A stretch of 64,000 bases of DNA, from NCBI GenBank assembly GCA_016795105.1, contig JAEUIH010000005.1, positions 9,220 to 73,219 on the forward strand, in the 5' to 3' direction. Position numbers and translations under genes: made by a program. The notes under the pieces were generated by a model. The model was not told the origin of the DNA. It did not search any database and saw only the letters and a list, made by a program, of their open reading frames with translations. Shown one piece after another: positions 1 through 64,000 of the stretch. Positions within the stretch are counted from its first letter, which is position 1. The number at the start of each line of letters is the position of its first letter. Source of the stretch: Planctomyces sp. (lineage in GTDB: Bacteria; Planctomycetota; Planctomycetia; Planctomycetales; Planctomycetaceae).

Positions 1-140
1 CCGGCTTTCTTGAACGTTGTTTGGTGTTGGGGTTGGTGGTGGCGCCCGCCGCAACCCCCGGGTGGTGTTGGGGGCCCGCGCCCCCCCCCACGACTATGGA
101 TGAAATGATCCAAAAGTGATCGGTAAGGATAATTGTACTC
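1..140. other. G/C-biased low-complexity leader before truD
   Basis: No gene is seen here. About the first 90 bases are strongly biased: a G/T-rich run (about 20-50) is followed by alternating blocks of G and C, including a GGGGGC/GCCCCC inverted pair around 69-89. This could be the distal part of a terminator or hairpin of an upstream gene outside the window, or a low-quality assembly edge. No convincing promoter for truD was recognised. Confidence 0.4.
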
Positions 141-1349
141 GTGAAACTTAGACGCCTTCCTGAAGATTTTCAGGTTGAAGAGCTGACAAGACGTGCGCCC
201 GACAAAGGAGCGTTCGCCTTCTACCGGCTGACGAAGAATTCGATTGGAACACCAGAAGCTGTTTCTGCGATCTCTGATCGACTGAAAATCCCTCGACGAC
301 GGATCAGCTACGGGGGGCTCAAGGATCGACACGCCGTCACGATTCAGTACCTGACGATCCATCAGGGGCCTCGCAGTGGATTCCGGCACAAGTCGTTTAA
401 CCTTGAGTATCTGGGCCAGACGAGTGCTGCATTCACACCTGCAGATATTGATGGAAATCGTTTTCAGCTTGTGTTGCGCGATATGACTCAATCCGAGTCA
501 GCCGATTCACTTGCTGCGATTGACCAGATTCGCACTTCCGGGCTGCCGAATTATTTTGACAACCAGAGATTTGGCTCTCTGGGAGTCTCGGGGGACTGGA
601 TTGCAAAATCATGGTGCCAGGGAGACTACGAACGAGCACTCTGGCTGGCGCTTGCGGATCCGTATCAATACGATCATGCAGACGAACGCCGACAGAAGGA
701 AATTATGCGTGAGCACTGGGGACGCTGGCCGGAATGTAAACAGGCCTTAAGCCGTTCACATCGACGCAGCATTGTGACGTTCCTTTCTGACAAGGTGGAA
801 TCCGGTCGTCATCCCGACTATCGCGGCGCATTCGCGCGAATCAGTGTGGACCTTCGAGGCCTGTATCTTTCGGCGTGGCAGTCCGCACTCTGGAACCGGC
901 TGCTGACTCGATTCATCAAACATATCGCAGGACACGAAGCATGCCGCGAATTTCCACTGATCAGCGGTCCGGCGGTTTTCATCGCAGGTACCTCGAGCTC
1001 ACTTCCACCTGACCTGGCAAAAGTGCAACTGATATTGCCTTCCGCTCGAATTGATCGCCCGGAAGGCATCGTGGGGGAACTGCTCGATCGGGTTCTTGCT
1101 GAAGAAGGAATCGAACTTCGACAGATTCGAGTCAAGTACCCTCGAGATAGTTTCTTTTCGAAGGGTTCAAGACAGGCCATCATTTTTCCGGATGAGTTGA
1201 CAGCTCATTCTCACCCTGATGAACTCTATCCGCAGCGCAGAAAACTCGTCACACGCTTTTGTCTTCCTCGCGGCAGCTACGCCACGATCCTGGTAAAACG
1301 GATCACAAGCGGCTGTAGTGACCCACCCGAGCTTGATGACGAAGAGTGA
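141..1349 (+). CDS. truD: tRNA pseudouridine(13) synthase TruD
   Basis: Isomerises uridine 13 of some tRNAs to pseudouridine in the cytoplasm. The 402-residue protein begins KLRRLPEDFQVEE, the usual TruD N-terminus, and carries the catalytic motif GGLKDRHAVTIQY with the nucleophilic aspartate at residue 62. Later blocks such as LPNYFDNQRFGS (about 135-145) and the large inserted TRUD domain fit the family, which is usually 340-420 residues. The start is GTG at 141; only a weak purine stretch (AAGGA) lies about 12 bases upstream, so translation may be modest. The next gene starts 23 bases after this stop on the same strand, so the two may be cotranscribed. Function is assigned from family motifs. 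Confidence 0.93.
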   Translation: MKLRRLPEDFQVEELTRRAPDKGAFAFYRLTKNSIGTPEAVSAISDRLKIPRRRISYGGLKDRHAVTIQYLTIHQGPRSGFRHKSFNLEYLGQTSAAFTPADIDGNRFQLVLRDMTQSESADSLAAIDQIRTSGLPNYFDNQRFGSLGVSGDWIAKSWCQGDYERALWLALADPYQYDHADERRQKEIMREHWGRWPECKQALSRSHRRSIVTFLSDKVESGRHPDYRGAFARISVDLRGLYLSAWQSALWNRLLTRFIKHIAGHEACREFPLISGPAVFIAGTSSSLPPDLAKVQLILPSARIDRPEGIVGELLDRVLAEEGIELRQIRVKYPRDSFFSKGSRQAIIFPDELTAHSHPDELYPQRRKLVTRFCLPRGSYATILVKRITSGCSDPPELDDEE

Positions 1350-1371
1350 ACAAAAAACTGGAGTTGATCGT

Positions 1372-2358
1372 ATGAACCGCCGTGAATATCTCGCCACCGC
1401 AGCAGCCCTTGCCGGTACAGCCATCTTCAGCCAAACGCCGCTGCTCGCAGGTGCAGGCCCGCTTGCAGGTACAGGAGTGGCGGCAACGCAGGAGACTGCC
1501 AATCAGCGAAAGGCAGCGTCCGGAACCTCACGTACTCGCTTTGCCGTTTCGACGTATTCATTCTGGCAGTTCAATCGAGAAGAGTATCGATCAATTGACA
1601 CTTGTATCGACCTTGCTGCTGAATGGGGATTTGATGGTGTAGAGATCCTTCATCGGCAGATGACCGATGAGAGCAACGCGACACTGCAGAAGATCAAGCA
1701 GCGTGCGTTCGTCAACGGGCTGGACCTTTGTGGCTTCTCAACACATCAGGGCTGGGTTTCGCCTGATCCGGAAGTTCGGAAAAAGAACACCGAGCACACG
1801 ATTCATTGCATAGAGTTGTCATATTCGCTTGGCATTCCCACCATGCGTGTGAATACCGGCCGATGGGGCACGAGCGGCAGCTTTGATGAACTGATGGCAA
1901 ACCGCGGCATTGAACCAGTACTCGATGGCTTCACCGAAGACCAGGGTTTTGACTGGGTGATTCAGGGATTAACCGAATGCCTTCCTGCGGCCGAACGCTG
2001 TGGTGTAACGTTGGGACTTGAGAATCACTGGGGCCTGGGCAGAACCCCGGAAGGCGTGATGCGGATTGTCAAAGCGATCAACTCACCATGGCTCAAGACA
2101 ACTCTCGACACCGGAAATTTCCTCGAAGACCCCTACGACAGACTCGAACTGATGGCCGACGATGCTGTCCTTGTACAGGCCAAGACGTATTACGGGGGTG
2201 GCCTGTGGTATTCACTCGATCTGGACTATCCTCGCATCGCAGCCCTGCTGCGGAAGCACAAATACCGAGGTTATGTATCGCTGGAATTTGAAGGAAAAGA
2301 AGATCCAAAGACGGCGATCCCGAAAAGTCTCGCCCTTTTAAAAACTGCTTTCAGCTGA
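1372..2358 (+). CDS. Tat-exported sugar phosphate isomerase/epimerase-like TIM-barrel protein
   Basis: Xylose isomerase-like TIM barrel of the AP-endonuclease-2 superfamily (328 residues). The N-terminus MNRREYLATAAALAG is a twin-arginine signal, so the protein is probably exported folded. The barrel starts near residue 55 (TRFAVSTYSF). Likely metal ligands lie in GLENHWG, TLDTGNF, QAKTYY and the terminal SLEFEGKED. The start at ATG 1372 is chosen because it places the RR motif at residues 3-4; an in-frame GTG at 1318 would add 18 residues and overlap truD. Planctomycetes have many such exported isomerase-like proteins, generally assumed to act on sugars or inositols in the periplasm. The substrate cannot be read from the sequence. 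Confidence 0.85.
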   Translation: MNRREYLATAAALAGTAIFSQTPLLAGAGPLAGTGVAATQETANQRKAASGTSRTRFAVSTYSFWQFNREEYRSIDTCIDLAAEWGFDGVEILHRQMTDESNATLQKIKQRAFVNGLDLCGFSTHQGWVSPDPEVRKKNTEHTIHCIELSYSLGIPTMRVNTGRWGTSGSFDELMANRGIEPVLDGFTEDQGFDWVIQGLTECLPAAERCGVTLGLENHWGLGRTPEGVMRIVKAINSPWLKTTLDTGNFLEDPYDRLELMADDAVLVQAKTYYGGGLWYSLDLDYPRIAALLRKHKYRGYVSLEFEGKEDPKTAIPKSLALLKTAFS

Positions 2359-3017
2359 TACGAGAATTCTCTGGCTGAGTAGGGCGGCATACTAAAAAGT
2401 GCGAACCAGGGGGCCTTCATCCCCAAAGTACTCATCTCGCTCCGCCGTGATATCGAACCCTGGTAGCATCTGCGCAGCGAGGATTGTTGTGCGTTGATTC
2501 CGACTTCATACAATGTGTAGCCAGCGTGATTGGTAACCAAGAAAGACACGAACCACACGAAAGAACACAATCGGGTACTTCTGCGATTCTTCCGTCTCTT
2601 CCGCGTATTCTGTGGTCAAAAACGACAGCCCTCCCTGCCATTCCTTCGTGTGGTTCGTGTCTTTCGTGGTTACCAGAGTGGCGAGGTTCTGCATTGATGG
2701 CTGAGTTCGCCCGATTCGTAAGCGTTCGTTGCAGAGAAACTGCAATTCACTATTTCTTTATTGATCCGTCTACCAAACTCGACAAACCGAGAATTCGGCG
2801 TCCAGGAAAGACAGGAGGAATTGGTAAAGAACATGGGATCAGAAAGTCGTGGAGAGCAGGAGATCCCCGCCAAATGTCGCCTTATCGCAGAATCCCTCTA
2901 TACGTCCGAACACGGGTAGGTAAAATGGCGTCGTTGTGAGGAATCTGAGTGGGATGGTCACCATTCGAGTGACCGCCAGGCGTATCCCACAAAACTCTTA
3001 CATGCACGGAGGATACG
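2359..3017. other. 659-bp intergenic region with an inverted-repeat element
   Basis: No credible gene. ORFs of 60-150 codons occur in several frames, but they run through the repeat element at 2532-2674 and encode no recognisable domain. The part nearest the next gene (2940-3017) holds CATGCACGGAGGATACGATG, with a good Shine-Dalgarno (GGAGG) for the gene at 3018. The remaining sequence shows no tRNA, riboswitch or clear terminator to my eye. Confidence 0.6.
2532..2674. repeat. 143-bp element bounded by 34-bp inverted repeats
   Basis: The left arm 2532-2565 begins GGTAACCAAGAAAGACACG; the right arm 2641-2674 is its reverse complement with only two mismatches. The 75-bp spacer has its own periodic pyrimidine-rich text (CTTCCGTCTCTTCCGCG). 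There is no ORF for a transposase and no obvious target-site duplication. It may form a very long hairpin in either transcript. Short texts of the form TTCGTGTGGTTCGTGTCTTTCGTGG are, from memory, common dispersed intergenic motifs in planctomycetes and related environmental genomes. Confidence 0.75.
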
Positions 3018-3278
3018 ATGCCAACGCAAATCGTTAACCTGCCGCAGATGAAGTCCTGTCACGATGTTGAGACCGACATTCATCGGGAACTCACAGCTCA
3101 GGCTGGGATGACAGTTTCTTCTTTGGTTGTGCGGCGTATGCACAACGGAGTCTGCCTTGAAGGTGTGGTTCATCTTGAAGATGAATCGCTGGATATCTGT
3201 GAAACAGTACGACGTGTTGCGGGAGCAACGCGGATTCTGAATCGCCTAGTTGTTTGTCGAGAATGTGAAACGTTCTAA
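3018..3278 (+). CDS. Small BON-like domain protein
   Basis: 86 residues. The central part (about 16-80: DIHRELTAQAG..VSSLVVRRMHNGVCLEGVV) has the pattern of a BON domain: a helix, then a strand bearing V..NGV.L.G.V, then a second helix and a final strand. BON domains typically bind membranes or phospholipids, or serve as small adaptor modules. There is no signal peptide, so the protein is probably cytoplasmic. The start ATG is preceded by GGAGG at 8 bases spacing. Its end overlaps the start of the ATP-grasp gene, indicating translational coupling and a shared task. Assignment rests on the pattern only; it could also be another small alpha/beta fold. Confidence 0.6.
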   Translation: MPTQIVNLPQMKSCHDVETDIHRELTAQAGMTVSSLVVRRMHNGVCLEGVVHLEDESLDICETVRRVAGATRILNRLVVCRECETF

Positions 3279-4434
3279 ATTCCTGATCCTGGAGTTTCTG
3301 CACGCGGATGCTCAGACATGGCTCGACTCCTCGGCGTCCATGCGTCAGGAAGCCGCGGCAATGCTGTCTGCGGTGATTGCAGAACTTCAGTTATCGGGCA
3401 CCTTCGACGTCGCTGTGGTACTCAGCGAAAACACAGCCCTCAGTTTCAACACTGAAATTCCGTCGCCGGAGAATGGGAACATTGGTGAACTACGTGTTCC
3501 CGCCGGGATGTCCGTGCATGAGTTCCTGCAGTGGACTTTGAGCAGTACAGTCGGCCGCAGGGGGGCAGATGTCGTTCCGGCAGACTATGTGCTCATCATT
3601 GCTCCCGAAACGAATCAGATCCTCTGTGACCTACTACTACTTTTCGAGGCTCTACCGAGTCGGTCGACAACTGATTCGGAGCAACCACTTCTTTTAAACC
3701 TCGATGCTCAGCGAACCGCCATCTTCTCCGATAAATGGCAGACCTTCGAATGGCTTCGATCGCATAATCTCCCGACGATCGACTCGCAGCTGCTGCCAGA
3801 TTTTCAGGCAGGGTCAAGCCAGCATGCAGACACATCATTTGAACACACGATGTATATCATCAAACCACGAGATGGTGCTGGGAGCGACGGTGTGCGGGTC
3901 GTGACACTCGATGAGCTTCTGCAATTCCGTGATTCGGATGTATCGCGCCGGATGGACTACTGGCTGATTCAGCCCCTGATCGAAGGAGTCGCCTGTTCAT
4001 GTGGAATGATCGGGCGCGGTCCTGAAAAGAACGCATTTGTATTACCAGCCGCTCGACAGCTCATTCAACAAACGGACAATTGCCTGTACTACACTGGAGG
4101 CGTCCTTCCATGTGGAAATGATCTGCAGAACGTGATTCAACCTGTTATACAGCAAATCGCTCAATGCCTCGGCGGCTTTCGAGGCTATGTGGGTGTTGAC
4201 CTGATCGTAAATCTTCAGTCCGAAACACCCGTGCGGATCGTTGAGATCAATCCTCGGCTGTGCACCAGTTTTGTCGGCTATCGAATACTCTCAAAGCAAA
4301 ACCTGGTGCACGTTCTTTGCGGAATTGAAACGCGTGAACAACTCGACTGGCACGATGGCACCGTTGTGAAATTCGACTCCACAGGAACAACTTCAGGTCA
4401 GGTGAGTGCTACAGAGATTCAAGAAATCCGGTGA
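3265..4434 (+). CDS. ATP-grasp ligase, possibly related to MfnD/tetrahydromethanopterin-linked enzymes
   Basis: About 389 residues from GTG 3265, overlapping the BON-like gene by 14 bases; a TTG at 3250 is an alternative start. The central part has an ATP-grasp lysine strand (MYIIKPRDGAGSDGVRVV) and the C-terminal half ends with the metal-binding block VRIVEINPRLCTSFVGYR, preceded by GYVGVDLIV. ATP-grasp enzymes join a carboxylate to an amine or thiol with ATP. The order of motifs resembles the archaeal tyramine-glutamate ligase MfnD and the ATP-grasp proteins encoded with tetrahydromethanopterin C1 genes in planctomycetes, but no other C1 gene is in view, so this is a hypothesis. The 3' end overlaps the convergent hydrolase gene by 26 bp. 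Confidence 0.7.
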   Translation: MKRSKFLILEFLHADAQTWLDSSASMRQEAAAMLSAVIAELQLSGTFDVAVVLSENTALSFNTEIPSPENGNIGELRVPAGMSVHEFLQWTLSSTVGRRGADVVPADYVLIIAPETNQILCDLLLLFEALPSRSTTDSEQPLLLNLDAQRTAIFSDKWQTFEWLRSHNLPTIDSQLLPDFQAGSSQHADTSFEHTMYIIKPRDGAGSDGVRVVTLDELLQFRDSDVSRRMDYWLIQPLIEGVACSCGMIGRGPEKNAFVLPAARQLIQQTDNCLYYTGGVLPCGNDLQNVIQPVIQQIAQCLGGFRGYVGVDLIVNLQSETPVRIVEINPRLCTSFVGYRILSKQNLVHVLCGIETREQLDWHDGTVVKFDSTGTTSGQVSATEIQEIR

Positions 4435-5263
4435 GCAGATTGACCAGTTGAGTTGTCTGGGCGATGTGAATAACGTGCCCGATACCTGGCAGACGAATAT
4501 GAACGAGATCACTGGTGTTGTCAGCAATCAGCCGAGCATCGTCATCGGTCAGCATACCTCCGGCAGCGACATCCGCCTGCAGTAGAAGCGTTGGGCACTT
4601 CAGAGCATGAACGACGGCCGTTGTGTCATAGCCGTCCATCCATTTACCGGCAAGAATTGGATTGAATACCTGTGGATCAACATGCTGGAGGGAGGCGGCG
4701 GTGAATCGAAGAGCCACGGAATCCCGAGTTTCCCGGAGCAACATTTTCTTCCCCGTTGCCGGATCCAGCAGTACAATTTCTCCCAACTCTCGAGCGACCT
4801 CATTCAGAGATCGCCGATGCCCCGCGAATCGACTCAATCCTGCAAAGAAACTGTGCAATATATTTGAGTGAATGGCTGGCCCCATGGTGCGAAACGGGGG
4901 ATCTTCCATGACCACTGCCTGCACACGATCTCCCAGTCGAGCAGCAGCGCCGGCCGCCACCATTGCTCCCAGTGAGTGCCCATAGAGTACAACTCTGCCA
5001 AACGGGGACCGCTCGACCAGATCAACAATATCATCCACGTAGTTTGTGACTCGATACTGTTCGGCGACTCGGCCGGAAAATCCATGTCCCCGCAGATCGA
5101 TTGCCGCAACCTGCCATCGAAGATGCAGCGCATGCATCACGGGCAAAAACGTCTGCCAGCGTCGAGTCACACCGTGCAGCATCAGCAGAACCGGGCCGTC
5201 TCCGTCGGTAGAGCCGATATGAATCGCTGTATGTTTTCCGGCGAAATCACTTTCCCGGATCAT
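4409..5263 (-). CDS. Alpha/beta hydrolase
   Basis: 284-residue single-domain alpha/beta hydrolase. Visible elements: the oxyanion-hole strand LLMLHG (26-31), the AIDLRGHGFSG turn (54-64), the nucleophile elbow GHSLG with Ser97, and the C-terminal catalytic His in GIGHVIHIA near 266. No signal peptide, so probably cytoplasmic. Its ATG overlaps the stop of the upstream DUF1501 gene by 4 bases (ATGA), so the two are almost certainly cotranscribed. The family covers esterases, haloperoxidase-like and C-C hydrolases; the substrate cannot be told. The end overlaps the convergent ATP-grasp gene, leaving no room for a terminator between them. Confidence 0.85.
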   Translation of the reverse strand: MIRESDFAGKHTAIHIGSTDGDGPVLLMLHGVTRRWQTFLPVMHALHLRWQVAAIDLRGHGFSGRVAEQYRVTNYVDDIVDLVERSPFGRVVLYGHSLGAMVAAGAAARLGDRVQAVVMEDPPFRTMGPAIHSNILHSFFAGLSRFAGHRRSLNEVARELGEIVLLDPATGKKMLLRETRDSVALRFTAASLQHVDPQVFNPILAGKWMDGYDTTAVVHALKCPTLLLQADVAAGGMLTDDDARLIADNTSDLVHIRLPGIGHVIHIAQTTQLVNLLTGFLESL

Positions 5264-6687
5264 CGCAGTGTAACCTGTGACTCAGTCGCTTCAGCACCGG
5301 TGAACAGGGGTTCGATCACATCTCCATTCATCAGGTAGTTCTTTCGACCAAGTGGATCATCCACGGAGGCTTCCGGATGCACGCCCAATGCGGAGAAGAG
5401 TGTGGTGCAGACATCGGCAGGAGACCACGAACGACTAACCGGATATGCGGCGATTGCATCGGTCTGTCCCAGAACCTGACCACCGCGAACTCCACCGCCC
5501 GCAAAGAGCGCCGAATACGCATGAGCCCAGTGATCACGACCGGGAACTGTCTGGCCGGGGAGTGTTGAGACACGAGGAGTCCGTCCGAATTCTCCCATCA
5601 CGATTACCATGGTATCCTGCAGCAGCCCGCTTGCCGAAAGATCGGTGATGAGTGCTTCGAGGCCCTGATCAAGCTGAGGCAACAACACGTTCTTCAGACG
5701 GCCCCAGTTATCCACATGAGTATCCCAGGTCTGAACGATGCCCATAGTCGCCTGAATAATTGGAACTCCGGCCTCGGCAAGTCGACGGGACAGCAGCAGT
5801 GACTGTCCGAACTTATTTCTTCCGTAGCGACTTCTGGTCTGGTCGGTTTCTGTATCGATTCGAAATGCATTTGCGACTCGCGCAGATGTGAGCAGAGAAA
5901 ATGCTACATCCTGCTGTTCAACAAATGCTTTTGCTCGAGTATCTTTGCCTAGGACCGGATCGCTGTCATTCAAATGGTTCAGCAGTTCACGTCTCGACAC
6001 AAGACGGTTGCCTGTCATGTCGCCTGGAAGAGACAGCGAATCTACTTTGAACGTCGGTTCATTGGGGTCATGGTTAATTTGCCACGGGTCATGGCGAGTC
6101 CCAAGAAAACCGGCATGCTGACCGGGCCAGGTCAATGGTCCTTCAATCAGATAGTTGGGCAGAGAGACACCACTGGGAATGCCATCGGTACGAGGCTTTA
6201 CAAAATCAAGTGCAGCTGCCACGTTCGGAAAGTCATTTCGGGACTCTACTCGATCGAGATCGCTTCCACCGCGAGGCAAAGGTGTTGGCCGACCGGTAAG
6301 TGCCACATGCGTTGCGAGTAGGTGATTGTGTTCAACGTGAGCCAGCGTTCGCACAATCGACCATTCGTTGGTCATGCGAGCCAGTCTGGGCAAATGTTCG
6401 CAGACACCTGCGCCGGCAATCGTTGTCTGAATCGACTTGAATTCACCGCGAACTTCTGCCGGCGCGTCCGGTTTGGGGTCAAGTGTATCGAGCTGACTTG
6501 GTCCACCACTCAGCAAAACCAGAATCACCGATTTTGCCCGAGGCGTGCCGCCATTTCCAGAGAACCCAGTACTTCCTGAGAGCGGCATCGCCCCCTGAAG
6601 TGCAGACGGAAGACAGCTGCCAACGACACCGGCACCACCGATCTGAAGGCAGCGACGACGATTCAGGAGATATCGAGGGGAGATCAT
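5260..6687 (-). CDS. DUF1501 family Tat-exported protein (sulfatase/phosphatase-like fold)
   Basis: 475 residues from ATG 6687, chosen because GGGAA lies about 8 bases upstream; ATG 6702 would add five residues. The N-terminus holds a twin-arginine signal (LNRRRCLQIGGAGVVGS). DUF1501 hallmarks are LSGGPSQLDTLDPKP, VIVMGEFGRTPR and GRDHWAHAYSALFAGGG near the C-terminus. DUF1501 is related to alkaline phosphatase/sulfatase folds and is strongly expanded in planctomycetes, where such genes often sit beside DUF1553/DUF1549 cytochrome genes; none is present here. It is coupled to the hydrolase gene downstream. Exact activity is unknown. Confidence 0.88.
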   Translation of the reverse strand: MISPRYLLNRRRCLQIGGAGVVGSCLPSALQGAMPLSGSTGFSGNGGTPRAKSVILVLLSGGPSQLDTLDPKPDAPAEVRGEFKSIQTTIAGAGVCEHLPRLARMTNEWSIVRTLAHVEHNHLLATHVALTGRPTPLPRGGSDLDRVESRNDFPNVAAALDFVKPRTDGIPSGVSLPNYLIEGPLTWPGQHAGFLGTRHDPWQINHDPNEPTFKVDSLSLPGDMTGNRLVSRRELLNHLNDSDPVLGKDTRAKAFVEQQDVAFSLLTSARVANAFRIDTETDQTRSRYGRNKFGQSLLLSRRLAEAGVPIIQATMGIVQTWDTHVDNWGRLKNVLLPQLDQGLEALITDLSASGLLQDTMVIVMGEFGRTPRVSTLPGQTVPGRDHWAHAYSALFAGGGVRGGQVLGQTDAIAAYPVSRSWSPADVCTTLFSALGVHPEASVDDPLGRKNYLMNGDVIEPLFTGAEATESQVTLR

Positions 6688-6930
6688 ACAGTGGTTTCCC
6701 ATCTGTAAAAGGCAGGCAAACGCGGCGAGGTCGAGAAATCAAACGGGGGGAACCCAGCAATTATGCGCCCAGAAGTCCTCACGTGCAACGCCCAATCCCC
6801 GCAACCACCCACTCTTTTCGACACACCCCAGGGAACCCGATAAGGGGTCAGGAGTCGTTTTTGCCGCAATCTGCACAAAATAGGTGGTTTTGTTTTGGTC
6901 CAGGTATCTGATCTTGCGGTGTTGGGGGCG

Positions 6931-6955
6931 ATTCCCAGGGTCAGACCCCGGGAAT
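6931..6955. repeat. Intergenic stem-loop
   Basis: A 10-bp stem with one A-C mismatch and a TCAGA loop (ATTCCCAGGG-TCAGA-CCCCGGGAAT). It has no T-run on either side, so it is not a classic terminator. It lies upstream of the DUF1501 operon and of mreB. It is likely part of a dispersed intergenic repeat rather than a gene-specific regulator. Confidence 0.5.
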
Positions 6956-6975
6956 TTCTGCCGACGCCATAACGT

Positions 6976-7130
6976 CCAAAACGAAACACAGCCAGCGCGA
7001 TGCGGACGGCACATGGAATGTGCCTGCTACCGTAGCAGGCATTCTCCGAATGCCGTCCGCCCTACGCCTGAACGCCCAAAACGAAACACAGCCAGTGCGA
7101 TGCGGACGGCACATGGAATGTGCCTGCTAC
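6976..7130. repeat. Pair of 55-bp direct repeats with an internal inverted arm
   Basis: Copy one is 6976-7030 and copy two is 7076-7130, beginning CCAAAACGAAACACAGCCAG. The offset is exactly 100 bp and they differ at a single base (GCGCG versus GTGCG). Between them, 7032-7060 is an imperfect reverse complement of 7002-7030 (GCGGACGGCA...TGCCTGCTAC), so the first copy can fold into a 29-bp imperfect hairpin. The layout looks like tandem copies of a mobile or replicating intergenic palindromic repeat. Confidence 0.8.
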
Positions 7131-7254
7131 TTTGGAAACCGGCCGAAATTGCTGGAAGAATCTGCATCTTGCGGAATTTGCGGGTTTGCCGATACACTTT
7201 AGCGAACGACTCAAAATACGAAGACCTTCACTGTTCGACGGGAACTCAGCACGG

Positions 7255-8304
7255 ATGCTGACCTGGATTCGAAAACGATTCTGCGCGGATATGGCGATTG
7301 ATCTGGGGACAACATCCACCCAGATTGGTATGCCAGGTGAAGGTATTCGCCTCGACGAACCTTCCGTCGTTGCCGTCCCCAGAGGATCTCACCGAGTTGC
7401 TGGTCGTGGTGCAGCTGTAGGGAAGCTGGCCTATCAGATGCTTGGGCGAACACCGGAGGGTATTCATGCGGTCCGACCGCTTCGACATGGTGTGATCAGT
7501 GACTTTGAACTCTGCGAAGCGATGCTGAGGTATTTCATTCGCAAGGCATCTGGCAGAACATCTGGTTTGCGACCTCGAGTCATGATCGCTGTCCCTGGAT
7601 GTATCACGGCGGTTGAGCGACGGGCGGTCTTCAACAGTGCAGAACGAGCTGGGGCGGGTCGAATCTGGCTGATCGATGAATCACGTGCAGCGGGAATCGG
7701 AGCTGGACTTCCAGTGTCAGAACCGCTTGCCAGCATGGTTTGTGACATTGGCGGCGGGACGACAGAAGTCGCTGTGATGAGTCTCGCCGATGTTGTTTCA
7801 TCGCAGTCAATCCGAACTGCCGGCGACAGTATGGACGAGACGATTATTCGTTATCTCCGAAAACGGTACTCACTGAGAATTGGTGAACAGTCGGCGGAGC
7901 ACTTGAAGGTTGCGATCGGAAGCGCTGCACCACTGGATCATGAGATGACTCATGAGATCAGCGGACTCGATACAGCCAGTGGAATTCCCCGGAAGGCGCT
8001 GGTCACGAGCGAAGAGATTCGTGAAGCGCTCTATGAACCTCTCGAGGAGATTGTCGACTGTGTTCGAAGAACGATTGAGCGATGTCAACCGGAATTGATC
8101 GCGGATCTTGCGGATACCGGAATGGTTCTGACCGGGGGTGGTGCACTCCTGCGAGGAATCGATCGATATCTCAGCCAGCATCTTGGAATCCCGGTGCGAG
8201 TTGCGGATTCTCCACGCACAACTGTGACTCGGGGGGCAATGATCTGTCTGGATCATCTCGATCGATGGAAGACGGGGCTTGACGACGGGCAGGCCAGTCT
8301 CTGA
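7255..8304 (+). CDS. mreB: Rod shape-determining protein MreB
   Basis: Bacterial actin that forms membrane-associated filaments directing sidewall peptidoglycan synthesis. 349 residues from ATG 7255, which puts the hydrophobic/basic MLTWIRKRFCAD peptide and then the phosphate-1 loop DLGTTST (16-22) at the normal place; the frame is open back to 7120, but that stretch is repeat DNA. Also visible are phosphate-2 CDIGGGTTEVAV and the adenosine motif VLTGGGALLRGID near the C-terminus. The length equals typical MreB (330-350). It heads mreB-mreC-mreD-PBP2, all on the same strand with short gaps. The presence of a full set in a planctomycete-like genome is notable because members of the group differ in cell-wall gene content. 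Confidence 0.93.
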   Translation: MLTWIRKRFCADMAIDLGTTSTQIGMPGEGIRLDEPSVVAVPRGSHRVAGRGAAVGKLAYQMLGRTPEGIHAVRPLRHGVISDFELCEAMLRYFIRKASGRTSGLRPRVMIAVPGCITAVERRAVFNSAERAGAGRIWLIDESRAAGIGAGLPVSEPLASMVCDIGGGTTEVAVMSLADVVSSQSIRTAGDSMDETIIRYLRKRYSLRIGEQSAEHLKVAIGSAAPLDHEMTHEISGLDTASGIPRKALVTSEEIREALYEPLEEIVDCVRRTIERCQPELIADLADTGMVLTGGGALLRGIDRYLSQHLGIPVRVADSPRTTVTRGAMICLDHLDRWKTGLDDGQASL

Positions 8305-8337
8305 TCAGGAACTCAGAGATGACAGGAGTTTCATCCG

Positions 8338-9315
8338 ATGCATCATGAGCAAAGTCGAACCCGAATGTGGGTCACTGCTGTATGTATGTCACTGGCCGGA
8401 GTTGCAATCGGTTTTGCGGACCGCGCTGGGACGCTGACATCATCCAGAACAATACTGCAGGATTTGATGAGCCCTGGCCGGATTCTATTGCTGAGCATTC
8501 GACAGCCGGCATCATTGCAGAGTCCTGCGGAAAACGCATCTACCCAAACGGTCGACTCACAGGTGCTTTTGGCGGAGTTGCGAACAAGCGAGCAACAGAG
8601 GCGTCAGTTAATCATCGAAAACGCCCGGTTGTCACACCAGTTGAAGACGGAATTCTCACATCAGAAAGTGATCCGCAGCCTCACGGGAGATGTTGACATG
8701 GCGGATGGAGCCTCTGAGCTTCTGGAACTCGTTCGCCAGGACAGCCTTTCGGCACGTGTGATCCGCCACGGAGGACTGGATGGACGACTTCGCGACCTGA
8801 TGATCGACGCTGGCAGCAATGCCGGAATTACTCGATCTGAGATTGTTGTCGACGGGCCCGGATTGCTGGTGGAGAAGGGTCACCACCAGCATGTGGCCGC
8901 AGGGGACCGCGTTCTTACGGGCGCCGTTGTGGTTGGTCGAATTGCACAGGCTGGTCGCTGGGTCAGTCTTGTACAGCCCGTCACTGATTCCGAATTCAAA
9001 TCCCGCGCTCAAATCATGCGACGCACTGACGACGGTGCGTTTTACGGCGCTGAAGGGTTCATTGAAGGTACAGAATCCGGAATCTGTCGAATGACAGGCG
9101 TCCCCTATACGGAGTCTGTTGCCGTCGGCGATCATGTTGTGACCGCGGAGGTAGATGGAACTGAGAGCCTGAGACTCTACTTTGGGCAAATCACAGAAGC
9201 CAGATTTCTGAATGGTGGTCAGTGGGAGATCGAGGTGAAGCCCGAAATCACGGAACTCACTCCGCTGACAGAAGTACGAATCATCCGAACAAAGATTCAG
9301 GAGCCGGCACCATGA
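8338..9315 (+). CDS. mreC: Rod shape-determining protein MreC
   Basis: Periplasmic scaffold of the elongasome, binding PBP2 and MreB. 325 residues: a single N-terminal membrane anchor (about 10-27), a coiled coil (about 78-115, LAELRTSEQQRRQLIIENAR), then two beta-barrel domains (about 130-320) with the MreC text DAGSNAGITRSEIVVDGPGL. Length and order match the family. It lies 33 bases after mreB and overlaps mreD by 4 bases, so the genes form one transcript with translational coupling. Confidence 0.9.
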   Translation: MHHEQSRTRMWVTAVCMSLAGVAIGFADRAGTLTSSRTILQDLMSPGRILLLSIRQPASLQSPAENASTQTVDSQVLLAELRTSEQQRRQLIIENARLSHQLKTEFSHQKVIRSLTGDVDMADGASELLELVRQDSLSARVIRHGGLDGRLRDLMIDAGSNAGITRSEIVVDGPGLLVEKGHHQHVAAGDRVLTGAVVVGRIAQAGRWVSLVQPVTDSEFKSRAQIMRRTDDGAFYGAEGFIEGTESGICRMTGVPYTESVAVGDHVVTAEVDGTESLRLYFGQITEARFLNGGQWEIEVKPEITELTPLTEVRIIRTKIQEPAP

Positions 9316-9860
9316 AGTCGATCGTTGTGGCCGTTGGTTTGATCTGGATGGTGCTTGTTCTGGAAATCTCGTGGCCCGAACATTTGCCAGGCGGCTGCCT
9401 GCTGCTGCCCGTTGTCTGTGGGACCTTCTTTTGGTTTCGCAGTGCAACCGGGATTCTCATCGCTGGTGCCGGCCTGCTGATTGATGCCATCCTGCGTCCG
9501 ACCACCGTCCCTCTTTCTGCAGTCCTGCTTCCGATCCTGTCGGTACTACTTTGTAGTCCACGCCCCGTGATTTCGTCATACGCACAACTTTTACGACGCT
9601 GGAAACTGATCCCGATGGCTCTTGAGCTTCCCTTGTTTGTGGCCATAGCAGTGTGTGTTGACAATCTCCTGCGAGTCTCATTTCACGATTTTTCCTTCAC
9701 ATATGAGTGGTATTCAAATCGCTTTGGTGCTTCATTCTGGTCAAGCCTGAGTCCGGTTCTCATCATCGCAGTCCCGGTCAGTGGTTTGACCACACTGCTG
9801 TTTCGAACCGCCGACGAACTTGGTTTACGGAGACTCAATAGTCGTCCATCGTACTTTTGA
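9312..9860 (+). CDS. mreD: Rod shape-determining protein MreD (putative)
   Basis: 182 residues, almost entirely hydrophobic, with about five membrane segments (for example VAVGLIWMVLVLEI at 5-18 and LIAGAGLLIDAIL). The start is ATG 9312 inside the mreC stop (ATGA overlap); an upstream in-frame start at 9222 would lie wholly within mreC and is rejected. MreD sequences are poorly conserved, so the name rests on hydropathy, size (usual 160-180) and position directly after mreC and before the PBP2 gene. It would act in the inner membrane as part of the elongation complex. Confidence 0.8.
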   Translation: MKSIVVAVGLIWMVLVLEISWPEHLPGGCLLLPVVCGTFFWFRSATGILIAGAGLLIDAILRPTTVPLSAVLLPILSVLLCSPRPVISSYAQLLRRWKLIPMALELPLFVAIAVCVDNLLRVSFHDFSFTYEWYSNRFGASFWSSLSPVLIIAVPVSGLTTLLFRTADELGLRRLNSRPSYF

Positions 9861-9939
9861 ATAAGTATCTGCAAAGCACAGTCTCTGCAGAACAGGCTTC
9901 CGACCCAACTGACAACTAAAAGCGGCTGGCGCGTGCCAC

Positions 9940-12213
9940 ATGCTGAACTCTCCGATACATTCTGAATTCTCAAGAACCGAACGTGACACGGACGGAGAGT
10001 TGATTCACGCCGGGAGTCCGATGCGGCTCGGATTGCTGGGACTGATCTTTCTTTCAGCGGCGGTTGTAATACTGGTGAGAATCTGGTGGGTTCAGACGCT
10101 GCTGCCGCAGCACTACCTCGAGTCCCTGAGCACCACAACAACAGAACGAGAACCCATTCCGGCACGAGATGGCCGGATTCTTGCGGACGGTCAGTTATTT
10201 GCTGTCGACGTCGAAGAGTATTCGATCGAGATTCATTATCGATGGCTGGAAGAACCGGTCAACCCGTTATGGATTCAACAGCAGCTTCGACAACGCCTGA
10301 GTCGAAAGGAGCGTCGAGATGAGAAGCTGGTGGAGAAGACGAAGCACGCGCTGCTCGAGGATCGCAGCAAATGGAAACGCGAACTTCAGCAGTTGTGTCA
10401 ATACAGCGAAGAGAAGTTTGAGGAGAAGCTCCGACGGACTCAGCTGCAGGTTGAAAAAATTGCCCGATCCGTCAACGAGCGACACGACGCGAAGCTGACC
10501 GCAGCAACAGAGATCGCTGAACATGGTGCCCTGATGCGGATGGCTCACCAGGTCAAATCAGCACTCACAACTCCGCCGCGTCGCGAAGCCACGGAGAGAA
10601 TTGTGGTCCGTGAAGAGGAATCGTGGCATGAGCTGATTGATGCTGTCCCACTGTCCATCGCCGGCGTCATTGCTGAGCATCCGGAACGCTTCCCGGGAGT
10701 TCGAATTCGTTCTCGAGCCCGACGGTCGTATCCTCAGCAGTCACTGGCCGCACATCTGATCGGGGCGCGAACAGTTGGTAGTCCGGCGAGTGAAGGTCGG
10801 GGCGGTGATACTCAAGCAGACGAGACCGCACGGGGTGTCACTGAGAAGATTGGCCGGTTCGGCGTGGAACGGAGTTATGACGAATGGCTCAGGGGACGGT
10901 CAGGGATTCGAGAAATCGTTCGCAACCGCCGTCAGGAGATCCTTTCGGACACAATCATTCGCCAACCTGTGAGTGGACGCGATGTGATGCTGACCATCGA
11001 ACCCGACCTGCAGCGACACTGTGAAGAACTGCTCAGTGAAGCACTCACGGATATTCCCAGACGACTACTGGACGGGCCTCCAAAGGATACCTTAACATCT
11101 GAAGAGGCACGCAGCGCATCTGACGAAACGACTGATGAACCTGAAATCCCTCAGATCGTTCCTCGCGGCGGGAGTGTGGTGGTGATGGAAGCAGCCACCG
11201 GGCGAATCCTTGCCGCGGCGAGTGCACCAACATTTGATCCTGGTTTGTTTGTAGAGTCATCCACGGAGGAGTGGGACAGAGTCCATTCCGATCAGCGGAG
11301 GCCATTTCTGGCGCGATTTACGGGAATGGCCTTGCCGCCCGGATCAACGTTTAAGACGTTAACGGCTGTTGCAGCGATCGAGTCCGGAAACCTGAACCCG
11401 GATGAGGCTTTTCAATGTCAGGGCTATCTGCGAACCCCTGACGCACTTCGATGTCTGGTGTATCGGCACTATGGACGAGGACACGGCCCGATCACCCTTC
11501 GGAACGCCATGGCGCAATCGTGTAACGTCTACTTCTTTGATGCAGCGGAACGAACCGGAATCGTATCGCTGATGGATTGGTGTGAGCGATTTCGCATAGG
11601 AGCAGCAACGGGGATTGATCTGCCGTTTGAAAAGTCGGGCACCACCCTGACTCACACATCCGCTGAACTTCGAGACTCGCCTCCGTTAACACAGCGATTC
11701 GCGAGAGAAGTCACCGGGATGGCAATTGGGCAGTCTCGCCTGACCGTAACACCTGTTCAGATGGCAAGATTGATGGCAGCCATCGCAAACGGAGGTTGGC
11801 TGGTCCGGCCCCACGTTGTGAGCGGAGAAGGGCTTGCCAGAACAGCCACAGAAATGGGGATGCAGCCGACCACACCGGAGCGAATTCGAATTGACGGTCT
11901 GCGGGATTCAACATTGACCGTGATTCGTGAGGGATTGATCGCGGCGATTGAATATCCGGCAGGCACCGGCCACAAGACGGCCCGGATTCCTGGTTATGTC
12001 TATGGGGGCAAAACGGGGACGGCGGAGACAGGTGGCGGTCGTCCGGATCATGCCTGGTTTGCGGGTTTCGCGCCGGCAGACTCGCCCCGATATGTGTTTG
12101 TCGTTGTCCTTGATAATGGAGGAGCCGGTAGTCAGGCGGCGGCCCCGCTGGGACGAGAAATTGTGCGATATTTGAAGTCGCGAGAGGGGGATGATCGGCT
12201 TTCTCAGCGGTGA
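9940..12213 (+). CDS. mrdA: Penicillin-binding protein 2 (class B transpeptidase) with a long charged insertion
   Basis: Peptidoglycan D,D-transpeptidase of the elongation complex. 757 residues: one membrane anchor (29-50), the non-catalytic pedestal, then a transpeptidase domain (about 405-745) with SxxK at S469-K472, SxN at S527-N529 and KTG at 691-693. All three active-site motifs are intact. Compared with the about 630 residues usual for PBP2, the pedestal carries a strongly charged, helix-prone insertion at about 110-235 (RLSRKERRDEKL, EEKFEEKLRR), predicted coiled coil, plus an acidic loop near 380-405. It follows mreD by 79 bases. No rodA partner is in the window. A weak hairpin (12311-12331) may end the operon. 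Confidence 0.9.
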   Translation: MLNSPIHSEFSRTERDTDGELIHAGSPMRLGLLGLIFLSAAVVILVRIWWVQTLLPQHYLESLSTTTTEREPIPARDGRILADGQLFAVDVEEYSIEIHYRWLEEPVNPLWIQQQLRQRLSRKERRDEKLVEKTKHALLEDRSKWKRELQQLCQYSEEKFEEKLRRTQLQVEKIARSVNERHDAKLTAATEIAEHGALMRMAHQVKSALTTPPRREATERIVVREEESWHELIDAVPLSIAGVIAEHPERFPGVRIRSRARRSYPQQSLAAHLIGARTVGSPASEGRGGDTQADETARGVTEKIGRFGVERSYDEWLRGRSGIREIVRNRRQEILSDTIIRQPVSGRDVMLTIEPDLQRHCEELLSEALTDIPRRLLDGPPKDTLTSEEARSASDETTDEPEIPQIVPRGGSVVVMEAATGRILAAASAPTFDPGLFVESSTEEWDRVHSDQRRPFLARFTGMALPPGSTFKTLTAVAAIESGNLNPDEAFQCQGYLRTPDALRCLVYRHYGRGHGPITLRNAMAQSCNVYFFDAAERTGIVSLMDWCERFRIGAATGIDLPFEKSGTTLTHTSAELRDSPPLTQRFAREVTGMAIGQSRLTVTPVQMARLMAAIANGGWLVRPHVVSGEGLARTATEMGMQPTTPERIRIDGLRDSTLTVIREGLIAAIEYPAGTGHKTARIPGYVYGGKTGTAETGGGRPDHAWFAGFAPADSPRYVFVVVLDNGGAGSQAAAPLGREIVRYLKSREGDDRLSQR

Positions 12214-12310
12214 ACAATGAAAATTACCGATGATTCCGCTGTTGCACGAGGAATTTGAAATCGTGGTGGAATGCGGGGCGCCGGCGGAGCTTGAGAGCTG
12301 AACTGGAATG

Positions 12311-12331
12311 AAAAGCGTGTCGCCCGCTTTT
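12311..12331 (+). terminator. Possible weak terminator hairpin after the mre/PBP2 operon
   Basis: AAAAGCG and CGCTTTT form a 7-bp stem around a 7-base loop, with the T's inside the stem. It lies 98 bases after the PBP2 stop and 70 bases before pyc. It is short and A/T-closed, so termination would be inefficient. It may simply be chance. Confidence 0.35.
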
Positions 12332-12400
12332 GAGATTGGCTGAGTGCGGCTATGCTTTACTCTCCGCTCTATTGTCTTCAATGCACCACTCTGAACTGCC

Positions 12401-15400
12401 ATGACAACATTCAAAAAACTGCTGGTCTGCAACCGCTCTGAAATTGCGATTCGAGTTTTCCGAAGTGCTACAGAACTCGGTATCCGAACCGTAGCCATTT
12501 ACAGTCATGAAGACCGGTATGCACTTCACCGGTTTAAAGCGGATGAAGCATATCGAATCGGTCGACAGGGCGAGCCCATTCGAGCGTATCTGGACATTGA
12601 ATCCATTGTAGCGCTTGCGAAGGAAGTCGGTGTAGATGCGATCCATCCAGGATATGGATTTTTATCAGAGCGACCTGAACTGGCCCGCGCATGTGCCGAA
12701 GCCGGCATTAAATTCGTAGGTCCTTCGGTGCATTGCCTTGAAGCATTGGGCGACAAGACGGCGGCTCGTGATATTGCCGTTCAGGCAGGCGTGCCGATTC
12801 TCGGAGGAACTCAACAATCCATCGAAACACTGGAAGAAGCGAGAAAGCTGGCAGAGAAGATCGGGTTCCCGGTCATGATCAAAGCCGCCAAAGGTGGTGG
12901 CGGTCGAGGAATGCGGGCGGTTCGTACGGCCGATGAATTCGACCAGGCATTTGAATCCGCTCGAAATGAAGCTCGAACGGCGTTTGGCAGTCCGGAAGTA
13001 TTTCTTGAAAAGTTTATTGCTCGCGCGAAGCACATTGAAGTGCAGTTGCTGGGTGATGAACACGGGAATCTGGTGCATCTGTATGAACGAGACTGTTCGG
13101 TGCAGCGTCGGCATCAGAAGGTTGTTGAAATTGCTCCTGCCCCAAATCTTTCTGAATCGCTCAGGAAGTCAATTCTGGAATCAGCACTGAAGATTGGTCG
13201 TCAGGTCAATTACTCGTGTGCGGGAACCGTTGAGTTTCTGGTCGACGTGGATGCTCAGGAATACTACTTCATTGAAGTCAATCCTCGTATTCAGGTCGAG
13301 CACACCGTCACTGAGGAAATCACAAACATTGACATTGTGAAAGCGCAGATTCTGGTTGCTCAGGGAGGAAATCTCAGTGATCCGGAAATCGGGCTTGCTC
13401 GGCAGGAAGATGTTCAGATCAACGGATTCGCAGTGCAGTGCCGAGTGACGACGGAGGATCCATCGAACAATTTCATGCCGGACTATGGTCGAGTCACCCA
13501 CTATCGATCAGCGGGTGGCATGGGCGTTCGACTGGATGCCGGCAGTGCATTTTCGGGTGCGGTGGTGAATCCGTTCTACGATTCGCTGTTAACCAAAGTG
13601 ACAACTCGCGGCCGCCGGTTTGTCGATGCGATTCATCGCATGGAGCGAACTCTTCGTGAGTTTCGTGTCCGCGGTGTAAAAACCAACATACCGTTTCTCA
13701 CCCGGGTAATGGCTCACCAGCAGTTCATCAGCGGCGACTGTACAACTCGGTTTATTGACGAAACACCAGAGCTGTTCCAGTTTGATCATCGGCTGAACCG
13801 AGCCTCACGCCTCCTGAACTATCTTGCAGAAACGATTGTCAACGGGAACAGTCTGGTCAAGGACCGTCCAGGCCCGCTTCGTCGTGAACCAGCACCGGTA
13901 CCGAAGCTTCCACCTGGCGCCACGCCTCCTGATGGAACTCGCCAGCTGCTCAGGAAACTGGGCGCTTCAAAGTTTGCTCAGTGGGTCCGAGACCAAAAGC
14001 GACTGCTCGTCACCGACACTACGTTCCGTGATGCTCATCAGTCTTTGCTGGCAACGCGAATGCGTACCTTTGACCTTCTGGAAATCTCAGAAGTCTACGC
14101 CCACAACTGCTCGGACATGTTCAGCCTTGAGATGTGGGGAGGAGCAACGTATGACACCACGATGCGATTCCTGCGGGAATGTCCGTGGCAGAGACTGGTG
14201 CAAATGCGTGAACGCGTCCCGAATATTCTGTTTCAGATGCTTTTGCGAGCCTCGAACGCGGTCGGCTACACGAACTACCCGGACAATATTGTTCGAGTCT
14301 TCGTGAAAGAAGCTGCTGATGCCGGAATTGATGTCTTCCGCGTGTTCGACGCACTCAACTGGGTGCCGAACATGAAGGTTGCAATGGAAGCTGTCGTGGA
14401 AAGCGGAACGATCTGTGAAGCAGCGATCTGCTATACAGGAGACATCACCAATCCAAAGCGAACGAAGTACTCGTTGAAGTACTACGTGGATTTGGCAAAA
14501 CAACTCGAGAAGATGGGTGCTCACATCCTGGCGATCAAGGATATGGCGGGGTTATGCAAACCGGCAGCCACCGCGACGCTCGTTAAAGCTCTGCGTGAAG
14601 AGATTGGCATTCCGGTTCATTTCCATACTCATGATACGGCCGGTATTCAGGCAGCGTCCATCCTGGAAGGAAGTCGAGTTGGGCTGGACATTGTTGATGC
14701 TGCGATGGCGCCAATGTCCGGTGGAACATCACAGCCAAATCTGAATACGATGGCTGAGATGCTGAGATTTGGCGACCGGGATACCTTGCTGAACACAGAA
14801 GCCATTGATGCCATTGCCGAATACTGGCGGGCAACTCGCGAGTTCTACACGGCATTTGAAAGTGCCGTGCTTCCGGCCACTGCGGACCTCTATCATCATG
14901 AGATGCCCGGAGGTCAGTACACAAACCTGTACGAACAGGCGCGTGCCCTTGGGCTCGCCGACCGCTGGGCCGAAGTCTGCCGTGTGTATGCTGGTGTGAA
15001 TGAGCTGTTCGGCGACATTGTCAAAGTGACTCCGACCAGCAAAGCCGTCGGCGACATGGCGCTGTTCATGGTTGCAAACAACCTTACCAACGAAGATGTG
15101 CTGAGCGGTGAACGAGACATCGCGTTTCCTGCGAGTGTAATCGACCTGATCGGTGGTGGAATGGGACAGCCGCCAGGAGGATTCCCGGAAGCCGTCAGGA
15201 AGAGAGTTCTGCTGGGGAAAGAGGAGTTTGTGGGGCGTCCCGGAGAGACTCTGCCACCTGCAGACTTTGATGCAGCTCGACAAAAGGTCAGGGATCTGCT
15301 GAAACGCGAACCACTGGAACGAGAAGTCGTTTCATGGCTGCTGTACGAACGGGTCTTTGAAGAATTTGCAAAACATCAGCTGAAGTATGCAGACCTGAGC

Positions 15401-15847
15401 ATTCTGCCGACCGTGAATTTCTTCTACGGCTTACAGGCTGGAGAAGAAATTGCCGTGGACATCGAGCCTGGCAAGACTCTCATCATCAAGTACCTCACCA
15501 CCAGCAATCCGCATGCGGACGGGACTCGGACGGTCTTCTTTGAACTGAATGGCCAGCCGCGAGAGATCACGGTCACCGACCAGTCGATTGAGACCAAAGG
15601 CGTGGCTGCCATCAAAGCGGATGCAGCCAATCCGTGTCATGTGGGAGCCACGATGCCGGGCATGGTTGTCAACGTTGCCCTGAAGGTTGGGGACTCTGTC
15701 CGAAAGGGACAGAAGCTCGTCACACTGGAAGCAATGAAAATGGAAACCACCATCAATGCGGAGCTTGATGGAAAGGTTAAGGAAGTTCACACTCAGGCCG
15801 GTCAGCAGATTCAGACGGGAGACTTACTGCTGGTGATCGAGCCATAG
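12401..15847 (+). CDS. pyc: Pyruvate carboxylase
   Basis: Biotin enzyme that carboxylates pyruvate to oxaloacetate, an anaplerotic reaction. 1148 residues, the typical single-chain length. Domain order: biotin carboxylase (1 to about 450; ATP loop KAAKGGGGRGMR, and FIEVNPRIQVEHTVTEE), carboxyltransferase (about 530-820; TDTTFRDAHQSLLATRMR, then the metal-binding HFHTHDTAG), the PYC linker domain, and a C-terminal biotinyl domain with EAMKMET, biotinyl-Lys1113. Intact across its length. Monocistronic-looking, with 187 bases upstream. With pckA in the same window it brackets the pyruvate-oxaloacetate-PEP node. A TTGAGA...TATGCT pair (about 12329-12355) could be a promoter, but the 15-bp spacing is short. 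Confidence 0.95.
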   Translation: MTTFKKLLVCNRSEIAIRVFRSATELGIRTVAIYSHEDRYALHRFKADEAYRIGRQGEPIRAYLDIESIVALAKEVGVDAIHPGYGFLSERPELARACAEAGIKFVGPSVHCLEALGDKTAARDIAVQAGVPILGGTQQSIETLEEARKLAEKIGFPVMIKAAKGGGGRGMRAVRTADEFDQAFESARNEARTAFGSPEVFLEKFIARAKHIEVQLLGDEHGNLVHLYERDCSVQRRHQKVVEIAPAPNLSESLRKSILESALKIGRQVNYSCAGTVEFLVDVDAQEYYFIEVNPRIQVEHTVTEEITNIDIVKAQILVAQGGNLSDPEIGLARQEDVQINGFAVQCRVTTEDPSNNFMPDYGRVTHYRSAGGMGVRLDAGSAFSGAVVNPFYDSLLTKVTTRGRRFVDAIHRMERTLREFRVRGVKTNIPFLTRVMAHQQFISGDCTTRFIDETPELFQFDHRLNRASRLLNYLAETIVNGNSLVKDRPGPLRREPAPVPKLPPGATPPDGTRQLLRKLGASKFAQWVRDQKRLLVTDTTFRDAHQSLLATRMRTFDLLEISEVYAHNCSDMFSLEMWGGATYDTTMRFLRECPWQRLVQMRERVPNILFQMLLRASNAVGYTNYPDNIVRVFVKEAADAGIDVFRVFDALNWVPNMKVAMEAVVESGTICEAAICYTGDITNPKRTKYSLKYYVDLAKQLEKMGAHILAIKDMAGLCKPAATATLVKALREEIGIPVHFHTHDTAGIQAASILEGSRVGLDIVDAAMAPMSGGTSQPNLNTMAEMLRFGDRDTLLNTEAIDAIAEYWRATREFYTAFESAVLPATADLYHHEMPGGQYTNLYEQARALGLADRWAEVCRVYAGVNELFGDIVKVTPTSKAVGDMALFMVANNLTNEDVLSGERDIAFPASVIDLIGGGMGQPPGGFPEAVRKRVLLGKEEFVGRPGETLPPADFDAARQKVRDLLKREPLEREVVSWLLYERVFEEFAKHQLKYADLSILPTVNFFYGLQAGEEIAVDIEPGKTLIIKYLTTSNPHADGTRTVFFELNGQPREITVTDQSIETKGVAAIKADAANPCHVGATMPGMVVNVALKVGDSVRKGQKLVTLEAMKMETTINAELDGKVKEVHTQAGQQIQTGDLLLVIEP

Positions 15848-16028
15848 CGGGTGGTAATGGGTGATTCCGCTGTAACGAATCCGGGGCTTGAAAGAGCCGC
15901 AGATGACTGCAGACTGTCATTCTGTCGTTTTGAATTGATTTTGTACCCGAGCATCGCCACCATCTTTGAATTCTGATCTTGTCGAGCCCTGATTTAGATT
16001 GCTCAAAAACTCAGAGGAGAGTTCTTCA

Positions 16029-16880
16029 ATGTCGGTATGGCCTATTGGTGTGTTTGCGTCAGTTGACGCGGGACTGGGCGTTCATCTGGAAGTGGTCAGG
16101 GATTTGAAGATCCCCAGCATCCAGCTGCATGCACCTCACCAGAATACTCGCACACCTGCCGCCGCAGCGGCGTTTCTCTCCAAGTGTGCCGACGCCGGAA
16201 TTACCATTACTGCGGTCTTTGGCGGGTTTGAAGGCGAGAGCTATGCGGACATTGCCACCACATCGCTGACCGTTGGACTCGTGCCGGAAGTGACTCGAGC
16301 CGCACGTGTCCGCGAAATGAAAGAAATCAGTGATTTCACAAAGCTTCTGGGCTGCGACACGATCGCACTGCACATTGGATTTGTTCCTGACCACAAATCT
16401 GAGAATTATCAGGATCTACTGCGAGCAACTCGTGATCTTCTGGATCATGCGGCAGCAAATGGTCAGAACCTGCACCTCGAAACCGGTCAGGAGACAGCCG
16501 AGCATTTGTTGCACTTCATCCATGACGTCAATCGAAGCAACCTGTTCATTAATTTTGACCCGGCGAATATGATTCTGTATGGAACGGGCGAGCCAATCGA
16601 CGCATTGAAGAAGGTTGGCAAGTATGTCCGCAGCATTCACTGCAAGGACGCGAAGTGGGCGGCACCGGAGGCGCGCGGAACTGGATGGGGACAGGAAGTT
16701 CCACTTGGTGACGGAGACGTGGGCATGGAAAACTATCTGCGGACACTGAAAGAAATTGGTTACACCGGACCACTTACCATTGAACGCGAGATCCCGCAGG
16801 ACCCGGTTCGTCAGAAAGCCGACATTGGACATGCCGTACGACTTCTGGAAACGCTGCGAACAAAAATTCTTGGCTCCTGA
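16029..16880 (+). CDS. Sugar phosphate isomerase/epimerase family protein
   Basis: 283-residue xylose isomerase-like TIM barrel, cytoplasmic (no signal). Metal/catalytic acids are visible in NLHLETGQE, FINFDPANM, SIHCKDAKWA and the final LTIEREIP. The start ATG 16029 has a strong Shine-Dalgarno (AGAGGAGAG) 8 bases upstream; the frame is open to 15999 but without such a site. Related proteins include IolE/IolI, hydroxypyruvate isomerase and tagatose 3-epimerase; which of these applies is not decidable. It may share a transcript with the next gene, which begins 40 bases after its stop. Confidence 0.85.
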   Translation: MSVWPIGVFASVDAGLGVHLEVVRDLKIPSIQLHAPHQNTRTPAAAAAFLSKCADAGITITAVFGGFEGESYADIATTSLTVGLVPEVTRAARVREMKEISDFTKLLGCDTIALHIGFVPDHKSENYQDLLRATRDLLDHAAANGQNLHLETGQETAEHLLHFIHDVNRSNLFINFDPANMILYGTGEPIDALKKVGKYVRSIHCKDAKWAAPEARGTGWGQEVPLGDGDVGMENYLRTLKEIGYTGPLTIEREIPQDPVRQKADIGHAVRLLETLRTKILGS

Positions 16881-16920
16881 GTATTCCACCGACGTTGACT
16901 TTTAGTGATTTGACCGTGCC

Positions 16921-17277
16921 ATGGCTCGATGCGAACAGGGATATCTGTGTGAAATCTGTGGCGATGAGGTCCATAACATCTCGGATAGTGATCTGTATCT
17001 CCGGTTTGTGATTGGTGAGTTGCGATCGGGCCAGCTTCTCAGTTCACGAGAACGTCATTTGAGATGTAACCCGATCATGGCTCAGTTTATCGAACATCCC
17101 GAATTTGAGCCTGTTTTCGTGGAAGGCGATTTTGATCGCAGACTGCTCGATGAAAATGATGTTCGTCGTCGAGTAGAACTTGTAACCCGAGGCTGGCTTC
17201 GACTGCAGGAAATTTTTCAGCTGCCGCAGCCTATTCCTCTGCCTTTGTACCCCTTGCCGGAATTTATCAACAAATGA
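16921..17277 (+). CDS. Conserved planctomycete-type small protein with CxxC motif
   Basis: 118 residues, no signal peptide. The N-terminus MARCEQGYLCEICGDEV carries Cys4, Cys10 and Cys13, and a further HLRCNP block follows near 46-51; together these could bind one zinc ion. The middle (DSDLYLRFVIGEL) looks helical and the C-terminus is proline-rich (LPQPIPLPLYPLPEF). I recognise the pattern as recurrent in planctomycetes but know no function. Its stop overlaps the start of the NHL-repeat gene by 4 bases, so the two are coupled. Confidence 0.75.
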   Translation: MARCEQGYLCEICGDEVHNISDSDLYLRFVIGELRSGQLLSSRERHLRCNPIMAQFIEHPEFEPVFVEGDFDRRLLDENDVRRRVELVTRGWLRLQEIFQLPQPIPLPLYPLPEFINK

Positions 17278-18128
17278 TCCGACTCCTTCAGACAACCTGC
17301 ATGCTTGTCCTGACCGCCTCGGTATCTCTGGCTCAGGATACTTCGACAGCCACGGAATTTGAGTATCCGCTGGCTGTTGTCAGTCCGGCTGAAGGTACGG
17401 CATTCGTGGCAGACAGAAATCTGCCGGGGGTCTGGAAAGTTGAAAACGGAACGAAGACAGTCTTCTTTCAGGGCTCAAAGAAGTTCCGAACGCCCCTGAA
17501 CGCCGTTAGATGTCTTGCACTCGATCATCAGGGTAAGCTGCTGGCCGGCGACTCAGCGACTCGCGAAGTGTACCGTTTTGGTGACGATGGAAAGCCGGTG
17601 CCACTGACATCGGGCGCCATCGGGATTCCGATGGGGATTGCGGTTGCGACCGACGGGACAATCTATGTCGCGGACCTGGAACTGCAGAAGGTGTGGAAGT
17701 TTCCGTCAGCAGGAAGTGAGAAGCCTGAAGAAGTCGCATCGATTATTGGACCGAAAAGTCTGACGTTTGACGGTGACGGCAACCTGCTGGTCCTGAACAC
17801 ATCCGACACACGTGGACAAATTCTGAAGGTGCTGCCCGACGGAAAAGTCGAGCCAGTGATTCAGGGGCAGCCATTCTCCATGCCTCATCACATTGTACGA
17901 TCTGAGGACGGAACGTTGTTTGTTACGGACAACTACGAACACTGCATCTGGCAGGTCACACCGGATGCGATGGTTCAGCAATGGATTTCCGGAGCTCCCC
18001 TGGATCGCCCAGTAGGCCTGTGTCGTTCCGGCAGCGGCATGCTGGTTGCCGATCCTCATATTCGCACCATTTTCACACTTGCTCAGGATAAGTCGCTGAC
18101 TGTGTTTGCAGGTTCCCCCGTCCCGTAG
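17274..18128 (+). CDS. Secreted NHL/SMP-30-like beta-propeller protein
   Basis: 284 residues with a cleavable signal peptide (MIRLLQTTCMLVLTASVSLAQD, probable cleavage after SLA-Q at about 21). The rest is a six-bladed propeller with repeating blade texts such as GIAVATDGTIYVADLELQKV, SLTFDGDGNLLVLN, HIVRSEDGTLFVTDNYE and PVGLCRSGSGMLVADPH. Relatives include SMP-30/gluconolactonase and NHL proteins; no catalytic residues can be singled out. Likely periplasmic. Translationally coupled to the 118-residue gene before it. Confidence 0.85.
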   Translation: MIRLLQTTCMLVLTASVSLAQDTSTATEFEYPLAVVSPAEGTAFVADRNLPGVWKVENGTKTVFFQGSKKFRTPLNAVRCLALDHQGKLLAGDSATREVYRFGDDGKPVPLTSGAIGIPMGIAVATDGTIYVADLELQKVWKFPSAGSEKPEEVASIIGPKSLTFDGDGNLLVLNTSDTRGQILKVLPDGKVEPVIQGQPFSMPHHIVRSEDGTLFVTDNYEHCIWQVTPDAMVQQWISGAPLDRPVGLCRSGSGMLVADPHIRTIFTLAQDKSLTVFAGSPVP

Positions 18129-18249
18129 AAAGCACATTCCTGCCCTCCGACGGATGACGTGCAAGCGAGGCCGGTCTGGCATACCATGACGACCGTCAGC
18201 GGTATGTTGCTGACTGGTTTCTATGGATCCTGAATAGAGCGGCATTCCC

Positions 18250-21200
18250 ATGATTCGACTTGTGCTTGCAAGCGTCCGGTATTACTGGAAAACGGCAATC
18301 GCCGTCATACTTGCACTGACAGTCTCAACCGCAGTGATTGGAGGATCTCTGATTGTCGGAGATTCTGTTCGCTCCAGCCTGCAGCAAATGTCGCTGAAAC
18401 GTCTGGGAACGATTACCCATATCCTGTCGTCTCACCGTTTCTTTCGCCAGGATCTTGCCGCTGAGATTCAGAGCGAGGTTCAGCATCAGATCGTACCGGC
18501 TGTGATTGTGACGGGAACTGTGGAGTTCCGAAAGCCGAATGCAGCTGGTGCTTCGCGAACGGGCTCAACGACAATTCTCGGTCTGCCACCAGAGGCATGG
18601 AACATTCTTGATCACGGAGCCACTGCACCGCCATCAGCCGAAGGCGTTGTACTGGGGGCTCGAACAGCTACTGAGCTTGGCGTTCAGCCGGGTGACCAGG
18701 TGACACTGTGGATTGAACGTCCATCCTCAATTCCACGAGACAGTCTGCTGGGTGAGCGAGAAGAGCTTAGCATTGAAATCATTGTCACGGTATCGGGACT
18801 GCTCACAGAGGAAGACGGAGCTTCTCGGTTTTCACTCAATCCAGGCCAGCAGCTTCCCCATACAGCATTCATCGGACTGGAGTTGCTGCAGGATCGACTC
18901 GGCATTCAGGCCGTCGAAGCCAGTCGCAGAAATCCGATCGCTAAGCCTGCCCGAGTCAACACGCTTCTCGCTGGACCGGAAATCAAAGCGGCGAGTGCAG
19001 ACCAGAGTGAACCAGATCGCGGGAGCCCAAACCTGGATGACTCCGGCCTAAGCAACTCCGAACTGAAGAATATGGTGACCGATGACCTCAAAGCACTGGA
19101 GAAACTAACCACTGCGCTCAGGAAGAAAGTACAACTGGTCGATGCCGGATTACTCATTCGGAAAGTGAGTGATCGAGGCTACCTGACAGTCGAGAGTGAA
19201 AGCATGATTCTCGACGATCATTCGGCCGAAGCAGTTCTTGGGGCAAGCGAGCGGATGGGTCTGGAGGCATCTCCTGCGCTTGTGTATCTGGCAAATGAAC
19301 TCCGTGCAGCGGACCATCAGGACCAGAATTCCCGCTATTCAATGTATTCCATCATCGCTGGGCTTCCATATCAACTGCAGACGCCTCTCGGACCATTTCT
19401 GTTGAACGACGGTACTCCGATCCCGCAGCTCGGTGCAGACGAAATTGTGCTGTCACATTGGCTCAGTCAGGATTTACAGGTCTCAGCAGGTGATGAGATT
19501 GAAGCTCGATGGCATGAAGTTGGAAGCCACGGTGATTTACCGGAAACGCATCAACGCTTTCGTGTGCGTGGAGTTCTGAATGCGGAAGATCCAATCAGTA
19601 TTGATCAGGATTTGACTCCATTTGTTGATGGTGTCACCAATGTTGCATCATTCAGTGACTGGGATCAGCCGTTTGAAATGGAAATGGACCGAATTACGGC
19701 CCGAGACGATGAATACTGGGAACAGCACCGAGCGACTCCCAAGGCATTTGTTTCTGCGGAGACGGCACAACGACTGTGGCAGAGTCGATTTGGCAAATAT
19801 ACGTCGATTCGAATTGCATCGCCAGGAGTTGCCCTTCCGGAGGAGAGGTTGCTGGATTTGAGTGAGCGACTCGAATTCGAAATTCAATCAACACTGAAGC
19901 CTGAGCGTTTGGGGTTTTACTATCGCCCTGTTCGTGCAGAAGGACTTCAGGCGTCTGTAGGAGCCAACGATTTTACTCAGCTGTTTCTCGCGTTCAGCTT
20001 CTTTCTGATTCTTTCAGCCATCGTTCTGGCAGTACTGATGTATCGGCTGGGGATTCAGCAGCGAGTTGCACAAATTGGACTCATGGAAGCACTTGGCTTT
20101 ACTCACAGCACAGCACGTCGGCTGTTTGTCGCCGAGGGGCTCGTGATGGCTGTCTTCGCTTCCCTGCTCGGGGCAATCTTCTCTGTACTGTTCGCACGCC
20201 TCATGATTTACGGACTTACCAACTGGTGGGTTGGAGCTGTTGGGACACGATTCCTGATTCTTGATGTGCAGCCGTTGAAGCTGATCATTGCCGCCGGCAT
20301 CACCATCATTCTTGCAGTCGGAGTGATCTGGCAAAGTGTCTGGTCAATGACGAAGCGGTCGCCCGTCGAGCTTCTTCGCGGCGGTGGAGAAGGAGGCGGA
20401 ACACAGAAGGCGAGTGGCCGACGTTTGTGGAAGTTCATTGGCTGGCGGATCGTCTTTGCTGTGATGCTTCTGACCGCAATCCTGCTGCCGGCCCTTGCAA
20501 TTCGAGGCCTCCTGCCAGCCAGAGAAGCGTTTGGTGGCATGACCTGGAAAGTGGTTGGTTTCTTCCTTGCGGGGTTTTCCTGGCTCGTCACAGGATTAAT
20601 GACACTTGAACAGATCCTGGCAAGACGAAACGGGGAGATGATCAAGTCAACAGCGGGATCGATGATCTCGCTGGTGATTGCCAATACGGCTCGACACCCT
20701 CAGCGAAGCCTTCTGACCGCAGCATTGATTGCGTTTGCCACGTTTGTCATTGTTGCTGTGGGGGCGGGTCGCAGGAACCCTGTCTCTGAAACGCCGGACA
20801 AGTCATCAGGCAACGGAGGATTTTCACTGGTCGCAGAGACTTCGCAACCAATCCTGCTGAACCTGAATTCGGCTGAGGATCGCACCAGACTTGGAATTGA
20901 CTCAACCACGAGTCAGTTCCCGCAGAGCACTTCGGTGTATTCGTTCCGGGTCAAGCCAGGTCAGGACGCGAGCTGCCTGAACCTTTACCAGACTGTTATG
21001 CCAACACTGCTCGGTGCACGCGATGAGTTTATTACTCGTGGCGGATTTCGCTTCGCAAATACGCCGGGCGAGAATCCATGGAGAAAGCTCAACGAACCTG
21101 TGGAAGGCATCGCACCCTTATCAACTGCGGCATCGCCTCAGGATCTGGAAGTGATCCCGGTGATCGGTGATATGAATACCCTGCAGTTCAGCCTGAAGAA

Positions 21201-21870
21201 AGGGATCGGAGATCGCATCCTTTATCCAAACGAAACTACGCCCCGGTTTGCTATGCAGATTGTAGGGATGCTGGACAGCAGTGTGTTTCAGGGTGTGCTC
21301 GTGATGTCAGAAGCAAACCTGAAGAAGCTGTCACCAGAAAACTCCGGCTTTCAATATTTTCTTATCGACACCGGCACCAACGCTTCCGACATGCAGCAGG
21401 TGTCTGGTGCTCTTGAAGAGGGCCTAAGTGAATTTGGATTTGATGCAGAGCCAGTCAGTCAGAGACTCGCCGGATTTCTTGCTGTGCAGAACACTTATCT
21501 CTCAACATTTCAGATGCTCGGAAGCCTCGGCCTGCTCGTTGGAACACTGGGACTGGCAGCCGTGATGATCAGAAATGTTGTGGAACGACGACGAGAACTG
21601 GGACTCATGAAAGCACTTGGGTTTCCTTCAACCCGAATCATGGCCATGGTGCTCTGGGAGAATTGCACACTCTTGTTCTGGGGAATGATAACAGGGAGCG
21701 CATCTGCACTGATTGCGATGCTGCCACACCTTCAGAGCACTGGAGCAGACATCGACTGGGCAACACTGGCAATTACACTGGGTTCTGTGGTCCTGACTGG
21801 CTCCCTGGCAGCCGTGTTTCCGGTGTTGGCTGCAGCCCGGTTCAGTATTCGGGAAGCGATTTCGTCATAA
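18250..21870 (+). CDS. Large FtsX/MacB-type ABC transporter permease
   Basis: 1206-residue inner-membrane protein. An N-terminal anchor (about 12-34) is followed by a long periplasmic core (about 35-570), then a FtsX permease domain with three helices (about 580-710; FFLILSAIVLAVLMYRLG, then SVWSMTKRSPVELLRGGG), a second membrane block (about 735-835), another periplasmic loop, and a C-terminal FtsX domain (about 1080-1205; VVERRRELGLMKALGFPSTR). This is the duplicated FtsX architecture of lipoprotein- or peptide-handling ABC exporters (LolCE/MacB relatives). No ABC ATPase is adjacent, so its partner must be encoded elsewhere. Start ATG; 121 bases separate it from the propeller gene. Confidence 0.85.
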   Translation: MIRLVLASVRYYWKTAIAVILALTVSTAVIGGSLIVGDSVRSSLQQMSLKRLGTITHILSSHRFFRQDLAAEIQSEVQHQIVPAVIVTGTVEFRKPNAAGASRTGSTTILGLPPEAWNILDHGATAPPSAEGVVLGARTATELGVQPGDQVTLWIERPSSIPRDSLLGEREELSIEIIVTVSGLLTEEDGASRFSLNPGQQLPHTAFIGLELLQDRLGIQAVEASRRNPIAKPARVNTLLAGPEIKAASADQSEPDRGSPNLDDSGLSNSELKNMVTDDLKALEKLTTALRKKVQLVDAGLLIRKVSDRGYLTVESESMILDDHSAEAVLGASERMGLEASPALVYLANELRAADHQDQNSRYSMYSIIAGLPYQLQTPLGPFLLNDGTPIPQLGADEIVLSHWLSQDLQVSAGDEIEARWHEVGSHGDLPETHQRFRVRGVLNAEDPISIDQDLTPFVDGVTNVASFSDWDQPFEMEMDRITARDDEYWEQHRATPKAFVSAETAQRLWQSRFGKYTSIRIASPGVALPEERLLDLSERLEFEIQSTLKPERLGFYYRPVRAEGLQASVGANDFTQLFLAFSFFLILSAIVLAVLMYRLGIQQRVAQIGLMEALGFTHSTARRLFVAEGLVMAVFASLLGAIFSVLFARLMIYGLTNWWVGAVGTRFLILDVQPLKLIIAAGITIILAVGVIWQSVWSMTKRSPVELLRGGGEGGGTQKASGRRLWKFIGWRIVFAVMLLTAILLPALAIRGLLPAREAFGGMTWKVVGFFLAGFSWLVTGLMTLEQILARRNGEMIKSTAGSMISLVIANTARHPQRSLLTAALIAFATFVIVAVGAGRRNPVSETPDKSSGNGGFSLVAETSQPILLNLNSAEDRTRLGIDSTTSQFPQSTSVYSFRVKPGQDASCLNLYQTVMPTLLGARDEFITRGGFRFANTPGENPWRKLNEPVEGIAPLSTAASPQDLEVIPVIGDMNTLQFSLKKGIGDRILYPNETTPRFAMQIVGMLDSSVFQGVLVMSEANLKKLSPENSGFQYFLIDTGTNASDMQQVSGALEEGLSEFGFDAEPVSQRLAGFLAVQNTYLSTFQMLGSLGLLVGTLGLAAVMIRNVVERRRELGLMKALGFPSTRIMAMVLWENCTLLFWGMITGSASALIAMLPHLQSTGADIDWATLAITLGSVVLTGSLAAVFPVLAAARFSIREAISS

Positions 21871-22155
21871 AGTGCGGTTCCCGGCAAAACTGGAATCGCA
21901 AAGTTCTAATTTTCGTGATATGCTCAGGATCGCGGCTGTCGCAAGCTGAAGCATCAATGACTTTTCTCGGTTTCCGAATCCCGGACTAAGAAAAATCGAT
22001 CGATCCGGTTTGATTCAGGAAACGTCTGGTAAATCGTTTGCTCGGCTGAGCAATTCGAACTCTTAAACAGAGCGAATACCCGGCAAAATCGAATCTTCCA
22101 TTGTCTGCGGCTGGGCCGACGCCTTTCGTTCTTTGTTTTCTGGAGAGCTGTTGTG
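21871..22155. other. 285-bp spacer, probable RRM-gene leader
   Basis: No ORF or RNA gene recognised. The last part before 22156 is a pyrimidine-rich stretch (CTTTCGTTCTTTGTTTTC) followed by the Shine-Dalgarno GGAGAG. A long 5' leader would fit a cold-inducible RNA-binding protein gene, but no defined cold-shock element was identified. Confidence 0.35.
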
Positions 22156-22500
22156 ATGAAGTTGTACGTTGGAAACCTGTCTTACCAAACCACTGAGCAG
22201 GACCTGAGAAGTGCATTTGGTCGGTTTGGTGAAGTGACATCGGTTTCTGTGATTACTGACCGGGAAACCGGTCGCTCGAAGGGCTTTGCCTTCGTGGAAA
22301 TGGGTTCTAAGGACGCTGGACAGCAGGCAATCTCCGGATTGAATGAAACGGAACTGTCGGGTCGACGCATTACCGTGAATGAAGCTCGTCCCCGCGAAGA
22401 ACGTCCGCGTAACGAGTATCGTGGCGGTGGCGGCGGTGGCGGTGGCGGCGGCAGCCGAGGTGGTGGTGGTGGCGGTGGTGGCCGAGATCGCCGCTGGTAA
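22156..22500 (+). CDS. RRM-domain RNA-binding protein with glycine-rich tail
   Basis: 114 residues from ATG 22156 (a GTG three bases earlier is possible; GGAGAG lies 8 bases upstream). One RNA-recognition motif (1-80) has RNP2 LYVGNL at 3-8 and RNP1 KGFAFVEM at 42-49, both with the expected aromatic residues. The tail (about 88-114) is almost pure glycine and arginine, like the glycine-rich RNA-binding proteins of cyanobacteria and plants, which are often cold-induced RNA chaperones. Cytoplasmic. Two strong hairpins lie just downstream. Confidence 0.92.
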   Translation: MKLYVGNLSYQTTEQDLRSAFGRFGEVTSVSVITDRETGRSKGFAFVEMGSKDAGQQAISGLNETELSGRRITVNEARPREERPRNEYRGGGGGGGGGGSRGGGGGGGGRDRRW

Positions 22501-22507
22501 CCGCTTG

Positions 22508-22531
22508 GAAAGTCGATTTTTGTCGACTTTC
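22508..22531 (+). terminator. Hairpin directly after the RRM gene
   Basis: GAAAGTCGA and TCGACTTTC form a perfect 9-bp stem around a T-rich 6-base loop, starting 8 bases after the stop codon. It is followed by CTGTTGCG rather than a T-run, so it may stabilise the 3' end instead of terminating. Confidence 0.55.
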
Positions 22532-22558
22532 TGTTGCGAAAATGTACATGAACAATCG

Positions 22559-22589
22559 AGCCGGTTTGAGGAATCTTCCCAAACCGGCT
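22559..22589 (+). terminator. Second hairpin after the RRM gene
   Basis: AGCCGGTTTG and CAAACCGGCT form a perfect 10-bp stem with an 11-base loop, 58 bases after the RRM stop. Only TTCG follows. Together with the hairpin at 22508-22531 it gives a tandem hairpin 3' end, plausibly the transcript terminus before rpsT. Confidence 0.5.
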
Positions 22590-22702
22590 TCGTTCGCTGG
22601 ACTCGCAACCGCTTTTTGCCGATTACGCTGGAATAATGACCCAAAATTGGCTACCATACGCGGCCCGAGCTGAATTGATCACTTTTCAGCTGTTCCGCAT
22701 TT

Positions 22703-22733
22703 TTGACACAATGTCTTTCTGCATCAGTATTTA
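22703..22733 (+). promoter_or_regulatory. Candidate promoter of rpsT
   Basis: TTGACA at 22703-22708 and TATTTA at 22728-22733 lie 19 bp apart, four bases before the rpsT ATG. If used, the transcript would begin at or next to the start codon, which would fit the absence of a Shine-Dalgarno sequence there. The spacing is longer than ideal. Confidence 0.35.
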
Positions 22734-22737
22734 GACC

Positions 22738-23010
22738 ATGCCAAACTCCCCATCCGCTGCTAAATCTCTTCGCCAGAGTCTCGTTAAGCGAGATCGAAAT
22801 CGCCAGCAACGCTCGGCTCTTCGCACTAAGCTGAAGAAGTTCAGAGCTTTGCTTGCTGCAAAACCGACTCAGGAAGCCGCAGATCAGGAATTTTCACTCG
22901 TGGTCAAAGCGCTCGATCAGGCTGCCTCAAAAGACCTGATTCACAAGAATACCGCTTCCCGCGTTAAATCTCGTCTCGCTGCACTGAAGAAAAAGACGTT
23001 CGTCGGCTAG
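22738..23010 (+). CDS. rpsT: 30S ribosomal protein S20
   Basis: 90 residues, very basic, helical: MPNSPSAAKSLRQSLVKRDR at the start and KNTASRVKSRLAALKKK at the end, the S20 signature of helices binding 16S rRNA. Normal length (85-95). Single-gene unit: upstream a candidate promoter almost abuts the ATG, and no Shine-Dalgarno is visible, so translation may be leaderless. The nearest strong terminator lies about 200 bases downstream (23209-23247). Confidence 0.95.
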   Translation: MPNSPSAAKSLRQSLVKRDRNRQQRSALRTKLKKFRALLAAKPTQEAADQEFSLVVKALDQAASKDLIHKNTASRVKSRLAALKKKTFVG

Positions 23011-23208
23011 TCCCTGGGCTTTCTCAATATCACTCTCAGGAAGCATCTGTCTCCTGAAGATTGTTCGGTGAGAATTGGCCTTTGTGGCTCTCGTGTCATT
23101 TCCGAATGCAGATCAGATTTCACAACGATGCTGCACAGTTCTTTTGAACAGAGTGCCCGCTGTGAAGTTCTAAATCTCTTTCGGCAATGCAAAAATCAGA
23201 TATCCTGA
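23011..23208. other. Unassigned 198-bp stretch between rpsT and its terminator
   Basis: No ORF with recognisable content on the plus strand. The stretch ends in a classical terminator, so it is either an unusually long rpsT 3' UTR or an independent small RNA. A TTGAAC...TAAATC pair (about 23146-23176) is only a faint promoter candidate. Confidence 0.3.
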
Positions 23209-23247
23209 ATGGCTGTTGCCTTAACTGGCGGCAGCCATTTTTGTTTT
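23209..23247 (+). terminator. Rho-independent terminator
   Basis: ATGGCTGTTGCC and GGCGGCAGCCAT pair over 12 bp (two G-U pairs) with loop TTAACT, followed by TTTTTGTTTT. Textbook terminator on the plus strand, 45 bases before the next start codon. Confidence 0.85.
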
Positions 23248-23291
23248 GCACTTGTCCGTTTTCATTTTGCCTCTATCGAGAGTGAAAATCG

Positions 23292-24419
23292 ATGGCATTT
23301 GAGATTCCTCCTGTTGCCGCTGATGAGCTTCGCCGAATCCCAAGCCCATCAATGATCGTCTTTCTGGATCGTGTCCGCTCAAACATCAATCGGATGATCG
23401 CCATGGCGGGACGAGTTGAGCGTCTTCGACCACATTGCAAAACGCATAAGATGGCAGCGATCGTCAAGCTCCTGATTGAACGAGGGATTCTCAAACACAA
23501 GGCGGCCACTGTTGCCGAAGTGGAGATGCTTGCAGATGCAGGAGCAACCGATGTTGTGCTGGCCTATAATCCGGTGGGCCCGAATATAGATCGTGTCATC
23601 CAACTTGTTCGTAAGTACCCTCGATGCCGCATCAGCGTAACGGCCGATCATCCAGGTCCGATTGAAGCCTTGTCTCTCGCAGCGTCTGCCGCTGGTGTGC
23701 AGGTCGGCGTTCTTCTGGATGTCAATGTTGGACAGAATCGCACTGGTGTGTGTCCGGATTCTCCCACGGCACTGGATTTGTATGAGAAGATCTCAGGACT
23801 TCCGGGACTGCGGGCGGCTGGCTTCCATGTCTACGATGGTCATCAAAGAAACGCAATGTTCGTGGAGCGACAAGCAGCCGTCCATAAAGAATGGAGCCGA
23901 GTTGAAAGCCTTCGAACTGCAGCCATCAGTCGTGGCTGCCAGGTGCCGACCCTCATTTGTGGAGGAACTCCGACATTTCCTGTCTATTGTGAGATGTCAG
24001 ACCCTGCGATAGAGCTCAGTCCCGGAACGTGCATCTTCCATGATGCCGGATATGGCAGTCAGTTTTCGGATCTTGATTTTGCCCCCGCGGCGGCTGTCTT
24101 GACCAGAGTCGTGAGTCGTCCTGCCGCGGATCGCATGACACTCGATCTGGGGAATAAGGCAATTGCCGCTGATCCACCGCGAGGAGCTCGCGTGCATTTT
24201 GCAGAATTGCCGGATGCTGTACAGGATATTCACAACGAAGAACATCTTGTCCTGATCACTCCGGAAGCGGCCAGATACCAACCCGGTGATGTACTGGCGG
24301 GTGTTCCGATGCATGTCTGCCCAACCAGCGCGCTATACGACCGAGTATTTGTCATTCAGGATGGACGGATTGTGGACGAATGGAATGTCACTGCGAGAAA
24401 CCGACGACTGACAATCTGA
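23292..24419 (+). CDS. D-threonine aldolase / D-serine dehydratase-like PLP enzyme
   Basis: 375-residue fold-type III PLP enzyme. The N-terminal alanine-racemase-like barrel starts with PSPSMIVFLDRVRSNI, and RLRPHCKTHKM (45-54) contains the PLP lysine, probably Lys50. The C-terminal domain ends with the metal-binding pair of the family in GVPMHVCPTSALYD (His and Cys about residues 343-345), as in D-serine dehydratases and D-threonine aldolases. Cytoplasmic, no signal. The reaction would be retro-aldol cleavage of D-threonine or dehydration of a D-hydroxy amino acid; the sequence does not say which. GAGAG precedes the ATG. It stands alone between a terminator and a convergent operon. Confidence 0.85.
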   Translation: MAFEIPPVAADELRRIPSPSMIVFLDRVRSNINRMIAMAGRVERLRPHCKTHKMAAIVKLLIERGILKHKAATVAEVEMLADAGATDVVLAYNPVGPNIDRVIQLVRKYPRCRISVTADHPGPIEALSLAASAAGVQVGVLLDVNVGQNRTGVCPDSPTALDLYEKISGLPGLRAAGFHVYDGHQRNAMFVERQAAVHKEWSRVESLRTAAISRGCQVPTLICGGTPTFPVYCEMSDPAIELSPGTCIFHDAGYGSQFSDLDFAPAAAVLTRVVSRPAADRMTLDLGNKAIAADPPRGARVHFAELPDAVQDIHNEEHLVLITPEAARYQPGDVLAGVPMHVCPTSALYDRVFVIQDGRIVDEWNVTARNRRLTI

Positions 24420-24464
24420 TGTTGTGCTCATCTGGCTGATGATTTATTGATCTGAAATCGTCAA

Positions 24465-26390
24465 TCAATTTGCCGGAACTATCTGGATTTCGCAGAAGCA
24501 CGCTCGCAGACGACTTTGAATGGCCGGATCACTCAGCAGATGCTCCAGTGCGATCACTGCAGGTTTCTGTCGACGATCCGGATGCACCACAAAGTCGAAG
24601 TGCTCCTGCCTGACACGCATGAATTCGAGCTCGGGTCTGGCCGCGACGGACTCAATCGCCATCCCCCAATCAGCTCGCCTCTGCAGAATCGCTGCGATCA
24701 CGGCATTGTGATTGCCCGGCTGCGCGGCGTAACCTGGTGGCTTTCGCCCATGGAGAAGCTGATCCAGCAGGATTCGTGTACCGCTTCCCTGATTACGATT
24801 CACCATCACACAACCCGGCTGATCAATGGCTGCCTGCAGAATCTCCGAAACGGCCAATCCGGAGAACCGAGGATCAGCCTTCCGAAATACAAAACCCTGC
24901 CAGCGAGTGTAGCTGGGGATCAAAAGGAGCGGGGGAGTTACAAACGGAGAATTGTAAACGCCGGTTTCGACATCCAGTAGATGGACCCCAGCAAGATCAC
25001 ATTCCCCCCGACGGACTGCAGCCAGCCCTGCAGTACTGCCAACCGTCAACAGCTTCGTTGAAAAGCCCTTCCGTTCAAGTTCAGTTAGCAGAAGATCCAG
25101 CCCTACGCAGTGACTACCGATCACAACGAGATCCGCGGGCTTTCGTCCCAGTCCGATAAGCCGTACTCGAACCCGCGTACCAGCCTCAACAATTTCTTCG
25201 TTCCGGCCAATCGCGATGAATCCATCGGCGCGACTGAATGCTGTGACCGACCCGGAACCTTTGCCCATTGGAAACGCGGTGCAGCCCCCGGGTGTCTCGA
25301 CCAGTCCCACAAGCAGATACTCGGTTCGTCCAATTTCGGAATTCACTCGAACCGCAAGTGTTGCGTCACAGCTTTCCGCCGGATCCACCGGGCGACCCGT
25401 CAGTAGCCTGAGGACCGGAGCCACAAATTCGTGAAACGTGAAGATGGCTGAAGTCGGAAATCCTGGCAGAACGACGACTGGCTTTCCCTGCGTGACGGCA
25501 AGACACAGTGGTTTTCCGGGCTTTAATGCCACGCCGTGAACGACAATTCCAGGGTCCTTCAGTTCTGACACGATTCGATAACAGAGATCTCCCTGACCTT
25601 TGCTTGTCCCTCCGGAAAGGAGGATGACATCCGCTTCACCGATCGCCAGAAGCACTGCAGTTCGCAACGCTTCTTCATTGTCCTGAAGAATTCCGCCAGA
25701 CACCGGTTCGCAGCCAAGTTCGCGGACTGCATCTGACAGGATGCGAGCATTTGAATCATACACCTGCGACGGCCGAATCGGCTCGCCTGGCGCGACGATT
25801 TCATTGCCCGTGGAAAAGATGGCAACCCTCGGCTTCCGCCACACTGAAACAACACTGACCCCGATTGCAGCAAGTACGCCGGTTTCGCGACTTGTCAAGG
25901 AAGTTCCCTGTCGAAGAACAGTCTCACCCATCGCAATATCCGTTCCTGCGAATGCAATGCCATGTCCGGGCGTGACTGATCGACGAATCATCAGGAGGTC
26001 ATTGTCTGTGTCCGCATGTTCAACCATCAGGACTGCATCTGCACCTCGCGGGATCATTCCTCCAGTCGCTATCGTCACAGCAAACCCCGGCATGAGTTCG
26101 AAATCTGCTGGCCTGCCGGCTTCCAGCGACTGTGAATGAATTTTCAGACTTCGCGGCTGCAGCTCTGAAGCTCCAAATGTCTCTTCAGCGCGAAGAGCGT
26201 ATCCATCAAAGTTGGATCGATCAAAACAGGGCACATCGACGGGAGCCAGCACATCATGGCTCAGAGTTCTGCCAAGTGCCTGAGCAAGTTCGACCTGTTC
26301 ATCACCGCAGGGGCCCAGCTTGAGTGCATTTCGAAAACGTCGCTCTGCTTCATCTCGGTTGATGACATTCAGAAACTGATCCTGTGACAT
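24465..26390 (-). CDS. MoeA-type molybdopterin molybdotransferase fused to a periplasmic-binding-like domain
   Basis: 641 residues. The first about 410 form a complete MoeA: N-terminal SFDRSNFDGYALR-like block (CFDRSNFDGYA), IATGGMIPRGADAVLMVE, the MoCF-binding core FSTGNEIV...LSGGTSKGQGD, and LVLPGFP-type text. Residues about 425-641 form a substrate-binding-protein-like domain (VVIGSHCVGLDLLLTEL; MVNRNQGSGTRILLDQLL; HNAVIAAILQ), the class seen fused to MoeA or to ModE-like regulators. The MoeA part inserts molybdate into adenylated molybdopterin; the extra domain may bind an oxyanion or a cofactor. It lies 44 bases after the free-standing moeA, same strand, so both are probably coexpressed. 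Confidence 0.88.
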   Translation of the reverse strand: MSQDQFLNVINRDEAERRFRNALKLGPCGDEQVELAQALGRTLSHDVLAPVDVPCFDRSNFDGYALRAEETFGASELQPRSLKIHSQSLEAGRPADFELMPGFAVTIATGGMIPRGADAVLMVEHADTDNDLLMIRRSVTPGHGIAFAGTDIAMGETVLRQGTSLTSRETGVLAAIGVSVVSVWRKPRVAIFSTGNEIVAPGEPIRPSQVYDSNARILSDAVRELGCEPVSGGILQDNEEALRTAVLLAIGEADVILLSGGTSKGQGDLCYRIVSELKDPGIVVHGVALKPGKPLCLAVTQGKPVVVLPGFPTSAIFTFHEFVAPVLRLLTGRPVDPAESCDATLAVRVNSEIGRTEYLLVGLVETPGGCTAFPMGKGSGSVTAFSRADGFIAIGRNEEIVEAGTRVRVRLIGLGRKPADLVVIGSHCVGLDLLLTELERKGFSTKLLTVGSTAGLAAVRRGECDLAGVHLLDVETGVYNSPFVTPPLLLIPSYTRWQGFVFRKADPRFSGLAVSEILQAAIDQPGCVMVNRNQGSGTRILLDQLLHGRKPPGYAAQPGNHNAVIAAILQRRADWGMAIESVAARPELEFMRVRQEHFDFVVHPDRRQKPAVIALEHLLSDPAIQSRLRACFCEIQIVPAN

Positions 26391-26434
26391 TTTGGATTCT
26401 CAGCCCGACTGATAGTTCGTGACACTCGACTGGT

Positions 26435-27649
26435 TTATTCGTAGCAGTATACATCGACCGAAGTCCCGGCTGCATAGCCTTCACTATCAGCGGGGATCAC
26501 GACAAAACCATCGGCCCGCGTTGTTGAACTCAGCACCGACGCACCACTGATTGCTATTGGTTCGACTTCCTGATTTTCAAACCGTACTCGTGCGTAATCA
26601 ACGCGACCAACGGTTGAAACCAGTTTTCGCTTAAGGGGTGCGGATACGCGATGGTAGGTCCATTCAGGCTTTCGGCCACCCATCATTCGAATTGCGCGTC
26701 CGGCAAAAAAGTCATAGGCACAAAGACATGACACCGGATTTCCGGGCAGCAGAAAAACGAGTGATCGCCCGATCCGGCCCATACCAGCCGGGCTGCTTGG
26801 ACGCATGGCGATGCCGTGGATTGCAAGCTCTCCGTGAGTTCGCAGGAGGACGGGAATATGATCTTCCTGGCCGACACTGGACCCGCCGGAAACCAGTACA
26901 ACATCAACTCCGCACTGCAGCTCCGCGAGCAGTTGTGCCGGATCGTCGGGGATAATGTCAGACAATGTCACGCAGGCCCCGTCTCGTTCGGCAAGTGCTT
27001 TCAGCATTGGCCCATTTGAATCCGGAATGCGAAAATCCGTTGGCAGATTTCCCGGAGGCAGAATTTCGTTTCCGGAAACAAGGATTCGAATCCGGGGACG
27101 TCTTCGGACAGTGACGGTCTTACGGCCAATTGCTGACAAGAGTCCGACATCCTGCGGCCGCAGCCAGCGTCCTGCATTCAGGACAGATTCGTTCTTACGA
27201 ATGTCTTCGCCAGGAATGCCGATGTTCTTCCCGGGAGATACTTCTCCACTGATCTGCACCAACTCGTTCTCAGTGGTTGTGAATTCGACAGGCAGGACTG
27301 CATCTGCGCCGTTTGGCACAGGTGCACCGGTCATGATCCGCACAGCGGTCCCGCCACGTACAGTTTCCGCAGCTGGTCGGCCCGGAAAGCTGGACCCGAT
27401 AATTCTAAGTGGCAAGGGACTTGCGGGCGATGCTCCATAGGTGTCCTCGCTGCGTACTGCATAGCCATCCATCATAGATCTTGAAAAGGCCGGAACAGAG
27501 AACTGACTGACTACGGTTTCCGTCAGTACGCGCCCAGCTGCCTCCAGCAGCTCCACACTTTCGCAATCCAACGCCGTGCGAGACTGAACGGTCGTGTCGA
27601 TCCAGCTCCATGCATCTTCTACTGTTGATCGGACAGCAAATCCCCGCAT
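26435..27649 (-). CDS. moeA: Molybdopterin molybdenumtransferase MoeA
   Basis: 404 residues, the standard MoeA length, from ATG 27649 with GGAGA 7-8 bases upstream; a further in-frame start at 27745 adds 32 residues without family similarity. Motifs: FSVPAFSRSMMDGYAVR, IMTGAPVPNGADAVLPVE, LVSGNEILPPG, LVSGGSSVGQEDH and VFLLPGNPVSC. It catalyses molybdate insertion into MPT-AMP in molybdenum cofactor synthesis. It precedes the MoeA fusion gene in the same direction, giving a tandem pair of MoeA domains with different C-termini. A 130-base gap separates it from thymidine phosphorylase upstream. Confidence 0.92.
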   Translation of the reverse strand: MRGFAVRSTVEDAWSWIDTTVQSRTALDCESVELLEAAGRVLTETVVSQFSVPAFSRSMMDGYAVRSEDTYGASPASPLPLRIIGSSFPGRPAAETVRGGTAVRIMTGAPVPNGADAVLPVEFTTTENELVQISGEVSPGKNIGIPGEDIRKNESVLNAGRWLRPQDVGLLSAIGRKTVTVRRRPRIRILVSGNEILPPGNLPTDFRIPDSNGPMLKALAERDGACVTLSDIIPDDPAQLLAELQCGVDVVLVSGGSSVGQEDHIPVLLRTHGELAIHGIAMRPSSPAGMGRIGRSLVFLLPGNPVSCLCAYDFFAGRAIRMMGGRKPEWTYHRVSAPLKRKLVSTVGRVDYARVRFENQEVEPIAISGASVLSSTTRADGFVVIPADSEGYAAGTSVDVYCYE

Positions 27650-27779
27650 ACGAACATCTCCACGGTACTCCGGGAGCGGTGATGGTGAAGACACCTCAGG
27701 TTCCTTCAAATGAAAGCAGACATCTGCTGCGATTGATAACTGCAACGAATCATGACAATTTCAATGCGGCCCCGACTTC

Positions 27780-29060
27780 TCAAAGTCCACCAATGTGTTC
27801 AACGATCAGATCAAGAGAACCGGGTTCATCACTAATCGTGAATGCGTCAGCGATCAATGATTCGGTGACACTATCGGGATTTCCATAAACTCTGATGACA
27901 GGCTGTCCCGCGTCGACTTTGTCTCCCACACGCACCAGCATTTCAAGACCCACGGAGTGGTCGATCATTTGCCCAAGTTGAGTCCTTCCACCGCCGAGTG
28001 CGATGATTGCCATACCAAGATCTTCAGTTCGAATCTCAGAAATGAAACCAGAGGAGCGAGCCTCCATTTCCATCGAAGGATGCACACGAAGAATAGCGTC
28101 GGGATTACCGCCCTGTGCAGCCACCATCATCCGAAATCGCTCAAATGCGGTACCGTTGTCAAGCCGTTGTTCCAGCATTCTTCTGGCAGCGTCCTGACCT
28201 GAGCAAACATGTGCAGACATCAACAGTTCAATACTGAGTGCCAGTGTGAGTTCCCGAAGATCTGTCGGGCCCTGACCTTTCAGAATGTCGATCGCTTCGA
28301 GTACTTCCACAGCGTTGCCACACATCCGCCCAAGGGGTTGATTCATATCGGTAATCAGTGCCGTTGTTCTCACATTCATCCGTTCGCCGGCCTGAACCAG
28401 GGATCTTGCAAGCCATGAGGCGTCTTCCTGAGTCTTCATGAATGCACCGGAGCCAAACTTAACATCCAGCACCAGCGCGCTCGGCGACTCCGCCAGTTTC
28501 TTGCTCATGATGCTCGCCGTAATCAATGGAATTGATGGAACCGTGGCCGTCACATCGCGCAGTGCATAGAGCTTCCGGTCTGCGGGAGCGAGTTCGCCTG
28601 AAGCACCCGTTATGACGCAACCGATATCCATCGTCAGCCGCTGGATTTCTTCGAGCGACAGGTCGGTGCGAAAACCGGGAATGGATTCCAGCTTGTCGAG
28701 TGTACCGCCGGTTGCGCCAAGTCCACGTCCTGAGAGCATTGGGACCTGAAGACCGCACTCGGCCAGCAATGGTGCCAGAATCAAAGACGTCTTATCGCCA
28801 AGTCCGCCTGTTGAATGCTTGTCAACGCGCGCGATTCCGTCCGCTGGCCATCGAAGGCATGACCCGGAATTCAGCATCTCGAGTGTCAGTGCAGCAGTTT
28901 CACGGTCTGACATCCCCCGAAAGTAAATTGCCATGGCCATTGCAGCCATCTGATAGTCGGGAATGTCGCCTCGCACGTAGCCGCGGATCAGAAATCCAAT
29001 CTCCTTCTCGGTCAGCTCTTTTCCGTCGCGCTTTGCGGCAATTAGTGAGGCAGGAAACAA
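27780..29060 (-). CDS. deoA: Thymidine / pyrimidine-nucleoside phosphorylase
   Basis: Phosphorolyses thymidine (and possibly uridine) to the base and (deoxy)ribose 1-phosphate. 426 residues with the family signature SGRGLGATGGTLDKLESIPG, the phosphate loop KHSTGGLGDKTSL, and a C-terminal domain ending in GQPVIRVYGNPD. The start is TTG at 29060: the frame continues no further, and a GGAG lies 9 bases upstream inside the end of the PQQ gene, whose stop is 3 bases before. The near-overlap suggests coupling to that gene. Thymidine-type versus broad pyrimidine-nucleoside specificity is not decidable by eye. Confidence 0.9.
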   Translation of the reverse strand: MFPASLIAAKRDGKELTEKEIGFLIRGYVRGDIPDYQMAAMAMAIYFRGMSDRETAALTLEMLNSGSCLRWPADGIARVDKHSTGGLGDKTSLILAPLLAECGLQVPMLSGRGLGATGGTLDKLESIPGFRTDLSLEEIQRLTMDIGCVITGASGELAPADRKLYALRDVTATVPSIPLITASIMSKKLAESPSALVLDVKFGSGAFMKTQEDASWLARSLVQAGERMNVRTTALITDMNQPLGRMCGNAVEVLEAIDILKGQGPTDLRELTLALSIELLMSAHVCSGQDAARRMLEQRLDNGTAFERFRMMVAAQGGNPDAILRVHPSMEMEARSSGFISEIRTEDLGMAIIALGGGRTQLGQMIDHSVGLEMLVRVGDKVDAGQPVIRVYGNPDSVTESLIADAFTISDEPGSLDLIVEHIGGL

Positions 29061-29063
29061 TCG

Positions 29064-32000
29064 TTAATTCTCCGGAAACGAAGGGCGATCTGGCACATTG
29101 GATATGGGAACAAATCGAACACGACTTCCAAATGCTTCAACATCAACAGACAAGTCGCCATCTGTCTCCAGCTGAACAATTGGAATTGGATATCGAGAAC
29201 TTTGTCGATGTTCAAACAAAGGAGTGCCTGTTGTCTTCAGAATGCCGCGGATCACCATTTGGTTTCCTCCGGGATTCATAATCGCACCAGGCCGAGGCAA
29301 ATTTGTATTGCGATCCGTATGAATCAACAGCAGTACCGGGGAATGCGGCTGATCCATAGAAGCAGTCGCACCGCCCGTCTTTAAGGTCCAGCGAACTTCA
29401 CCTGTCTTCCGATCAATTGCTGTAATCTGACCATCACCCTGAACGGAACTGCGATTCAGAACGGCCTCGGCAACATTCCCAAACGCTCGGTTGTATTGCC
29501 GAACAATGTAGTAGTGAGCAGGATCCGTCAAAACATGCAGTGGAACCGATCCCGACGAATCACTGGCTTCAGGTTTTGAAGGATCGGTATCTCCGCCTTC
29601 AAACCAGCTTTCAGACGTACTAAATTCCTTTCGTGCTTTACTGCCGAAAGAAATCACCGACAGATGAGTCTGTGAAACAGCGACGAGAGTATCGGGGTCC
29701 AGATACTGCAGAGCACAATCCTTTGGTAATGTCATCTGATGCTGAGTCTCTCCAGTGGCCGCATGGATCCATCGCAACCGGGAACTCGAATCCTGCTTCG
29801 GTTCTCCATCCAGCGTGACAACGCAATCGCTGCTGACTCCAACTGCAAATTTCAAATCATCCTGAGTGATCTCCGTCGGCCGGGCGTTGCCGCTCGATGT
29901 TTCCAGGCAATGGAAGTCCTGACCATTGCGGTTCACAAGAAAGATTACATCGCGGCACTGAAATGCCATGTGATTCGAAAACGAACCGGCAATGTTCCAA
30001 ACCGTACCGCCAGTAAACAAATCAATCATCTCGAGCGATTTAGATGTCAGAATGCAGACTCGGTGACTGGAGACTTTCAACAGCAGATAATTCTGAGGTC
30101 CCGACAGCATTCCCATGGAATAAGGCACGCGCGAATCCGGCCTCATCGCGGGCGGCTGGCGATAGAACATCAGGCTCGGCGAGCTTTCCTGGTTCTCCGG
30201 CATCTTCCTGACCCACATCACTCGACCATCTGTCACAGATACACCAGTGACGCTAAATGGAGTGAGTACGATCAGAATTGATCCAACACGCTGAACCTCT
30301 GTCACGACACTCAGCAGTGAAGACCCTGCTGTTGGAAATGTCCCCGGAACGGACCATGAGATCCCCGCTGCCTGGTGAACTCCGGTTGCATGCAGGACTG
30401 ATGGCACTCGGACAAGCTTCCAGCTGAATTGCCCCAGAAAAGGATCATCGATCTGTCGCACCGGCAAAGGCTGCGAGGTCTGCCGGAATGAGACAGACTG
30501 CGACACGGGAATGATTGTATAAGGCTGATCCTTCCACTTCGCCCATTCCTCCCTCAGAATCGTCTCATCATCCACAGTCGACTTCCAAATGCCAGACAAA
30601 CGGTCTGACTCTGCTCCGGCCGCCGTTGTTGATTCCAAGTCTCTCATCAGAGCTTCAATAAGTCGGCGGCGAACATAGAGATCTGCTGACCGGCGCTCGG
30701 CTTCTGCGGTCTGCAGCTCAGCAGCAACCACTGCATCCCGAACTTTCACCAGCAGTCCCCGCTTTTGTTCCACAATCGACGCCGATGAAGCTTCATCAAA
30801 GGATGCTCGCTGGAGCAGTTGCAATGTCAGTTCATTCGGCCTTCCTGACTCCAGTCGCTTCTCTGTTCGCTGAATAAAGTCAGAGCTAAGTTCCGGTCCC
30901 ATCAAATGAGCGAAGTTCTCATCAGACACTTCTCGTAGTTGTTCACGAAGCAATTTCCGATCTTCGGCCCCGACACTTCTCAGTAATTCCGAGACTTGTT
31001 GGACGAGCCAGGTCCGAAAAGGCATCTGCCGACGGACCGAGAATACGGAACCTGCTGAACCCGAGTCCCCAGAACCGGCGATTTCGAGAAATGCGCCGAC
31101 ATGCTGATCCAGCCGTTCGCTGCTCAAGGAGAGTTCACCAATCAGAAATGCCATCCGTTCCGAGGCAGTCGCATCAGCACTGAGCATCCGATATCGGACA
31201 AGCGATAATCCAGCCAACTCTTTCAGTGACCGTGGCTCGTCCGAAAGTCGTTTCAACAGATCTGTAATTCTTTGAAGAGATTCCTCGGTCTTCGTTTCGG
31301 CCATCTTCAGAAGACACTGAATTCGAAGTTCTTCGGTCGCTGCGCGTTCCGTAGGATTGAACACCAGACCGGACGTCGCAGCCGGATCTGCCATCAAAAG
31401 CTCCATTGCCTCATCAAGCCTCGACTCGACGATCAATCTCTGAGCCCTGCTGAATACAGACATGTGCGCCGCATCACTGTTTCCCTGCTTTAAAGCACTC
31501 AACCCGAAGGGCGAAATATCAAAAATCATCCCGGAATCCGCATACAACTGACTCGACCACCAGTCATTTGCAGCGGTCTGAGGCACTTCTGCAGCTGCCC
31601 CGGTTTCTCGGTCGACGGAGATGATCGTGCCACTCCATGTCGGAATCATCAATGAACGGCCAAGCACCGTGCCGGAGCCCGAAGGTGTCTGCGATTCTGT
31701 GAATGTGGTCTTCCACACTGAGCGGCCATCAAGTACCGATATTGCTTCAACGCCACTGGCTCCGCCGATAATGATCTTTTCGTGGTCGGTATGTAAAGGA
31801 AGGACGTGCGCTGAGTTGTTTTTCTCGAATCGCAGTTCACCGAAGAGTGCGTCAAGACAAAGCAGTTGATGTCCCTCCGCGGGAAAGACGATCAGATTTG
31901 TACCAACTCGAACCGGAGCCACGCGTTTCCATGACCTGATGATCGACTCCGGTCGAGTCATCAGTACCGGTTGAGTGCGTGAGTTAACGGCATCACCATC

Positions 32001-33671
32001 CACCCGAGACACAGTTCGTCTCGTCCACAGTACCGTTCGTGTCATCGAATCTACCGCGCAGAACCAGCCTGTTGTGGTGCCTGCCCAGATGAGCCCTTCA
32101 GCATGCACTGGCGAAGCCGATTTGACTCGACGAGCACGGTCTGCTTCAATCGCCACCTGAGGATATCCCAGCAGGGTTCGCCATTCGACACGCCCGCTTT
32201 CCGCATGGAGATTCACCAGAGAGATCGCTCCGCCCTGCTCAACCACCGTGAATAACGAGTCCTGAGCAGCAACGGGGGGACCAGCAAACCAGGAGCCGGC
32301 AAGCAGGTTTCCGAAACGATCTTCAACAACGGGACCGCCAAGCGTCCAGAGCTTTCTCCCCGTCTTCTTGTCCAGGGCAGTCAGATGTGGCAGTTGTTCG
32401 GGTTCAATCGCTGCATTTCGAACCTGAAACGAAGTTGATGGTCGGCTTTCCAGAGCCAGTGAATCATCAATCAGGTACAATCGCGACTGATCCTGAGTGA
32501 TGTGACCAAGAACTGCATTGCGGTGAAGCAGGTCGGCCGCCGGAGACCACTCTCTGATAGAAAACAGTGCACCTCCCGGGACAGGAGGGTTGTCCCCGAT
32601 TGCGTTATTTGCGGGGCGACTACTAATCCATGCTTCCAGATTGGCAGCCCCTTCAAACAACCACCGAACTTCACCAGTTCCGCGGTCCATCGCTACGATC
32701 CCTCGCAGACTCCTTGCATAAACCTGCTCATGATCGATTGCGGGCTCCCAGTTACTCCAGAGAGTAACACGAGAATTCCGGGCGACGGATGCCAACTCAT
32801 TTGCTGTGTTACGAATCTCGGCTGACGAATTGAAATCCTGTTGCCAGATTCGATGCAGGTTGTCGGGCGTGGCCGAATTGAGTTCGCCCCTGCTGTCTCC
32901 TGTCGTGGGCTCGCCCGCTGCGGGCGGCAGAATCGTCCCAAGCAATTCTTTCGCAACAACATTGCGGCGATCGGAGTCGTCTCGGCTGACGAGAGTCTGC
33001 AGCCAGAATGCGGCGGCCAGTTTCTGGCCACGGTCGAGATGTTGGCGTGCAATGAGCTGGACAGCCTTGCAGGAGGCTTCGCTGCCGGGGTAATGATGAA
33101 TGACACGAATCAGGCCGCGCGGATCATTGCCAGCCAAAGCCGCTCGAAGGTCAAAGTCTGCTCGAGCCTCTTCTTCTGCCCAAATCTGACTGCGGACTTC
33201 GGAAGGAAGCAAACGCATTTGCCTGAAGATCTGCCAGAAGACAGGGACCCAAACCGAGTCACTGCCCTGTGAATCTCTCGAGGGACCATCTTCAGTGCGA
33301 TCTGCCTCGGAGCGAGGGACCATGATTCCTGGATCGACTTCACGAAACAGACGCAGTTGATCACGAATCCCGGATAAGTCATTCGACTGAATCGCAATCC
33401 GCAATTCGTCTGCCTGCTGAATCACTCGCCGATCCGTCCACACTTCCTGTGTATCATCCGGCGGTTGTTCGGTGGCAGCCTGAGGAGGTTCTTCAGCTGC
33501 GGAGACTGAAGGGAATGCCCCAATTCCAAATCCTGTGCCGAAAAGAAACTCAATCAACTGAATGACAGCGAGCAAACTCTGAAATCGAAGACCGCCGGTT
33601 CGTGGTTTCGAACCGGAGCCACAATGTCTGCTGCACCTTGCGGAATGAATCTTCGCGGGATAGATCGCCAT
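29064..33671 (-). CDS. Giant exported PQQ-propeller protein
   Basis: 1535 residues. A signal-like hydrophobic segment (about 34-58, LLAVIQLIEFLFGTG...SVSAAEE) suggests export, with an unusually long basic N-region. After a charged helical region come PQQ/BamB-like blades (SLRGIVAMDRGTGEVRWLFEG, LTALDKKTGRKLWTLGG, AEGLIWAGTTTGWFCAVDS) at about 270-750, a long helical TPR-like middle (about 760-1070), then a second propeller (about 1110-1480; FTGGTVWNIAGSF, AIDRKTGEVRWTLKTGG). Similar very long propeller proteins are typical of planctomycetes and probably mediate protein binding at the cell surface or periplasm. No enzyme residues were identified. First gene of the probable operon with deoA. 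Confidence 0.82.
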   Translation of the reverse strand: MAIYPAKIHSARCSRHCGSGSKPRTGGLRFQSLLAVIQLIEFLFGTGFGIGAFPSVSAAEEPPQAATEQPPDDTQEVWTDRRVIQQADELRIAIQSNDLSGIRDQLRLFREVDPGIMVPRSEADRTEDGPSRDSQGSDSVWVPVFWQIFRQMRLLPSEVRSQIWAEEEARADFDLRAALAGNDPRGLIRVIHHYPGSEASCKAVQLIARQHLDRGQKLAAAFWLQTLVSRDDSDRRNVVAKELLGTILPPAAGEPTTGDSRGELNSATPDNLHRIWQQDFNSSAEIRNTANELASVARNSRVTLWSNWEPAIDHEQVYARSLRGIVAMDRGTGEVRWLFEGAANLEAWISSRPANNAIGDNPPVPGGALFSIREWSPAADLLHRNAVLGHITQDQSRLYLIDDSLALESRPSTSFQVRNAAIEPEQLPHLTALDKKTGRKLWTLGGPVVEDRFGNLLAGSWFAGPPVAAQDSLFTVVEQGGAISLVNLHAESGRVEWRTLLGYPQVAIEADRARRVKSASPVHAEGLIWAGTTTGWFCAVDSMTRTVLWTRRTVSRVDGDAVNSRTQPVLMTRPESIIRSWKRVAPVRVGTNLIVFPAEGHQLLCLDALFGELRFEKNNSAHVLPLHTDHEKIIIGGASGVEAISVLDGRSVWKTTFTESQTPSGSGTVLGRSLMIPTWSGTIISVDRETGAAAEVPQTAANDWWSSQLYADSGMIFDISPFGLSALKQGNSDAAHMSVFSRAQRLIVESRLDEAMELLMADPAATSGLVFNPTERAATEELRIQCLLKMAETKTEESLQRITDLLKRLSDEPRSLKELAGLSLVRYRMLSADATASERMAFLIGELSLSSERLDQHVGAFLEIAGSGDSGSAGSVFSVRRQMPFRTWLVQQVSELLRSVGAEDRKLLREQLREVSDENFAHLMGPELSSDFIQRTEKRLESGRPNELTLQLLQRASFDEASSASIVEQKRGLLVKVRDAVVAAELQTAEAERRSADLYVRRRLIEALMRDLESTTAAGAESDRLSGIWKSTVDDETILREEWAKWKDQPYTIIPVSQSVSFRQTSQPLPVRQIDDPFLGQFSWKLVRVPSVLHATGVHQAAGISWSVPGTFPTAGSSLLSVVTEVQRVGSILIVLTPFSVTGVSVTDGRVMWVRKMPENQESSPSLMFYRQPPAMRPDSRVPYSMGMLSGPQNYLLLKVSSHRVCILTSKSLEMIDLFTGGTVWNIAGSFSNHMAFQCRDVIFLVNRNGQDFHCLETSSGNARPTEITQDDLKFAVGVSSDCVVTLDGEPKQDSSSRLRWIHAATGETQHQMTLPKDCALQYLDPDTLVAVSQTHLSVISFGSKARKEFSTSESWFEGGDTDPSKPEASDSSGSVPLHVLTDPAHYYIVRQYNRAFGNVAEAVLNRSSVQGDGQITAIDRKTGEVRWTLKTGGATASMDQPHSPVLLLIHTDRNTNLPRPGAIMNPGGNQMVIRGILKTTGTPLFEHRQSSRYPIPIVQLETDGDLSVDVEAFGSRVRFVPISNVPDRPSFPEN

Positions 33672-33931
33672 CTGCCTGCGTCAACGGATAACGGTTTTCA
33701 ACGACACTGCCTTATGGGACAGTCTTTGAGAATCCACGGCAGTGTATTTGATTTGCGGCCTGATTGGGGCCTTTTTTTGGACGAAATCCGGAAGACACGA
33801 ATTTCGACTCGACAGATGACTTTCGATTCGAGGATCATGCTGTAAGGATAGATGTCTTCAGTTGATCACTTTCAGGAAGTCAATTGAATTCGCGGTCGAA
33901 TCTGCAGTCCTGTGCCTCGCGGAGTTCGCTG
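33672..33931. other. Divergent spacer between the PQQ-propeller and DUF1501 genes
   Basis: 260 bp holding both promoters. No defined sigma-factor boxes, hairpins or RNA genes are convincing. GGAG at 33921-33924 is the Shine-Dalgarno of the DUF1501 gene. Confidence 0.4.
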
Positions 33932-35380
33932 ATGTTGTCGATTTCCGGAAACTTACGCAAAACCTGTGACGGGAAGACTCGTCGGGAGATTCTGAACGCC
34001 GGCGGGGCAGGTCTGTTTGGCCTCACTCTGCCGACTCTGCTTTCTCTCGAATCCCGAGCGTCAGATTCACTCATTTTACATCACCCAGCGAAGGCAAAAT
34101 CCGTCATCTTTATGCTCCTGTTTGGCGGGCCGAGTCAACTTGAGACATTTGACATGAAGCCCGAAGCGCCAGACTCAATTCGCGGTCCGTTCCGGCCAAT
34201 TGCTGCACGAACACCCGACTTGAGAATCAGCGAACATCTTCCACGGATGGCGGCTGTGTCTGACCGATACTGTGTGATTCGCACGATGAGCCATACGTTC
34301 AACGACCATAGCGGAGGTGGACACTATCTGCAGACAGGTCGACGCTGGCATGTCCCCATCGGTGGCGGATTCAGCCCAACCCCCAAAGACTGGCCATCAA
34401 TGGGCTCGATTGTGGAATACGTCGATCAGCAGCGCCGAGGCCTCGATCTTCCTCTTCCTTCATATATGGTTCTGCCCAATTCACTGGGCCGACTTCAGGA
34501 AGCCGGCCAGTATCCGCGACCTGGAGAACACGCGGGATGGCTTGGCCAGCGTTACAACCCGCTCACAACTCAGATCAACAAGCGAGCTCTCGACGACAAC
34601 CCCTACTGGCGCGCCTGTACGGATGATGAACTGAATTTCGAGATCGCTGGTATGGTGACGGGGGCAGAGATGAATCTGACAAGGCTCCGGAACCGTGAAT
34701 CTCTGCTCGCACAATTCGACCAGCAAAGGAAGCGAGTTGAACTGGATCACTCCGCATCGTTCGACGCATTCCAGCAGCGAGCCATGGCCCTTGTGACTTC
34801 CGAACGCACCCGCGAAGCTCTCGATCTTCGCCGGGAATCTGCTGAAGTCCGCGACCTCTATGGTCGGCATTTATTCGGTCAGTCGACCCTGATGGCGCGT
34901 CGCCTTGTTGAAGCCGGAGTTCGCTTCGTGACCGTTCACTACGACTGCGTGGACGGTTACAGCTGGGATTCACATCGAAACAGTGATGATGTAAAGAAGC
35001 ACCTGCTGCCAACATTTGATCAGGCATTCGCAGCACTGATGCGAGACCTTGAAGATCGAGGACTCCTCAACGAGACTCTGGTGGTCGCAACCGGTGAAAT
35101 GGGCCGAACCCCGAAGGCAAATGCACAGTGGGGACGAGATCACTGGAGTACTCTGTTCCCGGCTGTGATCGCCGGCGCCGGCATCCCTGGAGGTACTCTC
35201 TACGGCTCTTCCGACAAAGATGCTGCGTATCCTGTCGAGCACCCGGTTTCCCCGGAGGATCTGGCGGCAACTGTCTATTTTGCACTGGGCATCAACCCCG
35301 AACTGCGAGTCCCGAATTCAGAGAACCGTCCAACAGCAATTGTGGAAAACGGCTCTCCGGTCACGGGTCTGTGGAGCTAA
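33932..35380 (+). CDS. DUF1501 family exported protein
   Basis: 482 residues from ATG 33932, supported by GGAG 7 bases upstream; the frame is open to a TTG at 33884. The N-terminal region KTRREILNAGGAGLFGL is a twin-arginine signal. DUF1501 blocks: FMLLFGGPSQLETFDMKPEA, EHLPRMAAVSDRYCVIRTM, VATGEMGRTPKAN, WGRDHWSTLFPAVIAGAG. Same family as the protein at 5260-6687 but clearly divergent, so they are paralogues rather than a recent duplication. Function is unknown; location periplasmic. It ends 10 bases from the convergent lipoprotein gene. Confidence 0.88.
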   Translation: MLSISGNLRKTCDGKTRREILNAGGAGLFGLTLPTLLSLESRASDSLILHHPAKAKSVIFMLLFGGPSQLETFDMKPEAPDSIRGPFRPIAARTPDLRISEHLPRMAAVSDRYCVIRTMSHTFNDHSGGGHYLQTGRRWHVPIGGGFSPTPKDWPSMGSIVEYVDQQRRGLDLPLPSYMVLPNSLGRLQEAGQYPRPGEHAGWLGQRYNPLTTQINKRALDDNPYWRACTDDELNFEIAGMVTGAEMNLTRLRNRESLLAQFDQQRKRVELDHSASFDAFQQRAMALVTSERTREALDLRRESAEVRDLYGRHLFGQSTLMARRLVEAGVRFVTVHYDCVDGYSWDSHRNSDDVKKHLLPTFDQAFAALMRDLEDRGLLNETLVVATGEMGRTPKANAQWGRDHWSTLFPAVIAGAGIPGGTLYGSSDKDAAYPVEHPVSPEDLAATVYFALGINPELRVPNSENRPTAIVENGSPVTGLWS

Positions 35381-35390
35381 TGTGCGGAAA

Positions 35391-37163
35391 CTACTCAGCC
35401 GGAAGTCGAGACAAGAGCCACTGAACTCTGATGCGTTCAGGGTTTGCTTCCTGATCAGCCTGAACCAGAAGTTCTCGAGCAGGGGGCAGGTCATTCGATT
35501 CAATCAACAGAATTGCTTCACAGATCATCGACGGATAGACCCACTTTTCTTCCGGATATTGTCGGCGGTAGTTCCGCAGCGTCGTGACTGCAGCACCCGT
35601 ATCACCTCTTGAAACCTGACACAATGACGTCCAGTACAGAGTATCGCTGGTTGCTCCGCGATGCACAGACCGGATGGCTTCCGGAAGAGCCACTTCTGCC
35701 GTGGCAATCTTCTTGTCGGTGACTTTGATCTCAACTTCAATTGACTCTTCCATACTGGCAAGTCGAACCTGCTGCAGCTGCTGAAGCATACTGATATCAG
35801 CAACTCCCGCGATCTGTTCAATCCTGGCCTTCAGGAGTCGGCGGGAAGGCTTACCGAACATCTCCTCGCTGGATTCCGTCATCTTCTGGATGCGTTCTTC
35901 CAGAATTTGAATCCGTCGAGCCATCATCACTTCCTCAGACTGACCATCCTCCGTGAATCCCGGATCATTGACGAGCGAATCCGATTTCAGTGGATCTCGT
36001 TCAAACGGCGTATCAAATGGCCGCATGAGATCTCGATATTGCTGTTTCTGATCTTCTGCGAGTGAGTTTGCACTGATGACCGCCATCTCCGGGTATTCCC
36101 AGATTGCAATCTGATCTTTCGTCCACGCGCCACCTGAAGCACCGACAACACGTTCGATCAATGGCTGAATCTCACTGTTGCCGCCTGCCAACTCCTCATA
36201 AAGTACGGCAGCCTTATCTGCGTTGAGCCCTGCCTGAAGTATGTTCATGCGAGGCGCAAAGGCCGCTGGCTGAGCAATCAAACGAACCCGACATCCTTTC
36301 CATCGCTCGCCAGCACTCAGCGCTTCCATTCCAGCCGGTTTGGTCACGATCGGGCCAGCGTCTTCCGCAGTTGGTACAGCAGTTCCGCGCAGAGGGTCAA
36401 ACAGCAGAACCTGATTGTCGGCAATGACAGCCACAAGCTGCTGGCAAATCTCCGGCAGACTCGAAGAACCTTCCGTCGGCGGTGCGTCTGTTTCCAGCAA
36501 CACTGCATCGATTTGTCTTTGTCGCAAAGCTTCAGCGAAGATCCAGATTCGATCTTCAGGGCGTCCGCGGCCGGTGACGAGCACTTCATAGAGACCAACG
36601 GGCACACGCTGTTCGGACTGAGGCAGAATCGCAACGAAACGGACCAGCTCATTAAACAGCCGAACAACGCGATCCGTGTCGGATGCAAATCCGGCGGAAG
36701 TGGCGGCATCCGCCTTCTCCCACGTGGCCCCGGCAAAATCACCCAGCAACAGACAGTCGCGAATGTAGTTCGCGTCCGATTCCGTAAATCTCGCAGATCC
36801 GGCAAGTCTCAAGACCTGCGATGAAAGCAGCTTCTGATTCATGTCACTAACTGCTGCCACGCGTTTCTCTTCCGGAACACAGGTCGTCAGCCAGTCATTC
36901 AGGCCCCCGACAACGGCATCTGGTCGCGTGAGCGTAGCCATTGCCTGAGGCTCCAACAGTCCGACGGCCGTTGCCAGTTTCTTTTCACAGCGTTCTCTGT
37001 CCGAGGCGGCTGCATCTTTTTCGGCTGTCGGCGTCGTCGCTGAAGAATTCGGAGTACTGCCTCCGCATCCAATAACAGATGTGAGCAGACATGTTGCTGC
37101 AGCAACTGAAGATAATCGTATGGACCAGGTCCGGATGATCGGGCGACAGAACGTTAGTGTCAC
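35391..37163 (-). CDS. Predicted lipoprotein, unknown function
   Basis: 590 residues from GTG 37163. The lipobox is LLTSVIGCGG, with Cys33 the likely lipidated residue, followed by a Ser/Thr/Ala-rich linker. The body is helical; a stretch near 190-265 (GLYEVLVTGRGRPEDRIWIFAEALRQ in two halves, then NQVLLFDPLRGTAVP) resembles transglutaminase-like planctomycete proteins, but I see no clear Cys-His-Asp triad. The C-terminus (about 500-590) looks like TPR helices. It may function at the outer membrane or periplasmic face. It lies 77 bases downstream of kdsA on the same strand, and could share its transcript. Confidence 0.7.
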   Translation of the reverse strand: MTLTFCRPIIRTWSIRLSSVAAATCLLTSVIGCGGSTPNSSATTPTAEKDAAASDRERCEKKLATAVGLLEPQAMATLTRPDAVVGGLNDWLTTCVPEEKRVAAVSDMNQKLLSSQVLRLAGSARFTESDANYIRDCLLLGDFAGATWEKADAATSAGFASDTDRVVRLFNELVRFVAILPQSEQRVPVGLYEVLVTGRGRPEDRIWIFAEALRQRQIDAVLLETDAPPTEGSSSLPEICQQLVAVIADNQVLLFDPLRGTAVPTAEDAGPIVTKPAGMEALSAGERWKGCRVRLIAQPAAFAPRMNILQAGLNADKAAVLYEELAGGNSEIQPLIERVVGASGGAWTKDQIAIWEYPEMAVISANSLAEDQKQQYRDLMRPFDTPFERDPLKSDSLVNDPGFTEDGQSEEVMMARRIQILEERIQKMTESSEEMFGKPSRRLLKARIEQIAGVADISMLQQLQQVRLASMEESIEVEIKVTDKKIATAEVALPEAIRSVHRGATSDTLYWTSLCQVSRGDTGAAVTTLRNYRRQYPEEKWVYPSMICEAILLIESNDLPPARELLVQADQEANPERIRVQWLLSRLPAE

Positions 37164-37240
37164 GAGCAGAATCCGTATTGAACGAAAAGAACGTTGAAGT
37201 CGAACGCAAAGATTAAAAACCAGAAAGGATCCGGCATCTT

Positions 37241-38080
37241 TCAGACACCCAGTGAGATCATGGTGTCACGAAGGATTGTCAGCTGGCGAAGTACCTCTTC
37301 GATCCTGTCCAACTGAAGCATATTGGGACCGTCACTCATTGCCGTATCCGGAGTTGGATGAGTTTCAATGAAGACCGCATCTGCACCGGCAGCGACTGAG
37401 GCTCTGGCCAATGGCAATGCCATCTCCCGCTGGCCGCCTGTGGTTGAACCACCGGGAAGCTGCACGCTGTGAGTCGCATCATAGACCACCGGAACACCAA
37501 ATGATTTCATTACAGGAATACATCGAAAATCGTTGACCAGCCGACCATACCCAAACGTGGTGCCGCGTTCCGTCAGGAGCACATCGTGCAATCCGCGGGC
37601 TCTGCACTTCTTTACGGCGTGCTGAGTATCTTCGGGGGCAACAAACTGCGGTTTTTTGACATTCACGCAGATTTTTCTGGCGACTGCGGCATCGGCGGCA
37701 GCAACGATCAGGTCCGTCTGTCGTGCCAGAAATGCGGGAATCTGAAGAATCGAACACACTTCGGCACAAGGAACCGCCTGAGCAGCTTCGTGAATATCGG
37801 TGGTTGTAGGTAAACCAGTCTTCTGTCGGACCAGGTCCAGCATCCGGAGTCCCTCTTCCATTCCTGGGCCTCGGTAACTGTCGACGCTGGTTCGATTTGC
37901 CTTGTCAAAGCTGGACTTGAACACAATCTGGTACTGCTTCTGGTCCCGAAGTGCTGCCAGTCGGTCCGCAACTTTCAGAACCAGCTCCTCTGATTCCATC
38001 ACACAGGGACCGAGAATAAACAGCAGCGGCTTACCATCCCCAACCACATAGTCCGCGATCCTGACCAGTTTCTTCGTCAC
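37241..38080 (-). CDS. kdsA: 3-deoxy-8-phosphooctulonate (Kdo-8-P) synthase
   Basis: Condenses PEP with arabinose 5-phosphate to Kdo-8-phosphate, the first committed step of the LPS inner-core sugar Kdo. 279 residues, normal length. Motifs: [11 protein letters not shown] (22-32), [55 protein letters not shown] and the C-terminal SDGPNM. Cys26 occupies the position that is Cys in metal-dependent KdsA (Aquifex type) and Asn in the E. coli metal-independent type, so this is predicted metal-dependent. The start is GTG at 38080. An imperfect 19-bp hairpin lies immediately upstream. The enzyme supports a Gram-negative outer membrane with LPS. Confidence 0.93.
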
Positions 38081-38097
38081 AAAGCCCTCGAATTCAA

Positions 38098-38171
38098 TGA
38101 AATCCGCGAAGATAGTTCACAACCCGCCCCGGGGTGCTCCCGGCCGAATGCACACTATCTCACGGATTTCA
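38098..38171. repeat. Imperfect long hairpin between pckA and kdsA
   Basis: 38098-38116 (TGAAATCCGCGAAGATAGT) pairs with 38154-38171 (ACTATCTCACGGATTTCA) over about 17 bp with a bulge and one G-U pair; the 37-base loop contains a further CCCCGGGG palindrome. It ends 17 bases before the kdsA start and begins 40 bases after the pckA stop on the minus strand. It may be the pckA terminator region or a 5' UTR fold of kdsA; no T-run follows. Confidence 0.55.
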
Positions 38172-38210
38172 CGTATTTACAACGACTCTGTGCCCCTGTT
38201 TTCTGCCTGA

Positions 38211-39800
38211 TCAGCCCTGAGGACCCGACGCAGTCACAGACGCATCCACCTGGTCAGCATACTTCTCAAAGTTCTTTCTGAACAAAGATGCCACCTTTCG
38301 AGCCGTTTCCTCGTAGGCCCAGGCATCTCGCCATGACAGTCTCGGTTGCAGCATTTCGGCCGGCACACCTGGACACTGGGTCACAACGTCCAGCCCCAGA
38401 ATCTGATCACGGACGATCGGTGCGTTTCGAAGCTCACCCGAATGAATCCCGTCGACAATTGCCCGAGTAAACCTGAGAGGCATGCGACTTCCGGTTCCAT
38501 AGGCTCCGCCTGACCAGCCGGTATTCACCAGCCAGACCGCCGAATCGTGCTTTGAGATCTTCTCCGCCAGCAGTTTGGCATATCTTGATGGGTGCAGAAC
38601 CAGAAACGGTCCTCCAAAACACGGAGAGAACGTGGCCTCAGGTTCTGAGACCCCCATTTCCGTACCTGCAACCTTGGCCGTGTAGCCACTGATAAAGTAG
38701 TACATCGCCTGCTCGCGAGTCAGCCGACTAACCGGCGGAAACACGCCAAACGCGTCGCACGTGAGGAAGATCACATCTGAAGGGTGAGTGGCAACACACG
38801 GAATTTTTGCATTACGCATGTGCTCGATCGGATACGCGCCTCGAGTATTCTGGGTGATTGATGTGTCGTTGAAATCCACATGATGAAACGACTTATCGTA
38901 TACCACGTTTTCCAGCACCGCACCAAATCTCAATGCATCAAAAATTTCCGGTTCTGATTCACGCGTCAAATAGACGGCTTTGGCATAACAGCCGCCTTCG
39001 ATGTTGAAGACCCCTTCGTCCGACCACCCATGTTCGTCGTCACCAATCAACGCACGCTTCGGATCTGCGGACAATGTGGTCTTGCCGGTTCCGGAAAGAC
39101 CAAACAACACTGATGACCGCCCCGTCTGCCGATCACACGTCGCAGAACAGTGCATGGAAAGAATATTCCGGGTTGGCAGCAGATAGTTCATGTAGGTGAA
39201 CACTGCCTTCTTCATTTCACCGGCATACTCTGTACCCAGCAAAACAACTTCACGACTGTCCAGACTCAGATCGACGCTTGTCCGGGATGTCATTCCCGTC
39301 GTGTAGCGATTCGCAGGAAATCCTCCCGCGTTGTAAATCACAAAGTCAGGTTCACCAAACGTCTCCAGTTCCTCGACCGTTGGACGAATCAGCATGTTGT
39401 GCATAAACAGCGCGTGATACGGTCGAGCACAAATCACACGAACCTTCAGTCGAGTTGATGCTTCCCAGCCAGCAAACGCATCAACACAGTAAATTCGCGG
39501 CCGTGTGTTCAGGTAGTCGATCGCACGCTCTCGATTGATCGAAAACGTCATCTCATCCAGCGGAAAATTGACCGGCCCCCACCATACATCCTTTTCCGAT
39601 GATGCATCCCGGACAACTCGCTTATCCTTTGGCGATCGGCCAGTCTTCTCGCCGGAATACGCAATCAAACATCCCGTATCCGAGATGCTTGTACCGGGCT
39701 CATGTCGTATGGCTTCCTCATACAGACTGCTCGGCCCAAGGTTCCGACAAACATCCTTAACTGTGATTCCATGCGCTCGCAGATCAAATGACTTTTCCAC
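38211..39800 (-). CDS. pckA: Phosphoenolpyruvate carboxykinase (ATP)
   Basis: Converts oxaloacetate and ATP to PEP, ADP and CO2, the entry of gluconeogenesis. 529 residues, the usual size. Motifs: YSGEKTGRSPKDKRVV (about 49-64), the kinase-1a loop FGLSGTGKTTLSADP, the kinase-2/metal-binding GDDEHGW, and the adenine-binding GWSGGAYGTGSRMPLRFTRA. The start is GTG at 39800 with GAGGA about 9 bases upstream. A perfect 13-bp inverted repeat lies 100-130 bases upstream. Together with pyc this gene sets flux through the PEP-pyruvate-oxaloacetate node. Confidence 0.95.
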   Translation of the reverse strand: MEKSFDLRAHGITVKDVCRNLGPSSLYEEAIRHEPGTSISDTGCLIAYSGEKTGRSPKDKRVVRDASSEKDVWWGPVNFPLDEMTFSINRERAIDYLNTRPRIYCVDAFAGWEASTRLKVRVICARPYHALFMHNMLIRPTVEELETFGEPDFVIYNAGGFPANRYTTGMTSRTSVDLSLDSREVVLLGTEYAGEMKKAVFTYMNYLLPTRNILSMHCSATCDRQTGRSSVLFGLSGTGKTTLSADPKRALIGDDEHGWSDEGVFNIEGGCYAKAVYLTRESEPEIFDALRFGAVLENVVYDKSFHHVDFNDTSITQNTRGAYPIEHMRNAKIPCVATHPSDVIFLTCDAFGVFPPVSRLTREQAMYYFISGYTAKVAGTEMGVSEPEATFSPCFGGPFLVLHPSRYAKLLAEKISKHDSAVWLVNTGWSGGAYGTGSRMPLRFTRAIVDGIHSGELRNAPIVRDQILGLDVVTQCPGVPAEMLQPRLSWRDAWAYEETARKVASLFRKNFEKYADQVDASVTASGPQG

Positions 39801-39899
39801 TGTTTGTGTTCCTCACACAGATAGGTGTGTTACGCTCGCAATGCTGGACGCAGCTCCTGCGCTGCAATCTATCAGACATCACGCGATTTCGCATGCCAT

Positions 39900-39930
39900 G
39901 AGCACATGTGTCGATTTGACACATGTGCTC
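39900..39930. promoter_or_regulatory. Perfect 13-bp inverted repeat (operator or terminator)
   Basis: GAGCACATGTGTC-GATTT-GACACATGTGCTC. The arms match without mismatch. On the minus strand it lies 127 bases after the gyrB stop and 100 bases before the pckA start. No T-run follows on either strand, which disfavours a simple intrinsic terminator and leaves open a dimeric-regulator binding site for pckA. Confidence 0.6.
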
Positions 39931-40056
39931 CGAATTGGGCTCCCTTTGTGCGTCTCTGCACAAATTCAGCTCCCATTCATGCCTGAACCCAAATGCAACA
40001 CTTTCCGTACCCGAATTGATCGCGATTCTTCAATTCCCAGGTTTCAGCGGAACAGA

Positions 40057-42898
<2,842 letters not shown>

Positions 42899-42942
42899 CC
42901 CGTCGACTTTCTTCTGCCTTCGGCCTGTTCAGCTTTTCCTGA

Positions 42943-44055
42943 CTAGCGGTCGCGGGACAACGGCATGATGACATAAGTATATGAGTCTTCTACCCGGAAT
43001 ACTGCTGCGGTGTCAGCATCCGTCAGCTGCAGTTCCACCAGCGCGTCCTGAGAAAGTACTCGGAGGAATTCCGACACATAACGAGGATCAAACGTGATGC
43101 GAATCTCGCTGTGATCATATTCAATCGGAAGCTCCACACGTGACTCCCCAACATCATTCGCCTGGCTGCAAAGCGTGAGAGTCGATTCCGCAAACAGGAA
43201 GTCAACACCACGACTCTCTTCATCAGTAATGATCTGAGACTGTCGCACGGCCGCAAGAAATGGTGCAACCGGAAGCGGTATGTTGACCGCCCCGGTTCGT
43301 GGAATAACGTCTCTGTAACGAGGGAACCGACCTTCAACCAGACGGCTGTAGACCGTGCAGGATCCCGTTCGCATCAGCACATCATTGTCCCGAACGGCGA
43401 TATCAACAAACTCTGCGTTGGGATCAATTGACCTCTCCAGCAATGACATCGCCTTGGTCGGCACGACAGTAGTCTTCTCCGGTGCCTTTGGCTTACCAAC
43501 TCGCTCACAAACGGATGTTGTCACTGCCAGTCGCCGACTGTCGGTCGCAGCCAGTGTCAGTGTTCCTTCGCCAAATTCCATTAACAGGCCGCCCAGTGCG
43601 TACCGAGTACTTTCCGTATCGGTCGCAAATGCTGTTCTGCGGATCATTTGACGAAACACCGGAGCCGGAACTCGGAAATAATCCGTCTCACTGAATTCCG
43701 GAACTGGTGGGTATTCCAGAGGATCTTCCGATGACAACTGAAACCGAGATCCTGCACCTTTCAGGATCAAAGCGCGTTCGTTGACTTCGATCTCCAGCCG
43801 CTCATCATGCAGCTCTCGAAGAATGGAAGAAACTCGCTGAGTCGGCAGCAGTGCAGACCCATCCGAATTCGTCTGAACGCCCTCCACTCGACTGCGGATG
43901 GCAATCTCCTGGTCTGTTCCAACAAGCTCAACACCTGAACTGCTGACAGACATGAAGACGTTCTTCAGAATGTCTTTGGGGGTTCGGGAGGGAACCGCTG
44001 AAGCCGCAGCCGAAAATGCGTTTGAAAACAAAGCGCGATCACAGGTAAGTTGCAT
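42943..44055 (-). CDS. dnaN: DNA polymerase III beta sliding clamp
   Basis: Ring-shaped processivity clamp. 370 residues in three clamp domains: N-terminal MQLTCDRALFSNAFSAAASAVPSRTPKDIL, a middle domain with FRQMIRRTAFATDTESTRYALGG, and a C-terminal domain ending in the canonical ..YTYVIMPLSRDR. Length is normal. It heads the minus-strand unit dnaN-dciA-gyrB. dnaA and recF are not next to it; the 229 bases upstream are a divergent spacer in which I see no convincing DnaA-box cluster. Confidence 0.95.
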   Translation of the reverse strand: MQLTCDRALFSNAFSAAASAVPSRTPKDILKNVFMSVSSSGVELVGTDQEIAIRSRVEGVQTNSDGSALLPTQRVSSILRELHDERLEIEVNERALILKGAGSRFQLSSEDPLEYPPVPEFSETDYFRVPAPVFRQMIRRTAFATDTESTRYALGGLLMEFGEGTLTLAATDSRRLAVTTSVCERVGKPKAPEKTTVVPTKAMSLLERSIDPNAEFVDIAVRDNDVLMRTGSCTVYSRLVEGRFPRYRDVIPRTGAVNIPLPVAPFLAAVRQSQIITDEESRGVDFLFAESTLTLCSQANDVGESRVELPIEYDHSEIRITFDPRYVSEFLRVLSQDALVELQLTDADTAAVFRVEDSYTYVIMPLSRDR

Positions 44056-44284
44056 AAATCAGGGCACCAGTCGAGCATAAAACAAAGCGACAGAATCCAT
44101 CCGGTTCAAACTCCGTCAGAACCCACAAATTCTAGCAGAATCACAGCATTCCTGGTATCAATTCAGGGGTCTCTTTCCCAGGTTCCTGAACACCCTCGTT
44201 TCGCCGGATTTCCATATCCTGATTTTTCCGGGTATCGTTCGGGCCGTCTGTCATACTGGTTGCGAGTTTCGGGAGTTCAGTCGC

Positions 44285-47200
44285 ATGCCTTTTTCCCGCG
44301 TTTTGTGCCTGCTGGCTCTGGCCGTCTGCACGTTTCAGGACCCTCCACCGAATCCGGATCTTGTTCAATCCATCGAACAACAAAGAGGGGGCCGTCACTG
44401 GATTGACCAAAAGACGGATCCCCCAAAGTCCCCTGAGGAATCTAAGGCCTGCTTCGAAATCGAACCAGGGCACGAGATCCAGCTGATTGCCGCGGAACCC
44501 ATAGTGCTGGATCCCGTGGCAATTGACTTCGATCGAACCGGCCGGATGTTCGTGGCTGAGTACAGCGATTATCCGGTGGGCCCGCCGGACGCAGCTGCCC
44601 CGAAACTTTCGAGGGTGGTTCTTCTGTCCGACACAGATCACAACCACCAGATGGACACCCGTGTCGTTTTCGCAGATCATCTGGCATTCTGCCACAGCCT
44701 GATGTGCCTCTACGACGGTGTTCTCGCATGCACGGAAACAGAAATCCTGTTTCTGAAAGACACCGATTCGGATGGTGTCGCAGATATTCGCGAGGTCTGG
44801 TTCGACGGCTTTGAACCAGCTCACCCGCAAATGCAGATCGGATGCCCTCGATGGGGGTTCGACAACTGGATTTACCTCACCTATGGCCCAGGTAAAATCC
44901 GTTGCCGTCGCCCTGGTTTTGAAACCGCCGATCCCGTCCCCACTTCACATCTCGACTTCCGGTTTCACCCGGTCACGATGAAATTCGAGTCCATCACCGG
45001 ACTGGGACAGTTTGGCAACACGATCGACAACGAAGGACACCGCTTCTTCAGCACAAATCGTAACCCAATCATGACGGATGTGATCCCGCGTTCCACAATG
45101 TCAAGAAACCCGTTTCTGGCCATTCCGGTCGGACATACTGACGTTGGGCCGGGAGGCGAACAAACTCGTGTCTATCCACTGGTCGCGATGAAAAGTAATT
45201 GGCTATCTCACGCCGGGACCCATACCTCCGCATGTGGCGTAACCGCGTACCGAGGCGACTTGTTCGACAGCACCTTCCAGCACAGTGTCTTTGCCTGTGA
45301 ACCTGTTGGACACCTGGTGACTCGTTCGGTCGTCCAGCCGGATGGAGCCACACTAACATCCATGCGTGCACGTCCGGATCGCGACTTTATCGCATCTACG
45401 GACACATGGTTTCGCCCGGCGAGTCTTGCAACTGGTCCAGATGGTGCTTTGTACCTCGCGGATATGTATCGTCTGTGGGTCGAACACCCGAAGTTTGTTC
45501 CCGAAGACGTCGCAGCAAAAATGGATTGGAGAGCTGGCGAAGATCGAGGACGCATCTGGAGGATCATCCCAAAAGACTCATGGTTGCCTCGCCCACTCCC
45601 ATCAACCGATACCTCAGAGAACCTCATTGAACTTCTTAAAGATGCATCCAGCTGGCGAAGAGGCCTGGCACACCGGCTACTGGTTGAACGTTTCGCACAG
45701 GATCTCATTCCTCAACTGAGCAACCTTCTCACCGACCCAAACTCCGGACCGCACACCCGAGTTCACGCCCTTTGGGTTCTCAGCGCATTGAATGCACTCA
45801 CGCCTGAACGACTTGTCGCCGTTCTGAATGACGATTCACCTCTGGTTCGACGACATGCCGTTCGGGCAGCGGGACTAATTCCGGGCGACCTGTTTGTCTC
45901 GGTACAGTACGAGTCTGTACGAAGCTCACTTACCCGTCGGATCTTTGATGCTGATCCAGCCGTGCAGCTCGAAGCAATGATCGCACTCCCCCCAACATCG
46001 GTGACCTCCTATGGTCTGATGCTGGGCGATGCGTTGGCGGATCGAATTCAGGATCGCTGGCTGCGCTCAGCCGCTCTTTCAGCTTCCGCGGAATGCAGCG
46101 GGGATATCATTCAATCACTTCTCCGACACTGGTTGAGTCCGGTTCATGCAAAGTCGAAGAAGGCGACAACGGAAACAGCCGCTTCGGGTACAGACGTCAT
46201 ATCGGCGAAGACCGAGTTTCTTCAGCAACTTGCACAGATCGTCGCCACACGCGGAGACACTGCGGAAGTCCAGTCACTTCTCAAACAGCTTGGAAGCGAT
46301 TCGTCAAAACCAAACTGGTGGCAAACCGCGATTCTGACGGGGTTCGCTCAGGGACTTCCGGGAACTCGCAATCCACAGCTTCCAAAGAGCTTTTCAGCGA
46401 TGCTCGAGTCTCCGCCAGCGAACCTTATGGAGATCATTCAGCCCATCCGTTCTTTGATGTCAACCGCGGGCGAAGTGAGTCTGGATGCCTCTCAACCAGA
46501 CGAGATCAGAGTCGCAGCGATCCAGTTATTGCCGTTTCAGCCGGGCGATACTTTGAACAAGGCAGTCCACCAGCTGATCCAGTCCGGACAACCGCTTGCA
46601 TGTCAACTGGCGGCTTTCGATGCGATTCGGAAAACCGGAAGAAGTGATCTTGCCCTCACAGCCCTCGACCAATGGAGCGATCTCAGCCCGCAGGTTCGTT
46701 CCCAGGCCCTGGACCTCCTTTTGATTCGCAATGAAACGATTCTTCGACTTCTGGCTGCAATGAAGACCGGTACAGTTTCAGCATCATCGATGAGTATCGA
46801 CCAGAGGCTCCGCCTGCTGCAGTCTACTGATGTCGAAATCAAAACCGCGGCCGCCGAGCTGTTCGGCGGAACTGTTTCGTCGGACAGGAAGAAAGTGGCT
46901 GACGAATATGCAGCCGCCCTCGACATGAAATCGTCGGCTCAAACTGGCGCTATGGTCTTTCAGAAATCCTGTTCCAAATGCCACCGGATTCAGGGAGTCG
47001 GACATCAGGTTGGGCCAGACATCAGTGATACTCGAAACCGAGCTCGTGATGCTCTGCTTTATGACATTCTTGACCCCAATCGTCGAGTCGATCCGCAATT
47101 TACAGAGTATGTGATTCAGACCGAGGATGGTCGAACAATGGCAGGACTCCTGGTTTCAGAAGACAGTACAAATGTCGTTCTGAAACAGGCCGAAGGTGTC

Positions 47201-47353
47201 ATACAGACAATCGGACGAGCCGACATCGAGGTCATGAAATCAACCAACAGGTCACTAATGCCCGAAGGGATCGAGAAGGATCTCAATGTTCAGCAAATGG
47301 CTGACCTGCTCGAGTTCCTGAAGACTCAATCGGTCCCCGGATCAACCCCCTGA
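44285..47353 (+). CDS. PVC-type haem-binding protein (dehydrogenase propeller, HEAT repeats, cytochrome c domain)
   Basis: 1022 residues with a signal peptide (about 1-18). Residues about 45-390 form the membrane-bound dehydrogenase propeller common in planctomycetes and verrucomicrobia (LIAAEPIVLDPVAIDFDRTG, NWIYLTYGPG, HRFFSTNRNP). Residues about 430-860 are HEAT-like repeats (DDSPLVRRHAVRAAGLI). The C-terminus carries one class I cytochrome c domain with CSKCH at 896-900 and a distal LMPEG methionine. Such proteins are thought to oxidise sugars or alcohols in the periplasm and pass electrons to cytochromes, but enzymatic proof is scarce. Divergent from dnaN. Confidence 0.88.
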   Translation: MPFSRVLCLLALAVCTFQDPPPNPDLVQSIEQQRGGRHWIDQKTDPPKSPEESKACFEIEPGHEIQLIAAEPIVLDPVAIDFDRTGRMFVAEYSDYPVGPPDAAAPKLSRVVLLSDTDHNHQMDTRVVFADHLAFCHSLMCLYDGVLACTETEILFLKDTDSDGVADIREVWFDGFEPAHPQMQIGCPRWGFDNWIYLTYGPGKIRCRRPGFETADPVPTSHLDFRFHPVTMKFESITGLGQFGNTIDNEGHRFFSTNRNPIMTDVIPRSTMSRNPFLAIPVGHTDVGPGGEQTRVYPLVAMKSNWLSHAGTHTSACGVTAYRGDLFDSTFQHSVFACEPVGHLVTRSVVQPDGATLTSMRARPDRDFIASTDTWFRPASLATGPDGALYLADMYRLWVEHPKFVPEDVAAKMDWRAGEDRGRIWRIIPKDSWLPRPLPSTDTSENLIELLKDASSWRRGLAHRLLVERFAQDLIPQLSNLLTDPNSGPHTRVHALWVLSALNALTPERLVAVLNDDSPLVRRHAVRAAGLIPGDLFVSVQYESVRSSLTRRIFDADPAVQLEAMIALPPTSVTSYGLMLGDALADRIQDRWLRSAALSASAECSGDIIQSLLRHWLSPVHAKSKKATTETAASGTDVISAKTEFLQQLAQIVATRGDTAEVQSLLKQLGSDSSKPNWWQTAILTGFAQGLPGTRNPQLPKSFSAMLESPPANLMEIIQPIRSLMSTAGEVSLDASQPDEIRVAAIQLLPFQPGDTLNKAVHQLIQSGQPLACQLAAFDAIRKTGRSDLALTALDQWSDLSPQVRSQALDLLLIRNETILRLLAAMKTGTVSASSMSIDQRLRLLQSTDVEIKTAAAELFGGTVSSDRKKVADEYAAALDMKSSAQTGAMVFQKSCSKCHRIQGVGHQVGPDISDTRNRARDALLYDILDPNRRVDPQFTEYVIQTEDGRTMAGLLVSEDSTNVVLKQAEGVIQTIGRADIEVMKSTNRSLMPEGIEKDLNVQQMADLLEFLKTQSVPGSTP

Positions 47354-47368
47354 TCAAGCCCGGGGGTT
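47344..47368. terminator. Shared hairpin between convergent genes
   Basis: AACCCCC (47344-47350) pairs with GGGGGTT (47362-47368), the stem reaching into both stop codons of the PVC haem gene and trxB, which are only 13 bp apart. It could act as a compact bidirectional terminator, though no long T-run follows. Confidence 0.5.
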
Positions 47369-48419
47369 AGTGAACACCCTGGGCTGCAAGCCAGCGTTCG
47401 GCATCCAGCGCTGCCATACAGCCTGTTCCGGCAGCGGTAATTGCCTGTCGGAAATAGTCATCTGCAACGTCACCTGCAGCAAAGACACCTTCCACACTTG
47501 TGTAGGTGCGCTGTGGGGTCGTCCAGACGATATATCCTTTGTCGTTCGTCTTCAGCTGACCTTTCAGGAAGTCTGTATTTGGCGTATGACCAATTGCAGC
47601 AAAGTAGCCGGTTGCTGGCAGCTCCTCTGTCTTTGCGGTATCTACGGATCCACGAATTCGAACGCCGGTGACCCCCTTCTGATCATCACCAAGAACTTCA
47701 TCGATGACAGAGTTCCATTTCACCTGGATCTTTGGATTTGCGATGACTCGCTCTGCCATGATCCGGCTTGCCCGGAACGAGTCGCGTCGGTGGATGAGGT
47801 AAACGGTGGACGCAAACTTTGTCAGAAAAGTCGCTTCTTCCATTGCGCTGTCACCGCCGCCGACGACGACAACCGGCTGATTTCGAAATCGGGGAAGTGC
47901 ACCATCACAAACAGCACATGCAGAAACCCCGAAGTTCTTAAACTTCTCTTCAGAAGGCAGCCCAAGATAATTCGCGCGAGCGCCTGTAGCGATGATGATG
48001 GCATGCGTTTCCAGTTCATCGCCGCTAAGTGTTCGCAGGCGGAATGGTCGCCTGGAAAGGTCGAGATCGACAATGTCGTCAGTACGGATGCGAGCTCCAA
48101 AATTAATGGCCTGCTGACGCATCAGCTCCATCAGTTCCGGTCCGCTGACCCCGTGCTTCCCATGCGGTGCCATGTAGCGACGCTTTGAGTCATCGATCGA
48201 TGAATCCAGATATGCGGTCATATCGCCCGCTGGAAACCCCGGAAAGTTTTCGACTTCTGTTGTCAAAGCCAGTTGCCCCAGCGGAAGCGTTCCCTTGAGG
48301 CGATTTTCCTCATTAAAGGCGCCTTCGTAAACCAGCGGCTCCAGATTGGCTCGGCCCGTATAAATTGCGGCTGTCCAGCCAGCTGGCCCGGATCCAATAA
48401 TGGTGACTCGTTCCGCCAT
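47367..48419 (-). CDS. trxB: Thioredoxin-disulfide reductase with an N-terminal-half insertion
   Basis: FAD enzyme that transfers electrons from NADPH to thioredoxin. 350 residues from ATG 48419; upstream in-frame codons to 48476 lack similarity. FAD-binding [18 protein letters not shown] (7-24), [16 protein letters not shown], the redox pair CAVC (168-171), the NADPH loop [15 protein letters not shown], and C-terminal [31 protein letters not shown] in the usual order. Between FPGFPAG and [10 protein letters not shown] there is an extra segment of about 25 residues (66-91) containing [16 protein letters not shown] that bacterial TrxB normally lacks. All catalytic motifs are intact. Confidence 0.92.
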
Positions 48420-48582
48420 GAATGCTTGTTCCTGCTGTAATTTTGAGAAACCTGTGTCTGTAGAACTGACTTCCAACGGGGAAAGTTAACGCACTGCCTC
48501 GGCTGCGACAACCGACCTTCGATCGTCGATTCGCGTTCTTCTCAGTCTCAGGTGTTCTGAATCGGCATTCGCAAAAGTGATT

Positions 48583-51270
48583 TCATTGCTTCGAACGGCA
48601 ACGCGTCAGGATTTCTTCAAGCTGGCGACTCAAGTCCGGCCGCACTTCTGCGCTCAGTGTGCCGATTTTGAAGCTCTCGAGGCAAATCTCGCAAACAGAG
48701 GCCGCTTCGCTGAAACGACCGTTTCTTTCGAGGCAATTGACAACCGCAAGCAGCACATCCAGGTTGCGGCGACTGTCCGGCGGACTCCTGCGTATCATCT
48801 CCTGAACCAATCCCATCAGCGTGGTTCCATCGAGCGGTGAACCGGCACCACTTTCAATTACCATCTGTAAGGCATAGATCTGCAGCAGCATTATGGAACG
48901 CTCTGAGATCGGTGCCGCGATGCCGGAATATACCCCGGCGAATTCCCGAATGCCTTCCGATTCACCTGCGATCGCCATCTGAAGCGCGAGATTGCGTACG
49001 GTTTCCATCGTCACGATGTGAGGCCTTCCCGCAATGTCGATGATCTTCGGAATCACCTCGCGATAAACTCGAATGGCGTCTTTCGGCTGATGCAGCTGTT
49101 CATAGCATTCGGCAATCTGCAGATCGACTTCGAGGGCCACCATTGCGTGCACTCCGGACGGTATCATCTCCCTGATTCTGAGACATTCAGGCAGTGCCTG
49201 CTCAGCACGCCCCGTCGAATACCAGATTCTGTTTCGCAGCATCCTGATACGAAACAACGTCAGCTGATCAACCGGACTGGATGCTTCAACATTACTCGTC
49301 AATGCGACAAGCTCAGACTCGGCTTCCTCGAAATCCTCCCGGTTCAGTCGGTGCTCCGCCAGTTTGAGCCTCGCATAGTTTCGGTCGGCTTCCGGAAACT
49401 CGGCCGCATGAGCAATCTCCGTGAGAAGCTCTAGAGCACGATCGGATTCGGAATTGGGAAGCTGCGTGGCGAGGTCACGTTTGATGTCAAGAATCTGCCG
49501 ATCGCCAGGCGACAGATGTGCTTCCGCATAGACGAGACAGTGGTTCAGAAGAGGGATCGACTTGTCAGAACGGCCGGCCCCCATGAGGGATCGGGCAAAC
49601 GCCAGCCGCAGCCGAAACGCATGAGCCTCACTCAGTCCCTCCCAGAACTCCGACTGGTCCGTCATACCAACAATCATCTCCGCAACCGTCAGCTGACGCT
49701 TGTGGATCCGAGGATCAGCGCTGTAGATCATCCTGACCATATTGTCAGCAAATCGAAGGTTCTCCTCTGCAACCTTTTCGGCCTTTGTTCGCTCGTCTTC
49801 GGCCTTCTGTTTTTCCGTTTTCGCCAATTCCAATGCCGCTTCGGCCTGCCCACGAGCAGCTTCCGCTTTTGAACGAGCACGACTGGCGGATTCGGCCTCG
49901 CTGTCGGACTGACGTCGATAATGCGATGCAACCATCGCGATCGCAGTGGTGGAACAGACTCCAAGAATCAGCAGAACGACCGAAGTCGTGATGGCAATTG
50001 CCAGTCGACGATTCCGTCGGGCCCATCGTCGAAATCGTTCCACTGACCCAATCGGTCTTGCGACGACCGGGAGCCCGTCAAGGCACCGCTGAAGGTCGTC
50101 TGCGAGTGCGTTGCCATCGGAATAACGCTGCGCCACGTCCTTCTCAAGACACTTTAAACAAATCGTCTCCAGATCGATCGGAATTCCGGATCGCAAATCG
50201 CGAAGTCGAGCCGGCGTGTCGTTAAAGATCTGATTCAGAATCTCGGCCGCATGACTCCCGGTAAAAGGTGTTCTGCCCGTCAACAACTCATACATCGTTG
50301 CTCCCAGGGCATACACGTCCGTCGCTGGCCCGATCATTCGCTTTTCTGAACGCCCCTGTTCGGGAGACATATACAGAAACGTGCCTTCGATTGAGGTAGT
50401 CGATGAAGCTGTCGGATCGTGAATCCGCGCCAGACCAAAGTCCGTCACCTTGATATCTGCACTTCCCAGCCACTTTAGTACCGATGAACCAGGTGACTCC
50501 TCGGCCGGTGATACTGGTTCGCCTGCGATGAGCAGATTTCCCGGATTGAGATCGCAGTGCACAATGCCGTGAGCATGTGCAGCGCCGGCTGCTCTCGCGG
50601 TTCGAATCATAACGGCAGTTGCAGTCTCCCAGTCAAGCACGCGTCCTCGAACAAGTGACCGCAGAGAGCCGCCGCTGGCATACTCGAACGCCATCCAGAA
50701 CTGATCACCAACTTTGCCAACTGCATAAACCTGAACAATTCCCGGGTGAGCAACACTCGCCAGGACTCGCGCTTCACGCTCCAGCTTTTCCTGCACGTCT
50801 GCCGCAGATGAATCGAGGTACTTCAAAGCCGCCATTCGCTGAAGTCGAGTATCCCTTGCCAGAAACACGACCCCCGAACCCCCACGTCCAAGTAATGAGA
50901 TAATCTCATAACCATCCGGTGCCGCAGGAAAGTGAGTCGTCTCGGTCACAGATGCTCCTGAAGCTGGCTGAGTCCGCGCCTGTCCGGGTGGCGTTGTATC
51001 CAGCATCCCTTTGAGCGATGTATGCACTTCCCACTGGATTTGCAGATCACCCGACAGTTCAGGAAATCGGCACTGATACTCCGACAGGATGACGTCCTGA
51101 CCTCGCTGTTCACGAAGCAGTACTTCTGCGTAAACAACATCCAGTCGCTCTTCGTCCGTCCAGATTCGTTCCGAATGCTCGAGGATAAAATCTTCAGCCG
51201 GTGTCTGCTGGCCTCGAAGCCAGCGAAACTGAAACTCCTCAAGCAGCGAATCAAACCTGGCTGCATTCAT
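48583..51270 (-). CDS. Membrane Ser/Thr protein kinase with altered catalytic loop and TPR-like domain
   Basis: 895 residues. The kinase domain (121 to about 390) has the Gly loop GRGGSGVV (128-135), beta-3 Lys150, DFG at 277-279 and MSPEQG. The catalytic loop is HCDLNPGN (238-245) instead of HRDLKPxN: the Asp240 base is kept, but Arg is Cys and the usual catalytic-loop Lys is Asn. Next come a basic stretch, one membrane helix (about 434-456), a coiled coil rich in KAEAARGQAEAALELAK, then TPR-like helices (about 530-880). The N-terminal 110 residues resemble the acidic region typical of planctomycete kinases. Its ATG overlaps the sigma factor stop by 4 bases. Likely a cytoplasmic kinase with an exported sensor part. 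Confidence 0.9.
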   Translation of the reverse strand: MNAARFDSLLEEFQFRWLRGQQTPAEDFILEHSERIWTDEERLDVVYAEVLLREQRGQDVILSEYQCRFPELSGDLQIQWEVHTSLKGMLDTTPPGQARTQPASGASVTETTHFPAAPDGYEIISLLGRGGSGVVFLARDTRLQRMAALKYLDSSAADVQEKLEREARVLASVAHPGIVQVYAVGKVGDQFWMAFEYASGGSLRSLVRGRVLDWETATAVMIRTARAAGAAHAHGIVHCDLNPGNLLIAGEPVSPAEESPGSSVLKWLGSADIKVTDFGLARIHDPTASSTTSIEGTFLYMSPEQGRSEKRMIGPATDVYALGATMYELLTGRTPFTGSHAAEILNQIFNDTPARLRDLRSGIPIDLETICLKCLEKDVAQRYSDGNALADDLQRCLDGLPVVARPIGSVERFRRWARRNRRLAIAITTSVVLLILGVCSTTAIAMVASHYRRQSDSEAESASRARSKAEAARGQAEAALELAKTEKQKAEDERTKAEKVAEENLRFADNMVRMIYSADPRIHKRQLTVAEMIVGMTDQSEFWEGLSEAHAFRLRLAFARSLMGAGRSDKSIPLLNHCLVYAEAHLSPGDRQILDIKRDLATQLPNSESDRALELLTEIAHAAEFPEADRNYARLKLAEHRLNREDFEEAESELVALTSNVEASSPVDQLTLFRIRMLRNRIWYSTGRAEQALPECLRIREMIPSGVHAMVALEVDLQIAECYEQLHQPKDAIRVYREVIPKIIDIAGRPHIVTMETVRNLALQMAIAGESEGIREFAGVYSGIAAPISERSIMLLQIYALQMVIESGAGSPLDGTTLMGLVQEMIRRSPPDSRRNLDVLLAVVNCLERNGRFSEAASVCEICLESFKIGTLSAEVRPDLSRQLEEILTRCRSKQ

Positions 51271-51863
51271 TGAGTGTCTGCTCCCAGCCCAAATTCCTTC
51301 GTAAGTCGGTCTACCGTTCTTTCATGGCGTTTGCGGGCAGCGTCCGCAGAGATCCCCAACAGAGCCGCTATGTCCGGCCATTCGCTTCCATCACGCCGTA
51401 AGTCAACGATCCGACGCTCTTCTTCAGTCATACTGGACTGCACCAGACGTTCGATTTCCAGGTCCGCCACTCTGTCGTCAGGCATTCTTTCCGGGATCTG
51501 ATGGCGTTCTGCGACTTCGTCATTCAGGTCTCCGGTCGTTACATGCCCCCCACGTTTGACAGCCGACAGGCTTCTCACATGGTCGGTCACTTTTGCAGCC
51601 GTCATCCCCAACAACAGTGAAACCAGTTCACCAGGCGTTCGCAATTCCAGGTTTCCAGCTCGAACCCGAACAAAGAAACTACGCATGACTGACTGACGAA
51701 TGTCCTCGGAATCCATCAGCCGCTGCATTCGAGCATGCATAAACTTCATCCTCGCGGCTCGGCGGACAGCAGAATCATATCGAGCAAACAACTCGGCTTC
51801 TGCGGATTCGTCGCCACGACGGATTCGAGCAATGATGTCTTCAAAAGTGGAATCAGGCTGCAT
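51267..51863 (-). CDS. ECF-type RNA polymerase sigma factor
   Basis: 198 residues from ATG 51863, with GGAG 7 bases upstream; an in-frame extension to 51905 would be translated from a repeat hairpin and is rejected. Region 2 (about 15-90; ARYDSAVRRAARMKF, DSEDIRQSVMRSFF) and region 4 (about 135-190; MTEEERRIVDLRRDGSEWPDIAALLGIS with helix-turn-helix SADAARKRHERTVDRL) are present; no region 1 or 3. The planctomycete ECF group paired with Ser/Thr kinases fits. The 4-base overlap with the kinase gene suggests the kinase controls this factor, perhaps by phosphorylation. Target promoters are unknown. Confidence 0.9.
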   Translation of the reverse strand: MQPDSTFEDIIARIRRGDESAEAELFARYDSAVRRAARMKFMHARMQRLMDSEDIRQSVMRSFFVRVRAGNLELRTPGELVSLLLGMTAAKVTDHVRSLSAVKRGGHVTTGDLNDEVAERHQIPERMPDDRVADLEIERLVQSSMTEEERRIVDLRRDGSEWPDIAALLGISADAARKRHERTVDRLTKEFGLGADTQ

Positions 51864-51878
51864 GATCGTTCTCCAATA

Positions 51879-51900
51879 GCTCAGGCAGGAATGCCCGAGC
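51879..51900. repeat. GGCAGGAATGCCC hairpin repeat upstream of the sigma factor
   Basis: GCTCAGGCAGGAATGCCCGAGC folds into an 8-bp stem with one mismatch. It is the same text family as the hairpins at 62736-62882 and 63941-63962. It sits 16 bases upstream of the sigma factor start, in the 84-bp gap after dapL. Confidence 0.65.
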
Positions 51901-51947
51901 GACATTTCGCTTTCCTCCGGAGTAACGCCTGATTAATGCATTGCGAA

Positions 51948-53183
51948 CTAGCTTTTCACAACCTGTTTGAATCTTACCAGAGCTTCTTCCACGTTTGCTC
52001 GACTGTTGAATGCACTCAGACGGAAGTATCCTTCTCCCGCGGCACCAAATCCGCTGCCAGGTGTACCCACAAGATTGGCCTTGCTCAGCAGCAGGTCAAA
52101 GAAATCCCAGCTTGACAGGTTGTTGGGAGTCTTCAACCAGACATACGGTGCATTCACGCCTCCAAAGACTCGAATGCCAAGTGCCTCAAGCCCTTCACGA
52201 AGCAGGCGTGCGTTGGTCATGTAGAAATCGATCAACGCCCGCATCTGCGCTTTGCCTTCGGGTGAGTACGCAGCTGCGGCACCCTTCTGAACAACATACG
52301 AAGCGCCATTGAACTTCGTTGACTGTCGACGGCTCCACAACTGATGAAGTGAAATCCGCTCACCGCCGGATGTCTTCGCGGTCAACTGTTTCGGCACAAC
52401 CGTCAGCGCACAGCGAACACCGGTAAAGCCAATACTCTTGCTGAAGCTGCGAAACTCGATTGCTACTTCGCGAGCCCCTTCTATCTCATAGATGCTGTGA
52501 GGAATGGAGGGATCTGAGATGAAGGCTTCGTACGCAGCATCGAAGAGAATTATGGAGTCGTTCTTACGAGCGTACTCGACCCATCGCTTCAGTGTTTCTT
52601 TGCTGGCAACCGTTCCTGTTGGGTTATTCGGATAACAAAGATAGATCAGGTCGACAGGCTCGCTGGGCAGGTCCGGCACAAACTGATTGCCTTCAGTCCC
52701 CGGCAGGTAGACAAGTCCGCCGTAACGGCCAAACTCGTCGACCGGCCCTGTATGCCCTGCCATCACGTTGGTATCGACGTAAACCGGGTAGACCGGATCG
52801 GCCACTGCGATCCGATTGCTATTTCCAAAGATGTCAAGAATATTCCCGGTGTCGCACTTCGAACCGTCTGAGATGAAAATCTCATCAGCCGAAACTTCAA
52901 CACCCCGCGAAGCAAAGTCATTCAGGGCAATCGCTTCTCGCAGGAACCCGTATCCCTGTTCCGGCCCGTAACCTTTGAATGATTCCCGTCTGGCCAGTTC
53001 ATCAACGGCTTCATGCATTGCGGCAACGATGGCCGGAGGAAGTGGTTCCGTCACGTCCCCGATTCCAAGGCGAATGATCTTTGCGGCGGGATTCGCCTGA
53101 GCAAACGCTGTGACGCGACGCCCAATCTCAGGAAACAGGTAACCAGCTTTGAGCTTCAGGAAATGTTCGTTGACTTGAGCCAT
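51948..53183 (-). CDS. dapL: LL-diaminopimelate aminotransferase
   Basis: Makes LL-diaminopimelate directly from tetrahydrodipicolinate and glutamate, bypassing succinylated or acetylated intermediates, for lysine and peptidoglycan. 411 residues, the family's exact size. Class I aminotransferase fold: [35 protein letters not shown] (184-190), Asp215, Tyr218 and the PLP Lys249 in [12 protein letters not shown]. DapL is characteristic of plants, chlamydiae and planctomycetes. Monocistronic or leading into the sigma factor gene 84 bases downstream. Its presence fits a diaminopimelate-type cell wall. Confidence 0.95.
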
Positions 53184-53447
53184 GGACGTTATGGATTCCG
53201 CTTCAAAATTCGCTGTTTTTGTGTCATCAAATGCGTTTTGTGACGAGTTCGTCGCTTTTTTTCAACGCACACAGGAATCCAGGATCAGTCTCAAAATTGC
53301 GTAAGGGCTTTCCCGGAAACTGCGTCACAACGGCCAACGCATGCAAAAAGTGCTTTGGACCTCTAAGATCCGTTCAGAGTAAGATCCATGTCTAGAGCCT
53401 GCGGTTCAGTGTTTGAAAACTGGTTTCGCGTTTGGAGGTAGCAATCT
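53184..53447. other. Divergent spacer upstream of dapL and the cytochrome c peroxidase
   Basis: 264 bp with both promoters. GGAGG lies 9 bases before the peroxidase ATG. No RNA gene or operator palindrome is convincing. Confidence 0.4.
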
Positions 53448-54704
53448 ATGCTCGTTTGGCGTTCTGTCAGTAAGGTTGCGTTGGCCGGCATCACCGGTGC
53501 AATGCTGATCGCGGGAAGTCCTGCACAAACCGAGGCAGGTGAACCTGTTACGGTTGAGGCGGGAGCAGTCGCTCTCACAACGGGAATCCCAGGAAGTGGG
53601 CCTCTCACCCAGGATGAAATTACGAAATGGCTGAACGATCCAGCCGTCCATGAAGAAGTGAATCTGGAACTGCCGCTGGGACTCAGCCTTGGGCAGGCTC
53701 AGATGAAGGGCCTCAAAGAAAACCCACTCACGCGTGCAAAGATTGAACTCGGCCGACAACTCTACTTTGACACTCGCCTGTCTGCCGACAACACAGTCAG
53801 TTGTGCGTCGTGCCACCATCCGCAGGAAGGTTTTTCCCGCCACACTCCATTCGGTGTCGGTATCGCTAACCAGAAAGGCGGAAGGAATTCTCCCGTCAGC
53901 TATAACAGAATCCTGAGCGATGCTCAGTTCTGGGATGGTCGAGCAGACTCTTTGGAAGCTCAGGCCGTTGGGCCGATTCAAAACCCCATTGAAATGGGAA
54001 ACACTCATGAAGAGGCTGTAAAAACGCTCAAGAAGATTCCTGGCTACAAAATGCAGTTTGAAAAGATCTTCCCGGATTCCGGGGTCACGATCGACAACGT
54101 CGGGAAAGCAATCGCATCGTTCGAACGAGTCCTCGTCACCGGGCCTTCACAGTACGACTACAACGAAGCTTATGGTCGGTTTGCCAGACTTGAAGCGGAA
54201 GACCTGAAGGACCTCGAATCCGATGATCCGGAGATCTATCAGGAATACCTCTCTCTCAAGTCAATCGTTGAAAACAATCCGATGTCAGAGAGCGCTCAGC
54301 GAGGGCAGGAATTGTTCTTCGGTAAGCGGGTTGGCTGCAGTGCCTGCCATGTCGGTGCAAACCTTGCAGATGAGCAGTACCATAATCTTGGCATTGGAAT
54401 GGATGCAAAAGAACCCGACCTCGGTCGCTATGTTGTGACGAAGGAAGAAAAAGATAAGGGTGCGTTCAAGACTCCGACAATTCGAAACGTCGCTCTGTCT
54501 GCTCCATACATGCACGACGGCAGTCTTGCTACTCTTGAAGAAGTTGTCGAACACTACAACAAAGGCGGCACTCCGAACAAATGGCTCAGCAACAAGATTC
54601 CGGCCCTGAAGCTGACTCCGCAAGAGAAGATTGATCTCGTCGAATTCATGCGAGCCTGCACAGGAGAATTTCCAACCGTTCAGTCAGGCCGATTGCCCGA
54701 GTAA
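53448..54704 (+). CDS. Periplasmic di-haem cytochrome c peroxidase (MauG/CcpA family)
   Basis: Reduces hydrogen peroxide (or, in MauG relatives, modifies a substrate by high-valent iron) in the periplasm. 418 residues with a signal peptide (about 1-30). Haem motifs CASCH at 119-123 and CSACH at 297-301; the family blocks ELGRQLYFDTRLS, SPVSYN, FWDGRADSLE.QA.GP, KTPTIRNVALSAPYMHDGS (Met355) and LVEFMRACTGE are all present. GGAGGTAGCAATCT precedes the ATG, a strong ribosome site. A bidirectional terminator follows. Single-gene transcript, probably oxidative-stress related; no regulator is visible. Confidence 0.92.
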   Translation: MLVWRSVSKVALAGITGAMLIAGSPAQTEAGEPVTVEAGAVALTTGIPGSGPLTQDEITKWLNDPAVHEEVNLELPLGLSLGQAQMKGLKENPLTRAKIELGRQLYFDTRLSADNTVSCASCHHPQEGFSRHTPFGVGIANQKGGRNSPVSYNRILSDAQFWDGRADSLEAQAVGPIQNPIEMGNTHEEAVKTLKKIPGYKMQFEKIFPDSGVTIDNVGKAIASFERVLVTGPSQYDYNEAYGRFARLEAEDLKDLESDDPEIYQEYLSLKSIVENNPMSESAQRGQELFFGKRVGCSACHVGANLADEQYHNLGIGMDAKEPDLGRYVVTKEEKDKGAFKTPTIRNVALSAPYMHDGSLATLEEVVEHYNKGGTPNKWLSNKIPALKLTPQEKIDLVEFMRACTGEFPTVQSGRLPE

Positions 54705-54813
54705 TCGAGCAACCGAGTAACAGAGTAACCGCTGACTGACAGATGTCCTGATTTGCAATGCCAGCATGATCTCTCAGTAAACTCCGAAATCGCGGTGAGC
54801 CAAAGCAAAAATA

Positions 54814-54846
54814 AACGGGCCAGCCTCTAAAGGCTGGCCCGTTTTT
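54814..54846. terminator. Bidirectional intrinsic terminator
   Basis: AACGGGCCAGCC and GGCTGGCCCGTT pair perfectly over 12 bp with loop TCTAAA, followed by TTT on the plus strand, and preceded by CAAAAATA which gives a T-run on the minus strand. It separates the convergent cytochrome c peroxidase and PhoD genes. Confidence 0.88.
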
Positions 54847-54890
54847 CATTCGGCAGGTCTGATAGCATTTATCGAGTCTGAAACATCTGC

Positions 54891-56465
54891 TTAGACTGAC
54901 GTTGCACCCGCTTTGCCGGATTCAACAACGAATGAACCTTTTGTCACAATTGGTGCACCCGGTTCCGTGACGTTTTCCACAATTCGATAGTGGGACTTCC
55001 ACTCCGCGGGAGTCACTTCACAGGTAACATAACCACGCTGCTGATTGTGAAACTTCACGAACGGGTTTTCTGAGTAGAGTTCGCTCAGATTTTTCGGTTC
55101 TGCGTTCCCATTTCCACCGGAAGACAAAGAAGTGCAGACGAATTCTGTGGCAACCACCGGATCTTCCGCCCGGTCGAAGTCCACCATCAGATTGTTCACC
55201 CAGTTTGAGTGAATATCGCCTGTCAGAACGATTGGATTTGAGATTCTTCGTTCCGCGATGAAATTCAGGAGTCTCTTCCGTGCAACATCGTAACCAGGCC
55301 ACTGATCCATGCTGAACTTCGCCTCGTCTCCGGCAGCTCTGTCGACTCGAGCCATCATGATCTGCTGGCCCAGGATGTTCCAGACGGCGGCAGAGCCGAT
55401 CAATCTCGACATCAGCCAGTGTTCCTGACGATCTCCAAGCATCGTCGCCTTCGGATTCAGGGCTTCAGGCGACAGAGGTTTGAGCCCGTCGCCGTTGGGC
55501 TGATCCGTACGATACTGTCGAGTATCAAGCATGTCGAAGCTGGCCAGCCTGCCGAAGTTGATCTGACGATACAATTTCATGTGCGGTCCTGTTGGCAGGC
55601 TTGTTCGTCGCAGCGGCATGCTCTCATAGTAGGCCTGGTATGAATTGGCTCGTCGCAGCAGGAACTGCACAGGATCTGCGTCCTTCTGCTCAGAGATCTC
55701 CCCGGCACAGTTATTGTCGAATTCATGATCGTCCCAAACCACAAGCCATGGGCAATGAGCGTGCGCAGCCTGCAGTAAACGGTCCGTTTTATATTGAGCA
55801 AATCGAGCTCTGTACTGATCCAGACTCTCGATCTCTGTTCCGTGATGGAGACGCACTCGATCAGGCTTGCCTTCATATTCGTAAATATAGTCGCCAAGGT
55901 GCAGAATCAGATCGTGATTCTCGGCAATCATATGCTCATATGCGGTGTACAATCCCTGCTCATAGTGCTGGCAGGATGTCATTGCAAATCGAAGATGTTC
56001 GGGCAATGTCCCGGCTGCCGGCATCGTGCGAGTTCTGCCCACCGGACTGACGGCATCACCCGCATGAAAGCGATACCAGTACCACGTGTTCGGCTTCAGC
56101 CCATCAACTTCGATGTGCACAGAAAATCCCAATGCAGGAGTTGCCACCTGTTTCCCCTGACGAACGATTTGAGTCATCGAGTCATTCGTGGAGATCTCAT
56201 AGCGCACTTCAACAGGTACCGGTGGCATTCCTCCCAGATCTTCCAGAGGTTGTGGTGCCAGTCGTGTCCATAAGACAACGCCCGCTGGCGAAGGATCACC
56301 CGACGCAACCCCCAGTTGAAATGGGTCCGCTGAAAAACGGACAGGACTGGTTACAGATTCTGCCGCTGCGTCCTGAAGCAATGGCAACAGCAGCATAGGG
56401 CCGCCGGCAAGCACAAAATTTCGACGACTGTGCGCATATTCTCTGAGGTCTGATAATCGCGACAT
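54891..56465 (-). CDS. phoD: PhoD-family alkaline phosphatase / phosphodiesterase
   Basis: Metal-dependent extracytoplasmic phosphatase. 524 residues with a Tat signal (HSRRNFVLAGGPMLLLPLL at 12-30). The N-terminal beta-sandwich is marked by FQLGVASGDPSPAGVVLWTRLAP; the catalytic domain by LHLGDYIYEYEG, VVWDDHEFDNN and IVLTGDIHSNWVNNL, which supply the Fe/Ca ligands of PhoD. Length and order are typical. Divergent from the second phosphatase gene (gap 48 bases), so the two may be co-regulated, for example by phosphate, although no Pho-box could be confirmed. Confidence 0.93.
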   Translation of the reverse strand: MSRLSDLREYAHSRRNFVLAGGPMLLLPLLQDAAAESVTSPVRFSADPFQLGVASGDPSPAGVVLWTRLAPQPLEDLGGMPPVPVEVRYEISTNDSMTQIVRQGKQVATPALGFSVHIEVDGLKPNTWYWYRFHAGDAVSPVGRTRTMPAAGTLPEHLRFAMTSCQHYEQGLYTAYEHMIAENHDLILHLGDYIYEYEGKPDRVRLHHGTEIESLDQYRARFAQYKTDRLLQAAHAHCPWLVVWDDHEFDNNCAGEISEQKDADPVQFLLRRANSYQAYYESMPLRRTSLPTGPHMKLYRQINFGRLASFDMLDTRQYRTDQPNGDGLKPLSPEALNPKATMLGDRQEHWLMSRLIGSAAVWNILGQQIMMARVDRAAGDEAKFSMDQWPGYDVARKRLLNFIAERRISNPIVLTGDIHSNWVNNLMVDFDRAEDPVVATEFVCTSLSSGGNGNAEPKNLSELYSENPFVKFHNQQRGYVTCEVTPAEWKSHYRIVENVTEPGAPIVTKGSFVVESGKAGATSV

Positions 56466-56513
56466 TCTTACGCTTTCTATGAATCAATTGAGTTTTCGCG
56501 TACGATCTTTCGG

Positions 56514-57674
56514 ATGGTGATTATGGGCTCTGAAGATTCTGTGAAGAAGGCGGAAAGTTTGCCGCTTTCCTGGAGTGCTGCGGTGCATCGTCGCGAATTT
56601 CTCAAAACAATACCGGCCCTGTCAACAATACCGGCCCTGTCAACAATACCGGCCCTGTCAACAAGCTCAGGTCTGTCAACAAGCTCAGGTCTGTCAACAA
56701 GCTCAGGTCTGTCAGCAGCTGCGGAGTTTACTCCCGGCGGCCAAACGTCGGCCGATCAACAGTTTGGCGACTTGATCATGAGACGGACTCGATCAGACCA
56801 TTTCCAGATGATCTTTCAGCCCAGAGAACCTCGTCCTCTCCGACTCCTTCAGCTCACGGATACTCACTTCCATCCGGGCGATGATACGAACCGAGCCACA
56901 GAAGTCATGCTGAAACAAATTGTTGACCAGCATCAGCCCGACTTCATTGTCCATACGGGCGATTTCGTGAATAACGATTCAGATAAACTCGTTGAATGGA
57001 CGGGAATGGAGATTCTCAACGGACTTGGTCGCCCATGGACTTTGTGTTTCGGAAACCATGACTACCCCGTTCGAAATGCTCCAGGGGCGAAATCACTCGA
57101 AGAAATCCGTCTCGCGATGAAAGATGGATTCCAGGGATATATCGATACCGAAAATACTCGCAGTTATTGCTATCGATACGACCTGCACACCGACAGCGAT
57201 CTGCCGCCAAACGCCTGCCTGTTCTTCTTTCAGGTGGGCTATGCAGAAGGTGATCGAAGGATTTCAGATATTCAACTCTCATGGTTCGAACAACAGCTGA
57301 AGCTCGATCATCAACACGACGTGAATGCGCCGATCACAGTATTCGTCCACATCCCACTGATTGAATATCGAGATCTGTTTGACTCGGGCAAGGCGATCGG
57401 GCAGAAGGGAGAAGATGTCTGCTTCGACAGTGACACCGGCCGATCGTTTGAGCTGTTTCAAAAGTCGGGACGCGTGGCTGGCGTCTTCTGCGGACACGAT
57501 CACGTCAACAACTATTTCGGACCATGGAAGGATATCCAACTGGTCTACGGACGAGTCAGCGGGTGGGGAGGATATGGTCCGAAAGACTGGAAACGCGGCG
57601 GCCGCCTGATCACAATCGACCTAAACAGTCCGAAAGCTCTGCAGGACTTCTCTGAGGTTTACCCGACTCTGTAG
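56514..57674 (+). CDS. Tat-exported calcineurin-like metallophosphoesterase with hexapeptide repeats
   Basis: 386 residues (ATG 56514; ATG 56523 is an alternative). A twin-arginine motif HRREFLK (26-32) is followed by six hexapeptides, TIPALS three times and TSSGLS three times, then SAAAEF. They replace the normal hydrophobic core of the Tat signal and stem from 18-bp DNA repeats at 56607-56714. The catalytic domain has the five metallophosphoesterase motifs: LLQLTDTHFH, VHTGDFVNN, CFGNHDYP, VHIPL and FCGHDHVNNYF. It resembles the purple-acid/DCR2-like phosphatases. Substrate unknown. Its stop is part of a hairpin (57670-57700). Confidence 0.88.
   Translation: MVIMGSEDSVKKAESLPLSWSAAVHRREFLKTIPALSTIPALSTIPALSTSSGLSTSSGLSTSSGLSAAAEFTPGGQTSADQQFGDLIMRRTRSDHFQMIFQPREPRPLRLLQLTDTHFHPGDDTNRATEVMLKQIVDQHQPDFIVHTGDFVNNDSDKLVEWTGMEILNGLGRPWTLCFGNHDYPVRNAPGAKSLEEIRLAMKDGFQGYIDTENTRSYCYRYDLHTDSDLPPNACLFFFQVGYAEGDRRISDIQLSWFEQQLKLDHQHDVNAPITVFVHIPLIEYRDLFDSGKAIGQKGEDVCFDSDTGRSFELFQKSGRVAGVFCGHDHVNNYFGPWKDIQLVYGRVSGWGGYGPKDWKRGGRLITIDLNSPKALQDFSEVYPTL
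56607..56714 (+). repeat. Six 18-bp coding tandem repeats in two types (3+3)
   Basis: ACAATACCGGCCCTGTCA occurs at 56607-56624, 56625-56642 and 56643-56660; ACAAGCTCAGGTCTGTCA at 56661-56678, 56679-56696 and 56697-56714. Copies within each type are identical; the types share 12 of 18 positions, so both derive from one unit. In frame they encode TIPALS and TSSGLS. Confidence 0.95.
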
Positions 57675-57700
57675 AACGATTGTCCCCAATCGTTCCTACA
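57670..57700. terminator. Hairpin overlapping the metallophosphoesterase stop
   Basis: TGTAGAACGATTG and CAATCGTTCCTACA pair over 13 bp with one bulged C and a TCCC loop. The TAG stop codon lies in the left arm. No T-run follows. It lies between convergent genes and might terminate in both directions. Confidence 0.5.
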
Positions 57701-57720
57701 CCCGCAGCAATGCCCCTGCC

Positions 57721-57774
57721 ACTGGCGGATCGGCAATCACTGGCGGATCGGCAATCACTGGAGCGTCGGCAGGT
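57721..57774. repeat. 18-bp tandem repeat at the 3' end of the receiver gene
   Basis: ACTGGCGGATCGGCAATC is present at 57721-57738 and 57739-57756; a degenerate third copy (11 of 18 matching) follows at 57757-57774. The stop codon of the minus-strand receiver gene lies at 57755-57757, so the array spans the coding end and the downstream spacer. Confidence 0.8.
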
Positions 57775-58150
57775 AGCTTGCCAGCGTTTCTTTCGTAGCC
57801 GGAGAATTGAGCTGAGCTTTCCCAAACCCGTGGACGGTCCCCAGAGCAACAGCTTTTTCCTGCCACTCCGGAAAATTCGAAACCAGCATTACGGGGGTTG
57901 AGGCCGCCGATTCGATCGCGCGAATTGCAGGCAACATGTCGAGTCCATCAGAGTAATCGGCATCCAGCTTTCGATTGATCAGGATCAACCCAACCGGCTG
58001 ACTCTCCAGAATTCGCATTGCATCTGCCGCGCGGTCCGCAGTCAGCACGTCCACCGCAAAATTCCTTGTGAGGTAGTGCGTGATTGCAGCCTGATCCGGC
58101 CTGCACTGGCCAATACTTAGTACCATGACGCGCGGGCGCTCAGAACTCAT
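57755..58150 (-). CDS. Degenerate response-regulator receiver protein (pseudo-receiver)
   Basis: 131 residues with the length and strand pattern of a single receiver domain (VMVLSIGQ, GLILINRKL, PVMLVSN, VHGFGKAQL). Ser91 and Lys111 occupy the switch Ser/Thr and conserved Lys positions. The acidic pocket is lost (SIGQ where DD is expected at about 12-15), and the phospho-acceptor position after LILI is Asn59. Phosphorylation by the usual route is thus unlikely; it may act as a constitutive binding module. It starts 31 bases after the P450 gene, same strand, so the two are probably cotranscribed. No output domain. Confidence 0.75.
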   Translation of the reverse strand: MSSERPRVMVLSIGQCRPDQAAITHYLTRNFAVDVLTADRAADAMRILESQPVGLILINRKLDADYSDGLDMLPAIRAIESAASTPVMLVSNFPEWQEKAVALGTVHGFGKAQLNSPATKETLASYLPTLQ

Positions 58151-58181
58151 CGAGATCTCCAGTGATCATAAAACAGCCTTT

Positions 58182-59618
58182 TCAGGCTGCCCGACGTTCC
58201 ACAGCAGGCTGTGCTGCATCCGGCAGTGTCATCAGGTCATGAATGGACCCATTGACGGAAACGGTTACCGGAATTTCATCCGGAGAAATCAGCCGAGCCG
58301 GAATCGTTGTGGTCGGACTGAGCATTGTAGAGATCACCTGGCCGTTGACCACACAATTGGGCTGGATCTGGAAGTGATAATTCTTAAGCATCATCGCCAG
58401 CGCGGCACGTATCTCGGCCATGGCCAGTGGAGCTCCGATACACATTCGAGGTCCTGCTCCGAACGGAAGATATTCGTACGCAGATGGCGCAATACTCGCC
58501 CAGCGTTCCGGCTGAAATCGATGCGGCTCACTGTAGATGTCTTCCCGATGATGCGTCATGTACTGACTAAAGACAACCGGAGTGCCCGGAGGCAGACGCA
58601 GGGAGCCAAGCTGAGCAGACTCGGCAGTAATCCTCTGCGAATACGCCGATGCCGGCATGACCCGCATGCTCTCTCGAATCACCCAGTCGAGGTACGTAAC
58701 CTTCTCGAGCTCCTGCAGCGTTGGCACTTCTCCCGAAATATGCTGATTCAATTCTTCGTGCAGTCGAGCACAAACAGCCGGATGCTGTGCGAGAAGAAAC
58801 AGCGTCCAGCAAAATGTATGAGCGGTCGTCAGATGAGCGGCTGCAAACAACAGAGTGGCGTGACCAGTGAGATGTTCATCCGTCAGCTGCTGCTCTGAAC
58901 CCTGTGCCTGAAACAGCAGACTCAAAATATTGGGACGGTCATGATTGCGGCTTCGATGCATGTTAAACATCTGCTGAACCGAAGCTTCCAGTTCATCAGC
59001 CATCTGCAGCAACTCTTCATACTTCTGATTGAACTGCGGGCCGGATACCAATGCCCCAATTCCGACTTCGTGATTGCGATGTACCCAGCGATCAATCATC
59101 TCACCCAGCTGAAGAGCAAAGTGCGCATCGTCGAGCCCAAACAACAGAGCGCTGGTCATTCTCAACATGAAATGAACCATGTCAGAATTCAGGTCTCGGA
59201 CACTTCCCAAACTCCAGCGGCTGAGCAGGTCGTCTGTTAAATGACAAATCGTCTGATGGTAATCCGGAAGGACACGTTTGCTGAAAACATCCTTCAGCAG
59301 CCGTCGAGTCTCCCGGTGCTCGGCTCCGTTCTGACTTAACAAACCCGCTGTCACTCGACGCTGTGCCGAATTTCGACTTCCACGAACCGCGAAGAATCGC
59401 GAATGAAAAACTTGTGTATCGGAAAGCACCTGATGATTCAGTTCCGGCGAAAAAACAAATACCAGTCGCTGACCATCCTGTTCAAGAACCGCCAAATCGC
59501 CGTGCTCACGCCGGAGCATCTTCATGCAGGCTATCGGGTCATCCGGAAACTGCAGCAACGATCCATGGGTGACTGGGATTCGGCCGCGGGAAATCGAGAG
59601 AGTATTAAAGTCCGACAT
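58182..59618 (-). CDS. Cytochrome P450
   Basis: Soluble bacterial P450, about 478 residues from ATG 59618; the frame is open to 59699 (505 residues), but the extra text has no family similarity. Motifs: I-helix LLFAAAHLTTAHTFCW (oxygen-activating Thr pair), ExxR in VIRESMRV, HRFQPERW, and the haem ligand loop FGAGPRMCIG with Cys393. It hydroxylates an unknown small molecule using external electron donors; no ferredoxin or reductase gene is near. A C-terminal extension of about 25 residues beyond the usual end is present. It is upstream of the pseudo-receiver gene and downstream of the Xer recombinase. Confidence 0.92.
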   Translation of the reverse strand: MSDFNTLSISRGRIPVTHGSLLQFPDDPIACMKMLRREHGDLAVLEQDGQRLVFVFSPELNHQVLSDTQVFHSRFFAVRGSRNSAQRRVTAGLLSQNGAEHRETRRLLKDVFSKRVLPDYHQTICHLTDDLLSRWSLGSVRDLNSDMVHFMLRMTSALLFGLDDAHFALQLGEMIDRWVHRNHEVGIGALVSGPQFNQKYEELLQMADELEASVQQMFNMHRSRNHDRPNILSLLFQAQGSEQQLTDEHLTGHATLLFAAAHLTTAHTFCWTLFLLAQHPAVCARLHEELNQHISGEVPTLQELEKVTYLDWVIRESMRVMPASAYSQRITAESAQLGSLRLPPGTPVVFSQYMTHHREDIYSEPHRFQPERWASIAPSAYEYLPFGAGPRMCIGAPLAMAEIRAALAMMLKNYHFQIQPNCVVNGQVISTMLSPTTTIPARLISPDEIPVTVSVNGSIHDLMTLPDAAQPAVERRAA

Positions 59619-59771
59619 GATCGTCATCCATGACGCATGGTGCTGAAATTCAGAACGCTGCCGAGTTATAGCAAAATCTGCCGAATGACCAGAATGCAAA
59701 TGTCACATTCCAGACAGGAAAGTCGGCAATTTTGCAGAATCGACATTTCTGTTTCTGCAAAGGTCTCGGAC

Positions 59772-60686
59772 TCAGGAAGCCCGATTCCGGGGTGCGTGTG
59801 GGTGCGCCTTTTCGTATGTTTCCCGAAGGCGCCTCATACTGACATGGGTGTAAATCTGAGTCGTTGTCAGACTCTTATGGCCCAATAACTCCTGCACACT
59901 TCGCAGATCCGCTCCCCCGTCCAGAAGATGGGTCGCAAAACTGTGCCGCAACGTATGTGGCGACGTCTGTTGTGAGAGACCCGCTGTTTGGATGTGTTTT
60001 TCCAGCATCCGGCCGATGCTTCGAGTCGTCAAACGCGTTCCGAATCGATTGAGAAACAGAGCGTCTCGCTCCTTCTCTTTCGCTTTTGGAGATGGTTTTC
60101 GAACTTCCAGCCAACTCAATAACGCCTTCGTGGCAAAACTACCAACAGGGGCGATGCGCTCTTTGCGCCCCTTACCCAGAACCCGCAGAACACCAGCAGA
60201 TCGATCCCAGTCACTGAGATTAAGCCCGACGAGTTCAGCGACACGCAGTCCGGCGGAGTAAGTTGTTTCGAGAATTGCTCGATCTCGAATGCCCTGATCG
60301 CAATTTGCCGGCGGCGCGAGTAGAAGTGCATTAACCTGTTCAGTTGTCAGGAAGTGTGGCAGTTTTCTGCCCGCCCTGGGAGTGCGGAGAGGTCGTGCAG
60401 GATTGGTTTCGCAGAGGCCTTCGCGATTGCAAAATCGGAAAAACGTTCGAAGACATGCAAGTCGCCTCGCAACAGTCGATCGGGCATATTGGCATTCATG
60501 GAGCCACGCGACATAGGACCGCAGCAACCCCACATCGATGTCAGCGGGCGCCAGCATTCGGCCGGTTTGCTGCTGAATAAACTCCAGCAGGTGAGACATA
60601 TCGTCAGCGTACGACTTGATGGTGAGGTCGGACGCGTTTCGTTCGATCCGCAGATAGTTCAGAAATCGCTGGACGGCCTGTTGCAT
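59772..60686 (-). CDS. Tyrosine recombinase XerC/XerD
   Basis: 304 residues from ATG 60686 (a GTG at 60716 would add 10). N-terminal SAM-like core-binding domain ([20 protein letters not shown]) and catalytic domain with R148 (SAGLRVAEL), K172, H244xxR247 ([12 protein letters not shown]), H270 (LLGHKSL) and Tyr279 (IYTHVS). All six catalytic residues are present. Size and text fit chromosome-dimer-resolving XerC/D rather than an integron or phage integrase. Which of the two cannot be told. It lies 72 bases after a small conserved gene, with three 20-bp tandem repeats in the gap. Confidence 0.88.
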
Positions 60687-60740
60687 CACAATTCGCCCGT
60701 TTGATTCAGCCAGCACTGCTCAACTGAACGCAAGTCAAAA

Positions 60741-60800
60741 CATTTCACTCAGAACCGTGCCATTTCACTCAGAACAGCGACGTTCACCTCAGAACAGAGT
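60741..60800. repeat. Three 20-bp tandem repeats between xer and the 73-residue gene
   Basis: CATTTCACTCAGAACCGTGC, CATTTCACTCAGAACAGCGA and CGTTCACCTCAGAACAGAGT lie head to tail at 60741, 60761 and 60781. The third unit contains the TGA stop and last codons of the minus-strand gene ending at 60789. Confidence 0.7.
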
Positions 60801-61010
60801 CGGGAAGTCCTCGGTGTGGGCATGATCTTCTTTGAGTTCCCTCGCACGTTGTGCCAGAACTGCCGCGTCATACCAGGTAAATTCCAGCTCAGGATCGCTG
60901 GCATACTCGCCAAACGTATTGAGTACTGCATCAACGCTGTCATCGTCGTAGAGAAATACGAAGCGATGCCCATCACGCACGAGCGCCAGAACATTGACAG
61001 CTTTAGACAT
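60789..61010 (-). CDS. Small conserved hypothetical protein
   Basis: 73 residues from ATG 61010, with GGAG 6 bases upstream; an ATG at 61022 adds four residues. Text: SKAVNVLALVRDGHRFVFLY, then DDDSVDAVLNTFGEYASDPE, then FTWYDAAVLAQRARE; strand-helix-helix, acidic. No signal or domain recognised; similar short proteins occur in planctomycete genomes. Possible first gene of a unit with the Xer recombinase, as it is 72 to 100 bases upstream on the same strand. Confidence 0.7.
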   Translation of the reverse strand: MSKAVNVLALVRDGHRFVFLYDDDSVDAVLNTFGEYASDPELEFTWYDAAVLAQRARELKEDHAHTEDFPTLF

Positions 61011-61235
61011 TGAGGACTCCAAATCCTGAGTTGAATATCACCCTTCAGTTATCGGAGATTTCGGTGCGGGGTTGCCTCTGAATTCACTGCACAACGGAGC
61101 CGAAGGGAGGCTTCAGGGGCTCAGAACGCCACAAATGGGAGAGATTCTGAGGCTGACAGCAGGAATTGCCGATGAATCGAGGGCTCCATAGCGTTGAGAA
61201 TTTTTCTGAAAGATGTTGAACTGTGTGCTGCATTG

Positions 61236-62654
61236 ATGCCCAGCAGAACAGATCGAATATCTATGAATTCACCAGCGAGCGAATCACAACCAGCCCGAAC
61301 CACGGCAAAACCAAGAACCGTTTTTCAAACCGTATTTGGTCTTCCCAAGTCTCCGTCGCTGGATCCGTTTCGCCGGGAACTGCAGGCGGAATCGATCACC
61401 GTTCGAATTCGCTGGTTTGGGCTGTGCGTTGGCTACCTTTACGTAAATATTGTTGATCGAGTCTCGGGACAACCGGAACTCAACGCAATGCTGACACTCG
61501 GCGCGCTGTATGCGCTGATGGATACGCTCGCCAGTATTCGAGGCCGAATTCTGTTGTCGGAGTACCGAATTGGTATTTCACTGATGGAAGCGCTGTTTAT
61601 CGGGTTGCTGTGTTACTTCGATCAGGGCGTGGAAAGTCCGTTTCGATTTTATTACTTCCTGTCCCTGCTCGTCTGCGCGATACGCCATTCTCCCGCGCTC
61701 ACGTTTTCCACGTTTGGTCTGCATTCTGTCAGTTACATTGTGCTGGGTGTGTTTGCATCAAAGGGATCTCCGGAAGACTTCGTGACGATCGTTTTGACGC
61801 TGGTATTTCTCGGTTGGGCGGTGTGGGCCATCATTGCCCTCACCGGTTTACTGAAAGCCGCTGGTCAGCGAATGTTCGTGTTGAACGAAGAGCTCAAACA
61901 GAACCAGAAGACACTTGAACAACGCATTTCAACTCGCACCAAAGAGCTGCAGGAATCCCAGGCACTGCTGGTTCAGCAGGAGAAACAGGCCGCCTTTGGA
62001 TTACTGGCAGCCGGAATTGCCCACGAAGTCGGAAATCCACTGGCATCGATCAGTTCCATCGTTCAAATGCTCAGTCGCCGTAACCAGGACGATTATGTCA
62101 AAGAACGCTTGCATATGGTGGATGGCCAGCTGCAGCGAATTCAGCGAACTCTGCGAGAACTAGTCGGTTTCAGCCGTCCAACCAACCAGCAGGCAACCTC
62201 GGTCGATGTGCATGCCGCGATCAATGAAGCCATGAATATTGCCAAGTACTACAAACGCTGGAAAGGCAAAACGGTCTCCACAGAACTCGCACAGGGACTC
62301 CCATTAATTCGGTCCGTTTATGATCAACTGGTCCAGGTTTTGCTAAATCTGATTCTCAACGCTCTTGATGCCACAGAAGAGGGTGCAACCATCACGTTGA
62401 CAACGCAGCTGATTGCCGAAGACGGGGCCACTCCTGCAAGGATCTCCATTCTGATCCGTGATGAAGGACACGGGATTTCTGAAAATGCTCAGATTCAGAT
62501 CTTCCAGCCCTACTTTACAACCAAATCGACGGGAACCGGCCTTGGGCTGTTCGTTTGCCGACAACTCGTCCAGCAAACTCTGCGTGGTGAAATCCGTCTG
62601 GTCAATTCATCCACCTCCGGCACAACCTTCGAAGTCCTCCTCCCAGTCGCCTAA
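61236..62654 (+). CDS. Membrane-bound sensor histidine kinase
   Basis: About 472 residues from ATG 61236; ATG 61263 and TTG 61194 are alternative starts, and none has a clear Shine-Dalgarno. The N-terminal half holds about six membrane helices (for example FGLCVGYLYVNIV, FLSLLVCAIRH, VLTLVFLGWAVWAIIAL). A coiled coil (NEELKQNQKTLEQRI) leads into HisKA with the phospho-acceptor in GIAHEVGNPLASI (His about 263 in this numbering). The ATPase domain has N-box LNLILNALDAT, G1 DEGHGI and G2 GTGLGLF. No response regulator is adjacent; the degenerate receiver at 57755-58150 is not a plausible phospho-target. Confidence 0.88.
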   Translation: MPSRTDRISMNSPASESQPARTTAKPRTVFQTVFGLPKSPSLDPFRRELQAESITVRIRWFGLCVGYLYVNIVDRVSGQPELNAMLTLGALYALMDTLASIRGRILLSEYRIGISLMEALFIGLLCYFDQGVESPFRFYYFLSLLVCAIRHSPALTFSTFGLHSVSYIVLGVFASKGSPEDFVTIVLTLVFLGWAVWAIIALTGLLKAAGQRMFVLNEELKQNQKTLEQRISTRTKELQESQALLVQQEKQAAFGLLAAGIAHEVGNPLASISSIVQMLSRRNQDDYVKERLHMVDGQLQRIQRTLRELVGFSRPTNQQATSVDVHAAINEAMNIAKYYKRWKGKTVSTELAQGLPLIRSVYDQLVQVLLNLILNALDATEEGATITLTTQLIAEDGATPARISILIRDEGHGISENAQIQIFQPYFTTKSTGTGLGLFVCRQLVQQTLRGEIRLVNSSTSGTTFEVLLPVA

Positions 62655-62735
62655 CCCCAAAATGCAGGATGGTTATTCCTGCCCGTCCCGCACTGGTTCG
62701 AATGCTGCAGCGACGCAACAGCGGCTCACTAAGTA

Positions 62736-62757
62736 GGATGGGCATTCCTGCCCGTCC
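62736..62757. repeat. GGGCATTCCTGCCC hairpin
   Basis: GGATGGGCA-TTCC-TGCCCGTCC, a 9-bp stem with one G-U pair. Member of a dispersed palindrome family in this window. Confidence 0.7.
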
Positions 62758-62792
62758 CGCCCTGGTTCGAATGCTGCAGCGGCGCAGAAGCG

Positions 62793-62814
62793 GCTCGGGC
62801 AGGAATGCCCAAGC
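62793..62814. repeat. GGGCAGGAATGCCC hairpin
   Basis: GCTCGGGCA-GGAA-TGCCCAAGC, a 9-bp stem with one mismatch; opposite orientation of the loop to the copy at 62736. Confidence 0.7.
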
Positions 62815-62860
62815 TACATTTGTCCCTCACTGGTTCGAGTGCTGCAGCGGCGCAGTAGCG

Positions 62861-62882
62861 GCTCGGGCAGGAATGCCCAAGC
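62861..62882. repeat. GGGCAGGAATGCCC hairpin
   Basis: Identical in sequence to the hairpin at 62793-62814, repeated 68 bp downstream within the tandem array. Confidence 0.7.
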
Positions 62883-63108
62883 TACAATTTGTCCCTCACT
62901 GGTTCGGCGGAACTTGCGGAAGCGACTCCTCAAAACGGCCATTCCTGCCTTCCTAAGCCCCCCTTGAAGCAGACGATTTAACGTGGAGCATCGAACAGGG
63001 CGAATTGAAGCGACCTCATCTGTCCGATGACAGGGCAGACAGTCTATAGTCTCGGGTCGCGGTTGATTGTTGCAGAATTGTCAATTCAAGGTGGACAGGA
63101 ATCGGGGC

Positions 63109-63927
63109 ATGCGAAGCATCGCTGTGATGAATCAGAAGGGCGGCGTAGGGAAGACAACATCGAGCGTTAACCTTGCCGCTTCACTGGCTCGAAAGGGCCG
63201 AAAAGTGTGTGTGATCGACCTTGACCCTCAGGGACACGCATCATTCCATCTTGGTATTGAAGCCGGTCCGGAAATGACAACCGTTTACGATGTATTTTCG
63301 CAGCAGACGAATCTGGATGAAGCCCGGCAGCTTGTCGCAGAGAATCTGTCTGTGGTGCCTTCGAATATCGATCTGGCAGCCACCGAAGTTGAACTCGCAG
63401 GCGTTCCCGGACGTGAATTCATTCTGAGGAATGCAATGCAGCACTGGAAAGACCAGAATCGGTTCGACTATGTCATCATGGACTGCCCGCCATCACTCGG
63501 CATCCTCACGATCAACGCACTCTCAACTGTGGGCGAAGTGTTTATTCCTCTTCAGCCGCACTTCTTCGCTCTGCAGGGACTGTCCAAGCTGTTCGAAACA
63601 ACAGCGCTGGTAAAACGACGCCTGAATCGCGACCTGAAAGTCACCGGAGTGATGCTGTGCTTATATGAATCGGGCACCCGACTGGCAGCCGATGTCACTG
63701 AAGACCTGAAGATGTTTCTGAAGTCGAGTGATGGCGATGCTCCATGGGCACAAGCCAGAATTTTCAGAACCCGAATTCGTCGCAACATCAAGCTGGCCGA
63801 AGCCCCCAGCTTTGGACAGTCGATCTTCGACTACGCCCCAAGCTGCCCGGGAGCTCAGGACTATGAAGGTCTTGCAGATGAAGTTGCAGCCATGGAACAA
63901 ACCCTTTCCATCCCCAAAGCCGCCTAA
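63109..63927 (+). CDS. parA: ParA family ATPase
   Basis: 272 residues from ATG 63109, with AGGA 8 bases upstream; an earlier in-frame start at 63067 lacks support. Deviant Walker A KGGVGKTT (10-17, with the signature Lys10), Walker A-prime [12 protein letters not shown] and Walker [12 protein letters not shown]; ParA/Soj length. It would position chromosome or cargo by ATP-dependent nucleoid binding. No ParB gene follows within the remaining 73 bases of the window, so a ParB partner may lie beyond the edge or elsewhere. Confidence 0.88.
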
Positions 63928-63940
63928 AAAATCAAATGTA

Positions 63941-63962
63941 GGTTGGGCATTCCTGCCCGACC
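63941..63962. repeat. GGGCATTCCTGCCC hairpin after parA
   Basis: GGTTGGGCA-TTCC-TGCCCGACC: a 9-bp stem with one T-G pair, 13 bases after the parA stop. Same family as the hairpins upstream of parA. The window ends in a short tandem repeat (CCCTGCTGCGTTC-type units, 63967-64000). Confidence 0.7.
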
Positions 63963-63966
63963 ACAT

Positions 63967-64000
63967 CCCTGCTGCGTTCCCCTGCTGCGTTCCCCTGCTG
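63967..64000. repeat. Short tandem repeat at the window end
   Basis: CCCTGCTGCGTTC is repeated about two and a half times to the last base. The array may continue outside the window. Confidence 0.6.

Follow-up and report, generated by a model that had tools for sequence, protein, structure and literature searches.

Duplication inside a twin-arginine signal has been described for the BKC-1 carbapenemase. In the published account a stretch of 16 residues of the h-region is duplicated, the duplication is missing from the nearest relatives, and the signal reaches 46 residues (PMC8262980). Export of BKC-1 by both the Tat and the Sec routes was measured, and removal of the duplication gave lower Tat-dependent activity (PMC8262980). 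At the level of the DNA, bacterial coding satellites with a period divisible by three are described as encoding amino-acid repeats, and the planctomycete Rhodopirellula baltica appears in the table of that survey (PMC6749651). For a tandem array of several units within a Tat signal, we found no description in open PubMed Central texts.

Here we analyze such an array in the window, by which we mean the whole stretch of 64,000 nucleotides of Planctomyces sp. DNA that was studied. We conclude that the Tat-type signal of a calcineurin-like phosphoesterase, presumed to be exported, has very probably grown longer in this lineage through tandem duplication, and that the copies are most likely tolerated.

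The phosphoesterase gene and its repeat array

The array lies at the beginning of a gene for a calcineurin-like metallophosphoesterase (56583–57674, plus strand), which encodes 363 amino acids from its likely start at GTG 56583. The protein matches PF00149 with an E value of 1.3e-15 (58.8 bits, against a curated cut-off of 21.5), and the domain match covers residues 86–308 of the 363-aa form (56838–57506, plus strand). The predicted structure has a mean pLDDT of 83.8, and its best Foldseek match is Rv0805 (3ib7; E 2.3e-9). The Pfam family, the fold and the metal-site motifs are common to the window protein, Rv0805, the purple acid phosphatases and the phosphohydrolase 2zo9. However, identity to 3ib7 is only 16% (TM 0.44–0.53), and the protein is assigned by family and fold, not by substrate. 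The divergently oriented neighbor (54891–56465, minus strand) encodes a PhoD-like phosphatase (PF09423, E 1.3e-109) that likewise opens with a twin-arginine-like segment, SRRNFVLAG. Further upstream an 8-bp array of CCGAGTAA (54697–54731), with 77% matches over 4.4 copies, overlaps the stop codon of a 418-aa frame.

The longest open frame begins at ATG 56514 and would encode 386 aa, but comparison with related sequences indicates that GTG 56583 is most likely the start. Its position, two codons ahead of the first arginine of the RR pair, is that of the starts taken in 12 of 12 relatives; these were chosen by us, and in eight of the 12 no other start codon precedes RR within the open frame. A GGAG sequence is found 8 nt upstream of GTG 56583, and several of the relatives have no clear Shine–Dalgarno sequence. 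The n-region MHRREFLK (56583–56606, plus strand) contains the residues R3, R4, F6 and L7, all invariant across 13 aligned proteins (the window protein and 12 relatives). The stretch just past the repeats is also conserved, reading QQFGDL in the window protein and EQRFGDL in the relatives.

Directly after MHRREFLK, six in-frame 18-bp units fill the 108 bp of 56607–56714 exactly. Three perfect copies of ACAATACCGGCCCTGTCA, encoding TIPALS (56607–56660, plus strand), are followed by three perfect copies of ACAAGCTCAGGTCTGTCA, encoding TSSGLS (56661–56714, plus strand). This is the arrangement read in the original prediction, and the sequence and Tandem Repeats Finder agree upon it; the program finds 100% matches within each sub-array, and describes the entire array as period 36 at 83%. 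The two unit types are identical at 12 of 18 bases. All six differences fall within positions 5–12, clustered in three neighboring codons, while the other ten bases, which span the unit junction, are identical. Elsewhere in the window, adjacent 18-mers as alike as the two unit types are found at 87 of 63,805 overlapping positions, a count to which the window's other repeats contribute. For the perfect tandem 18-mers chance is ruled out. Inspection by eye revealed no decayed seventh unit at either edge of the array, and no viral relatives were confirmed.

The units do not belong to a dispersed repeat family. The exact sequence TCAACAAGCTCAGG is confined to the array genome-wide, with 10 near matches against 16 in a reversed control, and a looser 18-mer pattern gives 12 matches (six of them the array itself) against 10 in the control. 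Another perfect 18-bp tandem duplication, CACTGGCGGATCGGCAAT in 2.3 copies, is present in the window at 57720–57761, 46 bp 3′ of the gene. It adjoins the end of a minus-strand frame (57755–58150), and its unit is unlike those of the array.

The putative Tat signal and its relatives

The sequence HRREFLK near the N-terminus is a twin-arginine motif. The Tat consensus is (S/T)RRxFLK, from which HRREFLK departs solely at the residue before RR. The genome encodes one TatC (E 1.3e-57), and with the RR-x-F-L motif and the PF00149 match this bears out the earlier assignment as a metallophosphoesterase of exported type. Searched up to E 1, the Tat-signal models TIGR01409 and PF10518 both miss the window protein; among six near relatives they report three and one respectively, all below cut-off. 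Because the curated models are silent on the window protein, the Tat assignment rests on motif, context and relatives. An RR-x-F-L motif, an uncharged stretch and an Ala-rich end are common to this signal and the canonical Tat signals represented by the two models. Unlike canonical signals, it is reported by neither model and its longest uncharged stretch near RR has 39 residues, compared with 12–25 in the 12 relatives; in a layout with one unit of each type it would have 15.

The repeats as a whole had been equated with the h-region. A moderately hydrophobic, uncharged h-region is present, and the description suits the TIPALS half (GRAVY 1.17) but not the TSSGLS half, which is near neutral (GRAVY 0.05). 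Judged by hydropathy, the TIPALS block is the predicted Tat-like core and the TSSGLS block a neutral extension of it. The following AAAE (56715–56726, plus strand) is likely to be the end of the c-region and the signal-peptidase site, as predicted from the sequence. For comparison, the hydropathy printed for SufI is 1.36, and the Sec signals of OmpA and DsbA have 2.31 and 2.49 (PMC5539426, Table 1). It had also been proposed that unit number would set both the length and the hydrophobicity of the signal. This holds for length, but peak GRAVY in a sliding window of 15 residues rises from 0.85 with one TIPALS unit (the one-plus-one layout) to 1.11 with two and 1.25 with three, and then reaches a plateau; the best 15-residue values of six near relatives are 1.01–1.61. 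Since more than three TIPALS units leave the peak unchanged, a fine dial of export is not evident from hydropathy alone. In the predicted model the repeat stretch is disordered. Residues 7–54 have pLDDT below 50 and lie outside the folded domain, in keeping with the expectation that the repeats are situated between the twin arginine and that domain.

How general is the array among related proteins? A search of 397 genomes of the class gave matches at E 1e-15 in 13, own genome included. Over the mature part, six relatives match the window protein at 60–65% and six others at 41–46%. The gene was not found in three other genomes of the genus at E 1e-10; a laxer cut-off gives a weak match in the same-genus genome G001 (E 4.2e-4). 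Neither the array nor any tandem repeat was seen in the signal region of any of the 12 relatives. One of them alone (L025) has a tandem within the first 80 residues, a 9-bp repeat in the mature part. No perfect peptide repeat was found at the N-terminus in the 28 loci examined of the 80 genome_contigs loci; of these 28, L036 is without an RR motif near the start, L047 has RRELI, and seven are the same as loci among the 12 relatives. There are 61 residues before a conserved glycine in the window protein, against 32–35 in the six nearest relatives. Subtraction of four units leaves 37 residues, and of five leaves 31.

Short-unit duplication is common in the genus, and the window array is among the longer cases. 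The sampled part of the genome, 992,549 bases, contains 36 perfect tandem arrays with a period of 10–120 (3.63 per 100 kb). The period is divisible by three in 25 of them, six have three or more copies, and 31 lie inside some open frame of at least 80 aa (frame alone, not proof of coding). These counts lend no support to a special 18-bp period, with five arrays of period 18 against nine of period 15 and seven of period 12. Nor do they support an excess over G001, where 400 kb contain 17 arrays, a density of 4.25 per 100 kb that exceeds the 3.63 given above. Perfect arrays are fewer in two other genomes, with 2 and 3 in 200 kb each. With a crude motif filter, perfect repeats near Tat-like signals amount to 1 of 18 in the own sampled genome (the window array), 1 of 14 in G001, 0 of 1 and 0 of 9 in the other genomes, and 2 of 48, both of 9-bp units, in the 80 genome_contigs loci. 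The G001 case is at locus L181, where a Tat-like frame carries a 15-bp doubling (SVSAA) past its hydrophobic stretch.

The genome also contains a dispersed family based on the near-palindrome GGGCAGGAATGCCC, with 647 exact copies (330 + 317) against none in the reversed control. In the window it occurs at 62740 (minus), 62797, 62865 and 63945 (minus), and with one mismatch at 51883. The copies are arranged as short direct arrays and flipped pairs, some of them near contig ends. Elsewhere in the genus, the counts in three further genomes are 30, 11 and 0. There are nine matches to Y1_Tnp (PF01797) in the genome, eight above cut-off, and together with the GGGCAGGAATGCCC family these may possibly constitute a REP/RAYT-like system.

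Origin of the array

The copies are identical and in frame, and the signal is over-long compared with those of the relatives; these observations argue for expansion by slippage, as in the original prediction. On our best reading of the sequences, the simplest history would be a one-plus-one ancestor followed by four extra 18-bp duplications, a direction of change that we infer. The ancestor would have had one TIPALS and one TSSGLS unit, in a signal about as long as those of the relatives. Two further copies of each unit would then have been generated by slipped-strand mispairing, or by recombination at short direct repeats. Units that keep the frame would be tolerated in a region that is unfolded, that is removed after export, and that needs merely an uncharged and moderately hydrophobic character. 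In a one-plus-one layout built from pieces of the window, AACAA (5 bp) and CTGTCA (6 bp) each recur with an 18-bp offset; they sit at the seams of the layout, one for each unit type, and are plausible seeds for the slippage. We infer both slippage as the mechanism and continued export by Tat. The extra copies most likely have little effect on function, the signal probably still serving.

A number of observations count against this history. The direction of change rests on relatives at about 57–62% identity, whose h-regions are not alignable unit by unit. The six differences between the unit types, lying in three neighboring codons, are not predicted by plain point divergence of a duplicate. 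The silence of the Tat-signal HMMs on the window protein also counts against it, and small duplications in this place are found elsewhere too, one exported relative (L050) having a 9-bp tandem in the first 70 codons from RR.

The expansion could instead have been adaptive, the TIPALS copies restoring or raising the hydrophobicity of the h-region and hence Tat binding, with unit number under selection. The peak GRAVY of the one-plus-one layout is below that of every one of the six near relatives; with three TIPALS units it lies within their range. Greater h-region hydrophobicity is described as strengthening Tat binding in SufI (PMC5539426), and the lower Tat-dependent activity of BKC-1 without its 16-residue duplication (PMC8262980) points the same way. 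Yet TSSGLS has been amplified equally while adding no hydrophobicity, a value of 1.11 is already attained with two TIPALS units, and comparable duplications occur in many other, non-exported contexts. We consider selection for hydrophobicity unlikely. Perfect in-frame copies can slip, and this might suggest a contingency locus where unit number often differs between cells or strains and so varies export of the enzyme. But the locus is present as a single copy in the assembly, and a search of the 391 contigs gave no alternative allele (one full match and one 18-bp chance match, E 0.14); moreover in-frame 18-bp units are unable to switch the gene off, and there are just three copies of each type. 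We regard a contingency locus as very unlikely. There is a similarly small probability that the signal is variable in length, slippage in the two adjacent 18-bp arrays altering its hydrophobic portion and its neutral spacer independently; export of the phosphoesterase would then drift in fine steps with the frame kept.

Two further explanations place the anomaly in the data or the annotation. In the draft genome, which consists of 391 contigs, another repeat family is found at many contig ends, and a short-read assembly might have altered the number of units. Set against this, 108 bp is within the span of ordinary reads, and both blocks are clean and keep the frame. An artefact is highly improbable. 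The in-frame ATG at 56780 would, if it were the true start, leave the repeats untranslated, and a start downstream of the repeats had been named as the finding that would overturn the original prediction. It is contradicted by the invariant R3, R4, F6 and L7 of the 13 aligned proteins together with the conserved QQFGDL, which lies upstream of ATG 56780, and we give it almost no credence. Lengthening by tolerated tandem duplication is the reading that we prefer.

Comparison with known repeats in signals and genes

As it stands, the array is one among many tandem duplications of this genome, located in a tolerant stretch; the presumed slip is ordinary and the place unusual. It provides a clean natural example of a putative Tat signal lengthened by repeat expansion, in which hydrophobic and neutral blocks could be trimmed unit by unit. 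If the signal still exports its protein, it would show how long an uncharged Tat signal can be, and if unit number varies this would offer a route to the tuning of export.

Like the coding minisatellites described in PMC6749651, the window array is made of short, perfect tandem units with a period divisible by three, contained in a gene; unlike the minisatellites described there, it is placed in a signal peptide. The signal also resembles that of BKC-1 as described in PMC8262980. Both signals contain an in-frame tandem duplication that their nearest relatives lack, and both are over-long, 46 residues in BKC-1 and about 47 to AAA in the window protein. BKC-1 has one duplication of 16 residues, whereas the window signal has six units of six residues of two types; the cargo differs, and the window signal is predicted from its sequence. 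By analogy, the array may be regarded as a further instance of the known signal duplication and coding minisatellite, in which the units, of two types, are shorter and more numerous.
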